From: Pirellulales bacterium
Lineage (GTDB): Bacteria > Planctomycetota > Planctomycetia > Pirellulales > JAEUIK01
Assembly (NCBI GenBank): GCA_019745975.1
Contig: JAIESQ010000063.1
Span: 1-58,956, forward strand
Length of the DNA: 58,956 bases
Reading direction: 5' to 3'
This document shows, one piece after another, positions 1 through 58,956 of this stretch. The notes beneath the pieces are model-generated. The model ran no database searches and had not been told where the DNA came from. It saw only the letters and a list, made by a program, of their open reading frames with translations. The stretch's first letter is position 1. Every line of letters begins with the position of its first letter. The position numbers were made by a program, and so were the translations under genes.

Positions 1-74
1 GATGCGGTAGCTCCGCACGTCCGGTTTGAGGAGGGGAGAGGCGGCAGCAACGTGCTGCCCCTCTCCTACTCGAC
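1..74 (+). ncRNA. Group II intron 3' end (domains V and VI, truncated by window edge)
   Basis: The first 27 bases match the second part of a bacterial group II intron domain V: upper stem GCGG/CCGC at 5-8 and 14-17, followed by the typical CACGTCCGGTTT strand. A long hairpin follows at 35-66 (stems 35-41/60-66 and 43-49/53-59, one bulged base, three-base loop) and then CTACTCGAC, as expected for domain VI and the 3' splice end near 74. The 5' half of domain V and any reverse transcriptase gene would lie left of the window. The hairpin is not followed by a T-run, so a simple terminator is less likely. The call rests on recalled domain V consensus, not on a covariance search. Confidence 0.8.
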
Positions 75-211
75 CGTGATATCGGCGTCACGCGCGCAAC
101 CGAAAGGGGGCGGAAACCCGTCCTAGGCTTCCACCCCCCGCCGTGTTGCATTCAGGTTGACGCCGCCGGACAGGCTAGCTGTCACCGGCCGCGTCTCAGA
201 TGCCCCGTAAG

Positions 212-1156
212 TTAACGCACCGCCTCGGCCAGCATCTTGGCATTCGGGATGCTGTGCCGGTTGAGCAGCCCGTCTTCGTCGGTTTCGACGATCGTGGCGA
301 CCGGGCCCACCTCGCGAACGCGTCCTTCGAGGCCGGCCACGGTGACGCGGTCGCCGGCATGGAGCCGCTGCCGCAGGTAGTAGCCAGCCAGGATACCCCC
401 CATCACGTCACGGCCGCCGAAGCCGAAGGCCAGACCGAAGCCGAGCGCCACGGCGCCGAAGGCGATCAGGATCAGCTCACGCAACAGCGCGAATTGCACG
501 CCGAGCTGATCGAAGGCGGCCATGAACGTCAACAGCGCGACCACGTAGTACACGCCCGTGGCCAGCGTTTCGGCATAGGTCAGTCCGACGCGATCGGCAC
601 TCGTGGCCACGACGCCACGCATGAAGGTGGCGACCAACAGACCGACGACCACGACGACCGTCGCGACCAGCAACTTGGGAATGAAGGCCACAAGGTCTTG
701 CATGGCGGTGCTGACCGCTTCGAGGCCCAGGATGTTGAAAGCGGCCATCACGAACACGCACATCAACAGCCAGAAGACGATGGTCCCGACGATCGCCGGC
801 ACCGTGCGGTTGATACCGACCTGGCGCATCGATTGCACCAGGCCGCCCTGCTCGGCCGCGTTCTGCAGGCCGATCGCTTCGCACAAGGCACTGGTGAACT
901 TGGCGACAAAGCGGGCGACGACATAGCCGATCACGAGCACGACGAGCGCGGCCAGAATGACTGGCGTCAGCTCGATGATGTCTTTCATCGCGCCGGCGAA
1001 CGTGTCGATGAACGTGTCCTTCCAGCTCGTGACCTTCTCCAGGTTCAAGCTGTCCTGGAGTGTTTGAATCGGGCTCGTCGGTGCCGGCGCCGCGGCCGTG
1101 ACGGCTTCAGCCGCTTTGGCAGGCGCCGCGGCGGCAAGTAGCAAGAAATTCAACAT
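212..1156 (-). CDS. MscS-like small-conductance mechanosensitive channel family protein
   Basis: A 314-residue membrane protein with an Ala-rich N-terminus that may act as a signal sequence, then about five hydrophobic segments (roughly residues 63-85, 113-140, 150-180, 200-220, 228-255). The glycine-rich segment around 'GFGLAFGFGGRDVMGG' followed by 'LHAGDRVTVAGLEGRV' matches the pore helix and beta-domain start of MscS-like channels and the conserved TM-helix proteins related to them. The beta domain is short and the protein ends without the large C-terminal vestibule of E. coli MscS. The ATG at 1156 has GAGGAG eight bases upstream. The likely role is release of solutes on membrane tension; ion selectivity cannot be read from sequence. 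Confidence 0.8.
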   Translation of the reverse strand: MLNFLLLAAAAPAKAAEAVTAAAPAPTSPIQTLQDSLNLEKVTSWKDTFIDTFAGAMKDIIELTPVILAALVVLVIGYVVARFVAKFTSALCEAIGLQNAAEQGGLVQSMRQVGINRTVPAIVGTIVFWLLMCVFVMAAFNILGLEAVSTAMQDLVAFIPKLLVATVVVVVGLLVATFMRGVVATSADRVGLTYAETLATGVYYVVALLTFMAAFDQLGVQFALLRELILIAFGAVALGFGLAFGFGGRDVMGGILAGYYLRQRLHAGDRVTVAGLEGRVREVGPVATIVETDEDGLLNRHSIPNAKMLAEAVR

Positions 1157-1351
1157 GTCTTGATCTCCTCGATAGAGAAAGTGGCTCGCGCGTCAGGTGG
1201 AGTGGAATGCCTTGTTTGGCGCTCACACTTCACGGCTGACGCCTGGTTGTTTGTGGGCGTCTGGCACGGCGTCGCTCGTCCGCGCGGTGCGAAGGCCTGG
1301 TCGACCTCGTTGAGCCATTCGCCGCGCGGCACGCTCGCTCGGCGTGCCCGG

Positions 1352-1603
1352 TCACTGTCTTGGTTGCCGGGGGGTAGGGCGGCGGTCACGCGGTGGTTCG
1401 CGTCCCGTGAGTGAAATTGCCAGTAAATAGAGCAAGGCCTTGGAGAATTCGACAAACACGGCAGGCATCGCGCGGACGATAAAGTCGGCCATCTGCGCTG
1501 CCAGCAAGCCGTTGTTCACCCGGTCGTGTAACTGGCTTTCGAAGTCCGTCGGCACCGGCGGCACTTCGGTCTCGCCGAGTCGGTCGAGCAAATCGACACT
1601 CAT
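1352..1603 (-). CDS. Small hydrophobic protein downstream of an ECF sigma factor
   Basis: An 83-residue protein. The start at 1603 is chosen because GGAG lies about nine bases upstream; an earlier in-frame start at 1624 lacks a site. The N-terminal half is acidic. Residues about 35-60 form an amphipathic to hydrophobic stretch, followed by a basic Pro/Arg tail. It begins 76 bases after the sigma factor stop on the same strand, so the two are probably co-transcribed. Its position suggests a sigma-associated protein, but no zinc-binding anti-sigma motif (HxxxCxxC) is present and I do not recognise a family. Function unknown. Confidence 0.55.
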   Translation of the reverse strand: MSVDLLDRLGETEVPPVPTDFESQLHDRVNNGLLAAQMADFIVRAMPAVFVEFSKALLYLLAISLTGREPPRDRRPTPRQPRQ

Positions 1604-1679
1604 GGAGTTAACTCCGTTTGGCAATCGTCAACGGACAGGGACGGCGACGGGGCGCTCACCGCGATCGGGACACTTGGGA

Positions 1680-2240
1680 TCACACGCGCTCTCCTGGAAA
1701 GCGCTGTTGCAACTTTTCGCGGGCGCGCATCACGCGCATCTTGCAGGCGCTGGTGGTCATGTCGAACATCTGCCCCAGCTCCTCGAACGTGTAGCCTTCG
1801 GCGTATTTGAGGATCAATAGTGCGCGGTCCTCTTCATCGAGGGTGTCGAGCATCTGGTAAAGGTCGAGCTCGAGTCCCGGCGCCGGGGCGCTCGTGTTTG
1901 GACGCTCAGCCCAAGTGGCGTCGCCGGCGGCTGTCTCGTGGCGTTGGCGCCGCCCCCGCCCACGACGCATCGTCAGGCACACTCGCAGCGCGATGCCATG
2001 GACCCAGGTCGAGAACTTCGAGCGGCCCGCGAATCTGCCCCGCTGAAAGAAGAGCCGCACAAAGACCTCTTGCGCGGCGTCTTGGGCATCTTGCTCATTG
2101 CCCATCAAGCGGTAGCAAATGCGCCAGACGCGCTGGCGATAGCGCTCGACCAACGTCTGGAAGGCGAGCCCATCGGAGCCCTCGCGGGCTGCTTCGGCCG
2201 CCAACTGTTCGTCGCTAGGCGAGGTGACTTCCAACAGCAT
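1680..2240 (-). CDS. ECF-type RNA polymerase sigma-70 factor
   Basis: A 186-residue protein with both ECF modules. Region 2 includes the 'RICYRLMGNEQDAQDAAQEVFVRLF' segment and the 'KFSTWVHGIALRVCLTMRR' promoter-melting segment. Region 4 includes 'LDEEDRALLILKYAEGYTFEELGQMF' and the recognition helix 'SACKMRVMRAREKLQQRF'. A GTG at 2246 is an alternative start two codons upstream; neither start has a strong ribosome site. Followed by the small hydrophobic gene at 1352-1603, a likely operon partner. No classic anti-sigma gene is adjacent. Confidence 0.92.
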   Translation of the reverse strand: MLLEVTSPSDEQLAAEAAREGSDGLAFQTLVERYRQRVWRICYRLMGNEQDAQDAAQEVFVRLFFQRGRFAGRSKFSTWVHGIALRVCLTMRRGRGRRQRHETAAGDATWAERPNTSAPAPGLELDLYQMLDTLDEEDRALLILKYAEGYTFEELGQMFDMTTSACKMRVMRAREKLQQRFPGERV

Positions 2241-2597
2241 TTCCACAGGCTGGCGTTCCCCCCGAGTCAGCGGAGCGGCGGCCGGCGATCCGTGGCAACG
2301 ATTGAGTCGCCGCCCGGGGGACGCTAGTCACTCGGAGGCAGGCGGGCAAACCGGTTTGAGCCACCGGCCGCGGCGTAACCTCACGCCGGGTCGGCAGGCG
2401 TAACTCGTGAACGTACGCAAGGATAGTACGCTTGCGGGGCCGAAAATGGCCAGCCGAATGGACTGTGAGGGCTGGGAACGCCGCTGCGGATTGCGCGGGC
2501 GCAAGAAAAGGCCTGGCCAAGTGACAAAGCACCACCTGACCAGGCGCAGTCGATTGCTTGAGTTCTTGCCACGATGCGTGGCGGCCAGCGGTGACCC
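2241..2597. other. Intergenic region, no gene seen
   Basis: About 350 bases between the ECF sigma gene and the c-type haem protein gene, both on the minus strand. Open frames here are short and have no recognisable product. It should contain the promoter of the sigma factor, but I see no convincing -35/-10 pair. A direct repeat of GCGTAC occurs on the minus strand near 2415-2435. Confidence 0.5.
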
Positions 2598-3020
2598 TTA
2601 CTGGCCAGCCGAGGCGGTCGCTTCCTCGGGTTCGCCGCCGGGAAGCTTGCCTTCTTTGAGCAACTGGCCGAAGGTCGGGCTCTTGTCGTCGTCCGGTTTG
2701 CTATGCTCCTCGGCGACCTTGTCGAGCGACTCTTTGATCTTCTCGACGTTCATGGCGTCGGCCTTAGTGAGCAACTTCGAGAGCGCCATGCCGTAGTCGT
2801 TGCGCATCTTCTTGTTGTTGCCTTTGTGGCAGACGTTGCACTTGACCTTTTCGATCGCGGCAGCCAGCGCCATTTCGGCGGGATCCTTGCTGTCCTTCTT
2901 CAAATACTTGGCCTGAAATTCCTTGTTGTAGGGAGGCCTGGCCTGGGCCGACTCGGCCGCGAGAGAGGTCATCACCACGGCGGCCGCGACCAGCGCCAGG
3001 ACATACATCGCCAATCTCAT
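2598..3020 (-). CDS. Exported mono-haem c-type protein
   Basis: A 140-residue protein. Start at 3020 is set by GAGGAG nine bases upstream; the frame is open further upstream but with low-complexity Arg/Pro sequence. Residues 1-27 form a signal peptide ending near 'AQA-RP'. The only cysteines of the mature part are C61 and C64 in CNVCH, the haem c attachment motif with H65 as proximal ligand. The rest is Lys/Glu/Asp-rich. The likely location is the periplasm. It resembles small planctomycete haem proteins of unknown role. The distal ligand and partner are not evident. Confidence 0.8.
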   Translation of the reverse strand: MRLAMYVLALVAAAVVMTSLAAESAQARPPYNKEFQAKYLKKDSKDPAEMALAAAIEKVKCNVCHKGNNKKMRNDYGMALSKLLTKADAMNVEKIKESLDKVAEEHSKPDDDKSPTFGQLLKEGKLPGGEPEEATASAGQ

Positions 3021-3148
3021 GCAAACGTCTCCTCGTGAATGTCTCGTGGGAAACACCCGGCCGGTAGGTGGGATTCGCGACCGGAGCGCCCGTGGGCAGG
3101 GCGCGAACAGGGCAAGTCGCCGGCGGACAGGCCGCCAGCGCACTAGAT

Positions 3149-3177
3149 AGTTAAGCTGCGCGCTCCGCGGGTGTCAA
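3149..3177 (-). promoter_or_regulatory. Possible promoter for the haem protein gene
   Basis: On the minus strand a perfect TTGACA (3172-3177) is followed after 17 bases by TTAACT (3149-3154), a weak -10. It lies about 130 bases upstream of the start codon at 3020. The -35 is convincing, the -10 is not. Confidence 0.3.
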
Positions 3178-3273
3178 TTAGCCTCGCCGCTTACCTGCCG
3201 GACGGTTCTTAGATCGATTTTTACTGAAACCACTGGCAGAACGAGAGATACGGTGTCGTCGACCGCGCGAGGC

Positions 3274-6200
3274 CTACCGCAACACGCCACCGCTCGATGG
3301 CCCTTGTGCCGAGCGGCCGTTACTTGAAGCCGGCAACGGCAGCGGCGGAAGCAGATTTGCCTCGCAACCAGCATTGCGGCCATCGGTCGCGCCGCGAACG
3401 GCCGCATTATCGGCGACGCGGGTATCCAGCGCGTAATCGGCCGGTGTGTGCTGGTGCAGCGGGCGCGACGGGTCGGGCAATTGACGCCAGAGCACGCGTC
3501 CCCAACTCTTTTCTTGCCCTTGCCAGAAGGCGCGCCAAGCCGACAAGGTCATCTCTTGCGGCGCATCGAGTTGACTCTGGCCACGAATCTTCCAGAAGAT
3601 GTGAAATCCATCGTAAAAGTTCCGTTCACTCTCCCAGCGGACGCGCCGACGGAACGCTTCGACGGTATCAATGCCCGACTGCTCGATCAGTGCGGCGGCG
3701 TCCTCGACCAGCAAGATGCTGTTCGTGCATTGAATCACGGCGTCAAGTTGACGTGGGCCGTCGGTCGAGTTCGTCAGCAGGCAAAAGCCCGAGCGCACCA
3801 CCGCGGTCAGGTGTCGCAGATCGAGGTGCAAGCGTTCGGGGCCCGCGGGTGTCGCACGTCCGCCCGTGGCGACGAGCAGCCGCTGAGTTGTCACCAGCAA
3901 GCCGTTGTTCCAGACGAGCGAGCAGGGCTGCAGATCTTCGGCGTGGAGAAAGTCGGCCTCGCCCCGCGCGATGCAGTTCGTCAGCTTGAGCGAAAGCGGC
4001 TCGATGGGGGAGGAATTGGTTGCCCCCTGCCCGGCCAGCGCGACCACCTCGATGAAGCTGACCTCGGCGTGCAGCACGCGCTGCCGGCTCGTGGCATTGC
4101 CGATCGTCAACGAACAATTCTCGAGTTCGACCGACTCGGCCTGCCGCACGCGGAACAACGACCAGCCGTCTGCCGGCAGCTCCTGCGACAGATCGAGCTC
4201 GAGCGCCACATTAATCAGGGTGAGTCGACCGCCCGTGACAGTGAGCATGTGGCGCGGGTATTCGACGGGGTCGGCGTCGCGCGGATGAAACGCCACCACG
4301 GGCCGATACTGGTCGCCGGCACGAATCGTCAGCTTGAGGTTCTCGAGTTGGATCGGCCGCTCCTCAAGCCGACCGTTGTAGCGTAGCTCGATGACATCGC
4401 CACTGCGGGCCGCCGCGCAGGCGGCTTCGAGTGATGCAAAGGTTTGTGCGGCCTCGGCTGTCGGGTCAACCACTAAGAGACCAGGCTGCGATGGTGGCGG
4501 CACGGCGACGCCTGCCGGAGTACGCGATGGCGCATCGACCGTCGGCACCGAGTTCGAGGCCTGCAATTGGCCGTGGATTGCCAAAGCGGAACCGATGCCC
4601 GCACTCGTCGGCGCGGCGGCCGTGGCCGAGGTGCCTTCGCCGGCCAGGCCGACCTCTTCGAGAACGCCGAGCAGCGGGTGTGCTGCGTCAGGCAACGTTG
4701 ATGTATTTTCGCCAACGGCGTTCTCAGCCAGACCAGGTGCGGGGCCCACCTTGGTCGTAGTTTCGGCAGTCTCAGCGAACGGCGCTGCGAATGATCCATC
4801 GACGTTCGTCTTAGTCTCTGCAGTCGTGTCGCCTGCGGGAGCAACCAGGGGTTCCGCCGGCGGTGACGTGCTATTCCGCGGCGGGTTGGCCTTCGCGACA
4901 CCCTCCGGAGCATGGCCAATGCCTTGCGGGGCGCCTGATTGCATTCGCGCATTCTTGTTGGCCGAGGCTGGGGGACCGATCGATTGCTCGTTCCCCGGCG
5001 CCGTGGGTGCGGGGCCCTCGCCTCGGCCCGCGCCGTTGCCGCTTGTCCCCTGGGAAGCCAGTACAGGCAAGCCCGCTATAGCGTTATCTGGCGATCCCAG
5101 GTTTGTCGCTCGGAAACTCGAGACGAACTCGATGGCCGCGACACACATCACCAATACCACGGCTGGTACGATCCAAGGCAAGTTTTGTTGGAAGCGAGTC
5201 CAGGCGCCAGTAGTCGGCTGTGTCCAAACGACGGTCGTCGCAGCGCTCGCCGGTTCGAGCCCCAACTGAGCCGCTAGTGCAACCAGTTGTGCAACTAACT
5301 CGTGCGGCGTCTGCGGACGCTGGCTCGGATCCTTGGCCATCATGCGAGCAACGAGTGTGCTTAACTCAGGGGCGACGGCGGGATTCAACTGGCACAAATC
5401 GGGCGCTGCGTCACCTTGATGTTGCAGCAGCTTTTGCAGCACCGTGCCATCAGGAAATGGCGGCCGGCCGCACAGCATGAAATACAGCGTACACCCTAGG
5501 GAGTAGATATCGCTGCGCACGTCGGCGCTGCGCGGATCGCGCGCCTGCTCGGGCGAAATATAGTCGAACGTGCCGAGCGTCACGCCGCTGGCAGTCAAGT
5601 CGCCACTCGACCGCTCGACCTGGTGCAGACGCGCCAGCCCCATATCGACCAGTTTCGCCCGACCTTCGTTGGTAATCAGAATATTCGACGGCTTGATATC
5701 GCGATGGACCACGTCGCGGCCGCTGGCGTGAGCCAGGGCTTCAGCCACTTGCAGGATGTAGGAAATCGCATCGGCCACCGGCAGCGGCCCGCGCTCCAAT
5801 ACCAGGTCGCGGACGTTGCGCCCTTCAATGAACTCGAACGCGATAAAGTGCCAGCCGCGATCCTCGCCGACGTAGAACACCCGCGCGATGTTCTCGTGAT
5901 CGAGTCGCGCGGCCGATTGCGCTTCGTTATGAAAGCGGCGCACGGTTTCTTCATCGGCCGCTTGCTCGCGCGACAGCACCTTCACCGCGACCTGCCGGTC
6001 CAGCCGCGTATCGACCGCCCGAAACACCGCACCCATGCCACCGCCGCCGACAAACTCCTCCAAGCGGAAGTGTTCGAGTTGTTGACCGGCAAGCAAATGT
6101 GCCAGATCGGCGCTGCGATTGTTGTCCACCGCTTGCAGGGCGGCAGGCGGACGTTTCGAAATGCGAGTGGGCTGATCGTCGGGCGCGGCCCAGGCGACGT

Positions 6201-6402
6201 CGTGAATCGCCAGCGAAGGCTCCCCGCCGAAGGCCAGAGGAACGTCGGCGTCCGAGTTCGAATCCATGTCGCTGGCCATCGACGAACCGTCGGCGGCGCG
6301 CACGTCCGCTGGACCGGCGCCGAGGGAGCTGGGAGCAGGGGGTGGCGAATCGGCAAACGGGCCACGCGATCGACTCGAATCGCCGGCCGCTCGATTGCTC
6401 AT
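3274..6402 (-). CDS. Transmembrane Ser/Thr protein kinase with beta-helix-like C-terminal region
   Basis: A 1042-residue protein. Start 6402 is chosen for GAGGAG nine bases upstream. The first 110 residues are disordered. The kinase domain covers about 113-380: Gly loop GGGGMGAV at 119-126, catalytic K141, HRDIKPSN at 233-240, and DMG (253-255) in place of DFG. A single membrane helix lies at 410-430. A Pro/Ala/Thr-rich linker runs to about 720. The C-terminal 300 residues, with repeated short beta-strand blocks and Asn ladders, resemble a parallel beta-helix exposed outside the cytoplasm. HRD and Lys are present, so activity is plausible despite Phe to Met in DFG. Ligand and substrates are unknown. 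Preceded by a good promoter at 6604-6632. Confidence 0.88.
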   Translation of the reverse strand: MSNRAAGDSSRSRGPFADSPPPAPSSLGAGPADVRAADGSSMASDMDSNSDADVPLAFGGEPSLAIHDVAWAAPDDQPTRISKRPPAALQAVDNNRSADLAHLLAGQQLEHFRLEEFVGGGGMGAVFRAVDTRLDRQVAVKVLSREQAADEETVRRFHNEAQSAARLDHENIARVFYVGEDRGWHFIAFEFIEGRNVRDLVLERGPLPVADAISYILQVAEALAHASGRDVVHRDIKPSNILITNEGRAKLVDMGLARLHQVERSSGDLTASGVTLGTFDYISPEQARDPRSADVRSDIYSLGCTLYFMLCGRPPFPDGTVLQKLLQHQGDAAPDLCQLNPAVAPELSTLVARMMAKDPSQRPQTPHELVAQLVALAAQLGLEPASAATTVVWTQPTTGAWTRFQQNLPWIVPAVVLVMCVAAIEFVSSFRATNLGSPDNAIAGLPVLASQGTSGNGAGRGEGPAPTAPGNEQSIGPPASANKNARMQSGAPQGIGHAPEGVAKANPPRNSTSPPAEPLVAPAGDTTAETKTNVDGSFAAPFAETAETTTKVGPAPGLAENAVGENTSTLPDAAHPLLGVLEEVGLAGEGTSATAAAPTSAGIGSALAIHGQLQASNSVPTVDAPSRTPAGVAVPPPSQPGLLVVDPTAEAAQTFASLEAACAAARSGDVIELRYNGRLEERPIQLENLKLTIRAGDQYRPVVAFHPRDADPVEYPRHMLTVTGGRLTLINVALELDLSQELPADGWSLFRVRQAESVELENCSLTIGNATSRQRVLHAEVSFIEVVALAGQGATNSSPIEPLSLKLTNCIARGEADFLHAEDLQPCSLVWNNGLLVTTQRLLVATGGRATPAGPERLHLDLRHLTAVVRSGFCLLTNSTDGPRQLDAVIQCTNSILLVEDAAALIEQSGIDTVEAFRRRVRWESERNFYDGFHIFWKIRGQSQLDAPQEMTLSAWRAFWQGQEKSWGRVLWRQLPDPSRPLHQHTPADYALDTRVADNAAVRGATDGRNAGCEANLLPPLPLPASSNGRSAQGPSSGGVLR

Positions 6403-6603
6403 GGCAACTCCTCGATTCCTCCTTGAATCGACGCGGAATCGTTCAGGTCCCCTCCACGCAGCCTCTTGCCGCGATCGGGAACGTTCACCTGACCCGGAAG
6501 GACGAACGCCCCCAGAGGTCAGAAGCGGGGAACAGATAACCAGGACAGACAAGGGTTCGGACGACCGGCAACCGGAGAGACACAGGCCAGCCGACAGCCC
6601 CAA

Positions 6604-6632
6604 AGTATAACCCCCCGGCCGACCAGGGTCAA
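6604..6632 (-). promoter_or_regulatory. Sigma-70-type promoter for the 3274-6402 kinase gene
   Basis: Minus strand TTGACC (6627-6632), 17-base spacer, TATACT (6604-6609). This is five of six matches in each box with ideal spacing. It points at the kinase gene and predicts a leader of about 195 bases. The rest of the 312-base gap 6403-6714 shows no gene. Confidence 0.6.
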
Positions 6633-6714
6633 CGAAAGTTACGGTGCGTCAAATCGTCACAACTCGTTGCTGCCAATCATTATCGTGCGAACAAACGCCG
6701 GTCGTTGATGGTCG

Positions 6715-9700
6715 TCAATCGACCTGACGCGCGCTCGACTCGTCTGCCAGTCGATCGCGCGATGTGTTGATGCGCACCAACTGCCCGCCGGCAGGCCCGA
6801 CCGACACCGACAGAAGCGATCGGCCGTTGGCAGTAAAAGCTAGACCGCCAGGAATCACGTCCCCGCGGATCGGCCGGACGATGGCCAGTTCCTGAAAGGT
6901 ATCGAGGCTCCAAAGTCGGACGTTGCTACTCGATTGCGTTTGCGTGGCGAGCGTACGGCCGTCCGGCGATATATCCAAGCTGTGCGGCGGATTCTTGCCG
7001 CCGATTAGCATGCCGATTGGTTCGAGGGTCCGCGCGTCCCAGACGCGAAGACTTAGATCCTGCCCAGCGGTGACCAGGTACCGCCCGTCCGGTGTGAATT
7101 CCACCAAAGTAAAGGTGTGGCCCGGTAGATGCCGCGAGGCGAGGCGGCGACGTTTGCCGAGATGCCAAATCTCGAGGTACTCGCCCGTGGCGGCGATCGA
7201 TTCTCCATCGGGTGAGAATGCCAGGTGCAAAGGCATCCAGTTGAGTGAGATCGTGTTCTGCAAGCGGCCGTCATCGAGGTTCCACAGTTTGACCGACCGA
7301 CCAGAGCAAGCCGCGACCGAGGGACTTCGCGGGTGGGCTACGCAGGGACCGCCCCCGTCGTTCGGCCCGACTAACTGGCGGCGCTCGCCAGTCGTGACGT
7401 GCCAGCGAATCAAACTCCGATCGTCACAGCAGGCGACCAGATACGCACCGTCGTACGAAAAGGCAATCGAGTCGATGCCAATCGTGCCGGTGGAATACTC
7501 GCGTGGAGCTTGATGTATCGACAGGTCCCAGAGCGAAACCAGATTGTCGCCCGACACGGCGACAAGCGTACCAAAGCCCGCCACGGCAGTCGTGGGCTCG
7601 CGCGCTTCGAAAGGCCCGACGACCTCGGCTGCGGGAGTATACGTCAGCTCCCAAAGCTTGATTGTTTGATCCGAGGCGGCTGTAGCCAGTAGCCGGCCAT
7701 TGGGTGATAGGTCGGCACCCCAGATGCGACCAGGATGGCCCGCCAGCAAATGCACTGTCTCCAGACTGTGGCTGTCGTAGCGTCGGATCGTTCCATCGTG
7801 AGACGCGGCAAGCACCTGTGTGTCGTCGGCGGTCGGCAGGATCGTCCCCGCGGTCGCACCGAAGGACTCTCCCGAACCGACGGGTTCTCCCGTGGCTGCT
7901 TCGAGCATCTCGATGGGGCCCGACAAGTAGCCCACGATCAGTTGGCTGCCGTCGGCTGAAAAACAGAGGCTCGTACCGCGCTGTTTCAGCCTGACGCGCA
8001 GCACCGATTCGGCGGCGTTGCCATTGATGCGCCAGATCACGAGGTGGCCCGAGTCATCGCTGGTGGCGAGCCGAGCACCGTCGCGCGAATAGGCGAGGGT
8101 TTGAATCTTGTCCTCGCTCGCCTGCCAGGCGACCGTCTGACTCCAGTCACTTGTATTCCACACGACGACCCGCCCGCGGTTGCCACCGGTCGCCAGATGC
8201 GATCCTGCTGGCGAGAACGCGGCGCAGGCAATCGCATCCTGATTGGCAGCCAGGCGTTGAACTTCTACCCCACGCTGGGGATCCCACACGAAGATGTTCC
8301 CGTCGTCACCACAGGAAATCAGAGTCGACGGTTGATCCGGGGCGAAAGCCACGAGGTTGACTTCGCTGTCGTGGCCACGAAGCGTGGCCACGTTGCGGCG
8401 CGTGGCAAGATCCCACAAGCGGACGGTCTTGTCGCGGCCGCTGCTGGCCAGCCACTTGCCGTCGGGCGAAAAAGCCACGGAATAGACATCACCGTCGTGC
8501 CCAGTGAGCGTAGCCGCATCGGCGTGCACCAGATGCCAGAGGTGATACCAGGTGAATTCGCGCAGGTCGGGTTGCCCAGCGTGAGGAATCTGTCGTGTGA
8601 GCAGGTCGATGGCACTTTGTGCGTTTCCGGAATCGATGGCCAGACTAGCCAGCCTCACGTTGGCCCCGTACAAGAGGCGCTGCGAGTTTCGCTGGCTGGC
8701 TTCGGCCTCGCGTTGGCGGAGTTCGGCCGTAGCCAAGGCGCGCGACAGCTCGCTCGAGTGACGGATAACCTGCGCCCAGCAGAACGCTCCCCAGGCGATC
8801 ACGACCAAAATAGCCAGCGTGCTGACCGCCGCGAGCGCGGCCATGGTCGGTTTGCGGCGTGCCCAATTCGCGGCGCGTTCCCAAGGTTGCTGCGGTCGGG
8901 CCAGCGTCGGCTCTCCACGCAGAAACCGCCGCAAGTCGGCCACCAGATCCTTGGCCGTGGTATAGCGCCGCTGCGGCTGCTTCTCGAGACATTTCAGGCA
9001 AATGGCTTCCAAATCGCGTGGTATGTCGGCACGTCCACGCCGCGGCTGCACGGGCTCGTCGCGGAGCACGTGATTTAGCAGTTCCGAATGCGAGCCACCG
9101 ACAAACGGCGGCATGCCGGTGAGCACTTCGTATAAGATCGCACCCAGTCCGTAAACGTCGGACTGCGGACCGACCTCTCGCAGCCGACCCTCGGCTTGCT
9201 CCGGCGCCATATACGCGGGCGTGCCCAACACCACGCCGACCTGTGTTTCCTCCCCCTCGGACTCAAGTGCCTTCGCGAGGCCAAAGTCGGCCAACTTCGG
9301 CGTGAACGGCAACTCGCCGGCGCCGCTGGCCATTGTCGGGTTGGCGCTCGCGGCGCCCGTCGAACCGGTCGCCTTCGACTCGCCGTGCGGATCGAGCATG
9401 ACGTTGCGGGGCTTCAGGTCGCGATGCAAGATGCCGCACGCGTGGGCATGCTCCACCCCGGAAGCCAACTCGGCGACGATCAGTGCGGCAGTGCGCGGCG
9501 CAATCGCGGTCGGCTGCTGACTCAGCCACTGGGCCAGCGTGACTCCTTCGCAATAAGCCTGCGCGATATAGCTCACGCCGCCAGATTCACCCGCCTCGAA
9601 CACCGGCAAGATGTTCTGATGTTGCAGCCCGGCCGCCGCTCGTGCTTCGCGCAGGAATCGCCGTCGTCGGTCCTGGCTCCCGAAGGCGTCGGTGCGCGCC

Positions 9701-10074
9701 ACTTTCAGGGCGACATTGCGACCCAGGACCAGGTCGCGCGCCAAGAAGACGACCCCTTGCCCGCCGCGACCGATCTCGCGCACGATCTGAAAGTGACCAA
9801 CCAGATTAAGATCTTCGAGCGCGGCGCCAGGATTCGGCTCCTGAGGAAGTTGCGACGCCTCACGCATGAAATGCACCAGCGTGAGGCAGGATTGCGCGGC
9901 CAATAGCGCGCGGCCCACTTCGGGCGAAAGCTCGGCCGGCGGGTTCAGTTCGGTTTCGGGGACTCGGCCCGCCAGCAGGCACTCATCGAAGGCAACCAGC
10001 AAGCTGGTGAAGCGTTCGCCTTCCGGATCGTCGCTGGCGCCGGCGCCCTCGGGCTCACTAGGGAATATGCTCAT
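6715..10074 (-). CDS. Transmembrane Ser/Thr protein kinase with WD40 repeats
   Basis: An 1119-residue protein. A short acidic N-terminal part (1-90) precedes the kinase domain (about 92-385): Gly loop GRGGQGVV at 102-109, K124, HRDLKPRN at 217-224, DFG at 263-265 and APE-like MAPEQ at 289-293. An insert of about 25 residues lies between HRD and DFG. A membrane helix is at 411-433. From about 530 to the end there are roughly twelve WD40 blades, clear in 'TLTGHDGDVYSVAFSPDGKW' and similar units. The start at 10074 overlaps the end of the upstream sigma gene by 17 bases, so translation is probably coupled; no strong ribosome site is visible. This sigma-kinase pairing is known in planctomycetes. 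Confidence 0.9.
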   Translation of the reverse strand: MSIFPSEPEGAGASDDPEGERFTSLLVAFDECLLAGRVPETELNPPAELSPEVGRALLAAQSCLTLVHFMREASQLPQEPNPGAALEDLNLVGHFQIVREIGRGGQGVVFLARDLVLGRNVALKVARTDAFGSQDRRRRFLREARAAAGLQHQNILPVFEAGESGGVSYIAQAYCEGVTLAQWLSQQPTAIAPRTAALIVAELASGVEHAHACGILHRDLKPRNVMLDPHGESKATGSTGAASANPTMASGAGELPFTPKLADFGLAKALESEGEETQVGVVLGTPAYMAPEQAEGRLREVGPQSDVYGLGAILYEVLTGMPPFVGGSHSELLNHVLRDEPVQPRRGRADIPRDLEAICLKCLEKQPQRRYTTAKDLVADLRRFLRGEPTLARPQQPWERAANWARRKPTMAALAAVSTLAILVVIAWGAFCWAQVIRHSSELSRALATAELRQREAEASQRNSQRLLYGANVRLASLAIDSGNAQSAIDLLTRQIPHAGQPDLREFTWYHLWHLVHADAATLTGHDGDVYSVAFSPDGKWLASSGRDKTVRLWDLATRRNVATLRGHDSEVNLVAFAPDQPSTLISCGDDGNIFVWDPQRGVEVQRLAANQDAIACAAFSPAGSHLATGGNRGRVVVWNTSDWSQTVAWQASEDKIQTLAYSRDGARLATSDDSGHLVIWRINGNAAESVLRVRLKQRGTSLCFSADGSQLIVGYLSGPIEMLEAATGEPVGSGESFGATAGTILPTADDTQVLAASHDGTIRRYDSHSLETVHLLAGHPGRIWGADLSPNGRLLATAASDQTIKLWELTYTPAAEVVGPFEAREPTTAVAGFGTLVAVSGDNLVSLWDLSIHQAPREYSTGTIGIDSIAFSYDGAYLVACCDDRSLIRWHVTTGERRQLVGPNDGGGPCVAHPRSPSVAACSGRSVKLWNLDDGRLQNTISLNWMPLHLAFSPDGESIAATGEYLEIWHLGKRRRLASRHLPGHTFTLVEFTPDGRYLVTAGQDLSLRVWDARTLEPIGMLIGGKNPPHSLDISPDGRTLATQTQSSSNVRLWSLDTFQELAIVRPIRGDVIPGGLAFTANGRSLLSVSVGPAGGQLVRINTSRDRLADESSARQVD

Positions 10075-10720
10075 GATATTGCGAGGCGAGCTGACGTTGC
10101 AGAGCAAGAATTGCCCGCGCCCAACGCTTACGCGCTGCATCGTAGGTGCAACTCATCTGCAGGGCAATCTCCTCGAAAGAGCGCCCGTCCCAATCGTGGA
10201 ACAGAATGATCTGCCGCTGTTCGTCGGGCAGGCTGGCGAGGGCACGATTCAGTTGCGCGGCATCTTCCAATTGCACCGCGACGCGACTAGGAGACGGATC
10301 GCTGGCACAAAGCGGCGCTGGCGATCGCGACGCGCCGGCGCCATCGTCCAGCAGAACTTCCCGAGTGACGTCGCGTTTCGACGTCTGAAGGTAGTGTTCC
10401 CTGACTCGCCTCAAGCGAAAGCGAAGAATACACGCCAGCCAGGCGCGGAGCTCTTCTTCGGTCCGGCCATGAAATTGATCGAAGCTCTGTTGTGCCTGAA
10501 CAAACGTTTCCTGCACGACGTCGGCGGCGCCAAGTTTCGCCTGAACGTCGTCCGCCAGGTCGCGGTTGGCAATATGGAGCAGGTACTTCTGACAACTGGC
10601 CAGCAATTTGCCAAGCGCTTCCAACGACCCCGCTTGCGCGGCAATTAGTAGCGGCTCGGCGCCGTCACCGCGGCGCGTCGACCCGTTTTGCTCGAACGAA
10701 TTGCCGTTGGTCTCCGTCAT
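10058..10720 (-). CDS. ECF sigma factor linked to a Ser/Thr kinase
   Basis: A 220-residue protein. The region 2 part is 'LADDVQAKLGAADVVQETFVQAQQSF' with the following 'EEELRAWLACILRFRLRRVREHY'. The region 4 part is 'LASLPDEQRQIILFHDWDGRSFEEIALQM' followed by 'CTYDAARKRWARAILALQRQL'. The 'LGAADVVQET' signature is typical of planctomycete ECF groups found beside protein kinases. Its stop codon lies 17 bases inside the kinase-WD40 gene. The inferred model is that the kinase controls the sigma factor by phosphorylation or binding; nothing in the sequence proves this here. Confidence 0.9.
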   Translation of the reverse strand: MTETNGNSFEQNGSTRRGDGAEPLLIAAQAGSLEALGKLLASCQKYLLHIANRDLADDVQAKLGAADVVQETFVQAQQSFDQFHGRTEEELRAWLACILRFRLRRVREHYLQTSKRDVTREVLLDDGAGASRSPAPLCASDPSPSRVAVQLEDAAQLNRALASLPDEQRQIILFHDWDGRSFEEIALQMSCTYDAARKRWARAILALQRQLASQYHEHIP

Positions 10721-11224
10721 CGTAATTGCTTTGTGGGGTCCGACGTGCTACCTGTCCAACCCTTCAAACCCTCCGTGGGATGATCACGCCAACGACGCGG
10801 CGGGGCCAAGCTGGCCGCCGACAAAGACGTGAGCACCTGCGTTGCCATCGCTGCGATGGGGCACGATGAGACCGGGTAAGTGAATGCCCCCGAACTCTCC
10901 TGAACGGCACGTCGCAATCACCTTGGGTCACTCGCAGGCCGAAACGGCGAAATCGCGCAAGTGTGCCTGGTGACGTGGCGGCGAATATCTTGCCGGCGGC
11001 AATGATTTCCGCCACTAATCACCAAGACGCCAAAACTTCGGCAAACCGGACACCTCACACGAAAAAAAGTCCGCGCGCTGTTGAGGTTCACTCGCCATAT
11101 CTTCAGGCCCCAGCAACCATTTGCGTTATGCTTGAAAAACCACAGATTTTATGTACTAGATGAGGTGAAACTGCGACGAAACCCGACGAATGGGGGGCGG
11201 GCCACGGGTCCCTTAATGTGCGAT
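10721..11224. other. Intergenic region, no gene seen
   Basis: About 500 bases between the enolase-like gene and the ECF sigma gene. The part 11030-11165 is noticeably more A/T-rich than its surroundings and should hold the sigma promoter on the minus strand, but I cannot assign boxes. Open frames are short and unconvincing. Confidence 0.45.
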
Positions 11225-12505
11225 TCAATTGCTGAGCCGTTCGGCGATCCGCAGCAGGCGGTTGTACTTGGCCAGTCGCTCGCCGCGTACGATCGAACCG
11301 ATTTTGATCTCCTCGGCCGCCGTGCCGACCGCCAAGTCGGCGATCGACGCATCCTCGGTCTCGCCGCTGCGGGCCGAAACGACGCGGCGATAGCCGGCCG
11401 CTTCGGCCAAAGCCATCGTGGCAAGTGTCTCCGTAACCGTGCCGATCTGATTCAACTTAATGAGCACGGCGTTGGCAACACCCGATTGAATGCCGCGCTC
11501 AAGCCGCGTGCGATTCGTCGCGAACAAGTCGTCGCCGACCAACCGCACGCGCGAGCCGAGCCGTGCAGTCAAACGCTGCCAGCCGACCCAATCTTCGTCA
11601 GCCAGGCCATCTTCAATACTGCCGATCGGAAACTCGTCGACGAGTTGCTCAAGGCCGTCGATCATCTGCTTGGACGATAGGCGCTCGTCGCCGGTCGCTC
11701 TGAGGTGGTAGCAGCCACTTTCATAGAAGTGCGTGGCCGCCACGTCGAGCGCGATCTCGATGTCGGTTCTCGGCGCCAAACCCCCGGCTTCCGTCGCCTG
11801 CACAACAAGCTCTAGTGCTTCGCGCGGGCCACTTAAGCGCGGCCCAAAGCCCCCTTCGTCGCCGACAAGCCGACCTTCGTAACCGCGCGCGGTAAGCAGC
11901 TTTCCCAGTTCGCGATAGGTGCGAACGATCCACTCGAGCTGTATCGCATACTCCGCCGCGCCCACCGGCATGATCAGAATATCCTGGAAGTCGAGATTGC
12001 CGCCGGCGTGCAGCCCGCCTGAGATCATGTTCGTCATCGGCATCGGCAGGCGTGGCACGAGGGGCGCCGCATCGGCCTTCCGCAGCGGGCCATACAACTC
12101 GGCGACGTGCTCGTAGAGCCAAACGCCGCGCGCCGCTGCTCCGGCGTGGAGCGCGGCGAGTGAAACACCCAACAGAGCATTGGCGCCGTGGCGCGTCTTC
12201 TGCGGAGTGTCGTCGAGCTCCAAGAGCCGCGCGTCGACCGCCGCTTGATCGGCTGGATCGAGCCCGCGCACGGCCGGGCCGAGCACGTCGCGCACGTTGG
12301 CGACGGCCTTGAGCACGCCGCGACCAGCGTAGCGGCGCGGGTCGCCGTCGCGCAGTTCGTGCGCTTCGGCGGTGCCCGTGCTCGCCCCCGAGGGGACGAT
12401 CGCCGACGACATCACGCCGCTTTCGCAGGTGATTTCGACTTCAACGGTCGGTTGACCTCGGCTGTCGAGCACCTCCCGGGCGTGAATGTGGGCAATCCGC
12501 GTCAT
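11225..12505 (-). CDS. eno: Enolase-family protein, divergent active site
   Basis: A 426-residue full-length enolase fold protein. Recognisable blocks: GASTG (40-44), GANALLGVSLA (107-117), MPVG (179-182), GDEGGFGP (215-222), SIEDGL (296-301), VGDDLF (323-328), LIKLNQIGT (348-356) and the C-terminal IKIGS...LAKYN block. By alignment to yeast enolase, H159, E211, the three metal ligands D246/E295/D320, K345 and K396 are kept (H166, E217, D254, E298, D325, K350, K401). E168 is Asp (D175) and H373 is Ala (A378, in 'VSARSGETED' where SHRSGETED is usual). The gene starts within the stop of the upstream phosphotransferase (ATGA overlap). It may be the glycolytic enolase or a paralogue with another phospho-acid substrate. 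The symbol is given for family only. Confidence 0.8.
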   Translation of the reverse strand: MTRIAHIHAREVLDSRGQPTVEVEITCESGVMSSAIVPSGASTGTAEAHELRDGDPRRYAGRGVLKAVANVRDVLGPAVRGLDPADQAAVDARLLELDDTPQKTRHGANALLGVSLAALHAGAAARGVWLYEHVAELYGPLRKADAAPLVPRLPMPMTNMISGGLHAGGNLDFQDILIMPVGAAEYAIQLEWIVRTYRELGKLLTARGYEGRLVGDEGGFGPRLSGPREALELVVQATEAGGLAPRTDIEIALDVAATHFYESGCYHLRATGDERLSSKQMIDGLEQLVDEFPIGSIEDGLADEDWVGWQRLTARLGSRVRLVGDDLFATNRTRLERGIQSGVANAVLIKLNQIGTVTETLATMALAEAAGYRRVVSARSGETEDASIADLAVGTAAEEIKIGSIVRGERLAKYNRLLRIAERLSN

Positions 12506-13638
12506 GGTTCACTTTCCGAGTTTTCTGACGATAGCGTGCGGCCATCGGCCTGGCGCGTTATCAGGGCTGCCGCTTCAATCCACTTCGCAACTTCGTCCCA
12601 CTGTGCTGGCCCGCGACGAAAAATCGCCCGACACAGTTGGCGAACGCGCTCACGGCTGGCCGGATCGGGGAGATAGTCGATGCGACTGGTGCCGTCGAGC
12701 CGCGCCCACAAGCAGCCAGCCAGATGCTGCAGGCCGCGCTGGGTGAGCTGCTGGGTCGAGTGCTGTCCGATGCGCTCGATAACGATCGGCGAGTAAGCGT
12801 CCCAGAACTGCTGGATCAATGCGAGCATTTGCTCCGCGCGTCGCGACGCGTCCGCTTCCCCACGCAGCGCGTGGTAGAACGTCTTCAGCACGAGATGGGC
12901 GAGAACGAAGCCAAGATCAAACGCCGGATCGCCGGCGTGCCCCGTCTCAAAATCGACAAGAGTCAAGTTGCCGTCGAACAGCAGCAGATTCTTCGGGCTG
13001 AAGTCGGCATGGACCAAGGCCTGCGGCGGCGCAGACAGGCTCGCAATCAGGTCGTTCATCCAGTCGCGCGCCTCGGGCACGTCGCGCGCCACCGCTTCGT
13101 AATACGGCGCCACGCGCAGCTCGTGGAATAACTGGCGGTCCCCCAGCTCGGCGGCGATGTCGCGATCGTGCCACGAGCCGGCGTGCAGCGCCGCCAACAA
13201 CTGCCCACACTGCGCGCCAAGAGCCGGGTCGATTCGTCCGGCCAAGAGCTCGTCGCGCCAAACGCGATGCCCCTCCGGCACGGCCGCCATCGCATACAAG
13301 TAATTGTCGCGATCGACGAACAGTATGCCGGGCACATGATCGGGCGCCAGCGTCGCGCAGCGCCGCTGCACCGCGACCTCGCGCCAGTTGCGCTCAACGC
13401 TGGAAAACCAGGGCTGCGGGGTGCGCAGTTGCGGCCGCGCTTGCTTGAGCACGAAGTCGCCGAAACCCTCGGAGCGCGCCCTTGAGTCTCGCCCACCCGC
13501 GCCGCCAGAGCGCTCGACCAGCAGCACTTCGTTCGAGATGCCGCCAGTCAGTCGCCGCACCGTAATCGAGTCGTCGAGCGCGACGAGTCCCTGCCCGCGC
13601 AAGTATTCGATGGCATTTTCTCGGTTTACTTCGAACAT
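12502..13638 (-). CDS. Aminoglycoside phosphotransferase-family (APH/choline kinase-like) protein
   Basis: A 378-residue kinase-like protein. The N-lobe carries 'VRRLTGGISNEVLLVER'. The catalytic loop HADFSPKN has the HxDxxxxN pattern and is followed by 'TLVDFETGHAGDPAFDLG', where the Asp of VDFE is the metal ligand. This family phosphorylates small molecules such as amino-glycosides, choline, homoserine or methylthioribose. Substrate cannot be told from sequence. Its stop overlaps the start of the enolase-like gene by four bases, so both are translated together, and it begins 58 bases after the DinB-like gene. The pairing with an enolase suggests a shared phosphorylated metabolite, which is inference. 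Confidence 0.82.
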   Translation of the reverse strand: MFEVNRENAIEYLRGQGLVALDDSITVRRLTGGISNEVLLVERSGGAGGRDSRARSEGFGDFVLKQARPQLRTPQPWFSSVERNWREVAVQRRCATLAPDHVPGILFVDRDNYLYAMAAVPEGHRVWRDELLAGRIDPALGAQCGQLLAALHAGSWHDRDIAAELGDRQLFHELRVAPYYEAVARDVPEARDWMNDLIASLSAPPQALVHADFSPKNLLLFDGNLTLVDFETGHAGDPAFDLGFVLAHLVLKTFYHALRGEADASRRAEQMLALIQQFWDAYSPIVIERIGQHSTQQLTQRGLQHLAGCLWARLDGTSRIDYLPDPASRERVRQLCRAIFRRGPAQWDEVAKWIEAAALITRQADGRTLSSENSESEP

Positions 13639-13696
13639 GCGCCGTCGATCTTCCAGCGGACTGCCCGGCTAGCTCGCGCGAATGGCTGCCGTAGCG

Positions 13697-14203
13697 TTAG
13701 CCTTGTTCGTCGGCGCTCGGCCCATAAAGCCCGGGCACCGGGATGTCGTTCAGCCGCAAATAGACGCACAAGTGCGCGCGGTGATGCACGGTGTGATTGA
13801 GCACGAAGGTGCGAATGACCGCCGCGCGCGGCATCGTAAAGAGCGTCTGACCGCCCATCTTCAGCGACCAGGGCTTCGCGAAATCGCCGTCCGAGGCCGC
13901 GGCCAGCGCGCGCTTCGCGTCGGCGATGTTCTTGTCGAAGGTTGCCAGCATCTCGGCGCGATTGGTCCAGGGGGGAGTGCGATACGGCTCCCCGCCCGGT
14001 GGCTGCAAGTCCCAAGCGTCTTGAGTGAGCGTCCCCTCGACCCAGCCGGGGATCTCGACGAGATGCGCGCCGACCCAGCCGATCGTGTTCGACTTGGGGT
14101 GCGCCTTCCAATTGATTTTGTCGTCGGGGATGCGCTCGAGGACCTTGCGCGTCCCGGCCATTTCTTGCTCGAACTCCCCGAGAAAGAGGTCAGCTAGCGA
14201 CAT
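13697..14203 (-). CDS. DinB-family protein (putative metal-dependent enzyme)
   Basis: A 168-residue protein. Start at 14203 has GAGGAG about eight bases upstream. The fold signature is a four-helix DinB/YfiT-like bundle: 'FEQEMAGTRKVLERIPDDKINWKAHPKS' at the start, 'GAHLVEIPGW' with the first His, and 'LNHTVHHRAHLCVYLRLNDIPVPGLYGPS' near the end with the His pair that binds metal. Members act as thiol S-transferases or are uncharacterised. It is first in a minus-strand run with the phosphotransferase and the enolase-like gene (gap 58 bases), so it may belong to the same transcript. Confidence 0.85.
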   Translation of the reverse strand: MSLADLFLGEFEQEMAGTRKVLERIPDDKINWKAHPKSNTIGWVGAHLVEIPGWVEGTLTQDAWDLQPPGGEPYRTPPWTNRAEMLATFDKNIADAKRALAAASDGDFAKPWSLKMGGQTLFTMPRAAVIRTFVLNHTVHHRAHLCVYLRLNDIPVPGLYGPSADEQG

Positions 14204-14399
14204 CGAAGGCTCCTCATCGGCTGCAGGAATTGTGAGCAACACATGCCCGGCGTTCGGCAACGTCCGTTCGCGCCGCGCATCGACGGGCAAGACTGCCGCT
14301 CTTGCCAGCACGCAGCGAACTGGGCAAACGCCCCTGGTTCTCCGACGACTCGCCCCGAAAACGCCCCGCGCTTGTCGGTTCATGATAGCACTCTCGGCC

Positions 14400-14428
14400 T
14401 TGTCGTCACGGCGGCCCCTTCCTATACT
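14400..14428 (+). promoter_or_regulatory. Sigma-70-type promoter for the 14554-15924 gene
   Basis: TTGTCG (14400-14405), spacer of 17, TATACT (14423-14428). It sits in the 350-base divergent gap 14204-14553 and predicts a leader of about 120 bases before the start at 14554. No other gene is seen in this gap. Confidence 0.5.
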
Positions 14429-14553
14429 CCCGACCCTTTCTCAGCGGCCGCGGGCGACGCCATCGTCGGCCAGTGGTCGCAATTGCATTCGCACGTTCAC
14501 ACACCCGCGCGCCCTCGCGAAAGTTCTCGGGCGCGACCGACGGAGGTTTCGCG

Positions 14554-15924
14554 ATGACGCGACGCATCAGCCGCGCGATGGTCTTGCTCGTGGCCTGGAC
14601 ATGCCTGACGTCCGGTTGGGCCGTAGCTCAAGGGCCCGAGGACGCACTCGACGATCAGGCCCCGGCCGCCACTCAGCCGCGAGCAGGGCGCCGCGCGCGG
14701 CAGCGTCCAGCCCCGAGCACATCCGCCTGGCCAGCCGAGAGCGCGCCTGGCGACTCGGCGCCAGCCGACGGCCGCCCTGCCGAGATCGACGAGAACGGTT
14801 GGCGCACTGCGGAGCGAACGGCCCCCGCAGATGCCCCGCGCGGCGCCAGCGGCGGCGATCAGCCGCTCGAACCGCTGCGCGGTTTGCCCCCTGGTCCGCG
14901 GCGCGGACTGGCCAAGGTCAAGCAAGGGACCGACAGCCTGCCCAATGAGCACGGCCAGGTATGGCGCGAATACGACATTACTCCTTACACTTTGCGCGTC
15001 GCGTCGACCAACCGTCCCGAGCAGGCGATCGTCGATTGGGTTTTCCGCGAAACCGGCTTTGAAGTCTGGCACAGTGAAAAAGTGAGCGTGCTGGCGGCCG
15101 ACAGCCGCACGCTGCGCGTCTATCACACTCCCGAGGTGCAGGCCATGGTCGGCGACATCGTCGATCGCTTTGTGAACACCGACGCCGAAACCCAAGCGTT
15201 CTCCGTGCGCGTGATCACGATCGACCATCCGAGCTGGCGCACCAAGGTGCAAAGGCTCTTGAAGCCAGTGCCCGTGCAAACGCCCGGCGTGCAGGCGTGG
15301 CTGATCACGAAAGAGGACGCGGCCTTCATGCTGGCCGAGCTGCGGCGACGCAGCGATTTCCGCGAACATGGCTCACCTCATTTGCTGGTGAACAACGGGC
15401 AGTCGACCGTGGTGGCCAACATGCGCCCGCGCACCTACGTGCGCGACCTGGCTTTGCGCCCCGAGGCCTGGCCCGGCTTTCAGGCCGAAATGACCCAGTA
15501 CGACGAGGGCTTCTCGCTCGAGTTCAGTCCGCTGTTATCGCTCGACAACACGCTGGTCGACGCGGCGATCAAGTGCAACATCGACCAGATTGAACGGCTG
15601 ATGCCGGTGTCGCTCGAAATCCCGGTGCCGGCGGCGCAGCGACAGCGCACGCAGGTCGACGTCTTGCAGTCGAGCCAGTTCCGGTTACACGAACGCTTCC
15701 GCTGGCCCGCCGATCACGTGCTGATCGTGGGCTTGGGCGTGGTGCCCACGCCGGTGGCGCGCGAAGCCAGTGGTCTGACGATGGGGCTCACGAGCTTCAT
15801 GGGCCCGGCGCGGGCCGACATGTTGCTGGTGTTGGAATCAAAGGGGAAGGTAACGGCGCCGCAAGCAGCGCCCACGGCCACGGCGCGCACCGCGCCGATC
15901 CCGGCGACGACGTTCAGGCGGTAG
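14554..15924 (+). CDS. Exported protein with secretin-like C-terminal region
   Basis: A 456-residue protein. Start 14554 has GGAGG eight bases upstream. A signal peptide (residues 1-26, ending 'GWAVAQ') leads to a low-complexity Pro/Ala/Arg region to about 125. The remainder is globular: 'NRPEQAIVDWVFRETGFEVW' and 'VYHTPEVQAMVGDIVDRFV' resemble the short alpha/beta domains in front of secretin channels, and the C-terminal half with 'LLVNNGQSTVV' and repeated amphipathic strands resembles the secretin beta domain found in many planctomycete exported proteins. The length is too short for a complete classical secretin. Envelope location is likely; the role is unknown. Confidence 0.6.
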   Translation: MTRRISRAMVLLVAWTCLTSGWAVAQGPEDALDDQAPAATQPRAGRRARQRPAPSTSAWPAESAPGDSAPADGRPAEIDENGWRTAERTAPADAPRGASGGDQPLEPLRGLPPGPRRGLAKVKQGTDSLPNEHGQVWREYDITPYTLRVASTNRPEQAIVDWVFRETGFEVWHSEKVSVLAADSRTLRVYHTPEVQAMVGDIVDRFVNTDAETQAFSVRVITIDHPSWRTKVQRLLKPVPVQTPGVQAWLITKEDAAFMLAELRRRSDFREHGSPHLLVNNGQSTVVANMRPRTYVRDLALRPEAWPGFQAEMTQYDEGFSLEFSPLLSLDNTLVDAAIKCNIDQIERLMPVSLEIPVPAAQRQRTQVDVLQSSQFRLHERFRWPADHVLIVGLGVVPTPVAREASGLTMGLTSFMGPARADMLLVLESKGKVTAPQAAPTATARTAPIPATTFRR

Positions 15925-16002
15925 GGGCGCTGGTGATGACACGTCACGATTCTCGGGCTCCACGGGCTCTGCCGGTGCCGTAACAGGGCGTATGATCGGG
16001 GG

Positions 16003-16575
16003 ATGCCCGCCGTCCTACGTCCGCGAACTAGAATCATCGCCGCGCTGGTGGCGACACTGCTCGCGGCCGTGGCGATTGCCATCGCGGCGACGATTCTCCT
16101 CCGACGGGCCGAGGTCACCGATCCGGCCGTGCTGGCGACGATGCCCCTCGACGAGCTGCGCGACAGCGAGTTGGAGACTCTTGTGCGCGCGGCATTTCAA
16201 AATGCTATCAGGGTCAACCTCGCAGCAGACACCGGGCATGGCCAGACTGAGCGATCGGTCACGATCACAGACGGCGTGGCGCTGGCCGACCTGGCACAGA
16301 AATTTGCCATTGGACCGGATCACGAGCGGTTACCTTTTTACGAGTACCCGGGAATCACCTATACCCGAGTGACAATTGACGGTCGATTCGAATCGGCTTT
16401 CAGCTTTTCGTCAGAGAATTCGATCTACGTGCATGGAACACATGGTCGTTTTCTTCGCGTTCGAACTGCATTTGCGATGAAGATCGCCGACCTGCTGCAT
16501 CTTGAAGTTCCGAGAACCCGCCGGCTGCCGTCTCAAGGCAGCAAACCGCCGAGCGGAGCTTCCTCAATCGATTAA
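16003..16575 (+). CDS. Hypothetical membrane-anchored protein
   Basis: A 190-residue protein. A hydrophobic segment at about residues 10-33 is an uncleaved signal anchor. The rest is a soluble domain with mixed charged residues; no family recognised. GGGGG lies just before the ATG at 16003. It is the last gene before a convergent small gene at 16597. Base composition of the second half is lower in GC than its neighbours, which may mark acquired or poorly conserved sequence. Confidence 0.6.
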   Translation: MPAVLRPRTRIIAALVATLLAAVAIAIAATILLRRAEVTDPAVLATMPLDELRDSELETLVRAAFQNAIRVNLAADTGHGQTERSVTITDGVALADLAQKFAIGPDHERLPFYEYPGITYTRVTIDGRFESAFSFSSENSIYVHGTHGRFLRVRTAFAMKIADLLHLEVPRTRRLPSQGSKPPSGASSID

Positions 16576-16596
16576 GCCGTGCGTAGCTGGTAGCGT

Positions 16597-16851
16597 CTAA
16601 AATGGCGCGACGACCTGATAGGCGACAGTGGCGCGTCCGGCGAGCGCCCCGTCAGGCAAAGACACTTGCCTTGAATTGCGGTGGCCATCGACAATCACCA
16701 CGAGGTCGCCGCAGGTGCCTGGCGCAAGCCGGCACGGCTCGATGAGCACGAAGGAACTGCCGTTCGACTTGGCGACTCGATGCTCGCGACCACCACAAAC
16801 AAAGAAGCCCTCGACGGTCGCGGAGTAGCCGAATTGGCGATGAATGCCCAT
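16597..16851 (-). CDS. Small hypothetical protein
   Basis: An 84-residue protein with two beta-rich halves ('SSFVLIEPCRLAPGTCGDLVVIVDG' and 'GRATVAYQVVAPF'). Four cysteines occur, but not in a recognised metal pattern. The initiator ATG shares bases with the start of the divergent kinase-like gene (CATG at 16849-16852), so at least one start could be mis-assigned. No family recognised. The amino-acid pattern looks like a real protein rather than a shadow frame. Confidence 0.5.
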   Translation of the reverse strand: MGIHRQFGYSATVEGFFVCGGREHRVAKSNGSSFVLIEPCRLAPGTCGDLVVIVDGHRNSRQVSLPDGALAGRATVAYQVVAPF

Positions 16852-17359
16852 GGCAAGCCAAGATCGAGAAGAGCAGTATGACCGAGTCGTCCACTATTTT
16901 AACGTGCGGCGCGTGGGCGTACAGATCAACGAGTATCTTGGCGGCGGAACCGACGGCGATGTTTGGAAAACGAGTGACGGCACCGCCGTCAAAGTGCTGC
17001 ATCGGTTTGCGAGCTACGCGAACGAGCGTGACAGTTACGCGAGACTCGCGGAGTACGGACATACCGAGACGATCGACGGCTTCTGGCTGCCGCGCATGCT
17101 GATGTCCGACGACGAGTTGATGATTGTCGAAATGGACCTCATGCAGCACCCACCCTACATCATCGACTTTGCGAAAGTGCGGATCGATCGCCCGCCTGAC
17201 TTCGACGAGGACACGCTTGCGGACGCCGAGCGCATGGGACGCGAGCGCTTCGAGCACAATTGGCCGGCCGTGAAATCGCTGCTGGCGACGCTCGAAAGCT
17301 ACGGCATCTACTACATGGACCCCAACCGCGGCAACATTACATTCCCGGATATGCCCTAG
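16844..17359 (+). CDS. Minimal protein-kinase-like protein
   Basis: A 171-residue protein. A glycine loop (GGGTDGDVW, about 34-42) and the following 'GTAVKVLHRF' with a candidate ATP lysine match a kinase N-lobe. Near the end 'YGIYYMDPNRGNITFPD' resembles a catalytic loop with the D-x4-N pattern. The protein stops there, so the metal-binding DFG segment, activation loop and most of the C-lobe are missing. Alternative start ATG at 16850. It could be a pseudokinase, a truncated relic, or a compact family of its own. No clear ribosome site is visible; its first codons overlap the divergent gene at 16597-16851. Confidence 0.6.
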   Translation: MPMASQDREEQYDRVVHYFNVRRVGVQINEYLGGGTDGDVWKTSDGTAVKVLHRFASYANERDSYARLAEYGHTETIDGFWLPRMLMSDDELMIVEMDLMQHPPYIIDFAKVRIDRPPDFDEDTLADAERMGRERFEHNWPAVKSLLATLESYGIYYMDPNRGNITFPDMP

Positions 17360-17387
17360 GCGCGTCGCAGGCGATTGCCTGGACGGT

Positions 17388-17406
17388 CCGGGGTCACAGA
17401 CCCCGG
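17388..17406. repeat. Perfect hairpin between convergent genes
   Basis: CCGGGGTC / GACCCCGG form an eight-base-pair stem with loop ACA. It sits in the 71-base gap between the convergent kinase-like and symporter genes. There is no T-run; it could end transcripts from both sides or be a member of a dispersed palindrome family. Confidence 0.5.
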
Positions 17407-17430
17407 CTACAGAGGATTGCAGCGAATTAC

Positions 17431-18891
17431 CTATCCTCCGCGCTCGGGATAGTCGCTCGGCTGCGCTTCTTTGCTGGCCACGCAGGCCGCGATCGCCAGG
17501 TCGCCCGTGACATTGAGTACCGTGCGGCTCATGTCCAACAAGCGATCGACGCCCAGGATGATGCCGATCCCCTCGGCCGGCACGCCTGTGCTGCGCAGCA
17601 CGATCACCAACAGCGGCAGCGAGCCCCCCGGCACGCCCGCGGTGCCGACGCCGGCCAGCACCGACATCAGCACCACCGAAATCTGCTGCGCGAGCGTGAG
17701 GTCTTTGCCGAATACCTGGGCGAGAAACAGCACCACGACCCCTTCGTACAAGGCTGTGCCGTTCTGATTGCCGGTCGAGCCGACGGTGAGCACGAACTGC
17801 GCGATGTCGGGGGGGAGCTTCAAGCGGTCGCGGGCCACGCGCAGCGAAGTGGGCAACGTGGCGTTCGAGCTCGACGTGCCAAAGGCCGTGAAGATCGCCT
17901 CAGAAGTATCGCGCAAGAAGTCCCACGGCCGCCGCCCGCCGACGAAGTAGACCACGGCCGAGTAGACGACGAACAAATGAATCCCCAGCCCCAAGAGGAC
18001 CGTCAGCACGAACCAGAAGAGGGTCTTGACGATATCGAGCCCCATGCGCGCGGTGACCGCGAACACGAGGCAAGCCACGGCATAGGGGGCCAAGCGCATG
18101 GCGAAGCCGATCACCACCATCGTGACGTCGAACAGCCCTTCGAGGCAGCTCACCAGCGTGGTGGTGCGCGGACCGGCGACCGACAGTGCCACGCCAAACA
18201 CGAGCGCGAAAAACATCACGGCCAGCATGCCGTTGCCGGGCGAACTGCCATCGAGCGCGCCGACCGCCTCTTGCAGCGGGTTCTCGGGGATGATGTCGAG
18301 CAGGGTGTCTTTGAGCGACTTGGCCTGACCGGCGCGTTCGACCGCCTTGCCGACCGCTGGTGCGTACTGCTTCTCGAGGGCCTGGCGTTTTTCGGCCGAG
18401 AGCCCCGTGCCCGGTTGAATCACGTTCACGAGCGTGATGCCGATGGCCACGGCGGAGAACGACAACACGAGCGTGAGGACCAAGGTGCGGACGCCGATGC
18501 GCCCCAGGCGGCGCACGTCGCCCAGTTCGAGCACGCCGAGCGACAACGCTGAGAACACGAGCGGCACGACGACCATCAGCACCAGGCGCAGAAAGATGCG
18601 GCCGAGCGGATCGGCGACGTTGATGGCAGCCCAATCGAGGCGGTCGTCGACGCCGTTGGCATCAGTATCGACGTTCGCGTCGAACGTCGGCACCAGGTAG
18701 TGCCCGAATACCGGTACTTGCGCCCGCGAGTAGAGGACATTGGCGGCCAGCCCCACGAGGGCGCCGAGCAACAACCCGACGACAATCTTGGTGTGCAGTG
18801 GCCAGCCGCGGCGCGTATGGTTGGCATCATCGGCCGCGCCGCGCGGTTCGCCGCCTGTGGTGAAGCTCGAATCCGTAGACGAATCACTCAT
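17431..18891 (-). CDS. Dicarboxylate/amino acid:cation symporter (DAACS family)
   Basis: A 486-residue transporter (an earlier ATG at 18933 would add 14 residues; neither start has a strong ribosome site). A short hydrophilic N-terminus precedes eight expected membrane helices. HP1 serine motif SSSNATLPTS is present. TM7 reads 'GNQNGTALYEG' where Glt-Ph has NMDGT, and TM8 'LLDMSRTVLNVTGD' keeps the Asp, Arg, Asn and Asp that bind substrate and sodium in Glt-Ph. The retained Arg favours acidic substrates such as glutamate, aspartate or C4-dicarboxylates. A long loop of about 60 residues lies after TM3. The Asp to Asn change in the NMDGT motif affects a known sodium site. Confidence 0.9.
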   Translation of the reverse strand: MSDSSTDSSFTTGGEPRGAADDANHTRRGWPLHTKIVVGLLLGALVGLAANVLYSRAQVPVFGHYLVPTFDANVDTDANGVDDRLDWAAINVADPLGRIFLRLVLMVVVPLVFSALSLGVLELGDVRRLGRIGVRTLVLTLVLSFSAVAIGITLVNVIQPGTGLSAEKRQALEKQYAPAVGKAVERAGQAKSLKDTLLDIIPENPLQEAVGALDGSSPGNGMLAVMFFALVFGVALSVAGPRTTTLVSCLEGLFDVTMVVIGFAMRLAPYAVACLVFAVTARMGLDIVKTLFWFVLTVLLGLGIHLFVVYSAVVYFVGGRRPWDFLRDTSEAIFTAFGTSSSNATLPTSLRVARDRLKLPPDIAQFVLTVGSTGNQNGTALYEGVVVLFLAQVFGKDLTLAQQISVVLMSVLAGVGTAGVPGGSLPLLVIVLRSTGVPAEGIGIILGVDRLLDMSRTVLNVTGDLAIAACVASKEAQPSDYPERGG

Positions 18892-19098
18892 GGCTGGCTC
18901 GCGAGACGAGCCGCGCAGCGGCCGTTTGTCCATGGCACAGCCGGGCGAGACTCAACTTCGAGCTGGACAGTTTAGCAATCCTGCCCAGTGGCCGCGAATT
19001 TGTGGTTCATTCGCTCCAGACAACCGCTTCCTTGGCCGCGATCGCCAAGCGAAGCGCGCATGCGCGCAGCAGGCGACGAGCGAGTGAAACGAGCGCAC

Positions 19099-20541
19099 CT
19101 AGCTATAGAGCGGCGCGATCGGCGCGCCGCGATTGAGCTGCGCGGGGCGACCTTGCAGATCGGCGATCGTCGTCGCCGGATCGATGCCCAGCGCCGCGTA
19201 GACCGTGGCCGCGATATCGGCGTGCGTGTAAGGTCGCGTGACTGGGAACGCGCCCACCGCATCCGAGCGGCCGATCACTTGCCCGCCGCGCACGCCCGCG
19301 CCGGCGAAAAAGCCCGAGAAGCAGTTCATCCAGTGATCGCGTCCCGGCTTCGTGAAATAGGGGGACGAACCATCCGGCTGCTTGATCTTGGGAGTGCGGC
19401 CGAATTCGCCCGCCACGACGACAAGCGTCTCGTCCAACAAGCCCAGCACGTGCATGTCTTCCAAGAGCGCCGAGATTGCCAGGTCGAATGGTGGGATCAA
19501 TCCTTTCAAGGCCTCGAAGCCGTTGTAGTGGGTGTCCCACAGCGCCTGGTAACTGATGTTCGCCTGCACGAGCGGAACGCCCGCCTCGATCAAGCGCCGC
19601 GCCAACAGCAGCGACTGGCCGAACAAGTGCCGGCCATAGCGATCGCGCAGGATTGGGCTTTCGCGCTCGAGCGCCAGGGCACCGGCCAGCTTGCCCGAGG
19701 TGAGCACATCGAAGGCGGCCTGCTGTTGGCCTGCGAACGACTGAGTTTCAGCCGCGGCGGCCAGCGCAACCCGCTGGCGGTCGATCTCGGTCAATAGTTC
19801 GCGCTTGCCCGACAGTCGCGAAATGCTCATGCCGCCAGTGAGGCTCAGGCTGGCATCGACTCGGTAGTCGGGCTTGTTGGGGTCGCGATCAAAACGGTAG
19901 GGATCGACCTTCGGCCCGAGGAAGCCGCCGCTTTGTCCGGGATAGCTTCCTGTCGCCGGATCGGTCACCTCGCCCGGCAGCACGACGCAGTTCGGCAGGC
20001 CATCGCCGCGGGGGCGCAGATATTCGAGCACCGAGCCCCAGCAGGGCCAGTCGCGGCGCGAAGCGGCCAGCGTCGCGCCGGCCGGCAACTCGTCGATGCC
20101 CCCCAACAGCCCGTGCACGGCCAGGCGATGATCGCCGAACGCGGGGTTCGACGCCAAGGTACGCACCAGCGCCAACTTGTCGGTCTGCCGGGCCAGCCGC
20201 GGCAAATGCTCGCACAGATACAAGCCGGGCACGGTGGTGCCGATCGGCGCGAATTCGCCGCGGTACTCGTCCGGCGCCTCGGGCTTGGGATCGAATGTAT
20301 CGAGATGGCTCGGCCCGCCGAACAGAAACACGAACAGCACCGACTTGGCGCGCCGCGTTGATTCGATCGCGCTTTCGCTGGCTGGGCGATTAGCGATGCG
20401 TTCCTTGGCGAGGGCACGGCCAGCCAAAACACCAGTGAGACTCATGCCCAGCAGGCTCGAGCAGCCGATCTCGATCAGTTGGCGCCGCGAAACGTGGTCG
20501 CGCGCCAGCGGGCTCGTAGCTGTAGAGATCGGCGCCGGCAT
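19099..20541 (-). CDS. DUF1501 domain exported protein
   Basis: A 480-residue protein typical of planctomycetes. The N-terminus has 'SRRQLIEIGCSSLLGMSLTGVLAG', a twin-arginine-like signal. 'SVLFVFLFGGPSHLDTFDPKPEAP' is the hallmark start of the DUF1501 domain, which has an alkaline phosphatase/sulfatase-like fold. 'GEFGRTPKI' and 'GRDHW' near the C-terminus are other signatures. In planctomycetes such genes usually follow a DUF1549/DUF1553 cytochrome-type gene; none is present here, so this copy stands alone. Substrate unknown. Confidence 0.92.
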   Translation of the reverse strand: MPAPISTATSPLARDHVSRRQLIEIGCSSLLGMSLTGVLAGRALAKERIANRPASESAIESTRRAKSVLFVFLFGGPSHLDTFDPKPEAPDEYRGEFAPIGTTVPGLYLCEHLPRLARQTDKLALVRTLASNPAFGDHRLAVHGLLGGIDELPAGATLAASRRDWPCWGSVLEYLRPRGDGLPNCVVLPGEVTDPATGSYPGQSGGFLGPKVDPYRFDRDPNKPDYRVDASLSLTGGMSISRLSGKRELLTEIDRQRVALAAAAETQSFAGQQQAAFDVLTSGKLAGALALERESPILRDRYGRHLFGQSLLLARRLIEAGVPLVQANISYQALWDTHYNGFEALKGLIPPFDLAISALLEDMHVLGLLDETLVVVAGEFGRTPKIKQPDGSSPYFTKPGRDHWMNCFSGFFAGAGVRGGQVIGRSDAVGAFPVTRPYTHADIAATVYAALGIDPATTIADLQGRPAQLNRGAPIAPLYS

Positions 20542-20594
20542 TGCGTGAAACTCCGCGTGCGTTGGCTCGCCGAGCGAGGGCCAGCGCTGTGGCT

Positions 20595-20727
20595 AGAAGC
20601 AGTATCAAAACCGGCGATGGACCGACGTCGGGTGCCACTGCAAGAAGCGTCTAGCAGTGCCCTATCGAACGTTGCACTGCTGGGCAAGCCAGCAGTGGCA
20701 CCCAAACAAGGTTTTGAAACTGCTTCC
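20595..20727. repeat. Dispersed inverted-repeat element, copy A
   Basis: A 133-base element with 17-base terminal inverted repeats (GAAGCAGTATCAAAACC at 20596-20612, its complement with one mismatch at 20710-20726). An internal perfect hairpin CACTGCTGG/CCAGCAGTG lies at 20675-20697. The same element occurs in opposite orientation at 27280-27419, and a remnant at 58222-58266. No coding capacity. It lies in the 281-base gap between glnE and the DUF1501 gene, where no gene is seen. It looks like a small non-autonomous mobile element. Confidence 0.8.
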
Positions 20728-20822
20728 AAGCGGAAGCGAGCGCCCACAGGATATCCGAAACGACGGCAGCTCGGCAAACAATCGGCTGCGAGCCACGGCC
20801 AGCTAAAAGAGTGCGCCTTAGT

Positions 20823-23800
20823 TCACCCCACCGCGGCCGTGGCCCCTTGCTGCGCGAATAGCCGATCGACGCATTGCCGCACGCGCTGCCGCGTATGCTC
20901 GTAGTCGGCCAGCAGGGCTTCGCGATCTTCATAACCCAGAAACCGCGCCAGCTTCGCCAGATCGATCGGGTCGTCGGGCAGTTCGTCGCGCGCGGTGGTG
21001 TTCAACAGCCGCAGCCGAGCTTCGATCGTCCGCAAGAACCGGTACGCCGTCGAGCAGAGCTCGTAGTCGGCGTCGTTCAAGTGGCCGGCCGCCCGCAGCG
21101 CCGTCAAGGCGTCGAGCGTGTTGGGTTCGACGATCGCCGGCTCGGCCGCGCCGTATTTCAACTGCAGCATCTGCACGGCGAACTCGATATCGACGAGGCC
21201 TCCCGGGCCGCGCTTCAAGCTGCCGCGAGCGACCGATTCCTCCAGCCGCCGTCGCATGTCGCGAATCGCCAAGGCATAACTGTCTTGCCAGGCCGTGGCG
21301 AACGTGCAGTCGCGCACCACGGCGGCCGCGTCGGCGCTGGCCCGCGCCGAGCCGTACACGACGCGCCCGCGGAGCAGGGCTTGTCGTTCCCAGATCGTGC
21401 CATGCCCCTCGGCGAAGTACCGCCGCAGCTCGTCGAAGCTCGTGGCCAAGGCCCCACTGCGGCCGGTCGGGCGGAGCCGCACGTCGACTTCGTAGAGTCG
21501 TCCGTACGGCCCGAGCTGACTGGCGATGCGGATGATCCGCTGCCCAAGCTCGCTGAAGAAGTGCTGGTTCGAAGTCGACTCAGCGCGCCGGGCGCGGCGG
21601 CCGGCGACGGTCGCGCCGTCGGCTTCGTAGAGGAAGATCAAATCGAGGTCGCTGTAGTAATTCAGCTCGCGACCGCCGAACTTGCCCATCGCCAGAATCA
21701 CCAGCTCGCAGGGCTGCCCGGCCTCGGGGCCGGAGTTGAGTGTCGGTTCGCCGAGCTTGGACGCCAGCTTGTCGTACTCGACCATCACGATCTGTTCGAG
21801 ACAGGCGTGCGCAATGTCCGACAGCACGCCGGTCGTGGCCTGCACGTCTTGCTTGCCGAGAATGTCGCGCACGCCGACGCGCAGTTGCTGGGCGTTCTTG
21901 AAGCTGTGCAGGATCGGCTCGATGTCTTCGGCCCCGCGGCACAAGTCGGCCAGCGTCTGCTGCAAGAAGTCGAGCGTTGGCAGCTTGTTGAGCACCAGGC
22001 TGTCCATCAGCTCGTCGATCATGCCCGGGTTGCTGATCAGGATGCCCGACAGATATTGACTCGACGCGCACAGCTCAACGTAGAGGCGTAGCGTGGGGGG
22101 GTTGAAGCTGAACAGCTCCCAGAGCACTCCCTTGCCACCGAGCGAATCGCTGACTTTCTCCAGCGTGATCAGCGTGCCGTCTGGGTCGGGCGTGGCGGCG
22201 ATGGCCGACAGCAAGCGCGGCGCGATCGACGCCAAAAAATGCCGGCAGCGGCGCGTCGACAGAAACCTGATCTTCTCCTCTGACAACGCGATCAAATTCT
22301 TGTACGCCAGCTCGATGTCGCGAAAACCGTACTTCGCCAGCACCTCGCGCACGCGCGCGGGGGCCGGATCGGGATCGAGCACGAGGTCGACTTCGGGCTC
22401 GGTCTGCGCGTCGTCGCGAAACGCGTCGTGCAGCAAGTGGTCGAGAATCCGCCGGTTGACCGCCGTCTTCGCTTCGTAGTCGGACTCGAACGCTTCGCGG
22501 GCGCTGCGATCGGGCCGGTCGGCGTAGCCTAGCCGGATCGCCAGGCGGCGCAGCTCGGTCGCGTCGTCGGGCAACAGATGCGTCTGCAAATCGAACATGA
22601 TCTGCAGGCGATGTTCGATGTTGCGCAGGAAGCAGTAGTTCTCCTCCAGAATCGACCGTTCCTGGTGCGTCAGGCAACCGACGCGCTCCAATTGCTGCAT
22701 GGCCGGCAGCGTACCGGTCACGCGCACCTCGGCCAGATCGCCGCCGTTCAAGAGTTGCAGAAACTGGATGACGAATTCGATGTCGCGGATGCCGCCGTGC
22801 CCCGTCTTGACGTTGCGCGAATTGGCCCCTTCGCGCGTGGTGCGCTGCTCGATGCGCCGCTTGAGCGCCTTGATGCCCGTGATGTCGGCCAGGCTGAGGT
22901 AGCGGCGAAAAATCCAGGGCTCGAGTTGCGTGAGAAACTCATGCCCCAGATCGAGATCGCCGGCGACGGGCCGGGCCTTGACGTAGGCCTGCCGCTCCCA
23001 GGTGCGCCCCAATACGTCGTAGTAGTGCAGCGCTTGCTCCAGGCTCGAGACCAGCGGCCCGCGCAGACCTTCGGGCCGTAGCCTTAAATCGACGCGATAC
23101 GCGGCGCCGTGCTCGGTGACTTCGGTCAACAACCGCACGACTTCGCGCGTCAGCCGATCGAAGAACTCTTGATTGCTCAGGCTGCGCTGACCATCGGTTT
23201 TGCCATCGGCGTCGAACAGGCAGATCAGGTCGATGTCGCTCGAGTAGTTGAGCTCGACGCCTCCAAGCTTGCCCATCCCCAGCACGACGTACCGCACAGG
23301 GCGGCCGTCGGCGGTGCGCGGCACCCCGCGCTTGGCCTCCAGCGCGCGGCGCGCATAGCGCACGGCGGCTTCGAGAATGGCGTCGGCCAACAGCGAGATT
23401 TGCCGGGTGACCGTTTCCAAGCGCTGGCCGCGGACGAAATCGCCGTAGCAGGTGCGCAATGTCTCGCGCCGCTTGTAACGCCGCAGCGCCTGCATCACGA
23501 CGCGTTCGTCGGGCAGGGCCTCGATTTCCGACCAGAGCTCTTCGACGAGCACCTCGCGCGCGACCGGCTGTCCTTCGGTGAGCCGCAACAGATCGTAGGC
23601 TTCGGCGTCGGTCACCAGCAGATCGCTCAGATATTGACTGGTCGAGAAGATCTGCAGCAGGATCGGCAGCGCTTCGCGATCGCGCTCGAAGAGCGTGGCC
23701 AGGCCCAAGGGGCTGCGCGTGGCCGCCACGAAGCGGTTGAGGTTGTTGAGCGCCATGTCGGGATCGCTCGTCCGCGGCAGATGCTCGGCGAGTTGACCGC

Positions 23801-23972
23801 ACATGTCGGCCAACAAGTCGAGCGTGATGCCCGAGACGGCCAGCCCTTGCAGGTTGGCGTGAGCGCGGCGCGGGTCTTCAAGCCCCCAGCCGCGGAGCCA
23901 GTCGGTGGCTTCGGCCGGGTGGTCGAGAAGCCGGCGGAGGCGTTCGAGGGTGGGCGGTTGATAATCTGCCAC
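20823..23972 (-). CDS. glnE: Bifunctional glutamine synthetase adenylyltransferase/deadenylase
   Basis: A 1049-residue protein, about 100 residues longer than E. coli GlnE. Two nucleotidyltransferase domains in tandem are marked by 'GMGKLGGVELNYSSDIDLICLFD' (about 230-252) and 'AMGKFGGRELNYYSDLDLIFLYE' in the C-terminal half, each followed by a PII-uridylyl-transferase-like helical region ('GHGGIRDIEFVIQFLQL' and 'GPGGLVDIEFAVQMLQLKY'). It adds and removes AMP on glutamine synthetase in response to PII and glutamine. Both active sites look intact. The start is a GTG without strong ribosome site; no in-frame ATG lies nearby upstream. Confidence 0.96.
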   Translation of the reverse strand: MADYQPPTLERLRRLLDHPAEATDWLRGWGLEDPRRAHANLQGLAVSGITLDLLADMCGQLAEHLPRTSDPDMALNNLNRFVAATRSPLGLATLFERDREALPILLQIFSTSQYLSDLLVTDAEAYDLLRLTEGQPVAREVLVEELWSEIEALPDERVVMQALRRYKRRETLRTCYGDFVRGQRLETVTRQISLLADAILEAAVRYARRALEAKRGVPRTADGRPVRYVVLGMGKLGGVELNYSSDIDLICLFDADGKTDGQRSLSNQEFFDRLTREVVRLLTEVTEHGAAYRVDLRLRPEGLRGPLVSSLEQALHYYDVLGRTWERQAYVKARPVAGDLDLGHEFLTQLEPWIFRRYLSLADITGIKALKRRIEQRTTREGANSRNVKTGHGGIRDIEFVIQFLQLLNGGDLAEVRVTGTLPAMQQLERVGCLTHQERSILEENYCFLRNIEHRLQIMFDLQTHLLPDDATELRRLAIRLGYADRPDRSAREAFESDYEAKTAVNRRILDHLLHDAFRDDAQTEPEVDLVLDPDPAPARVREVLAKYGFRDIELAYKNLIALSEEKIRFLSTRRCRHFLASIAPRLLSAIAATPDPDGTLITLEKVSDSLGGKGVLWELFSFNPPTLRLYVELCASSQYLSGILISNPGMIDELMDSLVLNKLPTLDFLQQTLADLCRGAEDIEPILHSFKNAQQLRVGVRDILGKQDVQATTGVLSDIAHACLEQIVMVEYDKLASKLGEPTLNSGPEAGQPCELVILAMGKFGGRELNYYSDLDLIFLYEADGATVAGRRARRAESTSNQHFFSELGQRIIRIASQLGPYGRLYEVDVRLRPTGRSGALATSFDELRRYFAEGHGTIWERQALLRGRVVYGSARASADAAAVVRDCTFATAWQDSYALAIRDMRRRLEESVARGSLKRGPGGLVDIEFAVQMLQLKYGAAEPAIVEPNTLDALTALRAAGHLNDADYELCSTAYRFLRTIEARLRLLNTTARDELPDDPIDLAKLARFLGYEDREALLADYEHTRQRVRQCVDRLFAQQGATAAVG

Positions 23973-23983
23973 GACTGGGCCGG

Positions 23984-24241
23984 CTACGTTTTGTCAGAGG
24001 GTGGAGTGCGACCGGAGTGGTAGTCAAGAAACTGCTCGACCGTCAGTCCGGCGGCGCGAATCAGGGTTCGCAACGTGCCGGGTTTCACATTCTTGCCTTG
24101 GTGTACCGGCACTGACAACAGCAACGCATGCCCGCGCTTTGTCATGATTCGGTGGCTACCCTCGGTGCGAGCGACCGTGAAGCCAGCGGCTTCAAATGCC
24201 TTGACGACCTCCCGGCCTGAGATGCTGGGAAGCCTAACCAC
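23984..24241 (-). CDS. hicA: HicA-type toxin (mRNA interferase)
   Basis: An 85-residue protein starting at GTG 24241, chosen because it gives the usual HicA length and overlaps the antitoxin stop by eight bases. 'LPSISGREVVKAFEAAGF' and 'TEGSHRIMTKRGHALLLSVPVHQGK' show the double-stranded RNA-binding-like fold with the catalytic His in GSH. It ends with 'GTLRTLIRAAGLTVEQFLDY'. Located downstream of hicB, the reverse of the classical hicA-hicB order. Predicted to cleave mRNA when free of HicB. Confidence 0.9.
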   Translation of the reverse strand: MVRLPSISGREVVKAFEAAGFTVARTEGSHRIMTKRGHALLLSVPVHQGKNVKPGTLRTLIRAAGLTVEQFLDYHSGRTPPSDKT

Positions 24242-24557
24242 TGACGACAATCCAGAACTCTCTCGAGCCGGCGCAATTCTCAGCGTCCACCGCGCCCCAG
24301 GGAATCTTGCCGTCACGCTCGAGATACGCCTTGATGACTCCGCTGCAGGCTTCTCGAATATTGGCCAAGGCCTCGGCCTCGCTGTCTCCTTGGCTCACGG
24401 CGCCTGGGAGGTTCAACGCGTAGGCGGCGTATCCGCCGTCCTCTTCGGGGCAAAGTCGCACGTTGCAGCGGTAGGACTGGTCGCCCACATACGTCGGTGG
24501 CACCCCCGATACCGCGGGCTGAACTGGCTGATTTGCTCGATCATCCGCGGTGCTCAT
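24234..24557 (-). CDS. hicB: HicB-type antitoxin
   Basis: A 107-residue protein. Start at 24557 has GAGGA ten bases upstream. The core 'LCPEEDGGYAAYALNLPGAVSQGDSEAEALANIREACSGVIKAYLE' is the degenerate RNase H-like HicB domain. No C-terminal ribbon-helix-helix or HTH is visible, so self-regulation by DNA binding is uncertain. A 30-residue unstructured N-terminus precedes the core. Co-translated with hicA. Confidence 0.9.
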   Translation of the reverse strand: MSTADDRANQPVQPAVSGVPPTYVGDQSYRCNVRLCPEEDGGYAAYALNLPGAVSQGDSEAEALANIREACSGVIKAYLERDGKIPWGAVDAENCAGSREFWIVVSG

Positions 24558-24646
24558 CGTGAAGTCCTCGAAGAGCGTTGGGCAACCTGTCCAGGCTCGG
24601 CATTCGACCGATTCATTGTAATATGCCGATTCGTAGTCGACACGGG

Positions 24647-26176
24647 TTACCGAGATCGACCTAGCGGCAGCGCCAGTTGATACACCGCCGGGCCGGCTTC
24701 GCGCGTGACGACCTCGCCCAAGAGCGTGAACGGCGTGGCGTCGTAGATCGCCACGTCGACGAGTTGCCCGATGAGGCGCCGCGGTGCATCGAAGACCGTA
24801 ATGCGATCACACATCGTGCGGCCCGTGAGTTGCAGCACGTCGCCGGTCGGCGCGATCGCGCTGGGCCGCGATCGCTCGGGCGCGTCGGTCCCCTCCTGCT
24901 CGGGCGCGTCGAGCGCCGTGGCCGCGCTGGCGAAATGCCCGGCTGCACGCTCCGCGAGTTTGCTGGGGCCTTCGACCAGCACCTCGAACGTGCGGCCGAT
25001 CAGCGCCTGCTGATCCGCCAGGCTGATCTCGTTCTGCAAGGCCAGCAATTCTTGATTGCGCTGCCGCTTGACCTCCTCGGGCACGTCGTCGGCAAACAGC
25101 TCGTCTCCCTTGGTGCCGGGCCGGGGGCTGTATTTGAAGATGAAGCTGTTCTTGAACCGCCCGTCGCGAACCAGTTCCAGCGTGCGGGCGAAATCCTCGT
25201 CCGTCTCGCCGCAGAAGCCGACGATGAAATCGCTGGTGACCGCCGCGTCGGGCACCGCCTGTCGGATGCGGGCGAGCATCTCGCGATACTCTTCGACCGT
25301 GTAGCCGCGCTTCATCCGCTTCAACACCGCGTTCGAACCGCTTTGCGCCGGTACGTGCAGGTAGTGCGAGCATTTGGGCAAATCGCGCACCGCCGCGAGC
25401 AAGTCGTCGGTCATGTCCTTGGGGTAATTCGTGACGAACTTCAGCCGATCGATGCCCGGCACAGCCGACAAGCGCTCCAACAAATCGGCCAGCCGCCAGG
25501 TGCGGTCGCCGACCGTGAAGTGGTAGCTGTTGACCGTTTGGCCGAGCAGAGTCACTTCGCGGCAGCCTTCGTCGGCCAGGCGGCGGACCTCGGCCTCGAT
25601 CTCGTGCGGTGGCCGGCTCTGCTCCGGACCGCGCACCTTGGGGACGATGCAATACGTGCAGAATTTGTCGCAGCCGATCATGATCCGCACGTACGCCTGA
25701 TACGGCGAGGGGCGCATCTGCGCCTCGCGCAGCGGATCGTAGCTCTCGAAACTCTGCTCGACGGCGCTGCGCGAGCCGGCCGCGCGATCGAGACTCACCT
25801 CGAGCCGCGGCGCTCGGCTGACCTGAAGCTCGCGCAACAACCGCGGCACCTGGTGCAACTGGCCCGGGCCAACCACCAGATCGACGAACGGCGCCCGCTG
25901 AAAAATCAACTGCTGGTCCTTCTGGGCCATGCAGCCGAGCACGCCGATGATCTTGTGGGGGTGCCGCGTTTTGGCGTGCTTCAAGCGCCCTAAAGCGCTA
26001 TAGATCTTGTCCTCGGCATGCTGCCGTACGCTGCAAGTGTTGAACAAGATGGCGTCGGCCTGGGCCGGCGAGTCGACCAGCTCGTAACCATCCTTGCGCA
26101 GTGCCGCCACGACCAGCTCGCTGTCGAGCAGATTCATCTGGCAGCCGACGGTTTCGATATAGAGCTTATTGCCCAT
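24647..26176 (-). CDS. miaB: tRNA-2-methylthio-N6-dimethylallyladenosine synthase
   Basis: A 509-residue radical SAM methylthiotransferase. The N-terminal UPF0004 domain carries 'ETVGCQMNLLDSE', 'NTCSVR' and 'GCMAQ' with the three auxiliary-cluster cysteines. The radical SAM motif is CDKFCTYC. A C-terminal TRAM domain follows an insertion of about 40 residues rich in Ala/Glu/Pro. The QMN and CSVR signatures separate MiaB from RimO, which is present at 55132. It modifies A37 of tRNAs reading UNN codons. No strong ribosome site at the ATG 26176. Confidence 0.96.
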   Translation of the reverse strand: MGNKLYIETVGCQMNLLDSELVVAALRKDGYELVDSPAQADAILFNTCSVRQHAEDKIYSALGRLKHAKTRHPHKIIGVLGCMAQKDQQLIFQRAPFVDLVVGPGQLHQVPRLLRELQVSRAPRLEVSLDRAAGSRSAVEQSFESYDPLREAQMRPSPYQAYVRIMIGCDKFCTYCIVPKVRGPEQSRPPHEIEAEVRRLADEGCREVTLLGQTVNSYHFTVGDRTWRLADLLERLSAVPGIDRLKFVTNYPKDMTDDLLAAVRDLPKCSHYLHVPAQSGSNAVLKRMKRGYTVEEYREMLARIRQAVPDAAVTSDFIVGFCGETDEDFARTLELVRDGRFKNSFIFKYSPRPGTKGDELFADDVPEEVKRQRNQELLALQNEISLADQQALIGRTFEVLVEGPSKLAERAAGHFASAATALDAPEQEGTDAPERSRPSAIAPTGDVLQLTGRTMCDRITVFDAPRRLIGQLVDVAIYDATPFTLLGEVVTREAGPAVYQLALPLGRSR

Positions 26177-26495
26177 AGGCGACGTGGCTGACGCGAACCG
26201 AATTGCAGCCTCTCAAAAGCGCTCGACAAACCGCATTTTACGGAGTCGTCCGGTGGCGCGGGAGGGGAATTCGAACCTGCGGCGAGAATCCCTTCGTCGA
26301 CTAATTTGCGCCGGCGCGAACAGCCAGCACAGCGTCTCTCTGATGAGCGCGTCAGGGAGTCGCGCGCGGCGGAGCCAGGCAAATTCGCGAGCCCATTCGC
26401 TTTTGACAAGCATTGCGAGCGTCGTAGGTTAGCGCTGTCGGATGGCGACCATTGGGGTGGCAATCCGCTCGGAATTGGGGAGGCGCCGCACGATT
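26177..26495. other. Divergent gap with a tRNA T-arm-like motif
   Basis: A 319-base gap between miaB and the PilZ-like gene. On the minus strand 26258-26285 reads like a tRNA 3' end (AGGTTCGAATTCCCC followed by TCCCGCGCCACC), but the T-stem does not pair properly and no matching acceptor strand is found upstream. It may be a relic; I do not call a tRNA. Otherwise no gene. Confidence 0.4.
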
Positions 26496-27236
26496 ATGGA
26501 AGAGACCGTCAACAAAGAGATCCCAGGGAAATCGTTGGCCAATCTGATCGCGTGGCTCAGCGTGTGTGTGCTGTCGGCCGCCTGGGGCGCCGGCATGAAT
26601 GCCGACTGGCAAGCCTATTGGAAGCAACTGGGCGCCTTCGGACTGGCCTCGGCCGTGGGGCTCAACGCGGCGTCGCGCGTGCGCGCCACCTACAAGCGCC
26701 GCGCCGAGCAAAGTGCGCTGGCGAGTCATCTGGAAGAACGCCTCTCGATCTTCGCCGATGAGCCGGAGCTCGATCCCCAGTTGCGGTCGATCGTCGGCCG
26801 CTTGCTCGAAGATGTCGAAGCGGACAACGGCGACAACGACAACGATAATCGCACGCGCTTTCCAGTGGCCTCGGGCTGGCCCGTGCTGGTTACTCCGCTG
26901 GCACCCAAGGGAGGGCCGAGCCGCCGCGTGACGACCACCCGGGCGGTGCTGCGAAATGTATCGCGGACCGGCGTTGGCCTGTTGCACTCGCTCGCCCTGG
27001 CCATTGGTCCCGCGCGCTTGACATGCCGGCTGCGCGATGGCCAGATCGTGTCGCTGGTGATCGAAATCCGCTGGTGCGAACGGCAGCCGGATGGGCGCTT
27101 CGCCAGCGGCGGCCGCTTCCTGGAAGTCACAAATCCCGATCCCAGAGAGCTGGCAGTCCATGCCCAGGGCTTGAACGCCGTCGAATCACTACCAGCGCCC
27201 TGCGGCCACGAGTGCGTCATGACCGTCGGCGGGTGA
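26496..27236 (+). CDS. Membrane protein with C-terminal PilZ-like domain
   Basis: A 246-residue protein. Start 26496 has GGGGAGG about 12 bases upstream. Two hydrophobic segments at about 13-35 and 45-62 anchor it. An acidic Asp/Asn stretch ('EADNGDNDNDN') leads to a C-terminal beta domain: 'VLRNVSRTGVGLLH' and 'FASGGRFLEV' resemble the second PilZ motif and the final strand of PilZ domains. The Arg pair of the first motif (RxxxR) may be 'RRVTTTR'. If so it could bind cyclic di-GMP. Family assignment is by pattern only. It lies between miaB (divergent) and repeat copy B. Confidence 0.55.
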   Translation: MEETVNKEIPGKSLANLIAWLSVCVLSAAWGAGMNADWQAYWKQLGAFGLASAVGLNAASRVRATYKRRAEQSALASHLEERLSIFADEPELDPQLRSIVGRLLEDVEADNGDNDNDNRTRFPVASGWPVLVTPLAPKGGPSRRVTTTRAVLRNVSRTGVGLLHSLALAIGPARLTCRLRDGQIVSLVIEIRWCERQPDGRFASGGRFLEVTNPDPRELAVHAQGLNAVESLPAPCGHECVMTVGG

Positions 27237-27279
27237 GTCGCGTTCGCCCCCGTGCGTGCGCGGCAGGTGCCTGCTACTA

Positions 27280-27419
27280 GAAACAGTTTCAAAACCTGGT
27301 TCGGGTGCCACCGGTGCCACTGCTGGCTTGGCCAGCAGTGCGGAGTTCGATACGGCACTGCTAGACGCTTCTTGCAGCGGCACCAGACGTCGGCTCAGCG
27401 TCAGTTTTGAAACTGCTTC
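27280..27419. repeat. Dispersed inverted-repeat element, copy B
   Basis: A 140-base copy of the element at 20595-20727, in opposite orientation. Left end GAAACAGTTTCAAAACC (27280-27296); right end complementary at 27404-27419 with one mismatch over 16. The internal hairpin CACTGCTGG/CCAGCAGTG is at 27318-27340. It carries a small duplication (GGTGCCACCGGTGCCAC) absent from copy A. The right end lies three bases from the stop of the small minus-strand gene at 27423. Confidence 0.8.
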
Positions 27420-27422
27420 TAC

Positions 27423-27668
27423 TCACTTCGCTGCGGACCGCGATCTCGTCTTCGGATCGAACGGATCATCTCGCCGAAAGCCCGAGATTCTCCTTGCAAT
27501 CCCCTCGCGCTCGGGTAGGCGGCCTGGACGGCGAAGGTGGTGCGACAGCTCGGCCTGGAGCACACGCTGCGGCCACGCGGTCGCCCGCGGAAGCCAGTCG
27601 AAATCACTCCGCCAGAACAATAATTCCCGTCCTTGCTTCTCTCGTTCGTCGTCGAAATCGTTAGACAT
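27423..27668 (-). CDS. Possible small protein downstream of the DUF6308 gene
   Basis: An 81-residue frame that starts eight bases after the DUF6308 stop on the same strand, with GAGGGGGTGAG before the ATG. It is rich in Arg, Trp and Glu ('ELLFWRSDFDWLPRATAWPQRVL'). No family recognised. It could be a real operon partner or a shadow; the close spacing favours a gene. Confidence 0.4.
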   Translation of the reverse strand: MSNDFDDEREKQGRELLFWRSDFDWLPRATAWPQRVLQAELSHHLRRPGRLPEREGIARRISGFRRDDPFDPKTRSRSAAK

Positions 27669-27676
27669 GCTATCGC

Positions 27677-28357
27677 TCACCCCCTCAGCGGCTCCATCTT
27701 CCGGAAATACATCCACCAGATGCTGTCGAAAAGCTGAATCAGCGATCGCTTTGGCTCGATCATCTGAAGCTCGGCCCAGACCGCCACGTTTTCCGGACGC
27801 GCCAGGTCCGTTGCGATCCACTGCAGCGCATCTTCAATCCGCCTCTGATCCTTGACGCTGTCTTGTAACGACTTGCGGCCAGGCCACGACGGATTCATGT
27901 AGGCTCCAAAGATCGCTTGGTTGTCCAGAATCGGAATCAGGGCTGGTCGCTTCTTGTGGAGCACCTTGGTGGCGGTCGAGCTGGCGAAGCCCGGCCAGCT
28001 TGCAACCGTAGCGATCACAGCGGCGGTCGCCGTTCGCTCCTCTGCTGTCGTCGTCTCAAGCGGCTTCGATGTCAGTTGCCGCAGATCGACCGACGCTCCG
28101 CGTTCCAGGATGCTCTTGAAGCACTGGCCGGTCACGCGTGAATTCACCAGCAGCGTGACCGCCAAGTCCTCCGGAACAATTTGGTCAACAGGCGACGAAG
28201 GCGAGAATTCGAGGTACGAGTATCCATCGTCCGCTCGATAGGCGAGGAGCAGTTGCTCCACGTCAAGCACGACACGATCGAGGCTCTTAGCTCCGAGAAC
28301 TAGTTGCATTGACCACTCCTGCGGCGTGCGGGTCCTACCACGCGGCCCTGTCATCAT
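27677..28357 (-). CDS. DUF6308-like protein
   Basis: A 226-residue protein. Start at 28357 (ATGATG) has AGAAGGAG nine bases upstream; the open frame extends further upstream through repeats that are not protein-like. The block 'SSTATKVLHKKRPALIPILDNQAIFGAY' is the signature I associate with DUF6308 proteins, whose fold may be helix-hairpin-helix-like. The earlier part ('YRADDGYSYLEFSPSSPVDQIVPEDLAVTLLVNSRVT') is also typical. Function unknown. It is a single accessory gene flanked by repeats on both sides, and a strong divergent promoter lies 76 bases upstream. Confidence 0.6.
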   Translation of the reverse strand: MMTGPRGRTRTPQEWSMQLVLGAKSLDRVVLDVEQLLLAYRADDGYSYLEFSPSSPVDQIVPEDLAVTLLVNSRVTGQCFKSILERGASVDLRQLTSKPLETTTAEERTATAAVIATVASWPGFASSTATKVLHKKRPALIPILDNQAIFGAYMNPSWPGRKSLQDSVKDQRRIEDALQWIATDLARPENVAVWAELQMIEPKRSLIQLFDSIWWMYFRKMEPLRG

Positions 28358-28432
28358 GACGCCCCGCTCCTTCTCGGCCAAGGCAGCCCGCTCCGCCGAG
28401 TGGCCATTTTTGCACGTGGCCATTTTTGGCCC

Positions 28433-28462
28433 TTGACAAGTGGTCATAAATATGTACATAAT
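28433..28462 (+). promoter_or_regulatory. Strong promoter overlapping a TATGTACATA palindrome
   Basis: TTGACA at 28433-28438 and CATAAT at 28457-28462 with an 18-base spacer. The ten-base perfect palindrome TATGTACATA (28451-28460) covers the -10 region and would suit a dimeric repressor. The promoter points right, into noncoding palindrome-rich DNA, away from the DUF6308 gene. A minus-strand -10 (TATTATG) in the same A/T-rich patch may serve that gene. Confidence 0.5.
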
Positions 28463-28511
28463 AGGCGCGAGCCTTGAGTCCCGAGGCTTGAGAACGGATA
28501 CGCAAGGGTGC

Positions 28512-28678
28512 CATGCCCACGCTCGTCGTGGGCATGCCTGCGTTCGGTTCCCTGAAAACTGAACACCGAGCACTGAAACTAGCCACCACAGGAACCACCT
28601 TGGCGCGCCGGACTGCGCGCTGCACACACCGTGGCACGGCCATCCTGGCCGTGATCTCACATGGGCTAGAAGCCCATG
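28512..28678. repeat. Cluster of three perfect hairpins
   Basis: Perfect inverted repeats: CATGCCCACG/CGTGGGCATG (28512-28536, five-base loop), CACGGCCA/TGGCCGTG (28635-28653, three-base loop), CATGGGCT/AGCCCATG (28660-28678, three-base loop). The last two contain TGGCC/GGGCT themes typical of REP-like dispersed palindromes. No protein-coding frame fits. Part of a noncoding stretch from 28358 to 29304. Confidence 0.65.
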
Positions 28679-28730
28679 CCACGGCTGCGTCCACCCTGCG
28701 CGCCGCGATTGCAAACATCCCATTGACTTG

Positions 28731-28820
28731 TTAGCCGCGGAGCTTGCTCCGCGCGCTAGCGCCTTCGACGCAAAATTGAACGTGATTCGAGCTAGCGCGC
28801 GGGATAAATCCCGCGGCTAA
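28731..28820. repeat. Compound 90-base inverted repeat
   Basis: TTAGCCGCGG (28731-28740) pairs with CCGCGGCTAA (28811-28820), and GCGCGCTAGC (28751-28760) pairs with GCTAGCGCGC (28791-28800). A nested hairpin CGCGGAGC/GCTCCGCG lies in the left arm and GGGAT/ATCCC in the right arm. This is the layout of a paired-REP (BIME-like) element. Confidence 0.65.
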
Positions 28821-28828
28821 CGACTGTC

Positions 28829-28955
28829 TTGGACGCAATACTCCCTTTGGACGCAACTTGGACGGACGCTTCCGACGATTTGCGTCCAAGAATAACTCAT
28901 TGCAAAGAAAGGACTTAACTGACTGTAACAGCCCCTTTGGACGGTTTGGACGCAA
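28829..28955. repeat. Iterated TTGGACGCAA motif
   Basis: Exact TTGGACGCAA occurs at 28829-28838, 28847-28856 and 28946-28955, and inverted (TTGCGTCCAA) at 28880-28889. Diverged forms TTGGACGGAC (28858) and TTGGACGGTT (28937) lie between. A ten-base word repeated four times within 127 bases of GC-rich DNA is far above chance. Could be an iterated protein-binding site or part of an RNA structure. Confidence 0.65.
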
Positions 28956-29304
28956 ATTCCCGGACAATCTTATTCTGGGGGACCCCCGTGACATTTGGGG
29001 GCCGTGACATGTTGGGGTGCTGTCCAGCCACCGACCACAAGCTGCTCCCCCGATCCGCTGTTCTGCCTCGTTCAGCTCCCATGCGTCGTCGCGACCATGA
29101 TCGATCACACCCTCTTTGGCCCCGGAGAGTAGGCAGCCACACCCCGCCAATTCCTACCACAGCCAATGATCCACCTACGTTTCTGACGCCCACACAAACG
29201 GATCGCTGCTGCCCAAGATTCTCTTGCTGCCGCCGAATTGCTGGCGTTACAACCAGCGGCTGACGCTGCGATCGTTCGGAGCGCGATCTCAAAGGGGAGA
29301 AACC
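28956..29304. other. Intergenic region, no gene seen
   Basis: About 350 bases before the frameshifted DUF1559 gene. It has a doubled GTGACAT word (28989-28995, 29004-29010) and a GGGGGACCCCC palindrome near 28977. Open frames on both strands are Pro/Arg/Thr-rich and unconvincing. Confidence 0.4.
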
Positions 29305-30650
29305 ATGCGCCGCGCTGTCTGGTTGGTGATGCTGCTGATGCCGCTGTGGGCGGTTTTGTTCGTTACGTCGATAACGCGCGCTGCCGAAGGGCCAGACAAG
29401 CTTGACGCGACACCGCGCGTCCTTGATCAGTTCAAATTCGATTTACGCCACGCTTTTCCAGCGATGTCTGTGAAGCTCGAAGGAGACGGAATCGTCCGGC
29501 TGGTCATCCCCAAAGAAGACTACGCGCGCGCAACCGCCCAGGGACAGGTGCTTTCCGAAGGATATTATCTGGCGATCGCTGGCGCCAACTTCGGCGCACC
29601 GCGGATCGAGGGGGCCAGCCTGCTGCGCATGCAGATCACCGATGTCGCTGAAGAGGGGAAGGTCCGCGCCGAGATCGGGCAGGCGACCGCTGCAAAACTC
29701 AAGCGCCACCTCTTCGTGCTGTTGTTTCGCCCGCTAGATGTCACGACCGCGCGGCTCAAGGCCGTGACGGCAATCACGCCGCTCGAAGAAGGGCTGCCGC
29801 CAGCGTCCGCCGCGCCCGCCGACCCGCGCGCGTTTCAAGAAGCCCATCTCGCGAAGTCGCTGGTCAATCTCAGGCAGATCGGGCTGGCGATGCACAATTT
29901 CCACAGCGCCTACGGGAGTTTCCCGCCGGCGCTGGTGCGCGGCCCCGACGGCACGCCGTGGCATAGTTGGCGCGAGATCTTGCTGCCGTTTCTGGAACAA
30001 CAGAACTTATACGAGCAATATCGTTTCGATGAAGCTTGGGATGGCCCCAATAACAAGCTGCTCATCGAGAAGATGCCTGACGTCTACTCCGACCCGATTC
30101 ACGGCGAGAACAAGGACCACTTCACGCACTACGCCGCCATCACCGGCGAGGGGACGGCCTTCACGGCAGAAGGACTGAAGTTCGACGGCCGGAAGCCCGT
30201 GCTAGGCAAGGATACGCGCATTTCGGCGATAGCCGACGGACTCTCGAACACGCTGTTGGTGGGCTCGATTTCGCCGGCCGAGAAGGTTCCCTGGACGAAA
30301 CCGCAAGACCTGGTGCTGGCCGATGATTTTCCAGTTCCGGGTGACAAGGGAGGTTTCGCGCTTCCCTACAAGCTCCCGGTTGGCAATTGCGGGGCCTTTC
30401 TCGTCGCCGACGGCTCTGTTCAACTCCTCGCCAGGCGGCGGACATGGCCAAGTTCCGCGCGCTGCTAACGATCTTCGGCCGCGAGGCCAACGACGGCTCA
30501 ATGCTGGGTGTGATTCCGGTGCCCGTGACCTCGATGGGAAATGACCCCCCAAGCCCTATGGTCTACCTGCTGCGCGAGGGAGACAAAGTCACGGCACGGC
30601 TGGTGCTCGAGCGTGTTGGGCAACCGCCGAAAGTGGTTCTGCCGCGCTAG
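29305..30650 (+). pseudogene. DUF1559 domain protein, frameshifted near its end
   Basis: Start 29305 with AAAGGGGAGA upstream and a signal peptide (residues 1-27). The first frame reads through a variable N-terminal domain (30-190), then the DUF1559 segment: 'NLRQIGLAMHNFHSAYGSFPPA', 'WREILLPFLEQQNLY', 'DGLSNTLLVG', 'FLVADGSVQLLA', and stops at 30468. The expected continuation 'MAKFRALLTIFGREAND' lies in another frame (to 30650), so one base seems to be missing near 30430-30434. There is no slippery heptamer there. Either a genuine decay event or a sequencing error. Unlike many family members it lacks a prepilin-type N-terminus. Confidence 0.7.
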
Positions 30651-30687
30651 CATATTACAGACGGAGGTGCGAATCCGGCGGCGATCC

Positions 30688-31386
30688 TCAGCAGCTCGCC
30701 AAGGCAACCTCATCGGCTTGCAGCAGCCGGTACAGTGTCTTGCGATGCAAACCGAGCTGGCGGGCGGCGGCGGCTTTGTTGCCATCGCAACTGCGAATCA
30801 CTTCGCGAATGATCTGCCGCTCGATGGCGCGCAAGTCTCCTTCGAGGCGCACCTGAATCGTGGGCGCGCCCCCTGCGATCGAGCTGCCGGTCACCGTCGC
30901 TTGCCGTGTACCCTCGGCCTCTTCATCGCATCCGAAGGCGTGGGCATCGTCCAAGGCTAGGAGCGTTGGTGACGGTTTCTTGGCCGGTTCGGGCTGCGGT
31001 CGTCGGGCTTTGATGCGGCGCTGGGCCACGGCGGCGCGCGACAGCGCTTGCACGATCCCCTGCGCCGTGAGCGGTTTGATCAGGTAGTCGACCGCTCCGA
31101 GCCGCAGCGCTTCGACCGCCGAGTCGAACGAAGCCGTGGCGGTCATGAAGATCACCGGCGTTTGGCAGCCGCGCCGCCGCAGTTCGGCGACCAGGGGCAG
31201 TCCGGGCCGCTGCGGTGCCCGCAGATCGATGAAGGCGGCGTCGACTCCCTGCTGTTCGATAAACGTCGATCCGCCAGCGAAGTCGCATGTTGCCGCGACC
31301 TGCACACCCTCGCCGAAGAGAACTTCGTGAATGACCCGACAAACTTCCGGATCGTCGTCGATCACGGCAACGCGCATGATGGACAT
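30688..31386 (-). CDS. Response regulator with Fis-type DNA-binding domain (RegA/PrrA-like)
   Basis: A 232-residue protein. Start 31386 with AAAGGAGG upstream. The receiver domain (4-120) has the acidic patch DDD (10-12), phospho-acceptor D54 ('AFIDLRAP'), T82 and K104 ('YLIKPLT'). After a Pro/Arg-rich linker, residues about 190-225 form a Fis-type helix-turn-helix ('IIREVIRSCDGNKAAAARQLGLHRKTLYRLL'). The layout is that of the RegA/PrrA/ActR group rather than NtrC, as no AAA+ domain is present. No histidine kinase gene is adjacent, so it is an orphan here. Confidence 0.88.
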   Translation of the reverse strand: MSIMRVAVIDDDPEVCRVIHEVLFGEGVQVAATCDFAGGSTFIEQQGVDAAFIDLRAPQRPGLPLVAELRRRGCQTPVIFMTATASFDSAVEALRLGAVDYLIKPLTAQGIVQALSRAAVAQRRIKARRPQPEPAKKPSPTLLALDDAHAFGCDEEAEGTRQATVTGSSIAGGAPTIQVRLEGDLRAIERQIIREVIRSCDGNKAAAARQLGLHRKTLYRLLQADEVALASC

Positions 31387-31876
31387 GCTTGCCCCCTCCT
31401 TTGTTGATGGTGGATGCCAGTTACCACCGGATGCGGTAGCCCGGCCAAATCGTCGACCCGCAAGGAACCGACGGCGGCCGAACAAGCACAACCATTTCAA
31501 GGAACTGCGGACGCACTCGGCAAGCAATCAAAGCGCGCGAGGCAAGGTCTGGCGGCTGGTGCCCCGCGGGGGCACGGCGCCAGGAGTGCTCGTCAACCCT
31601 ACGCCACGGACACGTCGGTGCCAGCGATTCAGAAAAATCCAAGTTTGTGAAAGTTTTCCCGGAGTTAGTGTGACACGATCGACAATTTCGCGCGACGCGG
31701 ACGATTCGCCCGAGCTCAAGTCGTGCATGCCGTCGGTAGACAATTTCACCGGCAATTCGCCCCCCGTCTCTTGCCTCGCGCGCCCGGCTGATTAGTCTGG
31801 AACTGCGGGTTGTGACGGCCGCGCGGCGGTCGACTTGAAAAGTTTTCCAGCGGAATCTCGGCAGAGGCATTCGACC
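31387..31876. other. Divergent intergenic region
   Basis: About 490 bases between the response regulator and the exported Tyr/Pro-rich protein. A hairpin TGCCCC/GGGGCA lies at 31560-31574. Open frames are not protein-like. No clear promoter boxes; the region from 31640 to 31700 is the most A/T-rich. Confidence 0.4.
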
Positions 31877-32347
31877 ATGACTATCGGGCGAGCGATCGGT
31901 GGCGCGGCGTTGTTGGTTTTGGTGGCGCTGGTGGCCCAGCCCGCCGCAGCGCAAACCGGATGGGGCCAATGGGGGGCGTGGGGCGGCTACTACGGCGGGT
32001 TGAACTACAACGTGTACACGCAGGACCCGGCGCCCTATTTCGCGTTGCATCCGCCGGTCTACTACAGCCGCCCGGTACCACGGCCGTATGGCTACAGTCC
32101 GTTCGCCTATCCGCCGTACATCATGACGCCGGAACCGAAGCTGGAAGAACCGCTGACGATGTTGAATCCGCATGCCCCGCGTTCGACGCCGGCGTCGCGC
32201 AGCGCGTCGACGACCGATCGCACCACGCGCGTGCAGCCGCTGCGGATCAAGAATCCCTACGTGATTGCCGCCGCGGCGCCGACCGCCAAGCCAGCCGAGC
32301 CCGTCGTCTCGCGCCCCCATACGGTATATCCCGCGGCGGGGCGCTAA
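31877..32347 (+). CDS. Exported Tyr/Pro-rich planctomycete protein
   Basis: A 156-residue protein. Start 31877 chosen for AGAGG upstream and because a signal peptide (1-26, 'VAQPAAAQ') follows at once. The mature N-terminal part is rich in Gly, Tyr and Trp ('WGQWGAWGGYYGGLNYNVY'), then 'PYFALHPPVYYSRPVPRPYGYSPFAYPP', a segment I recognise as conserved in small exported planctomycete proteins of unknown function. The C-terminus is a basic Pro/Ala tail. Its stop codon overlaps that of the convergent methyltransferase gene by three bases. Confidence 0.7.
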   Translation: MTIGRAIGGAALLVLVALVAQPAAAQTGWGQWGAWGGYYGGLNYNVYTQDPAPYFALHPPVYYSRPVPRPYGYSPFAYPPYIMTPEPKLEEPLTMLNPHAPRSTPASRSASTTDRTTRVQPLRIKNPYVIAAAAPTAKPAEPVVSRPHTVYPAAGR

Positions 32348-33513
32348 CCGCGCTTTGCTTTGCTCGCGCGCTTTTTGATGGTGGGACCAGATGGCTTGGC
32401 AGCCCGGCGCGCTCGCTGCCCGCGCGCGGCGGCGGTGCGCACGCTGCGCGTCGCCGCCACGCAAACCTCCTGACGGTTGTGTGCCAATTGTCGCGCGCGC
32501 ACGGTGCCGTATCCCCACGACTGAATCCGCGCCAGATACGCCGGCAACTCTTCGGCCAGCTCCCACTCCGGCAACTTGAGGGTCAACAGCAGGCCGCGGA
32601 TGTCGACCTCGGGGTGGGTGACAATCGCTTCGACCGTATCAAGCGTGTACTGCGGCGCGACGTTCAAATCGGCGGTCAGCCAGCGGAAACCGCGAAACTC
32701 GCGACGCCGCACTTCGGCTCCCCGTTTGCGCACGTGGGTGAAGCGGGAGTTCGCCATGACGTGGGGATGGATCTCCGCGGGATCGATTCCGGTGACGACT
32801 AAGCCCGCATCCAACAGCGCTTGCGCGGCGCCGCCGGGTGCGGCACCGATCTCGACGATGCGCTGAGCCGGCCGGACCGGCAGACCAGACCAGGCGAGGG
32901 CTTCGGCCATCTTCGCATAAGCGCGCGAGACAGCGTGCGGTGGCGCTTCGATCGGCAAGAAACCGCCGGCATAGCGCGATGTCAGCCCTGTCGCCCGGTG
33001 ATAGCCAATCCACCACTGCTGGGGCTCTAGCAACACACAATCGAGAACCAGTTCGCCGGGCGCGGCTACCGGTTCGGCGCGGAACCTGGCGCCAGCAGAC
33101 TTACCGCCGACGGGCGTCGTCGCACGCGCGGCCAGCAGAACATCGCGCGCTTCGGCTGCCGCGGCGTTAGGGCCGGGATCGTAGCCGCGAGAACCGGCGG
33201 GCGCCGTATCGCGCGACCAGGCGTGCAAGCGTTCGATCGGCAGTTCCGCGGCTAGCCGCCACGCCAAGTCGGCGCGCTCGGCCGGCGACGAAGCGGCTGC
33301 CGGACCCAAGCTGAATCCGTACGCCCGCGCGAACGCCGAGCCCAGCTCGAAATCGTCGGCCAGCTTGTGCCCCGGCGGCAGCTTGAACGTAAGAAACCCG
33401 GGACGCGAATAGGCAAAGCGCAGCGCCGGCCAGTCGCGCGCGATCTCGTGCTTGACCGCCGCTTCGGCCCCGAGCTGGCACGTGATGAACAGAAATCCTG
33501 GCTCGCTTGGCAT
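32344..33513 (-). CDS. RlmM-like 23S rRNA 2'-O-methyltransferase (FtsJ fold)
   Basis: A 389-residue protein. The N-terminal part begins 'LFITCQLGAEAAVKHEI' as in THUMP-type RNA methyltransferases. The Rossmann domain shows the SAM motif 'VEIGAAPGGAAQALLDAG', then 'VTGIDPA', 'FRWLTADLNVAP' and 'GLLLTLKLPEW' with the catalytic Lys. The layout matches RlmM (rlmM/ygdE), which methylates C2498 of 23S rRNA, though the N-terminal half is divergent. A lysine/arginine-rich tail ends the protein. Convergent overlap with the upstream-encoded exported protein. Confidence 0.75.
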   Translation of the reverse strand: MPSEPGFLFITCQLGAEAAVKHEIARDWPALRFAYSRPGFLTFKLPPGHKLADDFELGSAFARAYGFSLGPAAASSPAERADLAWRLAAELPIERLHAWSRDTAPAGSRGYDPGPNAAAAEARDVLLAARATTPVGGKSAGARFRAEPVAAPGELVLDCVLLEPQQWWIGYHRATGLTSRYAGGFLPIEAPPHAVSRAYAKMAEALAWSGLPVRPAQRIVEIGAAPGGAAQALLDAGLVVTGIDPAEIHPHVMANSRFTHVRKRGAEVRRREFRGFRWLTADLNVAPQYTLDTVEAIVTHPEVDIRGLLLTLKLPEWELAEELPAYLARIQSWGYGTVRARQLAHNRQEVCVAATRSVRTAAARGQRARRAAKPSGPTIKKRASKAKRG

Positions 33514-33599
33514 CGCGCCATTATGGCGCGGCGCTCGAGAGGGCGACAGTCGGGAGGCGCTCGATGTCGGCCGAGAGTCCGACCGGGCGACGCGCCGCG

Positions 33600-34019
33600 C
33601 TAACTGCCCGACTGACGATTAGCGCCAAAGTAACCTTGATAGTCCATGTAGCGCGAGGCGTGCCCTGTCGCCCGCACGCGCTGCGGCGTACCGCGTTGAC
33701 GCAGGTCCTGCGGCTGAACTTCGTTCTGCAATTCGTCGAGCTCGGCTTGCCGCATGCGATTGGTCTGATCTTGCCGCACTTGTGGCCGCACCAGCGTGAA
33801 GTAGTTGAGCGCCGGGTTCGTGTCGTTGCGCAACAAGTTGAGATATGGGCTGAACGACGGCGTGCGCTGCGCGGCCGCCGCGCGACGCGACACGCGATTG
33901 CGCTGCGCGGGGCTCATCTCCGACCGCACTTGCGCCGAGGCCGCCGGCACGCACACGGCGACCAACACAAGCGCCAGCCAAACGCGCCCCAACCGCTGAG
34001 CGAACGCGAAGCGTGCCAT
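33600..34019 (-). CDS. Small exported hypothetical protein
   Basis: A 139-residue protein. Start 34019 with AGGAG about ten bases upstream. Signal peptide 1-30 ('LVAVCVPAASAQ'). The mature protein is rich in Arg, Gln and Asn, without cysteines; 'FSPYLNLLRNDTNPALNYFTLVRPQV' resembles segments in other small exported planctomycete proteins. No enzymatic motif. Likely periplasmic or surface-attached. Confidence 0.7.
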   Translation of the reverse strand: MARFAFAQRLGRVWLALVLVAVCVPAASAQVRSEMSPAQRNRVSRRAAAAQRTPSFSPYLNLLRNDTNPALNYFTLVRPQVRQDQTNRMRQAELDELQNEVQPQDLRQRGTPQRVRATGHASRYMDYQGYFGANRQSGS

Positions 34020-34327
34020 CGTGAATTCTCCTAATTCGCTGCGCAAAGAACGACCCCCGGCCGACCATCGGAAGGCCGGAGTCCTTATTGAACGCGCTCC
34101 AGTGGATTCTTTCACCGCGCAGCTATCAATAATTGCCTGGCGACCAATGCCGCTGGCGCTCGCCCCAACTTCCTCGCGCACTCTGCCCGGCCTCTACCAT
34201 CGGCAAAGTCGTCGGCCAGGTTGAGGCGATTCGCGAGCCGGCAGCGGAATGGCCTGCCCCGGCCGAGATAATCCCCGGCGAAACCGCCGCTCCCACTGCT
34301 AGCATACGTCGCCAGGAAACTCCTCGC
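34020..34327. other. Intergenic region, no intact gene seen
   Basis: About 300 bases between the exported protein gene (minus) and the dehydrogenase relic (plus). It should contain the divergent promoter for 33600-34019; no convincing boxes. Confidence 0.4.
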
Positions 34328-34566
34328 ATGCGCATGGCCGCTTTCGACGCGCGCAGCTACGACCGCGACGCGTTTTCGGCGGCCAACGCCGCCGACACGA
34401 GTTGGTGTTTCTCGAACCGCGCTTGACCGCCGTCACCGCGCCGTTGGCCGAAGGCTTTCCGGCCGTCTGCTCGTTCGTGAACGACGCGGCCGACGCCGAC
34501 GCGCTCCGCAGGCTACATGACTACAAAGTACGCCCACCACGGTGTCGGCCGTTGTCCACGCGCTAG
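34328..34566 (+). pseudogene. 5' relic of a D-2-hydroxyacid dehydrogenase (LdhA-like)
   Basis: Two frames together spell an LdhA-like N-terminus. 'MRMAAFDARSYDRDAFSAAN' runs from 34328 in one frame. Then after a frameshift near 34396, 'HELVFLEPRLTAVTAPLAEG' and 'FPAVCSFVNDAADADALRRL' follow in the next frame to about 34515, where similarity ends. D-lactate dehydrogenases are about 330 residues, so over 80% is missing. The rest is replaced by unrelated sequence containing a doubled GCCCACCACGG word (34532, 34601). Confidence 0.65.
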
Positions 34567-34701
34567 TGCTTGCGGTTCACCGCCGACGCTTCGATAATCG
34601 GCCCACCACGGCGTCCCCCCGTGGCACGTCTTCAGACAGCTCGCACCGTTGTGCGGCGGCCTGTCGGCGTCCCCTGCCGGTGTTTGCGGAGTGCAAAGAA
34701 C

Positions 34702-35604
34702 ATGTCGCTGGTGGTCGTCGGTTCCGTGGCCTTGGATAGCGTCGAAACCCCCGCCGAGCAGCGCGACGACGTGCTGGGGGGCTCGGCCGTCTACTTCGCC
34801 TATGCCGCCAGCTTCTTCACCAAGGTGCACCTGGTCGGCGCCGTCGGCGAGGATTGGCCCGCCGAGCACACCGCCTTGCTCGTCAAACGGGGGATCGACA
34901 CGGCCGGCTTGCAGATCGTGCGCGGCGGCCAGACTTTTCGCTGGCGCGGCCGCTACCTGCCGAACATGAATGACCGCGAAACGCTCGAGGTGCACCTCAA
35001 CGTGCTCGACACGTTCGCGCCGCAACTCTCCGAAACGCAGCGGCGCTGCGAGTTTTTGTTTCTGGCCAACGGCACGCCGCTGTTGCAAGAGCAGGTGCTG
35101 GCCCAAGTCACTGGCCCGCGCCTTGTCGTCGCCGACACCATGGACCTGTGGATTCGCACACAGCACGACGAGCTGATGCGCCTGTTCAAGAAGATCGACG
35201 GCCTGGTGATGAACGACGCCGAAGCGCGCCTGTTGACCGAGGACGAAAACCTGGTGCGGGCCGGCCATGCCATCCGCGAAATGGGCCCCCAGTTCGTCGT
35301 CATCAAGAAAGGGGAACATGGGGCGATGTTCTTCAGCGAGCACGAAACCTACGTGCTCCCCGCCTTCCCCACGCCCGACGTCGTCGACCCGACCGGTGCT
35401 GGGGACAGTTTTGCCGGCGGGATGATGGGCTATCTGGCGGCGCAAGGCAACTTCGAGCCGCGCACGCTCAAAGCGGCGCTCGCCTACGGCATCCTCGTCG
35501 CCAGCTACAACGTCGAAGATTTCAGTCTCGAGCGGCTCAAACAGATCGAGCGCGCCGACCTCGATCGGCGATTGGCCGCTTATCGGCAGATGCTCAACTT
35601 CTAA
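34702..35604 (+). CDS. PfkB/ribokinase-family sugar kinase
   Basis: A 300-residue protein. Start 34702 is where similarity to the family begins ('MSLVVVGSVALDSVETP'). N-terminal motif 'DVLGGSAVYFAYAASFF' corresponds to the GG motif of PfkB signature 1. The C-terminal signature DPTGAGDSFAGG contains the catalytic Asp (GAGD). 'VVIKKGEHGAMFF' forms part of the ATP site. Substrate specificity (ribose, fructose, adenosine or other) is not obvious. It lies directly downstream of the dehydrogenase relic and 39 bases before thpR. Confidence 0.88.
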   Translation: MSLVVVGSVALDSVETPAEQRDDVLGGSAVYFAYAASFFTKVHLVGAVGEDWPAEHTALLVKRGIDTAGLQIVRGGQTFRWRGRYLPNMNDRETLEVHLNVLDTFAPQLSETQRRCEFLFLANGTPLLQEQVLAQVTGPRLVVADTMDLWIRTQHDELMRLFKKIDGLVMNDAEARLLTEDENLVRAGHAIREMGPQFVVIKKGEHGAMFFSEHETYVLPAFPTPDVVDPTGAGDSFAGGMMGYLAAQGNFEPRTLKAALAYGILVASYNVEDFSLERLKQIERADLDRRLAAYRQMLNF

Positions 35605-35643
35605 CCGCCTGCCACGCCTGGCCACGGAAGCTGCGACCAACCG

Positions 35644-36219
35644 ATGTCCGCCATGATCCGCACGTTTGTCGCGATCGACCTGGCCGAGGGAGTCGGTCGA
35701 CGCGCCGGTCAGCTCATCGAGCGATTGCGCCCCAGCGGCGCCAAGGTGAAATGGGTCGAGCCCGAGCATCTACATTTGACGATCAAGTTCCTAGGCGACG
35801 TGCCGACGCTCGACACTCCGGCAGTGTGCCAGGCGGTGATCGATTGTGTGGCCGGGATCAACGCGTTCGAAATGGAGCTAGCAGGCGTGGGAGCGTTTCC
35901 CAGCCGTCATCGGCCGCGCGTCGTCTGGCTGGGGGTCGTCGGCGGATGCGCGCAACTCGGCGCGCTGCACGAGGCGCTCGACCAGTCGCTGCGTCCGCTG
36001 GGGTATCGGGGCGACAGCCGACCCTTTGCGCCACATTTGACACTGGGCCGCGTTCGAGAAGGTGGGCCATCGGCCAGTCGCTTGAGTGAATTGCTGGACC
36101 AGGAACGCGACTTTGCGGCCGGAACAAGCCGTGTCGGCGAGTTGCTCGTCATGGCCAGTCATCTGGAAAGCCCTGGTCCCCGCTACGAGGTGATGGCCCG
36201 GGCACCGCTATTGAGCTGA
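35644..36219 (+). CDS. thpR: RNA 2',3'-cyclic phosphodiesterase
   Basis: A 191-residue 2H phosphoesterase. The two catalytic HxTx motifs are HLTI ('EHLHLTIKFLG') and HLTL ('FAPHLTLGRVRE'). It opens 2',3'-cyclic phosphates on RNA ends and was first described as a 2'-5' RNA ligase (LigT). It precedes recA, a neighbourhood seen in several bacterial phyla (cinA-thpR-recA), though no cinA is present here. Confidence 0.92.
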   Translation: MSAMIRTFVAIDLAEGVGRRAGQLIERLRPSGAKVKWVEPEHLHLTIKFLGDVPTLDTPAVCQAVIDCVAGINAFEMELAGVGAFPSRHRPRVVWLGVVGGCAQLGALHEALDQSLRPLGYRGDSRPFAPHLTLGRVREGGPSASRLSELLDQERDFAAGTSRVGELLVMASHLESPGPRYEVMARAPLLS

Positions 36220-36323
36220 CGATTTCACTGTCTCGTGGGCACGGGTAATTCGGAAGGGAGGTTCGCGGCTCGCGCTACCAAGAAATCCGGCAGAAATGCT
36301 CTTGAACCACATAGTGAACGTCG

Positions 36324-36345
36324 ATACAGTATTCAGACGTATACT
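36324..36345 (+). promoter_or_regulatory. Possible recA promoter/operator
   Basis: A -10-like TATACT lies at 36340-36345. Just upstream are the palindrome ATACAGTAT (36324-36332) and an inverted pair AGTAT/ATACT (36328-36332 and 36341-36345) with an eight-base gap. It sits about 95 bases before the recA start. No good -35. The symmetry suggests an operator, possibly of a LexA-type repressor, but the planctomycete SOS box is not known to me. Confidence 0.35.
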
Positions 36346-36436
36346 ATAGGTGGTGGAGGCCCGCGCGGTCGTCGCCACAGGGGTTCTCAAACGGGCATCG
36401 GCTTGACGAACGCAAGCTTCTTCTGCACAAAGGATT

Positions 36437-37591
36437 ATGCCAATGGTGGCAGCCACGAAGATCCATCGCATGGTCAAAAAAGAGTCGAAGAATGGCGCTG
36501 GCGAAGGCCGCTCGTCGGGTAAATCCGCTACCCGCACCCCGATTGAGCAGAATACGGCCCTCAAAACCACACTAGCGCAAATCGAAAAGCAGTTCGGCGA
36601 AGGGGCTATTATGCCCTTGGGGAGTGGAACTCCCGCGCCGCTGGAGGGGATCCCGACCGGGAGCCTGTCGCTCGACCTGGCGCTAGGTGGCCGGGGGCTG
36701 CCCAAAGGGCGGATCGTCGAGATCTTTGGCCCCGAATCAAGCGGCAAGACGACGCTGGCGCTGCACGTGCTGGCCAACGCCCAGCGCGACGGGGGGATCG
36801 CCGCCTTCATCGACGCCGAGCACGCCTTGGACCCCAGTTGGGCCAAAAAGCTAGGAGTTGACCTCGAAACGCTGCTGGTCAGTCAGCCCTCGAGCGGCGA
36901 GGAGGCGATGCACATTACCGAAATGCTGATCCGTTCCAACGCGGTCGACGCGATTGTGATCGACTCGGTGGCGGCCCTGGTTCCGCAAAAGGAGCTCGAC
37001 GGCGAAATCGGCGATACGTTCGTCGGCTTGCAAGCCCGGCTGATGAGCCAGACCATGCGCAAGCTCACCGGCGCGATCTCCAAGAGCAAAACCTGCGTGA
37101 TTTTCATCAATCAGATCCGCGAGAAGATCGGCGTCATGTTTGGCAGTCCGGAAACCACCCCTGGTGGTCGGGCATTGAAGTTCTACTCCTCGTGCCGCAT
37201 TGACGTCCGCCGGATCGGACAATTGAAAGACGGCGAAGACGTGATCGGCCAGCGCGTGAAGGCCAAGGTGGTGAAAAACAAGGTGGCGCCGCCGTTTCGC
37301 GTCGCCGAATTTGATATGCTGCATACCAATGGCATCAGTCTCACCGGCGATGTGCTCGACCTGGCCATGGCCCAGAAGTTGATCGGCCGCACGGGAGCCT
37401 GGTTCCGCTACGGTGAACTGCAGTTGGGGCAAGGGCGCGAGCGCACCCGCCAGTATCTCGAAGAGCATCCCGAGTTGCTGGCTGAGCTGCGCGATAAGAT
37501 TCTAGCGGCGGCTCAGCTCGGGCCGCTGACGATCGACGGGGGAAATAGCGTCGCCAGCGACGAGGGAGCGGATCCCGACTTAGGCGGCTAG
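36437..37591 (+). CDS. recA: Recombinase RecA
   Basis: A 384-residue protein with all RecA blocks: Walker A GPESSGKT at 98-105, '[10 protein letters not shown]', Walker B '[12 protein letters not shown]', loop regions L1/L2 ('[29 protein letters not shown]', '[15 protein letters not shown]'). The N-terminus is about 35 residues longer than in E. coli RecA and Lys/Ser-rich; ATGs at 36443 and 36470 would shorten it. AAAGGA precedes the 36437 start. It drives homologous recombination and SOS induction. Confidence 0.97.
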
Positions 37592-37695
37592 GCAAGGGCA
37601 GGCCCAAACCGATCGGCAGATCGGCTCGGGTTTGACCATGGGCTCCGCCGCACGTGCGACGCGTAGGTTTCGCGACGACAACAAGGTGTGAGCCA

Positions 37696-39216
37696 ATGGT
37701 TGCGATTGGTGCGCGAAATGTCCGTTTCCGCGGCGGCCGTAAGCTGGAGGCTCGCTCTTGTTGGGCAAGCTGCGTACTGGCGGCCATCGCGCTGGTCGGT
37801 GCCCTAGGGCACCGTTCCTTGGTTCGCGCGCAACAGCCTGAGCCCTCGGGCCTGGCGGCTGCGGCGGCGATCGAACAGGCGATGATCGATGCGATTGCGT
37901 CGGCCGAAAAGTCGGTCGTCAGCATCGCCCGCGTGCGCCGCAACGAGGCCGATCCGATGAATCCGGAGCCGGGGAGCTCCGATTTCGTCCCCAACGAGTT
38001 CGCGACCGGCGTCATCGTCGACCCCAAGGGGTTAATCGTCACCAACGCGCACGTCCTGGGCAAGGAGGATTACGAGTCGTCGGAGTTCTTTGTCACAACG
38101 ATCGATCGCAAGACCTATCCGGCGATCGTCAAAGCGCCTGCCCAGGTCAAAGGGAGCGATCCCCGCATGGATCTGGCGGTGTTGCAGATTCCGGCCACGA
38201 ATCTGACGCCGATCAAGTTTGGCCAGGCCAAGGAGCTCCGCAAGGGGCAGATTGTCATCGCGCTGGGGAACCCTTATGCGATCGCCCGCGATGGTCAGTG
38301 CAGCGCCAGTTGGGGCATCATCTCGAACCTGGGGCGCAAACTTGGCCCCGAGCCGCCTGATTCGCCAACCGGAGCCAAACCGACGCTGCATCATTTCGGC
38401 ACCTTGATCCAGACCGATGCCAAGCTGAACCTGGGGACCAGCGGCGGCCCGCTGATCAACCTGCGCGGCGAGATGGTCGGGCTCACCACGTCGCTGGCGG
38501 CGCTAGCCGGCTATGAGCAGGCCGCGGGTTACGCGATCCCCGTCGACGACACGTTTTTGCGAGTGCTCGAAGCCCTCAAGGCGGGGCGCGAAGTCGAGTT
38601 TGGCTTCTTGGGCATCGCTCCGGTCGATTTCTCCTGGATCAAAGTGCTCGAAGGCAACGAAGGGGCGATCGTCAACAGCGTGGTCCCGGGCACGCCTGCC
38701 GATCGGGCCGGTTTGCGCCGCGGCGACGTCGTCGTGGCCGTCGACGGCGAGACTGTGCGCGACATGGATGGCTTGATGTTGCTGGTGGGCCGCTTGCCGG
38801 TCGAGAGCCAGGTGCGTTTGACCGTGTTGCGCGACGGGCAATTGGAAAACCTGACTGCCGAGCTAGCGAAGTTTCCGGTGCGTGGCCACAAGGTGGTGAC
38901 CGCACCGAGCCCAAGTTGGCGCGGCGCGCGCATCGACTACGTCACCGCCCTGCTCGACGGCTTGCAGCGTCCCGCGTTCGGCTACTCGGAAGGCGGGGTG
39001 GTCATCGTCGACGTCGAGCCCGACAGCCCTGCCGCCCGCGCCGGCTTGGAACGCAACGTGTTGATCACGCACGTGGGTGGCACGCGGATCGACACGCCTC
39101 GCGAGTTTCGCCGCGCGGTTGAAGGGCGCGAGGGTGCGGTCGACTTGCGCCTCTGGCGTTCGCCCGAGGATCGGCCCACCTGCCGTGTCGAGCCTGGGGC
39201 CGACGCGCCGTCGTAG
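37696..39216 (+). CDS. HtrA/DegP-like serine protease with two PDZ domains
   Basis: A 506-residue protein. Start 37696 with AAGGTG upstream. A hydrophobic N-terminal segment (22-45) is a signal peptide or anchor. Trypsin-like domain with H119 ('TNAHVLG'), D159 ('DPRMDLAVLQ') and S249 ('NLGTSGGPL') as the catalytic triad; the usual GNSGG reads GTSGG. PDZ 1 at about 295-385 ('GFLGIAPVDF...GTPADRAGLRRGDVVVAV') and PDZ 2 at about 410-490 ('DVEPDSPAARAGLERNVLITHV'). Predicted envelope quality-control protease. Confidence 0.92.
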   Translation: MVAIGARNVRFRGGRKLEARSCWASCVLAAIALVGALGHRSLVRAQQPEPSGLAAAAAIEQAMIDAIASAEKSVVSIARVRRNEADPMNPEPGSSDFVPNEFATGVIVDPKGLIVTNAHVLGKEDYESSEFFVTTIDRKTYPAIVKAPAQVKGSDPRMDLAVLQIPATNLTPIKFGQAKELRKGQIVIALGNPYAIARDGQCSASWGIISNLGRKLGPEPPDSPTGAKPTLHHFGTLIQTDAKLNLGTSGGPLINLRGEMVGLTTSLAALAGYEQAAGYAIPVDDTFLRVLEALKAGREVEFGFLGIAPVDFSWIKVLEGNEGAIVNSVVPGTPADRAGLRRGDVVVAVDGETVRDMDGLMLLVGRLPVESQVRLTVLRDGQLENLTAELAKFPVRGHKVVTAPSPSWRGARIDYVTALLDGLQRPAFGYSEGGVVIVDVEPDSPAARAGLERNVLITHVGGTRIDTPREFRRAVEGREGAVDLRLWRSPEDRPTCRVEPGADAPS

Positions 39217-39514
39217 TGCACTCCGCGCCCGTTTGCCGGAACTTTGCGAACCCGGGTTGCGCTGCCAGTGCTCGGCTGGCCGCTTTTTGGCACGACCGCT
39301 ATGATTGACCGCGCATCGCGAGCGGCGGAGCCGTCGGACGGATTTGAGATGCGAAGCCCCGCAATGCGTTGTAGCCGCCACGGCGCAGGCTCGGGTTCTG
39401 TCGTAATCTTGCTGGCCGCGCCCTCGGCCAGCCGATGGGCCGCGCCTCCAGCGCGGGCTGGCAAGCGAACCTCGCCGCCCGTTTGTGTCTCGTTCGCTGG
39501 GTGAAAGTGATTGC

Positions 39515-42142
39515 ATGAAGACCGACGAACTTCGCGAAAAGTACCTCGATTTCTTCGTTTCCAAAGGGCACACGCGCCGCCCCAGCGACGTGCTCGTGCC
39601 GCGCTCCGATCCGTCGGTTCTCTTCACCCCGGCCGGCATGAACCAGTTCAAGGATCATTTCCTGGGGCGATGCAAGCTGGAGTTCACGCGAGCCACTACC
39701 TGCCAGAAATGCCTGCGTACGGGGGACATCGAAAACGTCGGCCGCACCGCCTACCACCACACGTTCTTCGAAATGCTGGGCAACTTCAGCTTCGGCGATT
39801 ATTTCAAGCGCGAAGCGATCGTCTGGGCCTGGGAGTTTCTCACGCGCAAGGAGTGGCTCGGTCTTGATCCCGAGCGGCTCTCGGTCACGGTTTACCTCGA
39901 CGACGACGAAGCGGCGGAGATTTGGGCCCGCGACATCAAACTGCCGCCGGCCAGAATTCGCCGCATGGACGAAGACGAGAACTTCTGGCCTGCCAGCGCC
40001 CCCAGCCAGGGCCCCGACGGCGTCTGCGGACCTTGCAGCGAAATCTACTATCAGCCCGCCGAAGGCAAGGCTGTCGAGATCTGGAATCTGGTGTTCACGC
40101 AGTTCAATCGGGTCGGTGCGCCGCCGAACAATTTGCGGCCGCTCCCCAGCAAGAACATCGACACCGGCATGGGGCTCGAGCGTACGGCCGCCGTCTTGCA
40201 GGGAGTTGATACGAACTTTCATATCGACATCCTGCGGCCGATTGTCGAAGCCGCCGCCGAGGTCAGTGGGGTCAAGTACCAGGCCGCTAGCGAAAATGGC
40301 CGCCGACTGCGGCGCATTACCGATCACGTGCGGGCCGGCACGTTCGCCATCCACGAGAACGTGCGCCCGGGCCCCAACAAAGAGAATTACGTGATTCGTC
40401 GCCTGCTGCGCCGCGCGGTCCTCGACGGTCACCAGATCGGGCTGCACGAACCGTTCTTGCATCGCCTGGTACCGGCCGTGGCCGAGGCCATGCGGCAGCC
40501 GTACCCCGAGCTCGGCGAAACGATCGAGCGCGTCTCGAGTGTGATTCGCGACGAAGAAGAGCGCTTCTTCTCGTCGATCGATGCCGGGCTGGCGCGCATC
40601 GAAGCGATTCTCAAAACCATCCGCCGCGAGCAGCGCAACGAAGTACTGGGACGCGAAGCGGCCGACGTTTACACCACGCACGGAGTTCCCCCCGAACTGT
40701 TCGAATCGCTAGCGGCCGAGCACAATCTGGCCTTCGATTGGCAGGGCTTTCGCCGCGAGATGGAGCGGCACGGCGATCTCTCCGGCGGCGGGCGCGTCGT
40801 CGAAGTTTTCACCAGCGGCCCGCTCGACGGCTTGGCGAAGGTGCTCCCCGCGACGCGCTTTCTTGGCTACGAGACGACGGAGTCCTCGGCCAAGGTCGTG
40901 GCCTTGCTCGCGCGTGGAGAGCTCTGCGACCAGGTCGATGAACTGGCGCACGACGAACCGATCACGGTCGTCCTCGACCAAACGCCATTTTACGGTGAAG
41001 CGGGGGGCCAGGTCGGCGATACCGGAAAGCTCGCCGGCGGCGGCGTCGACTTCGAAGTCGTCGAAACCCAGCGGCAGCGCGGCTTTGTGCTGCATCGGGG
41101 GCATCTGCGTCGCGGCACTTTGAAACTGGGCGCCGAGCTCGTGGCCCACGTTGATGCCGCGCGTCGCCAGGGTATTCGCCGCGCGCACTCGGCCACGCAT
41201 CTGCTGCACCATGCCTTGCAGAAGCACCTCGGCGAGCACGCGCAGCAGCAAGGCTCGAAGGTCGATCGCGACTGGTTGCGGTTCGACTTCCGGAACCCGC
41301 AGGCGGTCACACCGGCCGAGTTGGCCGCGATCGAGCGCGAGGTCAACGAGCGGATCGCGCTGGGGGCGGCTGTCGAATGGACCGAATTGCCGATTGCCGA
41401 TGCCCGCCGCGCCGGCGCGATGATGCTCTTTGGCGAAAAGTACCCCGACATCGTCCGCATGGTGTCGATGGGGGATTTCAGCCGCGAGCTCTGTGGCGGC
41501 ACGCATCTTGACAACACGGGGCAGGTTGGGCTGTTCAAGATTGTGGGCGAAGAAAGCGTCGCGGCCGGCATTCGCCGAATCACGGCGCATACCGGTTCCG
41601 CCGCGGTTCGCACCGTGCAAGAACAAGAAGCGCTGCTGCGCGAATTGAGTCAGTTGCTCAAGACGTCGACCGCTGATTTGCCGCAGCGCGTGTCGGCCAT
41701 CATGAAGGAAGTCCGCGATCTGAAGAAGCAGGCGGGCGCCGCGCCGCAGCACGCGCAGACATCGGTCGAGCAGCTTCTGGCCACGGCCGAGGATGTCGGC
41801 GGCACAAAGTTAATCGTGGCCGAAGTGCCTGGGGCCAACGCCGGCGCGTTGCGACAGCAAATCGATCAGTTACGAAAGAAGTCGCCGAGCGTGGCGGTGC
41901 TGTTGGCGACTGGCGAAGCGGAGAAGGTGCTGCTCGTGGCCGGCATTAGTCGCGATCTCGAGGAACAGGGAGTTAGCGCCATCGAGTGGGTGCGCGGCCC
42001 CGCGGCCATCGTCGGTGGCAGCGGCGGCGGACGCCCTGACATGGCGCAAGCTGGCGGCAAACACCCCGAGCGATTGAAGCAAGCCCTGAACGACGCCCGC
42101 GAGGCGGCACGCCGACTGTTGGCCACGGGCGGACGCGTCTAG
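39515..42142 (+). CDS. alaS: Alanyl-tRNA synthetase
   Basis: An 875-residue class II synthetase. Catalytic core 'FTPAGMNQFKDHFLG', 'HHTFFEMLGNFSFGDYFK' (motif 2 region) and 'GMGLERTAAVLQG' (motif 3). Editing domain with 'HSATHLLHHAL' and CGGTH zinc/editing ligands, then a C-Ala region with 'VGGSGGGRPDMAQAGG'. Full length and intact. Start 39515 is the conserved beginning (MKTDELREKYLDFF); no strong ribosome site. The 298-base gap before it holds no gene. Confidence 0.97.
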   Translation: MKTDELREKYLDFFVSKGHTRRPSDVLVPRSDPSVLFTPAGMNQFKDHFLGRCKLEFTRATTCQKCLRTGDIENVGRTAYHHTFFEMLGNFSFGDYFKREAIVWAWEFLTRKEWLGLDPERLSVTVYLDDDEAAEIWARDIKLPPARIRRMDEDENFWPASAPSQGPDGVCGPCSEIYYQPAEGKAVEIWNLVFTQFNRVGAPPNNLRPLPSKNIDTGMGLERTAAVLQGVDTNFHIDILRPIVEAAAEVSGVKYQAASENGRRLRRITDHVRAGTFAIHENVRPGPNKENYVIRRLLRRAVLDGHQIGLHEPFLHRLVPAVAEAMRQPYPELGETIERVSSVIRDEEERFFSSIDAGLARIEAILKTIRREQRNEVLGREAADVYTTHGVPPELFESLAAEHNLAFDWQGFRREMERHGDLSGGGRVVEVFTSGPLDGLAKVLPATRFLGYETTESSAKVVALLARGELCDQVDELAHDEPITVVLDQTPFYGEAGGQVGDTGKLAGGGVDFEVVETQRQRGFVLHRGHLRRGTLKLGAELVAHVDAARRQGIRRAHSATHLLHHALQKHLGEHAQQQGSKVDRDWLRFDFRNPQAVTPAELAAIEREVNERIALGAAVEWTELPIADARRAGAMMLFGEKYPDIVRMVSMGDFSRELCGGTHLDNTGQVGLFKIVGEESVAAGIRRITAHTGSAAVRTVQEQEALLRELSQLLKTSTADLPQRVSAIMKEVRDLKKQAGAAPQHAQTSVEQLLATAEDVGGTKLIVAEVPGANAGALRQQIDQLRKKSPSVAVLLATGEAEKVLLVAGISRDLEEQGVSAIEWVRGPAAIVGGSGGGRPDMAQAGGKHPERLKQALNDAREAARRLLATGGRV

Positions 42143-42230
42143 CAGATCGCGTTGATATGCTCGCGGCGTTTACCGGCAAACTACAATAGTCCAACGTCAC
42201 CCCGAATGGCCTTCGAGCGGAGTCGTCGCC

Positions 42231-42479
42231 ATGAGCCAGATTCAATTGTTTGAACTCCTCGAGCCGCTCGATGCCGGCCGCAGCGCGATGGCCCGGCTGT
42301 TGGTCTGGGATCCCTCGATCGAGAACTACGTCCCCGGCCGCAAGACGATCAAGCTCCATGACTTTGTCGGCGGACACGGGACCACGGGAGACCGGGGATA
42401 TTGCTTCCACAACGGCGCCTCGATGCGCTGGGAAGCCCTATGCGGGATCGAAGCCCAAGAGCATCGCCCTTTCGGCTAA
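42231..42479 (+). CDS. Small hypothetical protein
   Basis: An 82-residue protein starting at ATG 42231, with GAGCGGAG some 12 bases upstream. Two parts: 'LFELLEPLDAGRSAMARLLVWDPSIENY' and 'GTTGDRGYCFHNGASMRWEALCGIEAQ'. No family recognised, but the composition is protein-like and no other frame competes. It lies 88 bases after alaS and could be on the same transcript. Confidence 0.55.
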   Translation: MSQIQLFELLEPLDAGRSAMARLLVWDPSIENYVPGRKTIKLHDFVGGHGTTGDRGYCFHNGASMRWEALCGIEAQEHRPFG

Positions 42480-42668
42480 GCCCGGACTTGGGAGCCCAGC
42501 CCGCAGCCACCGGAAGGCACATCCAGCACGTCGTTCGTCTCGCCCCGGCTGCCCCCCGCAAGTATCTGAATGAGTCGGGCCGTGCATGGGTCGCCGTGGT
42601 CCGAATTTTCGACCGTCCGAAACGACTTATCCTGTTAGTATTTCTGGTTTTCCGGCCCGTGGCGCGGC

Positions 42669-42697
42669 TTGACAGTGCACTTTTGCCCCGGTATCTT
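42669..42697 (+). promoter_or_regulatory. Sigma-70-type promoter of the nusA operon
   Basis: TTGACA (42669-42674), spacer of exactly 17, TATCTT (42692-42697). Perfect -35, four of six in the -10. It is the only good promoter in the 590-base gap before nusA. Confidence 0.6.
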
Positions 42698-43068
42698 TAC
42701 TTGATTACGAATCGCTAAGTCGCGTTGGCGTCTCGTTTTCGGTCACGATAGCCGCCGGTTCACCGCTCGATTGAAGCGGACGGGGGTGGACTATCGTGAG
42801 ACCGCGCGCGTGGGTCGGTTCGGCGGCATTGGCTCGGTGGCGGTTGCACTGTGAGTGCGACGTTCCTGCTTCGCTGCCCCCGGGGCTCACGCGCATCGCA
42901 AAGGAGGTGAACGACGCAGAGACAAACTTGGGCAGCGGGGTCTCTTGGGCTGGCGCGTTGTAGCGCGCAGGTGGCCTAGGGGCCCACGACGCCACCTACA
43001 ACTCGCACAATTCGGACAACTCGGAAAATTCGATGACCTCGGCCGAGCCGAGTGGAAAGCAACGGACC
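42698..43068 (+). other. Long leader of the nusA operon
   Basis: About 370 bases between the predicted transcription start and the NusA start. It contains an inverted pair GGTGGC (42971-42976)/GCCACC (42991-42996), and then four imperfect tandem nine-base units (CAACTCGCA, CAATTCGGA, CAACTCGGA, AAATTCG) at 42999-43032 directly before the first candidate ATG at 43033. rimP, which usually precedes nusA, is absent. Confidence 0.5.
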
Positions 43069-44490
43069 ATGAACGCCAACGAACTGCTGCGCATCGTCGA
43101 CTCGATTCATCGCGACAAGAACATCGACAAGGAGATCGTCTTCGAAGCGATTGAGTCCGCGCTGGTTTCCGCCGCCAAGAAGCACTACGGCGAAGACCAG
43201 GAGATCGTGGTCCATATCGACCGCGTCGACGGCAGCATTTCGGGGAATCACAACGATCAGCCACTCGATGCGGAAGAGACCGTGGGCCGCATCGGCGCCC
43301 AGACAGCCAAACAAGTCATCATTCAGAAGATTCGCGAGGCAGAGCGCGATGCCTTGTACAACGAATACGAGTCGCAACGCGGGCAACTTGTTACCGGCGT
43401 CGTGCAGCGCTACGAAGGGGGCGCGGCCACCGTGCAACTGAGCAATACCGAAGCCATCCTGCCGCGCAGCGAACAGATCCCGGGTGAAACGCACCACCCC
43501 AACGAGCGCGTGCGCGCCACGATCTTCGAGGTTCGCAAGGTTGGCACCCGCGTCAAGGTGATCCTCAGCCGTATCCGCCCCGACCTGGTGCGGCGGATGT
43601 TCGAGCAGGAGATTCCGGAAATTGCCGACGGCGTGATCGAGATTCGCGCCATGGCCCGCGAGGCCGGCTATCGCACCAAGGTTGCGGTGTCGTCGACCGA
43701 TCAGCGCGTCGACTGCGTCGGGGCCTGCGTCGGTGTCCGCGGCAACCGCATCAAGAACATCGTCGACGAGCTGGCGGGCGAGCGCATCGATATCGTCCGC
43801 TGGAGCGACGACATGCAGGTGCTCATTCCCAACGCCCTGCAGCCCGCGGAAGTCGAGGAGGTGATCCTCTGCCAGATGCTCGGCCGCGCGATCGTGCTGG
43901 TGCGCGAAGACCAGCTCTCACTGGCGATCGGCCGCCGCGGGCAGAACGTCCGCCTGGCCAGCAAGCTCTGCGGCTGGGACATCGAAATCATGACCCGCGA
44001 AGAGCTCGACGAGCAAATCGAGCGGGCCGTGGGGGGCTTCAGCTCCATCGAAGGGGTCGAAGACTCGCTGGCCGAGAAGCTCGTGGGCGAGGGTTTCCTC
44101 TCTTACGACGATCTCTCGGTGATCGAGCCCGACGCCCTGATGGCAATGGGCGATTTGACGATGGAGCAAGTCGACGCGATCGTGGCGCAGGCCGAGGAGC
44201 GGGCAGAAGAGGCCGAAAAGGTCGCGGCCGACGAGCGTCGCCGACAACGCGAAGAAGAGCGTCTGAAAGAGGCCGAGGCGGCAGCAGCGGCGGCGGCCGG
44301 TGAAACCGGCGCGGCGGATGTCGCAGAAGGCGAAGGCGAGCCAGCGGCCGAGGCCAGTGCCGACGAAGCATCCGTGATCGATGAAATCGCTGACGAGGAA
44401 GTCGCGACCGCGAACGAAGCGGAGGAAGGCGTCAACGGATTGTCCAGTGATGCCACCGCTCCCAACGAGGAGGTGCGTGCCGACGAGTAG
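43069..44490 (+). CDS. nusA: Transcription termination/antitermination protein NusA
   Basis: A 473-residue protein (an upstream ATG at 43033 would add 12). [20 protein letters not shown] is the usual family start. Order: N-terminal RNA polymerase-binding domain, S1 domain ('[20 protein letters not shown]'), two KH domains ('[21 protein letters not shown]', '[18 protein letters not shown]'), a helix-hairpin-helix-like segment at about 335-385, then an acidic Ala/Glu tail of about 90 residues. It tunes pausing, termination and antitermination. First gene of nusA-infB-rbfA. Confidence 0.95.
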
Positions 44491-44633
44491 TTGTCGTCGG
44501 ATGCACGCGCCGCGAGGCGCAGGTGCATCGGGTGTTGTTGGACGGGAGAACCGGCACATGAACTGAAGCAGGGAACCATCGCGGCGCGGAGGCTAAGCTC
44601 TTCGTCGCCGGCATGATCGAGGGAGAGTCGAAC

Positions 44634-47282
44634 TTGGCATTCCGTATTTATGCTCTGGCGAAAGAGCTGAAGATCGACAGCAAGGAGCTTGTCGAAATCT
44701 GTCCGCGGGCGGGCGTCACCGGAAAAGGGTCGGCCCTGGCCAGCTTGACCGAGGATGAGGTCGTCAAGATCAAGGCCTTCTTGAGCGGCGGCGGAGTTAA
44801 GCCGGCCGCCAAGCCGACTGCCGGTCCCGCCACCAAGCCGGCCGCGCCAGCCACGACGCCCGGAGGTCTCGCGCCCACTTTTCGCCGCGAGGACTACATC
44901 GCGCCCGGCGGCACGCAAGGCAAGCCCGCCATGCTCGGGAACCGCCCTACCGAAGCGCGACCCGCCGGGGGCGAGACGCGCCGCAAGCCGCCTGCACCGG
45001 ACGCGCCGCGCCAGCAACCGCCGAAGACGCCCGCCATCCGTCTGGCGGCGCTCCCCACCGCGGCCCCGCCCCCAGAAGCGACCTCGAGCGAACCCCCCGC
45101 GCAAAAGCCCGACATCAAATTGCCAGCCGATGTGCTACGCGCGGGCAAAGCGGGCAGCAAACCGCTCTCCGAGCACATCCGCAAGCACGAAATGAAGCGC
45201 CGTGCCGAGGCTGGCGAAGCCGGCAGCGCTCCCCGCACGGGGGGCGGGCCCAAGCAACCCGCGGCGCCGCCGCTCTCGATGCCTGGCGCGCGCGATCGTT
45301 CTCGTCGCGGTGGCGGGCAGCGCACCGGCGTGGCGGCGGTCGGCGAGACCGGCGAATTAGGGTCGGCGCTGGCCGGCCGCGAAGCACGCCAGATCAATCG
45401 CAAGCGGCGCTCGGGCCCGGGCCGCCGCCGCGACGACGACGACAATCCACTGTCGAGCGCACCCACGCGGCTGCGCCGCAGCGCCGGCTCGAACACCGCC
45501 GCGCCGCGCAAGAGCACCGTCGTCCTGGAACTCCCCTGCACGGTCCGCAGTTTCTCCGAAACGCTCGGGCTGCCAGTGCGTAACGTACTTGCCAAGCTCC
45601 TGGGCTTGGGCAACATGGCGAATATCAATTCGCCGATATCACCCGAGCTCGTCGAATTGCTGGCCATCGAGCTGGGAGTCGAAGTCAGCGTCAAGCAAGC
45701 GACGAATTTCGAACAGGAGCTGCTCGCCGCCTCCACCGAAGAAGAAGACGCCACGCTGCTCGAGCCGCGTCCGCCGGTCGTCACCTTCTTGGGGCACGTC
45801 GATCACGGCAAGACTTCGCTGTTGGACCACATCATCGGCATCGACGTGGCGGCTGGCGAAAGCGGCGGCATTACCCAACACATTCGCGCTTACCGCATCG
45901 AGAAGGACGGCCGCCCGATCACGTTCGTCGATACGCCGGGGCACGAGGCCTTTACAGCCATGCGTGCCCGCGGCGCGCACGTCACCGATATCGCCGTGCT
46001 CGTGGTGGCCGCCGACGACGGCGTGATGCCGCAGACCGAAGAGGCGATCAGCCACGCCCGCGCCGCCGGCGTGCCGATCGTGGTGGCACTCAACAAGGTC
46101 GACTTGCCGGGCCTCAACATCGATCGCGTTTTCCAGCAGTTGGGAACCAACGAGCTCTTGCCGACCGCTTGGGGCGGCGACACCGAAGTCGTGCAGACCA
46201 GCGCCATCAAGGAGACCGGGCTCGACGAACTGCTCGAAACCTTGCTGACAATCGCGGAACTGCAGGACTTTCGCGCCAATCCGCATCGCGCGGCCTATGG
46301 TACCTGCCTGGAAGCGGAACTGCACGAAGGCCGCGGCGTGGTTGCCAAGCTGTTGGTGCAGCGCGGCACGCTCAAGGTGGGAGACGTGCTGGTGTGCGGC
46401 AACGCGTACGGCCGCGTGAAGGCGATGTACGATACGCTGCGCCCCGGCGTGCGTCACGAGGAGGCGGGCCCTTCGACTCCCGTTAATGTCACCGGTCTCG
46501 ACGTCGCGCCAGCCGCTGGCGAACACTTCTACGTGCTCGACGACATCGCCAAGGCGCGCGAGATCGCCGAGAAGCGCGACGTCGTGTCGCGGTACGCCGA
46601 GCTCGCTGGCACGCCCGCCGAACATGTCACGCTCGAGAATCTCTTTGAGCGTCTCGGCCAGGCCGAAGTGCAAACGCTGAACCTCATCTTGCGGGCCGAT
46701 GTTCGCGGCTCGATCGAAGCCATCAAGAAAGAGCTCGGCAAGCTGGTGCACCCCGAAGTGCAAATCCGCATCCTGCAGGCGACGGTCGGCGGTGTCAGCG
46801 AAGCCGACGTGCACCTGGCGCACGCCTCGGATGCGGTGATCATCGGTTTCAACGTCGTCCCCGACGAAGCCGCCCGCGTCCTGGCCGACAAGCTGGGCGT
46901 ACAGATTCGCCGCTACGACATCATCTATCAGGTGACCGAGGACCTGAAGAAGGCGCTCGAAGGCATGCTCAAGCCCGAAGAGCGCGAGGTCGAGCTTGGC
47001 CGCGTGCTGGTGCAGAAGCTGTTCACGATCAGTCGCGTCGGCACGATCGCCGGCTGCCGTGTCCTGTCGGGGACAATCGAGCGCAGCTCGCGGGCGAGGC
47101 TGATTCGCGAGAACCGCGTGATCGGCGACTACGCCTTTGATTCGTTGCGCCGCGAGAAGGACGACGTCCGCGAGGTGCGCGAAGGCATGGAGTGCGGCAT
47201 CAAGCTGGCCGGCTTTAACGATCTCAAGGAAGGCGATTTACTCGAATGCTACAAGGTCGAGGAAGTCGCCCGCACCCTGTAA
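44634..47282 (+). CDS. infB: Translation initiation factor IF-2
   Basis: An 882-residue protein. TTG at 44634 is preferred over ATG 44613 because GAGGGAGAG precedes it and the product begins [15 protein letters not shown], the normal IF2N start. A Pro/Ala-rich basic linker of about 300 residues follows. A second IF2N-like segment ('[21 protein letters not shown]') precedes the GTPase: GHVDHGKT (G1), DTPGHEAF (G3), NKVD (G4). Domains II-IV are complete. It places initiator tRNA on the ribosome. Confidence 0.96.
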
Positions 47283-47289
47283 GGTCTCC

Positions 47290-47832
47290 ATGACGTCGCG
47301 ACGCGTGCAAAAAGCGGCTGAAGCCATCCGCGAAGTTGTCGGCATGGCCATCCTGCGCGACCTGCGTGACCCGCGGGTGCGAAACGTCACGGTTACGTTT
47401 GTCGAAGTCTCCCCCGACTTGCGGCAAGCCAAGGTTCACGTCTCGATCATGGGGAGCGAAAGCGAACAGCGTTTGTGCCTGCACGGGCTGAACAACGCCG
47501 CCGGCTTTCTGCAAGCCAAGGTCGCTGCCAACATCGAAATGCGGTACACGCCCCGACTGCACTTCGTGATCGATCAAGGGGTCAAGCGCTCGATCGAAGT
47601 GATGCGTATCCTGCAGCAGCTTCGGCCGGCTGAGGCCGCCGATGCTGTTGAAGCCGAGCCTGACCATGCTCAGCTTGACGATGCCTCGCTCGAAGAAGAC
47701 GAAATTGGCGAAGCCCAGAGCGACGAACCTGACGAGGACGCCGCCGGCCCTGAGCAATTCGTCGGCGACCGGGAGATCAAACGAACAGCCGAAAGCCCGC
47801 CATCTCCTGCCGACGCTCCTGGGCCGCGCTAA
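47290..47832 (+). CDS. rbfA: Ribosome-binding factor A
   Basis: A 180-residue protein starting at ATG 47290, seven bases after the infB stop. The KH-like RbfA domain covers the first 115 residues ('SRRVQKAAEAIREVVGMAILRDLRDPRV', 'VTFVEVSPDLRQAKVHVSI', 'TPRLHFVIDQGVKRSIEVMRIL'). A very acidic tail of about 60 residues is unusual compared with E. coli RbfA (133 residues). It acts in 30S maturation and cold adaptation. Confidence 0.93.
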   Translation: MTSRRVQKAAEAIREVVGMAILRDLRDPRVRNVTVTFVEVSPDLRQAKVHVSIMGSESEQRLCLHGLNNAAGFLQAKVAANIEMRYTPRLHFVIDQGVKRSIEVMRILQQLRPAEAADAVEAEPDHAQLDDASLEEDEIGEAQSDEPDEDAAGPEQFVGDREIKRTAESPPSPADAPGPR

Positions 47833-47874
47833 GGGACGGATCGCTCCATCCACAAGGTTTTTTTCGCGGGAACA

Positions 47875-48867
47875 GTGAATCGTATGGCCAGTATGAATCG
47901 AACCGCACTGGTGACCAAGCTGCACAAAGTGCTCAAGAAGCACTATAAGCCAGTGGCCACCGTCGAGCGGCCGGTCCTCGAGCAGCTCTTGTTTGCCTGC
48001 CTGCTGGAGGACGCTCCCTATCAACCGGCGGAAGAGGCCCTGGCGCGGCTCTCGGAGACGTTCTTTGATTGGAACGAAGTGCGCGTCAGCCTGGTGCGCG
48101 AGCTGGCCGAAGCCATGCCCGCGCTGCCACGACCCGAGGAGGCCGCGACGCGCTTGAAGCGCGGCTTGCAGGGAGTCTTCGAGTCGATCTATTCGTTCGA
48201 CCTGGAGCACTTTAAGAAACAGAATCTCGGGCAGGCGATCGCCAAGTTGCAGAAGATCGTCGGCCCGTCGAAGTTCGTCGTGGCGCACGTCACGCAGTCG
48301 GCGCTAGGCGGCCACTCGATTCCCATCGATCGGGCTGCACTGCAGGTTTTCGACGTTTTCGGCACACTCTCGAAACAGGAGCGCGAGTCGGGCGAGCTCG
48401 CGGGGCTCGAGCGTGCGATTCCCAAGAGCAAGGGAGTTGAGTTCGGTTCGTTGCTGCATCAGTTCGCCGTGGAGCTGGCCGCCAGTCCGTATAGTCCACA
48501 ACTGCACAAGGTACTGCTGGAGGTCACGCCCGAATGTCGCGACCGGCTCCCGAAGCGCGGAGCCAAGAAGAAGGAGCCGCCGCAGCCGGCCGCACCACCC
48601 CAAAAGGCTGGCAAGCCCACCGCCGCGGTCGCCCCGCCCAAAGGGACCGCGACCGCCAAGGCAGCCGCGGCGCCGCCACCAAAGGCCGCTTCGGCTAAAC
48701 CGGCAGCCAAGCCACCGGTCACCGCCAAGGGGCGCGATAAGCAGGCCGCCAAGCCGACGAAGGTCGCGTCCAGCAATCCGGCGACCAAGTCTCCCAAGGG
48801 AGCTGCCGCCGGGGGTACCAAGAAGAAGGCAGTCGCCGCGCGTTCCAGCAAGCCCAAGCCCCGCTGA
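47875..48867 (+). CDS. Endonuclease III-like HhH protein with histone H1-like tail
   Basis: A 330-residue protein (GTG 47875; ATG 47884 is an alternative). Residues about 15-215 resemble the HhH-GPD glycosylase fold: 'YQPAEEALARLSETFFDWNEVRV', 'FVVAHVTQSALGGHSIPIDRAALQVFDVFG', where the Asp of PID aligns with the catalytic Asp. The catalytic Lys of endonuclease III and the four iron-sulfur cysteines are not evident. The last 110 residues are Lys/Ala/Pro-rich repeats (AAKPT, KAAAAPPPKA) like histone H1 or bacterial histone-like tails. Located 42 bases after rbfA. May be a DNA-structure binder rather than an enzyme. Confidence 0.65.
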   Translation: MNRMASMNRTALVTKLHKVLKKHYKPVATVERPVLEQLLFACLLEDAPYQPAEEALARLSETFFDWNEVRVSLVRELAEAMPALPRPEEAATRLKRGLQGVFESIYSFDLEHFKKQNLGQAIAKLQKIVGPSKFVVAHVTQSALGGHSIPIDRAALQVFDVFGTLSKQERESGELAGLERAIPKSKGVEFGSLLHQFAVELAASPYSPQLHKVLLEVTPECRDRLPKRGAKKKEPPQPAAPPQKAGKPTAAVAPPKGTATAKAAAAPPPKAASAKPAAKPPVTAKGRDKQAAKPTKVASSNPATKSPKGAAAGGTKKKAVAARSSKPKPR

Positions 48868-48912
48868 ACTTCCCGCCTTGCTCGATACCCCGCTACCGCC
48901 AGAGGGGTCGCC

Positions 48913-51276
48913 ATGTTTCGCTCGATGGATCATTGGCCGCGACCTGCCGTGCCGCTGGCTCGTAGAACCGTTGCTCTGTTGTGCCGCGTCATTTGGCTGG
49001 CGTCGCTTGCCGCCTCGGCGACTCCCGCGCGCGCATTTCCCGCGATCCCGGCTACGTATGGCGATTCGCCTCCCGCCATCAGCGATGCCGATCAACCGAA
49101 CGACACGGCAGCCGCGTACGATGTCGGAGTATTTCACGCCAAAACGCCGCGGACCGAGGCGCAAGGCGAGCGACTGACGGCGCTGGCCATGTATTCGGCC
49201 GGACGGATGCACGAGGAGAAACAGGAGCTTCCCGCGGCCCTGCGCATGTACGAGCGGGCGTCGCGCTTTGATCCCGCGGCCCAAACGCCGCTGCGCGACG
49301 CGATTCGCATGGCGTTCAGCATCGGTCGCTCCGACGAGGCGATTCGTTACGCCGTCAAGCTCGCCGATCTCGATGCCAGCGATCCGCAACTGCTCCGCCG
49401 CCTGGCCGGGCACGTTGTCGGACAAGGCGATCTCGAGCGAGGGCTGAAACTCTACCAGCGCGCGGCCGACGTCGAGGAGTCGAAGTCGAAGTCGGCTGGT
49501 CTCGTGCTGCTGTGGATGCAGGTCGGCAAGCTGGCCTTGATCCTCGATCAACCGGGAACGGCGGCCGCCGCCTACCGTCGCGTGCAGCAAGCGCTTGCTA
49601 GTCCGGCCGATTGGGGGCTCGATGACCGTGCTCGCGGCCTGATCTATGAAGACGCGACGAAAACGCTCGACCTGCTGGGGCGAACGGTCGATGGACGCTC
49701 TCCCGAAGCACAAACCTGCGACTTGTTCGGTAAGGTGTTGCTCGAGGCGGGCGATCTCGACGCCGCGCTGGCGGCCTACGAACAAGGACACGCGCTGGCG
49801 GCCAACGCGCCCCTATTGGCGCTCCAGCGGGCCGAGGTGCTTGCGGCTCGCAAAGAGACCGATGCCGCCCTGGCCGCGCTCGACGAGTTCTTCGCCAGCA
49901 AACGTCCGCAGTACGGCGACGCGCCCTTCGAACTGCTCGCGAAGCTCTTGTCGGATGCAGGACGAGCGGGCGACTTGCGCGGTCGGCTCGAACGCTTGCA
50001 AGCCGATCAGCCCGACAACGTCGCCTTGGCCTACTTTCTGGCCGACACCTTGCGCCAGGCGGGCGAGCTGCCGCAGGCGGAATCGATTTACATCAAAGCG
50101 CTCGCCGCGCAACCGACGCTGTCAGGCCATCGCGGCTTGATCGACGTGCTGCGGCGGCAAGGCAAGATCGAACCGCTCCTCGAAGCATTCTTGCAGTGCG
50201 TCCCCAATGTTCGCACGCTGGACTCGCTGGGAGACGAGGGGCGCGCGCTGACGGCCGACGCATCCGTGATGCCGCAACTGCTGACGGCCGCCATCGCACG
50301 TGATGAGAAGCAACCGCTCGATACCACGCAGGCCGGCGCTCTGGGGCAATTGGCGCTTTCCGCCGGACTCTTCGACGCGGCCGAAGTGCTGTTCACGCGC
50401 GCCATCGAGCGCGACCGGGAGAATGCTCCCATTTTGTTGCGGCGCTGGGCCCTGGCTTTGCTCGTGCAGGATAAGTTCGCCGAGGCCACCAGCGTGATCG
50501 AGCGCATGCTGGCTTCCGGAAAAGTCTCGGGTGATGACGCCGAGCTGGCGTTCCATCTCTCGGGTGCGCTGGCCATGCAGAACAAGCACGATGAGGCCCT
50601 GGGCGCGGCGCGCCGGGCGGTCGAGCTGGCCGAACAAGACCGCGAGGCGCTGGGAGATGTTTACTATCGCATCCTCGCCCGACCGGGTTGGGTGCTCTAT
50701 CGTGGCAAGCGTTTGGAGGATGCCGAGCGCGAATACGAATCGCTGATCGCCCGCTTCAACGATCGCCACGACGACGAAGCGGTGCGCGAAATGCTGCGCG
50801 ACGCGCGGCTCTCGTTGTCGAACATCGCCGTGCTGCGGGGCGACACGGCCGCCAGCGAGCGCTGGCTCGAAGAGATTCTCGACGAGTACCCCGAAGACAT
50901 CTCCGCGATGAACGACCTGGGTTACCTGTGGGCCGATGCCGGCAAGCGGCTGCACCTGGCCCTGGCGATGATCGAGCAGGCCGTGGCCAAGGAGCCGGAG
51001 AACGCGGCCTATCTCGATAGCCACGGTTGGGCTTTGTTCCGGCTTGGTCGCCGCGCCGAAGCGATCAGCACGCTCCAGCGCGCGGTTAGCCAGGAAAAAG
51101 ATCCCGACGGAGTGATCCTCGAGCACCTCGGCGATGCCTACCTGGCCGACGGTCGCGTCGACGACGCCCGCGCGGCCTGGCAGCGCGCCCTGGCGGCCTT
51201 TACCAAACTGGGCGACGCCGCGAAGTCGGCCAGCGTGCAGAAGAAGCTCGACCAGCATCCGCCGGCAGCCCCCTGA
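48913..51276 (+). CDS. Exported TPR-repeat protein
   Basis: A 787-residue protein with a signal peptide (1-41, ending 'ATPARA'). Nearly the whole mature part is tetratricopeptide-like helix pairs: 'ALRMYERASRFDPAAQTPL', 'LAAYEQGHALAANAPLLALQRAEVLAA', 'AEVLFTRAIERDRENAPILLRRW', 'AISTLQRAVSQEKDPDGVILEHLGDAYLADGRVDDARAAWQRAL'. The latter is the canonical pattern of lipoprotein-trafficking or peptidase-associated TPR proteins. No lipobox. Probably a periplasmic scaffold; partner unknown. Confidence 0.85.
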   Translation: MFRSMDHWPRPAVPLARRTVALLCRVIWLASLAASATPARAFPAIPATYGDSPPAISDADQPNDTAAAYDVGVFHAKTPRTEAQGERLTALAMYSAGRMHEEKQELPAALRMYERASRFDPAAQTPLRDAIRMAFSIGRSDEAIRYAVKLADLDASDPQLLRRLAGHVVGQGDLERGLKLYQRAADVEESKSKSAGLVLLWMQVGKLALILDQPGTAAAAYRRVQQALASPADWGLDDRARGLIYEDATKTLDLLGRTVDGRSPEAQTCDLFGKVLLEAGDLDAALAAYEQGHALAANAPLLALQRAEVLAARKETDAALAALDEFFASKRPQYGDAPFELLAKLLSDAGRAGDLRGRLERLQADQPDNVALAYFLADTLRQAGELPQAESIYIKALAAQPTLSGHRGLIDVLRRQGKIEPLLEAFLQCVPNVRTLDSLGDEGRALTADASVMPQLLTAAIARDEKQPLDTTQAGALGQLALSAGLFDAAEVLFTRAIERDRENAPILLRRWALALLVQDKFAEATSVIERMLASGKVSGDDAELAFHLSGALAMQNKHDEALGAARRAVELAEQDREALGDVYYRILARPGWVLYRGKRLEDAEREYESLIARFNDRHDDEAVREMLRDARLSLSNIAVLRGDTAASERWLEEILDEYPEDISAMNDLGYLWADAGKRLHLALAMIEQAVAKEPENAAYLDSHGWALFRLGRRAEAISTLQRAVSQEKDPDGVILEHLGDAYLADGRVDDARAAWQRALAAFTKLGDAAKSASVQKKLDQHPPAAP

Positions 51277-51369
51277 TCGAACCACTTTTGTCGCGCACAG
51301 CGTCGGTGATCGCGGCGGCGCGGCAGTTAGTTCCCACCTTCTTTTGCTTTACGGAGTATCGGTACCGTC

Positions 51370-52119
51370 ATGGCAGGCCATTCGCATTGGGCAGGCATCA
51401 AACATAAGAAGGCGCTGATCGACGCCAAGCGCGGCAAATTGTGGAGCAAGCTCTCCAAGGCGATCATCATCGCCGCCAAGCACGGTGGCGGCGATCCCGA
51501 GAGCAACCTCAAGCTGCGCTACGCCATCGACGCGGCCCGCGCCGTCAGCATGCCCAAGGACAACATCCAGCGGGCGATCAAGCGCGGCACCGGCGAAAGC
51601 GACGGCGCCAACTTCGAGGAAATCCTGTACGAGGGATACGGCGCCGCGGGAGTCGCCATCCTTTGCGACGTGCTTACCGACAACCGCAACCGCACCGCCG
51701 GCGAGGTCCGCAAGATCTTCGAGGTCGGCGGCGGCAAGCTCGGCGAAAGCGGCTGCGTCGCCTGGATGTTCGACCGCAAGGGGCTGTTCGTCATCCCGGC
51801 CGACAAAGTCGACGAAAACGCTCTGATGGAACTGGCCCTCGACGCCGGCGCCGACGATTTCAAGCACGTCGAGGCCAAGTTCGAAGTCACTTGCGAGCCG
51901 AGCGCGTTTCAAGGCGTGGCCGACGCGCTGGCCGCGGCTGGTATCGAGCCGGAGGTCAAGGAGATCGCGCGCATCCCCAAGAACACGGTCGACCTCGATA
52001 CCGAAACGGCCCGCACGGTGCTCAAGCTGGTCGAGAAGCTCGACGACCACGACGACGTGCAAAGCGTGAGCGCGAACTTCAATATTCCGGAGGAAGCGCT
52101 GGTGGAGTTGGGTGGGTAA
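51370..52119 (+). CDS. YebC/PmpR-family regulator
   Basis: A 249-residue protein with the family hallmark start MAGHSHWAGIKHKKALIDAK and blocks 'GGDPESNLKLRYAIDAARAVSMPKDNIQRAIKRGTGE', 'LYEGYGAAGVAILCDVLTDNRNRTAGEVRKIF', 'ESGCVAWMFDRKG'. Three-domain proteins of this family are described as transcriptional regulators or as translation factors for proline stretches. GGAG precedes the start. In many bacteria yebC lies beside ruvC; here it does not. Confidence 0.95.
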   Translation: MAGHSHWAGIKHKKALIDAKRGKLWSKLSKAIIIAAKHGGGDPESNLKLRYAIDAARAVSMPKDNIQRAIKRGTGESDGANFEEILYEGYGAAGVAILCDVLTDNRNRTAGEVRKIFEVGGGKLGESGCVAWMFDRKGLFVIPADKVDENALMELALDAGADDFKHVEAKFEVTCEPSAFQGVADALAAAGIEPEVKEIARIPKNTVDLDTETARTVLKLVEKLDDHDDVQSVSANFNIPEEALVELGG

Positions 52120-52155
52120 CGGACGAACGCCTTCACTCGGCCGCGGTGCCTCGCC

Positions 52156-52326
52156 ATGTCGCGATTTGCCTCGGATTTCAACCGCGCATTGGGTGAACAG
52201 CTTTACAAGCAGGGTCGCGCTTCGCAGTACACTGGACAACTCGAAGATGCCCTCGCGGTCTTCGAGCAAAGCGTAAGCGCGTTTCCACATTACAAATCGA
52301 GTTGGCAACGATGGTTCATCGAGTGA
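52156..52326 (+). CDS. 56-residue TPR-like mini-protein
   Basis: An ATG-to-TGA frame of 56 codons in the gap between yebC and the mazE-like gene. The middle ('GRASQYTGQLEDALAVFEQSV') has the spacing of one TPR helix pair (Tyr/Gly/Ala/Phe positions). No strong ribosome site. It could be a remnant of a larger TPR gene or a small real gene; it is followed 11 bases later by the antitoxin gene. Confidence 0.4.
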   Translation: MSRFASDFNRALGEQLYKQGRASQYTGQLEDALAVFEQSVSAFPHYKSSWQRWFIE

Positions 52327-52336
52327 TAATCCCAGT

Positions 52337-52585
52337 ATGAACATGCCCTCCGAAGTCAAGTCGGCTCTCGAACAGTCGCACGACGCACCGGTCGAACTCG
52401 TGGACACCGAGACGAGCGTGCGCTATTTGGTCGTGCGCGCCGACATGTACGAGCGGCTGATGGCTAGGCTCGATCTGGGCGAGCCAACAACCGACGACCA
52501 GAAGGCGATGCTCCAGGCCTGGGGTAAACGCGCCGGGTGGGAAGAACCAGACGCTGCGGTATTTGATGAACTAAGGCCATTATGA
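52337..52585 (+). CDS. Antitoxin of a MazEF-like module
   Basis: An 82-residue protein. The N-terminal half ('PVELVDTETSVRYLVVRADMYERL') looks like a Phd/YefM-type DNA-binding antitoxin strand pattern; the C-terminal half is an acidic helical tail ('KRAGWEEPDAAVFDELRPL') of the kind that fills the toxin groove. Stop overlaps the toxin start by four bases (ATGA at 52582-52585). Confidence 0.8.
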   Translation: MNMPSEVKSALEQSHDAPVELVDTETSVRYLVVRADMYERLMARLDLGEPTTDDQKAMLQAWGKRAGWEEPDAAVFDELRPL

Positions 52586-52917
52586 AACGCGGCGAAGTCG
52601 TGCTCGTCGATTTCCCGTTCTCGGATGGCAGTGGAAGCAAGTTCCGTCCCGCCTTGGTCGTTCAAGCGGATATTTTCAACAAGTCGCTTCGCGACACCGT
52701 CCTCGCCACGATTACCACGAACACTCAGCCTTCACCGACGTCGTTCGTCATCGATCCTTCGGAGAACCCACATTCGGGTTTGCGGCTCGCCTGCGCGGTT
52801 CGCTGCGACAACTTGCAGACTCTCGAACAGACTATCGTGCAAGGTTCAATCGGGTATCTGTCGCGTCGTTCGATGCAACAGATCGACGCTTGCTTGAAGC
52901 TCGTTCTTGGGCTCTAA
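52582..52917 (+). CDS. MazF/PemK-family toxin (mRNA interferase)
   Basis: A 111-residue protein. 'MKRGEVVLVDFPFSDGSGSKFRPALVVQ' is the SH3-like start of MazF/PemK toxins with the RPxLV block. 'TLEQTIVQGSIGYLSRRSMQQIDACLKLVLGL' is the typical C-terminal helix. Expected to cut mRNA at short sequences when not bound by the antitoxin. Confidence 0.88.
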   Translation: MKRGEVVLVDFPFSDGSGSKFRPALVVQADIFNKSLRDTVLATITTNTQPSPTSFVIDPSENPHSGLRLACAVRCDNLQTLEQTIVQGSIGYLSRRSMQQIDACLKLVLGL

Positions 52918-52977
52918 GAGTCCGTTGGCATTGAGTACTAGGCTAGGACATCGGCGTATTGTGTCACTCGTACATCA

Positions 52978-54099
52978 TCAACCGTGTTGCCGTCGCTCAC
53001 GTTCGAGCAGCTCCGCCTTCCGCTCGATGCCCCAGCGGTAGCCCGCCAGCGCGCCGTCGCAGCGCACGACCCGATGGCACGGGATCGCCACCGCCAGGCG
53101 GTTCGCCGCGCAAGCGCTGGCTACTGCCCGCACGCTCCGCGCACTGCCCAGCCGCCGGGCGACGTCGGTGTAGGTAATCTGCTCGCCGCTGGGAATCTCT
53201 CGCAGCAGTTGCCACACGCGCTGCTGGAACGCGGTGCCTTGAATATCAAGCGGCAGACTCAATCCGTCGACTGGCTGCTCGATGAAGCCCACCACCTGGG
53301 CCACGATTGCTTCGAACTGGCGATCTCCGCCCAGCAAGTGCGCGCGCGGAAAGCGATCCTCAAAGTCGCGTACCAATTGCGCGGGATCGTCGCCAAATTC
53401 GATCGCGCACACGCCGCGATCGGTCGCCGCGACCAGGATCGCGCCGAGAAAACACTCCCCCAGGGCGAAGCGAATGGTTGTCTCGGATCCGGCCGCCCGA
53501 AAGGCGCCTGGCGCCATGCCGAGCATGCTTTGCGCGGCCTCATAGAATCGCCCGTTCGAGCCGAAGCCCGCCCTGTAGCAGGCCTCGGTCACCGTGGCCC
53601 CCGCGGCCAGCTCGCTGCGTACGCGGCGTGCGCGCACCGCCTTGGCATAACGCGTCGGCGTGACGCCAGTCAACGATACAAAGAGCCGGCGGAACTCGCC
53701 TGCCGGCATGTTGGCCTCGGCAGCGAGCGTCTCGAGTTCGAGCGGCGCGCCGGCACACTCGATAGATCGGCATGCTCGGACCACAACGTGCGCCAGCGGG
53801 TGCGGCGCGCGCGGTTCGTGCGGTCGACAGCGCCGGCATGCGCGGAAGCCGGCGCGCTGGGCATCGGAGGCGCTGGGAAAGAAGCGCACGTGCTCGCGGC
53901 GCGGCATTCGCGACGGGCAGCTTGGCCGGCAATAGACGCCAGTCGTCGTCACGGCATAGACGAACCGTTCGTCGGCCTGCCGCTCGCGTCCGAGCACGGC
54001 CTGCCAGCGCTCGTCGTCGCTGGCGTATCGTGGCGCGTCGGTTGCGTCGTGCGTCGTCACGGTTTTGCAAGTCGTTGCAGTTGACAGCGAAATGCTCAT
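52978..54099 (-). CDS. ada: Bifunctional methylated-DNA repair protein/transcriptional activator Ada
   Basis: A 373-residue protein. Start 54099 with GGGAGGA upstream. N-terminal Ada domain with Cys at 57, 61, 88 and 91 (VYCRPSC, CRRC), where C57 is the phosphotriester methyl acceptor. AraC-type HTH at about 105-195 ('LETLAAEANMPAGEFRRLFVSLTGVTPTRYAKAVRARRV'). C-terminal O6-methylguanine methyltransferase with active-site C341 in PCHRV. Complete E. coli-like arrangement. No alkB or alkA neighbour. Confidence 0.93.
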   Translation of the reverse strand: MSISLSTATTCKTVTTHDATDAPRYASDDERWQAVLGRERQADERFVYAVTTTGVYCRPSCPSRMPRREHVRFFPSASDAQRAGFRACRRCRPHEPRAPHPLAHVVVRACRSIECAGAPLELETLAAEANMPAGEFRRLFVSLTGVTPTRYAKAVRARRVRSELAAGATVTEACYRAGFGSNGRFYEAAQSMLGMAPGAFRAAGSETTIRFALGECFLGAILVAATDRGVCAIEFGDDPAQLVRDFEDRFPRAHLLGGDRQFEAIVAQVVGFIEQPVDGLSLPLDIQGTAFQQRVWQLLREIPSGEQITYTDVARRLGSARSVRAVASACAANRLAVAIPCHRVVRCDGALAGYRWGIERKAELLERERRQHG

Positions 54100-54327
54100 G
54101 CAAGTGGTCCTCCCGTACACAACTTTACCGACAGACCACGCCGCCGGCACTCCGCTTTCGGCGGGGCAATTCGCATTTTGACGAGCGTTTTGAGCCGCGC
54201 GCGAAAGGTCTTGGCACTTCGCAGGATGCACTCATTGGAGTAGGATTGAGCTGTCGGGTAAACGGCGCCGCTGAATTTCCACTCGGCTGGGTGCCATTTG
54301 TGCGCGTTGACGTAATAGGAGCGTAGC

Positions 54328-54690
54328 ATGGCAACTGGACTGCAAATGTTGGAAGCCGTGCTGGCGGCGGTCAAACGACAGCCGGGCGCCAGCGAATTGC
54401 GGATCAACCAGTTCGATCTTGAGGATCTGTTGAAACTCAACGCGGTCGAACTGCGGGAGTTGGACGTTGCCGACGAGCAAGCCAACCGCATTGTGACCGA
54501 TTTGTCGAAAGAAAGTCTGGCCGAGCTGAGCGAATGGATTGGAGTCGCGCTCGTCGAGGATAAAGACCAGAAGAACTTGATCCCTGGTGAAGGGATCCGT
54601 CGCACCGCCGGCATTTGGGCCGACGGCAACGACGATCCCGACGCGATCGTGGAAGAGATCCGACGACTGCGAAATCCGACGCTGCGGTGA
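54328..54690 (+). CDS. Putative VapB-like antitoxin
   Basis: A 120-residue protein directly upstream of a PIN toxin. The C-terminal part 'TAGIWADGNDDPDAIVEEIRRLRNPTLR' resembles toxin-binding tails of antitoxins in which a small residue and Trp precede an acidic helix. The N-terminal 80 residues show helical Leu/Asp patterns, not a clear AbrB or ribbon-helix-helix domain. It is longer than typical VapB (70-80). Confidence 0.65.
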   Translation: MATGLQMLEAVLAAVKRQPGASELRINQFDLEDLLKLNAVELRELDVADEQANRIVTDLSKESLAELSEWIGVALVEDKDQKNLIPGEGIRRTAGIWADGNDDPDAIVEEIRRLRNPTLR

Positions 54691-54694
54691 CGAC

Positions 54695-55099
54695 GTGCCG
54701 TTCTTGCTCGACACCGGCATTTGTTCGCGATCGCTTAAAGCTCGACCAGATTCGAATGTGCACAGCAGGCTGATTCAATACGGTGGACAACTATATGTTT
54801 CCAGCATTAGTTGCGCCGAATTGTACGCTTTTGGATATCGAGCCCACGCCAAGAAACTCGCACAGATCGACGACCTGCTTAACGACCTCAACATCCTAGA
54901 ATTCGACGACGCATGTGCCCGCGAGTACGGCCGGTTGCACGCTCGACTGGCCGAACGAGGGCGGGCTGCGAGTGGTGCAGACTTGATGATTGCGGCGACC
55001 GCGCTGGTGCACGGCTTGGTGCTGGTGACCCACGATAGCGACTTTGGGACGGTCGCCGAGGTGACTACCGAACTGCGACTAGAAGATTGGTTGGCGTAA
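54695..55099 (+). CDS. VapC-type PIN-domain toxin (ribonuclease)
   Basis: A 134-residue protein beginning at GTG 54695, four bases after the antitoxin stop. The acidic tetrad is present: D in 'FLLDTGICSRSLK', E in 'SCAELYAFGY', D in 'SGADLMIAATAL' and D in 'VTHDSDFGTV'. Full PIN domain length. Likely cleaves tRNA or rRNA when free of antitoxin. Confidence 0.88.
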   Translation: MPFLLDTGICSRSLKARPDSNVHSRLIQYGGQLYVSSISCAELYAFGYRAHAKKLAQIDDLLNDLNILEFDDACAREYGRLHARLAERGRAASGADLMIAATALVHGLVLVTHDSDFGTVAEVTTELRLEDWLA

Positions 55100-55131
55100 A
55101 TCCGAGGCGCGCCCCGGATAAGAACAGCACG

Positions 55132-56547
<1,416 letters not shown>

Positions 56548-56608
56548 AGCCCAACCTGGGCGCCGCCGACGGCGCAGCCGGGTTCGATACCTCGCGGCGA
56601 GGTCCAGC

Positions 56609-57199
56609 ATGTCGGTCACTACCAAACAACAGGTTCCCGCGGCGGTGTTCAACATCCCCAACCAGCTCACGGCGCTGCGGCTGGCGTTGTCGATCGTGTT
56701 GTTCGTGCTCATGTCGTTCAAGCTCTACCTGATCAGCACCGTGGTGTTCGTCGTGGCGGCTTCGACCGATTGGCTCGACGGCTATCTGGCGCGCAAGTGG
56801 AATCTGGTGACGGTGCTGGGGCGGATTCTCGATCCGTTCGTCGACAAGATTATCGTCTGCGGCACGTTCATTTTTCTGGCGGCCGAACAGGAATCGCAGG
56901 TGAAGGCCTGGATGGCGGTGGTGGTCGTCGGGCGCGAGTTGTTGATCACGGCGCTACGCAGCTTTCTCGAACAACAAGGGGCCGATTTCTCGGCGACCAT
57001 GTCGGGCAAGCTCAAAATGGTGCTGCAGTGCCTGGCCGCCACGGCGAGCCTGGCGTATCTCTCGTATGTCACGCGGCAGCAGACGCCGCCAGGTTGGCTG
57101 TTCCCGGCGGTGATCGCCACGGTGTGGGGCGCGGTTGCTCTGACCGTTTACTCGGGTGTCGCTTACGTGGTGGCCGCCGCCCGGCTGATCAAGCCGTAA
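56609..57199 (+). CDS. pgsA: CDP-diacylglycerol-glycerol-3-phosphate 3-phosphatidyltransferase
   Basis: A 196-residue integral membrane protein with the CDP-alcohol phosphatidyltransferase motif DWLDGYLAR...GRILDPFVDK (D-x2-DG-x2-AR-x8-G-x3-D-x3-D). Begins 'FNIPNQLTALRLALSIVLFVL', typical for PgsA. GAGG precedes the ATG at 56609. It makes phosphatidylglycerolphosphate. rimO-pgsA adjacency is widespread in bacteria. Confidence 0.94.
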   Translation: MSVTTKQQVPAAVFNIPNQLTALRLALSIVLFVLMSFKLYLISTVVFVVAASTDWLDGYLARKWNLVTVLGRILDPFVDKIIVCGTFIFLAAEQESQVKAWMAVVVVGRELLITALRSFLEQQGADFSATMSGKLKMVLQCLAATASLAYLSYVTRQQTPPGWLFPAVIATVWGAVALTVYSGVAYVVAAARLIKP

Positions 57200-57203
57200 C
57201 GTG

Positions 57204-58226
57204 ATGCAACCGATCGCTCCGCCGGTCGCCGTCGCCTTGTTGGCAGCGCTGGCCGCCGGCTCGCTGGCGATGTGGGTGCTCGCGGTGCGCCGGTTGCGTG
57301 CCGGCGAGCCGCTCATCTCGTTCGAGCCGCGCCGGCCCGTGCCGTGGGGTGTCGCGGAGTTCGTGCTAATCATCCTCTTGTACTTTGTGATTGGCGGGCT
57401 GGTAGCCCGATTCTTGTTTGACGATCCTGGCGGCGGTGTGAAGTCGAGTCGCGCCACGACAATTGGCTTGCTGCTGACAGGGTTGGCAAGTCTGGCCGTG
57501 ATCGGCGGCGGCGCGCTGGTACTAGTGCGCGTGGCGGGCGCGACGTGGCGCGATCTGGGTTGGTCGCGACGCGATCTGTGGGGCGACTTGCGGCTGGGGC
57601 TGGCTGCCGGGCTGGCGATCACCGCGCCGGTCTTTGCGGTGCAGTCGATCGTCACGACTGGGTTTGGTTTGAAGTCGGAGCATCCACTGATCGAGCTGGT
57701 CGAGCGCGAGCGAACGTTTTCCGTCTACTTAGTAGCACTGTTTCTGGCCGTTGGCGTGGCACCGCTGGCCGAGGAGTTCTTGTTCCGCGTGCTGTTGCAA
57801 GGCTGGCTCGAAGCGCGGCAGACGCGCGCCGCCGCCGAGCGGCAGCTCAACGATGCGCTCGCGGCCCAACTAGCATCGCCAGCGGCCGCACTCGACGCGA
57901 CTGGTACCTCGTCGACCGACGCCGACAATCCCTACGCCGCGCCACGGATAACGCCAGAGCCAACGCACTCGAGCGCCGCGCCGATTAACGACGAAATCGA
58001 CCTGGTCGCCGGTCAGCTCGTGCCGGCATGGTGGCCGCTGGTCACGAGCGCCGCGATCTTCGCCGCGCTGCACGTCACGCAAGGGCCCGACCCGATCGCA
58101 TTATTTCCGCTGGCGCTGGTGCTGGGCTACCTGTATCGACAAACGCACCGGCTGCTGCCATCACTGGTGGCGCACGCCTTCCTCAATGCGGCCAGCATGC
58201 TGCTCTTGTGGCTGAACCTGGGTTGA
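57204..58226 (+). CDS. CPBP-family intramembrane metalloprotease
   Basis: A 340-residue multi-pass membrane protein starting four bases after pgsA (GTG 57201 is an alternative). Motif 1 EEFLFR (EExxxR) follows 'GVAPLA', motif 2 is 'FAALHVTQG' and motif 3 'LVAHAFLNAASML', giving the Glu/His set of the CAAX-processing/bacteriocin-processing (Abi) family. A hydrophilic insertion of about 90 residues between motifs 1 and 2 is rich in Ala/Asp/Pro. The stop codon lies in the edge of a repeat remnant (58222-58266). Confidence 0.88.
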   Translation: MQPIAPPVAVALLAALAAGSLAMWVLAVRRLRAGEPLISFEPRRPVPWGVAEFVLIILLYFVIGGLVARFLFDDPGGGVKSSRATTIGLLLTGLASLAVIGGGALVLVRVAGATWRDLGWSRRDLWGDLRLGLAAGLAITAPVFAVQSIVTTGFGLKSEHPLIELVERERTFSVYLVALFLAVGVAPLAEEFLFRVLLQGWLEARQTRAAAERQLNDALAAQLASPAAALDATGTSSTDADNPYAAPRITPEPTHSSAAPINDEIDLVAGQLVPAWWPLVTSAAIFAALHVTQGPDPIALFPLALVLGYLYRQTHRLLPSLVAHAFLNAASMLLLWLNLG

Positions 58227-58266
58227 AGACCTTACTGGGTGCCACCGCTGGCTTGTCCAGCAGTGC
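58222..58266. repeat. Remnant of the dispersed inverted-repeat element, copy C
   Basis: The minus strand reads GGCACTGCTGGACAAGCC and onward as in copy A (20674-20720) with scattered mismatches; only about a third of the element remains. Its outer end overlaps the stop codon (58224-58226) of the CPBP gene. Confidence 0.65.
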
Positions 58267-58282
58267 CTTGTTGATTCTCTCG

Positions 58283-58331
58283 CGCGGAGGCGCGGAGCAC
58301 ACCGGTAAATGAAATCTCCGCGTCCTCCGCG
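58283..58331. repeat. Imperfect inverted repeat CGCGGAGGCGCGGAG/CTCCGCGTCCTCCGCG
   Basis: Arms at 58283-58297 and 58316-58331 pair with one extra base; the loop is A/T-richer. Of the kind recurrently found between planctomycete genes. No coding potential. Confidence 0.5.
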
Positions 58332-58416
58332 GCTCCGCGTGAGCCTTCCCTACTTCGTGCCACCTTGGTGTTTTTTGTAATCTTGAGGTTAATCCTACGC
58401 GCCCCCTCACCCCCAA

Positions 58417-58441
58417 CCCCTCTCCCGCGAGGGGAGAGGGG
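58417..58441. terminator. Strong GC hairpin downstream of the DUF4139-like gene
   Basis: CCCCTCTCCC (58417-58426) and GGGAGAGGGG (58432-58441) form a ten-base-pair stem with loop GCGAG, eight bases beyond the stop of the minus-strand gene at 58450. There is no T-run, so it may be a dispersed palindrome rather than a rho-independent terminator. Confidence 0.4.
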
Positions 58442-58449
58442 AGTATGGT

Positions 58450-58956
58450 TTACTCCACGTTCAGGTTGGCGATGTATTCGTCAAGCGAGCGCTGAGCCGA
58501 GGTGATCTGCTGCAACAGCTCGGCGATGCGGCCACGCAGCTTTTCGATCTGGTCTTCCTGCTCGCCAAACTTCTTAACATAGCGGGTGTAGAGCTCCGTG
58601 TTCTTTTCGAGCTGCGCCATGTTCTGGCGGATCCGCTCCTGCTCCTGCGTGATCGCCGCGATCTGCTGCTGCAACTGTTGCTGCTCGATCGCCAGCGCGC
58701 TTAACGCCTGGCGGCGGCGGACCACTTCAGCCAGCGCCTTCTTGACCGCTTCGCTGACGCCGCGATTGGAGACGAAGAACTGGATCATGTTGTCGTCCAG
58801 GCCGGTGACCGCCACCTGTTGGCTAGCGACCATCTCCTCGCGCATGGCCAGCTCCGCCGGTTTGCCAGGTTCGGCCGCGACGGCGAAGCGGTATATGTCG
58901 CGCGTCTTTTCGGCTGGTTCTTTCGGCTCGATCAGGTTCCAGTTGGCGTCGTGCGG
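58450..58956 (-). CDS. DUF4139-like protein, C-terminal part (runs off the window)
   Basis: The frame is open to the window edge, giving the last 168 residues. 'NWNLIEPKEPAEKTRDIYRF' and 'LDDNMIQFFVSNRGVSEAVKKAL' resemble the C-terminal part of planctomycete DUF4139/MuiA-like proteins. Residues from about 85 onward form a Gln/Glu/Leu coiled coil ('IEQQQLQQQIAAITQEQERI', 'EDQIEKLRGRIAELLQQI'). Envelope location is likely from the family. The start is not in the window. Confidence 0.6.
   Translation of the reverse strand, partial: PHDANWNLIEPKEPAEKTRDIYRFAVAAEPGKPAELAMREEMVASQQVAVTGLDDNMIQFFVSNRGVSEAVKKALAEVVRRRQALSALAIEQQQLQQQIAAITQEQERIRQNMAQLEKNTELYTRYVKKFGEQEDQIEKLRGRIAELLQQITSAQRSLDEYIANLNVE

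Follow-up and report, generated by a model that had tools for sequence, protein, structure and literature searches.

A REPIN within IS5-type ends: a probable chimeric MITE in the genome of a Pirellulales bacterium

REPINs are treated as repeats moved by RAYTs in the parts consulted of two earlier papers (Bertels and Rainey 2011, PMC3116915; PMC8049555), and the second describes them there as duplicated by their RAYT and vertically inherited. The examined parts of a third paper (PMC3733652) report, for Anabaena variabilis and Halothiobacillus neapolitanus, REP dimers nested in longer palindromes, for Pseudomonas, REPs together with stem-loop TIRs, and also Y1 transposases flanked by TIRs; the Planctomycetes are named in those parts, and the repeat described below does not occur in them. 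In the titles and abstract beginnings of the open-licence papers that literature searches listed, neither a REPIN inside IS5-type ends nor the present repeats in planctomycetes were found. The MITE as a kind of element is known, and the chimeric variant reported here is new.

The window, that is, the whole stretch of 58,956 nucleotides that was analysed, had been predicted to contain two full copies of an inverted-repeat element in opposite orientation. Both copies are present, copy 1 on the (+) strand and copy 2 on the (-) strand, and they align with each other over their whole length (82%, E 4e-38). The terminal inverted repeats of about 17 bases given in the original prediction correspond to a 17-bp TIR at both ends of each copy, and its nine-bp hairpin, CACTGCTGG/CCAGCAGTG, is found in both; a second palindrome adjoins this hairpin as its partner in the element. 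The predicted extent was exact for copy 2 (27280-27419, - strand; TA at 27278-27279 and 27420-27421), while for copy 1 the predicted 20595-20727 has to be narrowed to 20596-20726. The elements are accordingly 131 bp (copy 1) and 140 bp (copy 2) in length, copy 2 owing its extra length to an internal duplication of 9 bp, GTGGCACCG, that adjoins REP-R.

Copy 1, read on the (+) strand, begins next to a TA (20594-20595), the left target-site copy, which is followed by the IS5-type left TIR (20596-20612), a variable left arm (20613-20629) and the REP-L palindrome (20630-20660) with its GGGTGC tag and CACTGC...GCAGTG. The REP-L loop is a AAGAAGCG variant, one base above the consensus length. A variable spacer (20661-20673) separates REP-L from the inverted palindrome REP-R (20674-20703), which carries the perfect 9-bp stem; a variable right arm (20704-20709) and the right TIR (20710-20726) complete the element. 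The adjoining CA (20727-20728) is a decayed right target-site copy if TA was duplicated. Relative to the 17-bp consensus, the left and right TIRs have 1 and 0 mismatches in copy 1, and 1 and 1 in copy 2. The remnant predicted near 58236-58266 is a lone REP palindrome (58237-58266, + strand) without a terminal repeat, starting 10 bp past the stop of the gene at 57201-58226.

The genome itself (G000) is a draft of 6,976,653 bases (6.98 Mb) in 204 contigs. An alignment of 30 genome-wide copies with copy 2 showed homology from TA to TA and no evident likeness in the flanks. Read inwards from the left end, the consensus consists of TA, the 17-bp TIR GAAGCAGTTTCAAAACC, a 17-bp arm, REP-L, a 13-bp spacer, REP-R, a 6-bp arm, the right TIR and TA. 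Consensus REP-L is GGGTGC-CACTGCTAG-CTCGT-CTAGCAGTG-C, and REP-R is its inverted partner with the stem named above.

DNA search of the draft gave 273 first-look candidates; the 40 that were scored gave 40 near-full matches, together with additional opposite-strand or partial ones. When a 16-mer of the end was searched for with up to 2 mismatches in the whole genome, it was found in 105 + 107 places (212 ends), against 1 + 0 for the reversed control, which is far beyond chance and corresponds to about 106 elements. In a sample of 1,658,956 bases (1.66 Mb; the window together with 80 stretches, each of 20 kb), the profile detected 67 places, comprising 32 composites (REPs within TIRs) with both ends, 14 two-REP places and 21 others. 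Some of the 14 two-REP places lacking both ends are truncated composites, and the 21 others are lone REPs or right halves. Scaled to the genome, the 32 composites of the sample give about 135 whole elements. Searching the genome with the consensus, as had been suggested, thus revealed further copies with terminal repeats, and the expectation of hundreds genome-wide proved too high for whole elements, which number about 100-135. A pattern with a loop one base too long, CACTGCTNGNNNNNNCNAGCAGTG, matched 2 places and was left out of the counts.

No transposase with such ends had been seen in the window, and we found none there either. An insertion sequence (IS) with matching ends, which the original prediction recommended looking for, is present in other genomes of the order, while the own genome yielded a decayed end. 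Of the order's 296 genomes, 89 carry the pattern TAGAAGCAGTTTCAAAAC with at most 2 mismatches; single matches may be due to chance, since in many genomes the reversed control likewise gave one hit or a few. Among the matches listed, G157, G059 and G076 have inverted TIR pairs at distances (from TA to TA) of 924, 924 and 921 bp, and each of these three units of about 920 bp contains two overlapping frames. The consensus end, 18 bp including TA, is exactly both ends of the 924-bp unit at G157:C1:1163198-1164121. The proteins of the G157 unit, the sole one tested, matched the Pfam families DUF4096 (orfA) and DDE_Tnp_1 (orfB); with NCBIfam NF033580 (IS5 family), orfB scored 116.3 bits at a cut-off of 110, and orfA scored 97.4, below the cut-off. 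The change of frame occurs in all three units at A's followed by G's, an arrangement that would fit programmed frameshifting. In L057, the stop codon of orfB falls within the TIR. We take the IS units with these ends and a two-frame transposase to be of the IS427-type group, a group that makes duplications of 2-4 bp. Related ends at distances of about 880-917 bp bound further IS copies in L060, L078, L079, L097 and L099.

Other genomes contain short elements with related ends and differing interiors, for example L063, L064, L069, L075 and L076, whose right ends were partly read by eye. In view of such short elements, IS5-type MITEs look common in the order. IS5-type ends also adjoin other palindromes, namely GGGGACTGTCCCC in L068 (G037:C75) and GGCTGGGGTC-type ones in L067 (G039:C6) and L073 (G225:C21); these three may be additional composites in which IS ends are combined with REP-like repeats.

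In the own draft genome, the L057 transposase had a single match at E <= 1e-5, a decayed 40-residue end at C127:19109-19228. Within the sample, all 31 TIR pairs up to 2.5 kb apart (each end with <=4 mismatches) span 127-144 bp from TA to TA, so that no full IS with these ends was seen in the sample. The intact IS5 partner may be missing from the 204-contig assembly rather than from the genome. In G010:C1, a single-contig genome, there are 28 IS5-type transposase matches (about 34-40% identity), many of them with one in-frame TAG. A TA or CTAG target points to IS630, and this family was considered as the source of the ends. It was rejected: the element was unmatched around the 2 PF13358 matches here, and the IS with the exact ends belongs to the IS5 family.

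The joints of the element were assessed in 55 composites. TA is found at the left joint in 37, at the right joint in 32 and on both sides in 27, and among these 27 copies, 13 read C-TA...TA-G and 14 read otherwise. Direct repeats of 3-9 bp were looked for at the composite joints and none were found. TA on both sides in the absence of a longer repeat favours a duplication of TA with a liking for CTAG; for the 13 of 27 copies within CTAG, a duplication of all 4 bp is also conceivable. The flanks of 54 composites were then joined with one TA and matched against the examined loci. The only joint with matches was that of the composite in L014 (C184), which had matches in nine other loci and at another place within its own. 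This composite is inserted into the spacer of a different palindromic repeat, GGGGACGGGAGTCGTTTCCGG, which is regained when the flanks are joined with one TA; the joined site is equal in length to two unfilled paralogues and one base above the other eight. It is a near-empty paralogous site in a repeat family with a spacer that varies by one base in length, and its C-TA-G fits a duplication of 2 or 4 bp. Regarding the proposed comparison of empty sites for target-site duplications, then, what fits a single TA is one near-empty paralogous site rather than a true empty site of a sister strain.

The host repeat is itself part of a second palindromic repeat pair, GGGGACGGGAGTCGTTTCCGG...CCGGAAACGACTCCCGTCCCC, whose members are separated by about 35 bases and which occurs in many places of the own genome (L014:44-120, L153:4123-4210, L144:7447-7531, L047:1338-1419, L137:16-88, L134:6534-6618, L124:9946-10026, L050:1164-1239, L136:12863-12966 and L114:19322-19398). 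An exact 18-mer of it has 18 occurrences in 11 loci of the sample. It lies near RAYT-like genes in L047 and L050, and these genes are perhaps its own.

The interior of the element is a REPIN, composed of two head-to-head inverted REP palindromes with a variable spacer. The bases on the outer side of both REP stems are GGGTGC; the superfamily tags GTAG and CGTC are absent beside the stems. A search of related planctomycetes, which had also been suggested, was productive: at E <= 0.001 the element matched 32 of 57 genomes (the own included), among the matches listed for the most part within the REP core, and the REP occurs across the order without IS-type ends. Fifteen Y1_Tnp loci (PF01797, above its cut-off) are present in the own genome. 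In three of them (L049, L051 and L053) the REP stands inverted on both sides, the downstream REP of L051 being 550 bp away from the gene, with half an element nearby; in the remaining loci the REP is on one side or neither. The three REP-flanked genes had NCBIfam NF047646 (REP-associated tyrosine transposase) as their best match, at 71.7-78.5 bits with a cut-off of 80, and an HVH motif was read in the sequence of the RAYT-like (HUH/Y1) genes. The L053 protein had no match in PDB at E <= 0.01. Further RAYT-like genes of the own genome, without this REP on both sides, were seen in L040, L042, L043, L045, L046, L047, L050 and L054.

When the L053 protein was used as the query, 25 of the 57 genomes matched at E <= 1e-10; at this threshold G024, a carrier of composites, had no match to the L053 RAYT branch. 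Thirty loci were returned. In eight of them, REP matches of 23-30 bases lie on either side of the gene; two of the eight are in the own genome and six in G002, G014, G020, G038, G041 and G049. One REP is turned round in L249, and L261 has a 23-base match on one side. Among the 11 loci with >=52% identity, 8 have the REP on both sides (the others being L253, L274 and L275), and among the 19 below this value 0 do, L255 having 16-base partial REP matches. This split indicates that the REP accompanies this RAYT branch, and does so in six families of the order, a range that seems to us, as an impression, unusually wide for such a repeat. Given that the interior is a REPIN with a history of its own, the element is a chimera of two transposition systems.

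The association of the two layers was assessed with a TIR-pair search in the sample (outer length 100-175 bp), made without use of the REPs. It returned 34 entries, representing 32 distinct elements, and REPs were present in 32 of the 32. Conversely, of the sample's 46 two-REP places, 32 extend to the outer ends on both sides, and this location of the REPIN mostly between IS5-type ends points to another route of multiplication. The pattern GTTTCAAAAC-N(4-34)-GGGTGCCACTGC was found in 4 of 396 genomes, with 57 + 51 hits in the own genome, 2 in G024, 5 in G066 and 1 in G102, the control having no hits among those listed; this rarity of composites is counted against the reading that we prefer. 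The composites of G024 and G066, which belong to one genus, have other arms and spacers, similar in length to those of the own element. In G066, at least 10 places have a TIR-like left end ahead of a REP, and the best-kept of its ends, TAGAGCCGGTTTCAAAAC, is an end of an IS5-type IS in G024 (L078). The G024 and G066 composites are compatible with a common ancestor shared with the own element and with a separate origin. The G102 composite, which has a shorter arm and lies at a contig end, looks separate from them.

Could a RAYT alone move the REPIN, the outer repeats being a palindromic target or an extended RAYT recognition site? We regard this as improbable. In other genomes the outer repeats bound complete IS5-family ISs, the homology shared by the copies ends at TA-TIR rather than at the REPs, and at the REP-flanked RAYT genes L049 and L053 the match to the element is confined to the REPs, its ends being unmatched. 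None of the 32 distinct TIR pairs is empty, which likewise speaks against a mere target, though the published cases fit this too: in the examined parts of PMC3733652, REP dimers lie in longer palindromes in Anabaena variabilis and Halothiobacillus neapolitanus, and REP-less targets were not found. Those cases favour movement by the RAYT alone, as do the RAYT-like genes with the same REPs in the own genome and the failure to find an intact IS5 partner in the draft.

Sequence variation was compared among the parts of the 55 composites, which are the best matches to copy 1 plus the sample set and hence not a random set. The departure from the consensus was 0.022 for REP-R and 0.051 for REP-L, 0.082 and 0.074 for the TIRs, 0.147 and 0.176 for the arms, and 0.245 for the spacer. 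Counting all differences, the REPs differed in 120 of 3291 cells and the TIRs in 146 of 1867 (P = 2e-10), with 370 of 1979 for arms and spacer together; private substitutions amounted to 36 of 3291 cells in the REPs and 32 of 1867 in the TIRs, a difference short of significance (P = 0.07). Where TIR decay was greatest (14 copies), 3.6% of REP-R and 5.0% of REP-L differed, and the corresponding values in the 14 copies with the best TIRs were 2.4% and 6.2%. The set found with the TIRs alone (34 entries) gave 10.0% for the TIRs, 3.5% for REP-R and 2.8% for the REP-L ends. The lower variation of the REPs than of the TIRs indicates that the source lineages kept the REPs; they may also be retained after insertion, which the total counts favour and the private substitutions do not significantly support. 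Among the 55 copies, neither REP stem had a double (compensatory) change, the long stem had 1 and the TIR stem 8, indicating that pairing alone is not what is kept. Between the own genome and G066, a double change from T-A to G-C was seen in REP-R.

These values bear on the view that the REPs are inert filler in a plain IS5 deletion derivative, with the outer mechanism as in the preferred reading. We hold this possible, though rather unlikely. That the REPs stay nearer to the consensus than the TIRs (at the P of 2e-10 given above), and far nearer than arms and spacer, speaks against it, as does the retention of the REPs by composites of another family despite other arms and spacers. In its favour, ends suffice for a MITE, the private substitutions separate REPs from TIRs only at P = 0.07, and G024 carries composites without a match to the L053 RAYT branch at E <= 1e-10.

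Turning to the genomic context, 26 of the 32 composites of the sample lie beyond called genes, 18 between co-directional, 5 between convergent and 3 between divergent gene pairs; these classes are rough, since the gene caller missed a Pfam-supported gene at 27677-28723. Copy 1 is located between a DUF1501 gene (19099-20541) and glnE (20823-23972), and copy 2 behind a PilZ-domain gene (26442-27236). A family of structured RNAs or transcription terminators, without any mobile element, would agree with this location outside called genes and with the strong predicted fold; we consider it highly improbable, because the composites of the sample are spread over both contig strands (17 on + and 15 on -; n = 32) and over all three kinds of gene pair, because they possess TIRs and TA joints, and because the window search gave no Rfam family at the gathering score. 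An inserted element might still have an RNA effect on its neighbour genes.

Collectively, we conclude that the element is very probably a MITE of the IS5 type that bears a RAYT REPIN as payload and is moved in trans by an IS5 transposase. The original prediction of a non-autonomous element moved in trans agrees with the sharp TIR boundaries, the TA on both sides in 27 of 55 copies, the near-empty site and the matching ISs elsewhere. An IS5-type DDE transposase, supplied in trans, would act on the 17-bp ends, and insertion would occur at TA, preferably CTAG, with duplication of TA. The inner REPIN would belong to RAYT genes still bordered by the same REPs and, once placed between IS ends, would have spread in its own genome mainly as cargo of the outer unit. 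Homology of the ends supports this putative outer mechanism, and the link to the RAYT supports the proposed identity of the interior. That the copies were moved by the IS5 transposase, or by either enzyme, is what we infer from sequence comparison, and the order of assembly is likewise a matter of inference, as is any present action of the RAYT on the inner part.

An extension of this reading is a doubly mobile element, in which an IS5-type DDE transposase acts on the outer ends and a RAYT on the REPs, both aiding spread or upkeep. We judge it unlikely, and slightly more so than at first because G024 has composites without a match to the RAYT branch. If it were true, a REPIN in IS ends would be a recurrent second multiplication route for the REPIN population, and L067 and L068, where IS5-type ends surround other palindromes, would add to the cases. 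Under the preferred reading of a MITE with a REPIN payload, REPINs borne by IS ends may explain the earlier reports of REP dimers in longer palindromes, and the composite permits a test of which of two unrelated transposases moves the unit.

Compared with known systems, the element resembles IS5-family ISs and their MITEs in its end sequence, in the TA beside the ends, in its lack of coding capacity and in its many copies. It differs from IS5-family MITEs in that its interior is a REPIN of another transposase family, unlike the interior of L057 when compared by eye, and in that no intact partner IS was found in the own draft genome. With REPIN/RAYT systems, as described in the consulted parts of Bertels and Rainey 2011 (PMC3116915), it shares the inverted REP pair, the variable spacer and the presence of the REPs at the borders of RAYT-like genes; in contrast to those systems, its REPIN lies within DDE-type ends and its tag is GGGTGC, not GTAG. 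Like the repeats in the examined parts of PMC3733652, it has a REP pair nested in an outer inverted repeat, with no REP-less outer repeats found; those parts, however, refer to the outer repeat as a target, without tying it to an IS, whereas the outer repeat of the present element corresponds to the ends of an IS family. Finally, the IS elements that insert into REPs, in the consulted part of PMC1525189, resemble the present case in that IS and REP are physically close, but the nesting is reversed, the REPs of the element described here lying inside IS-type ends.
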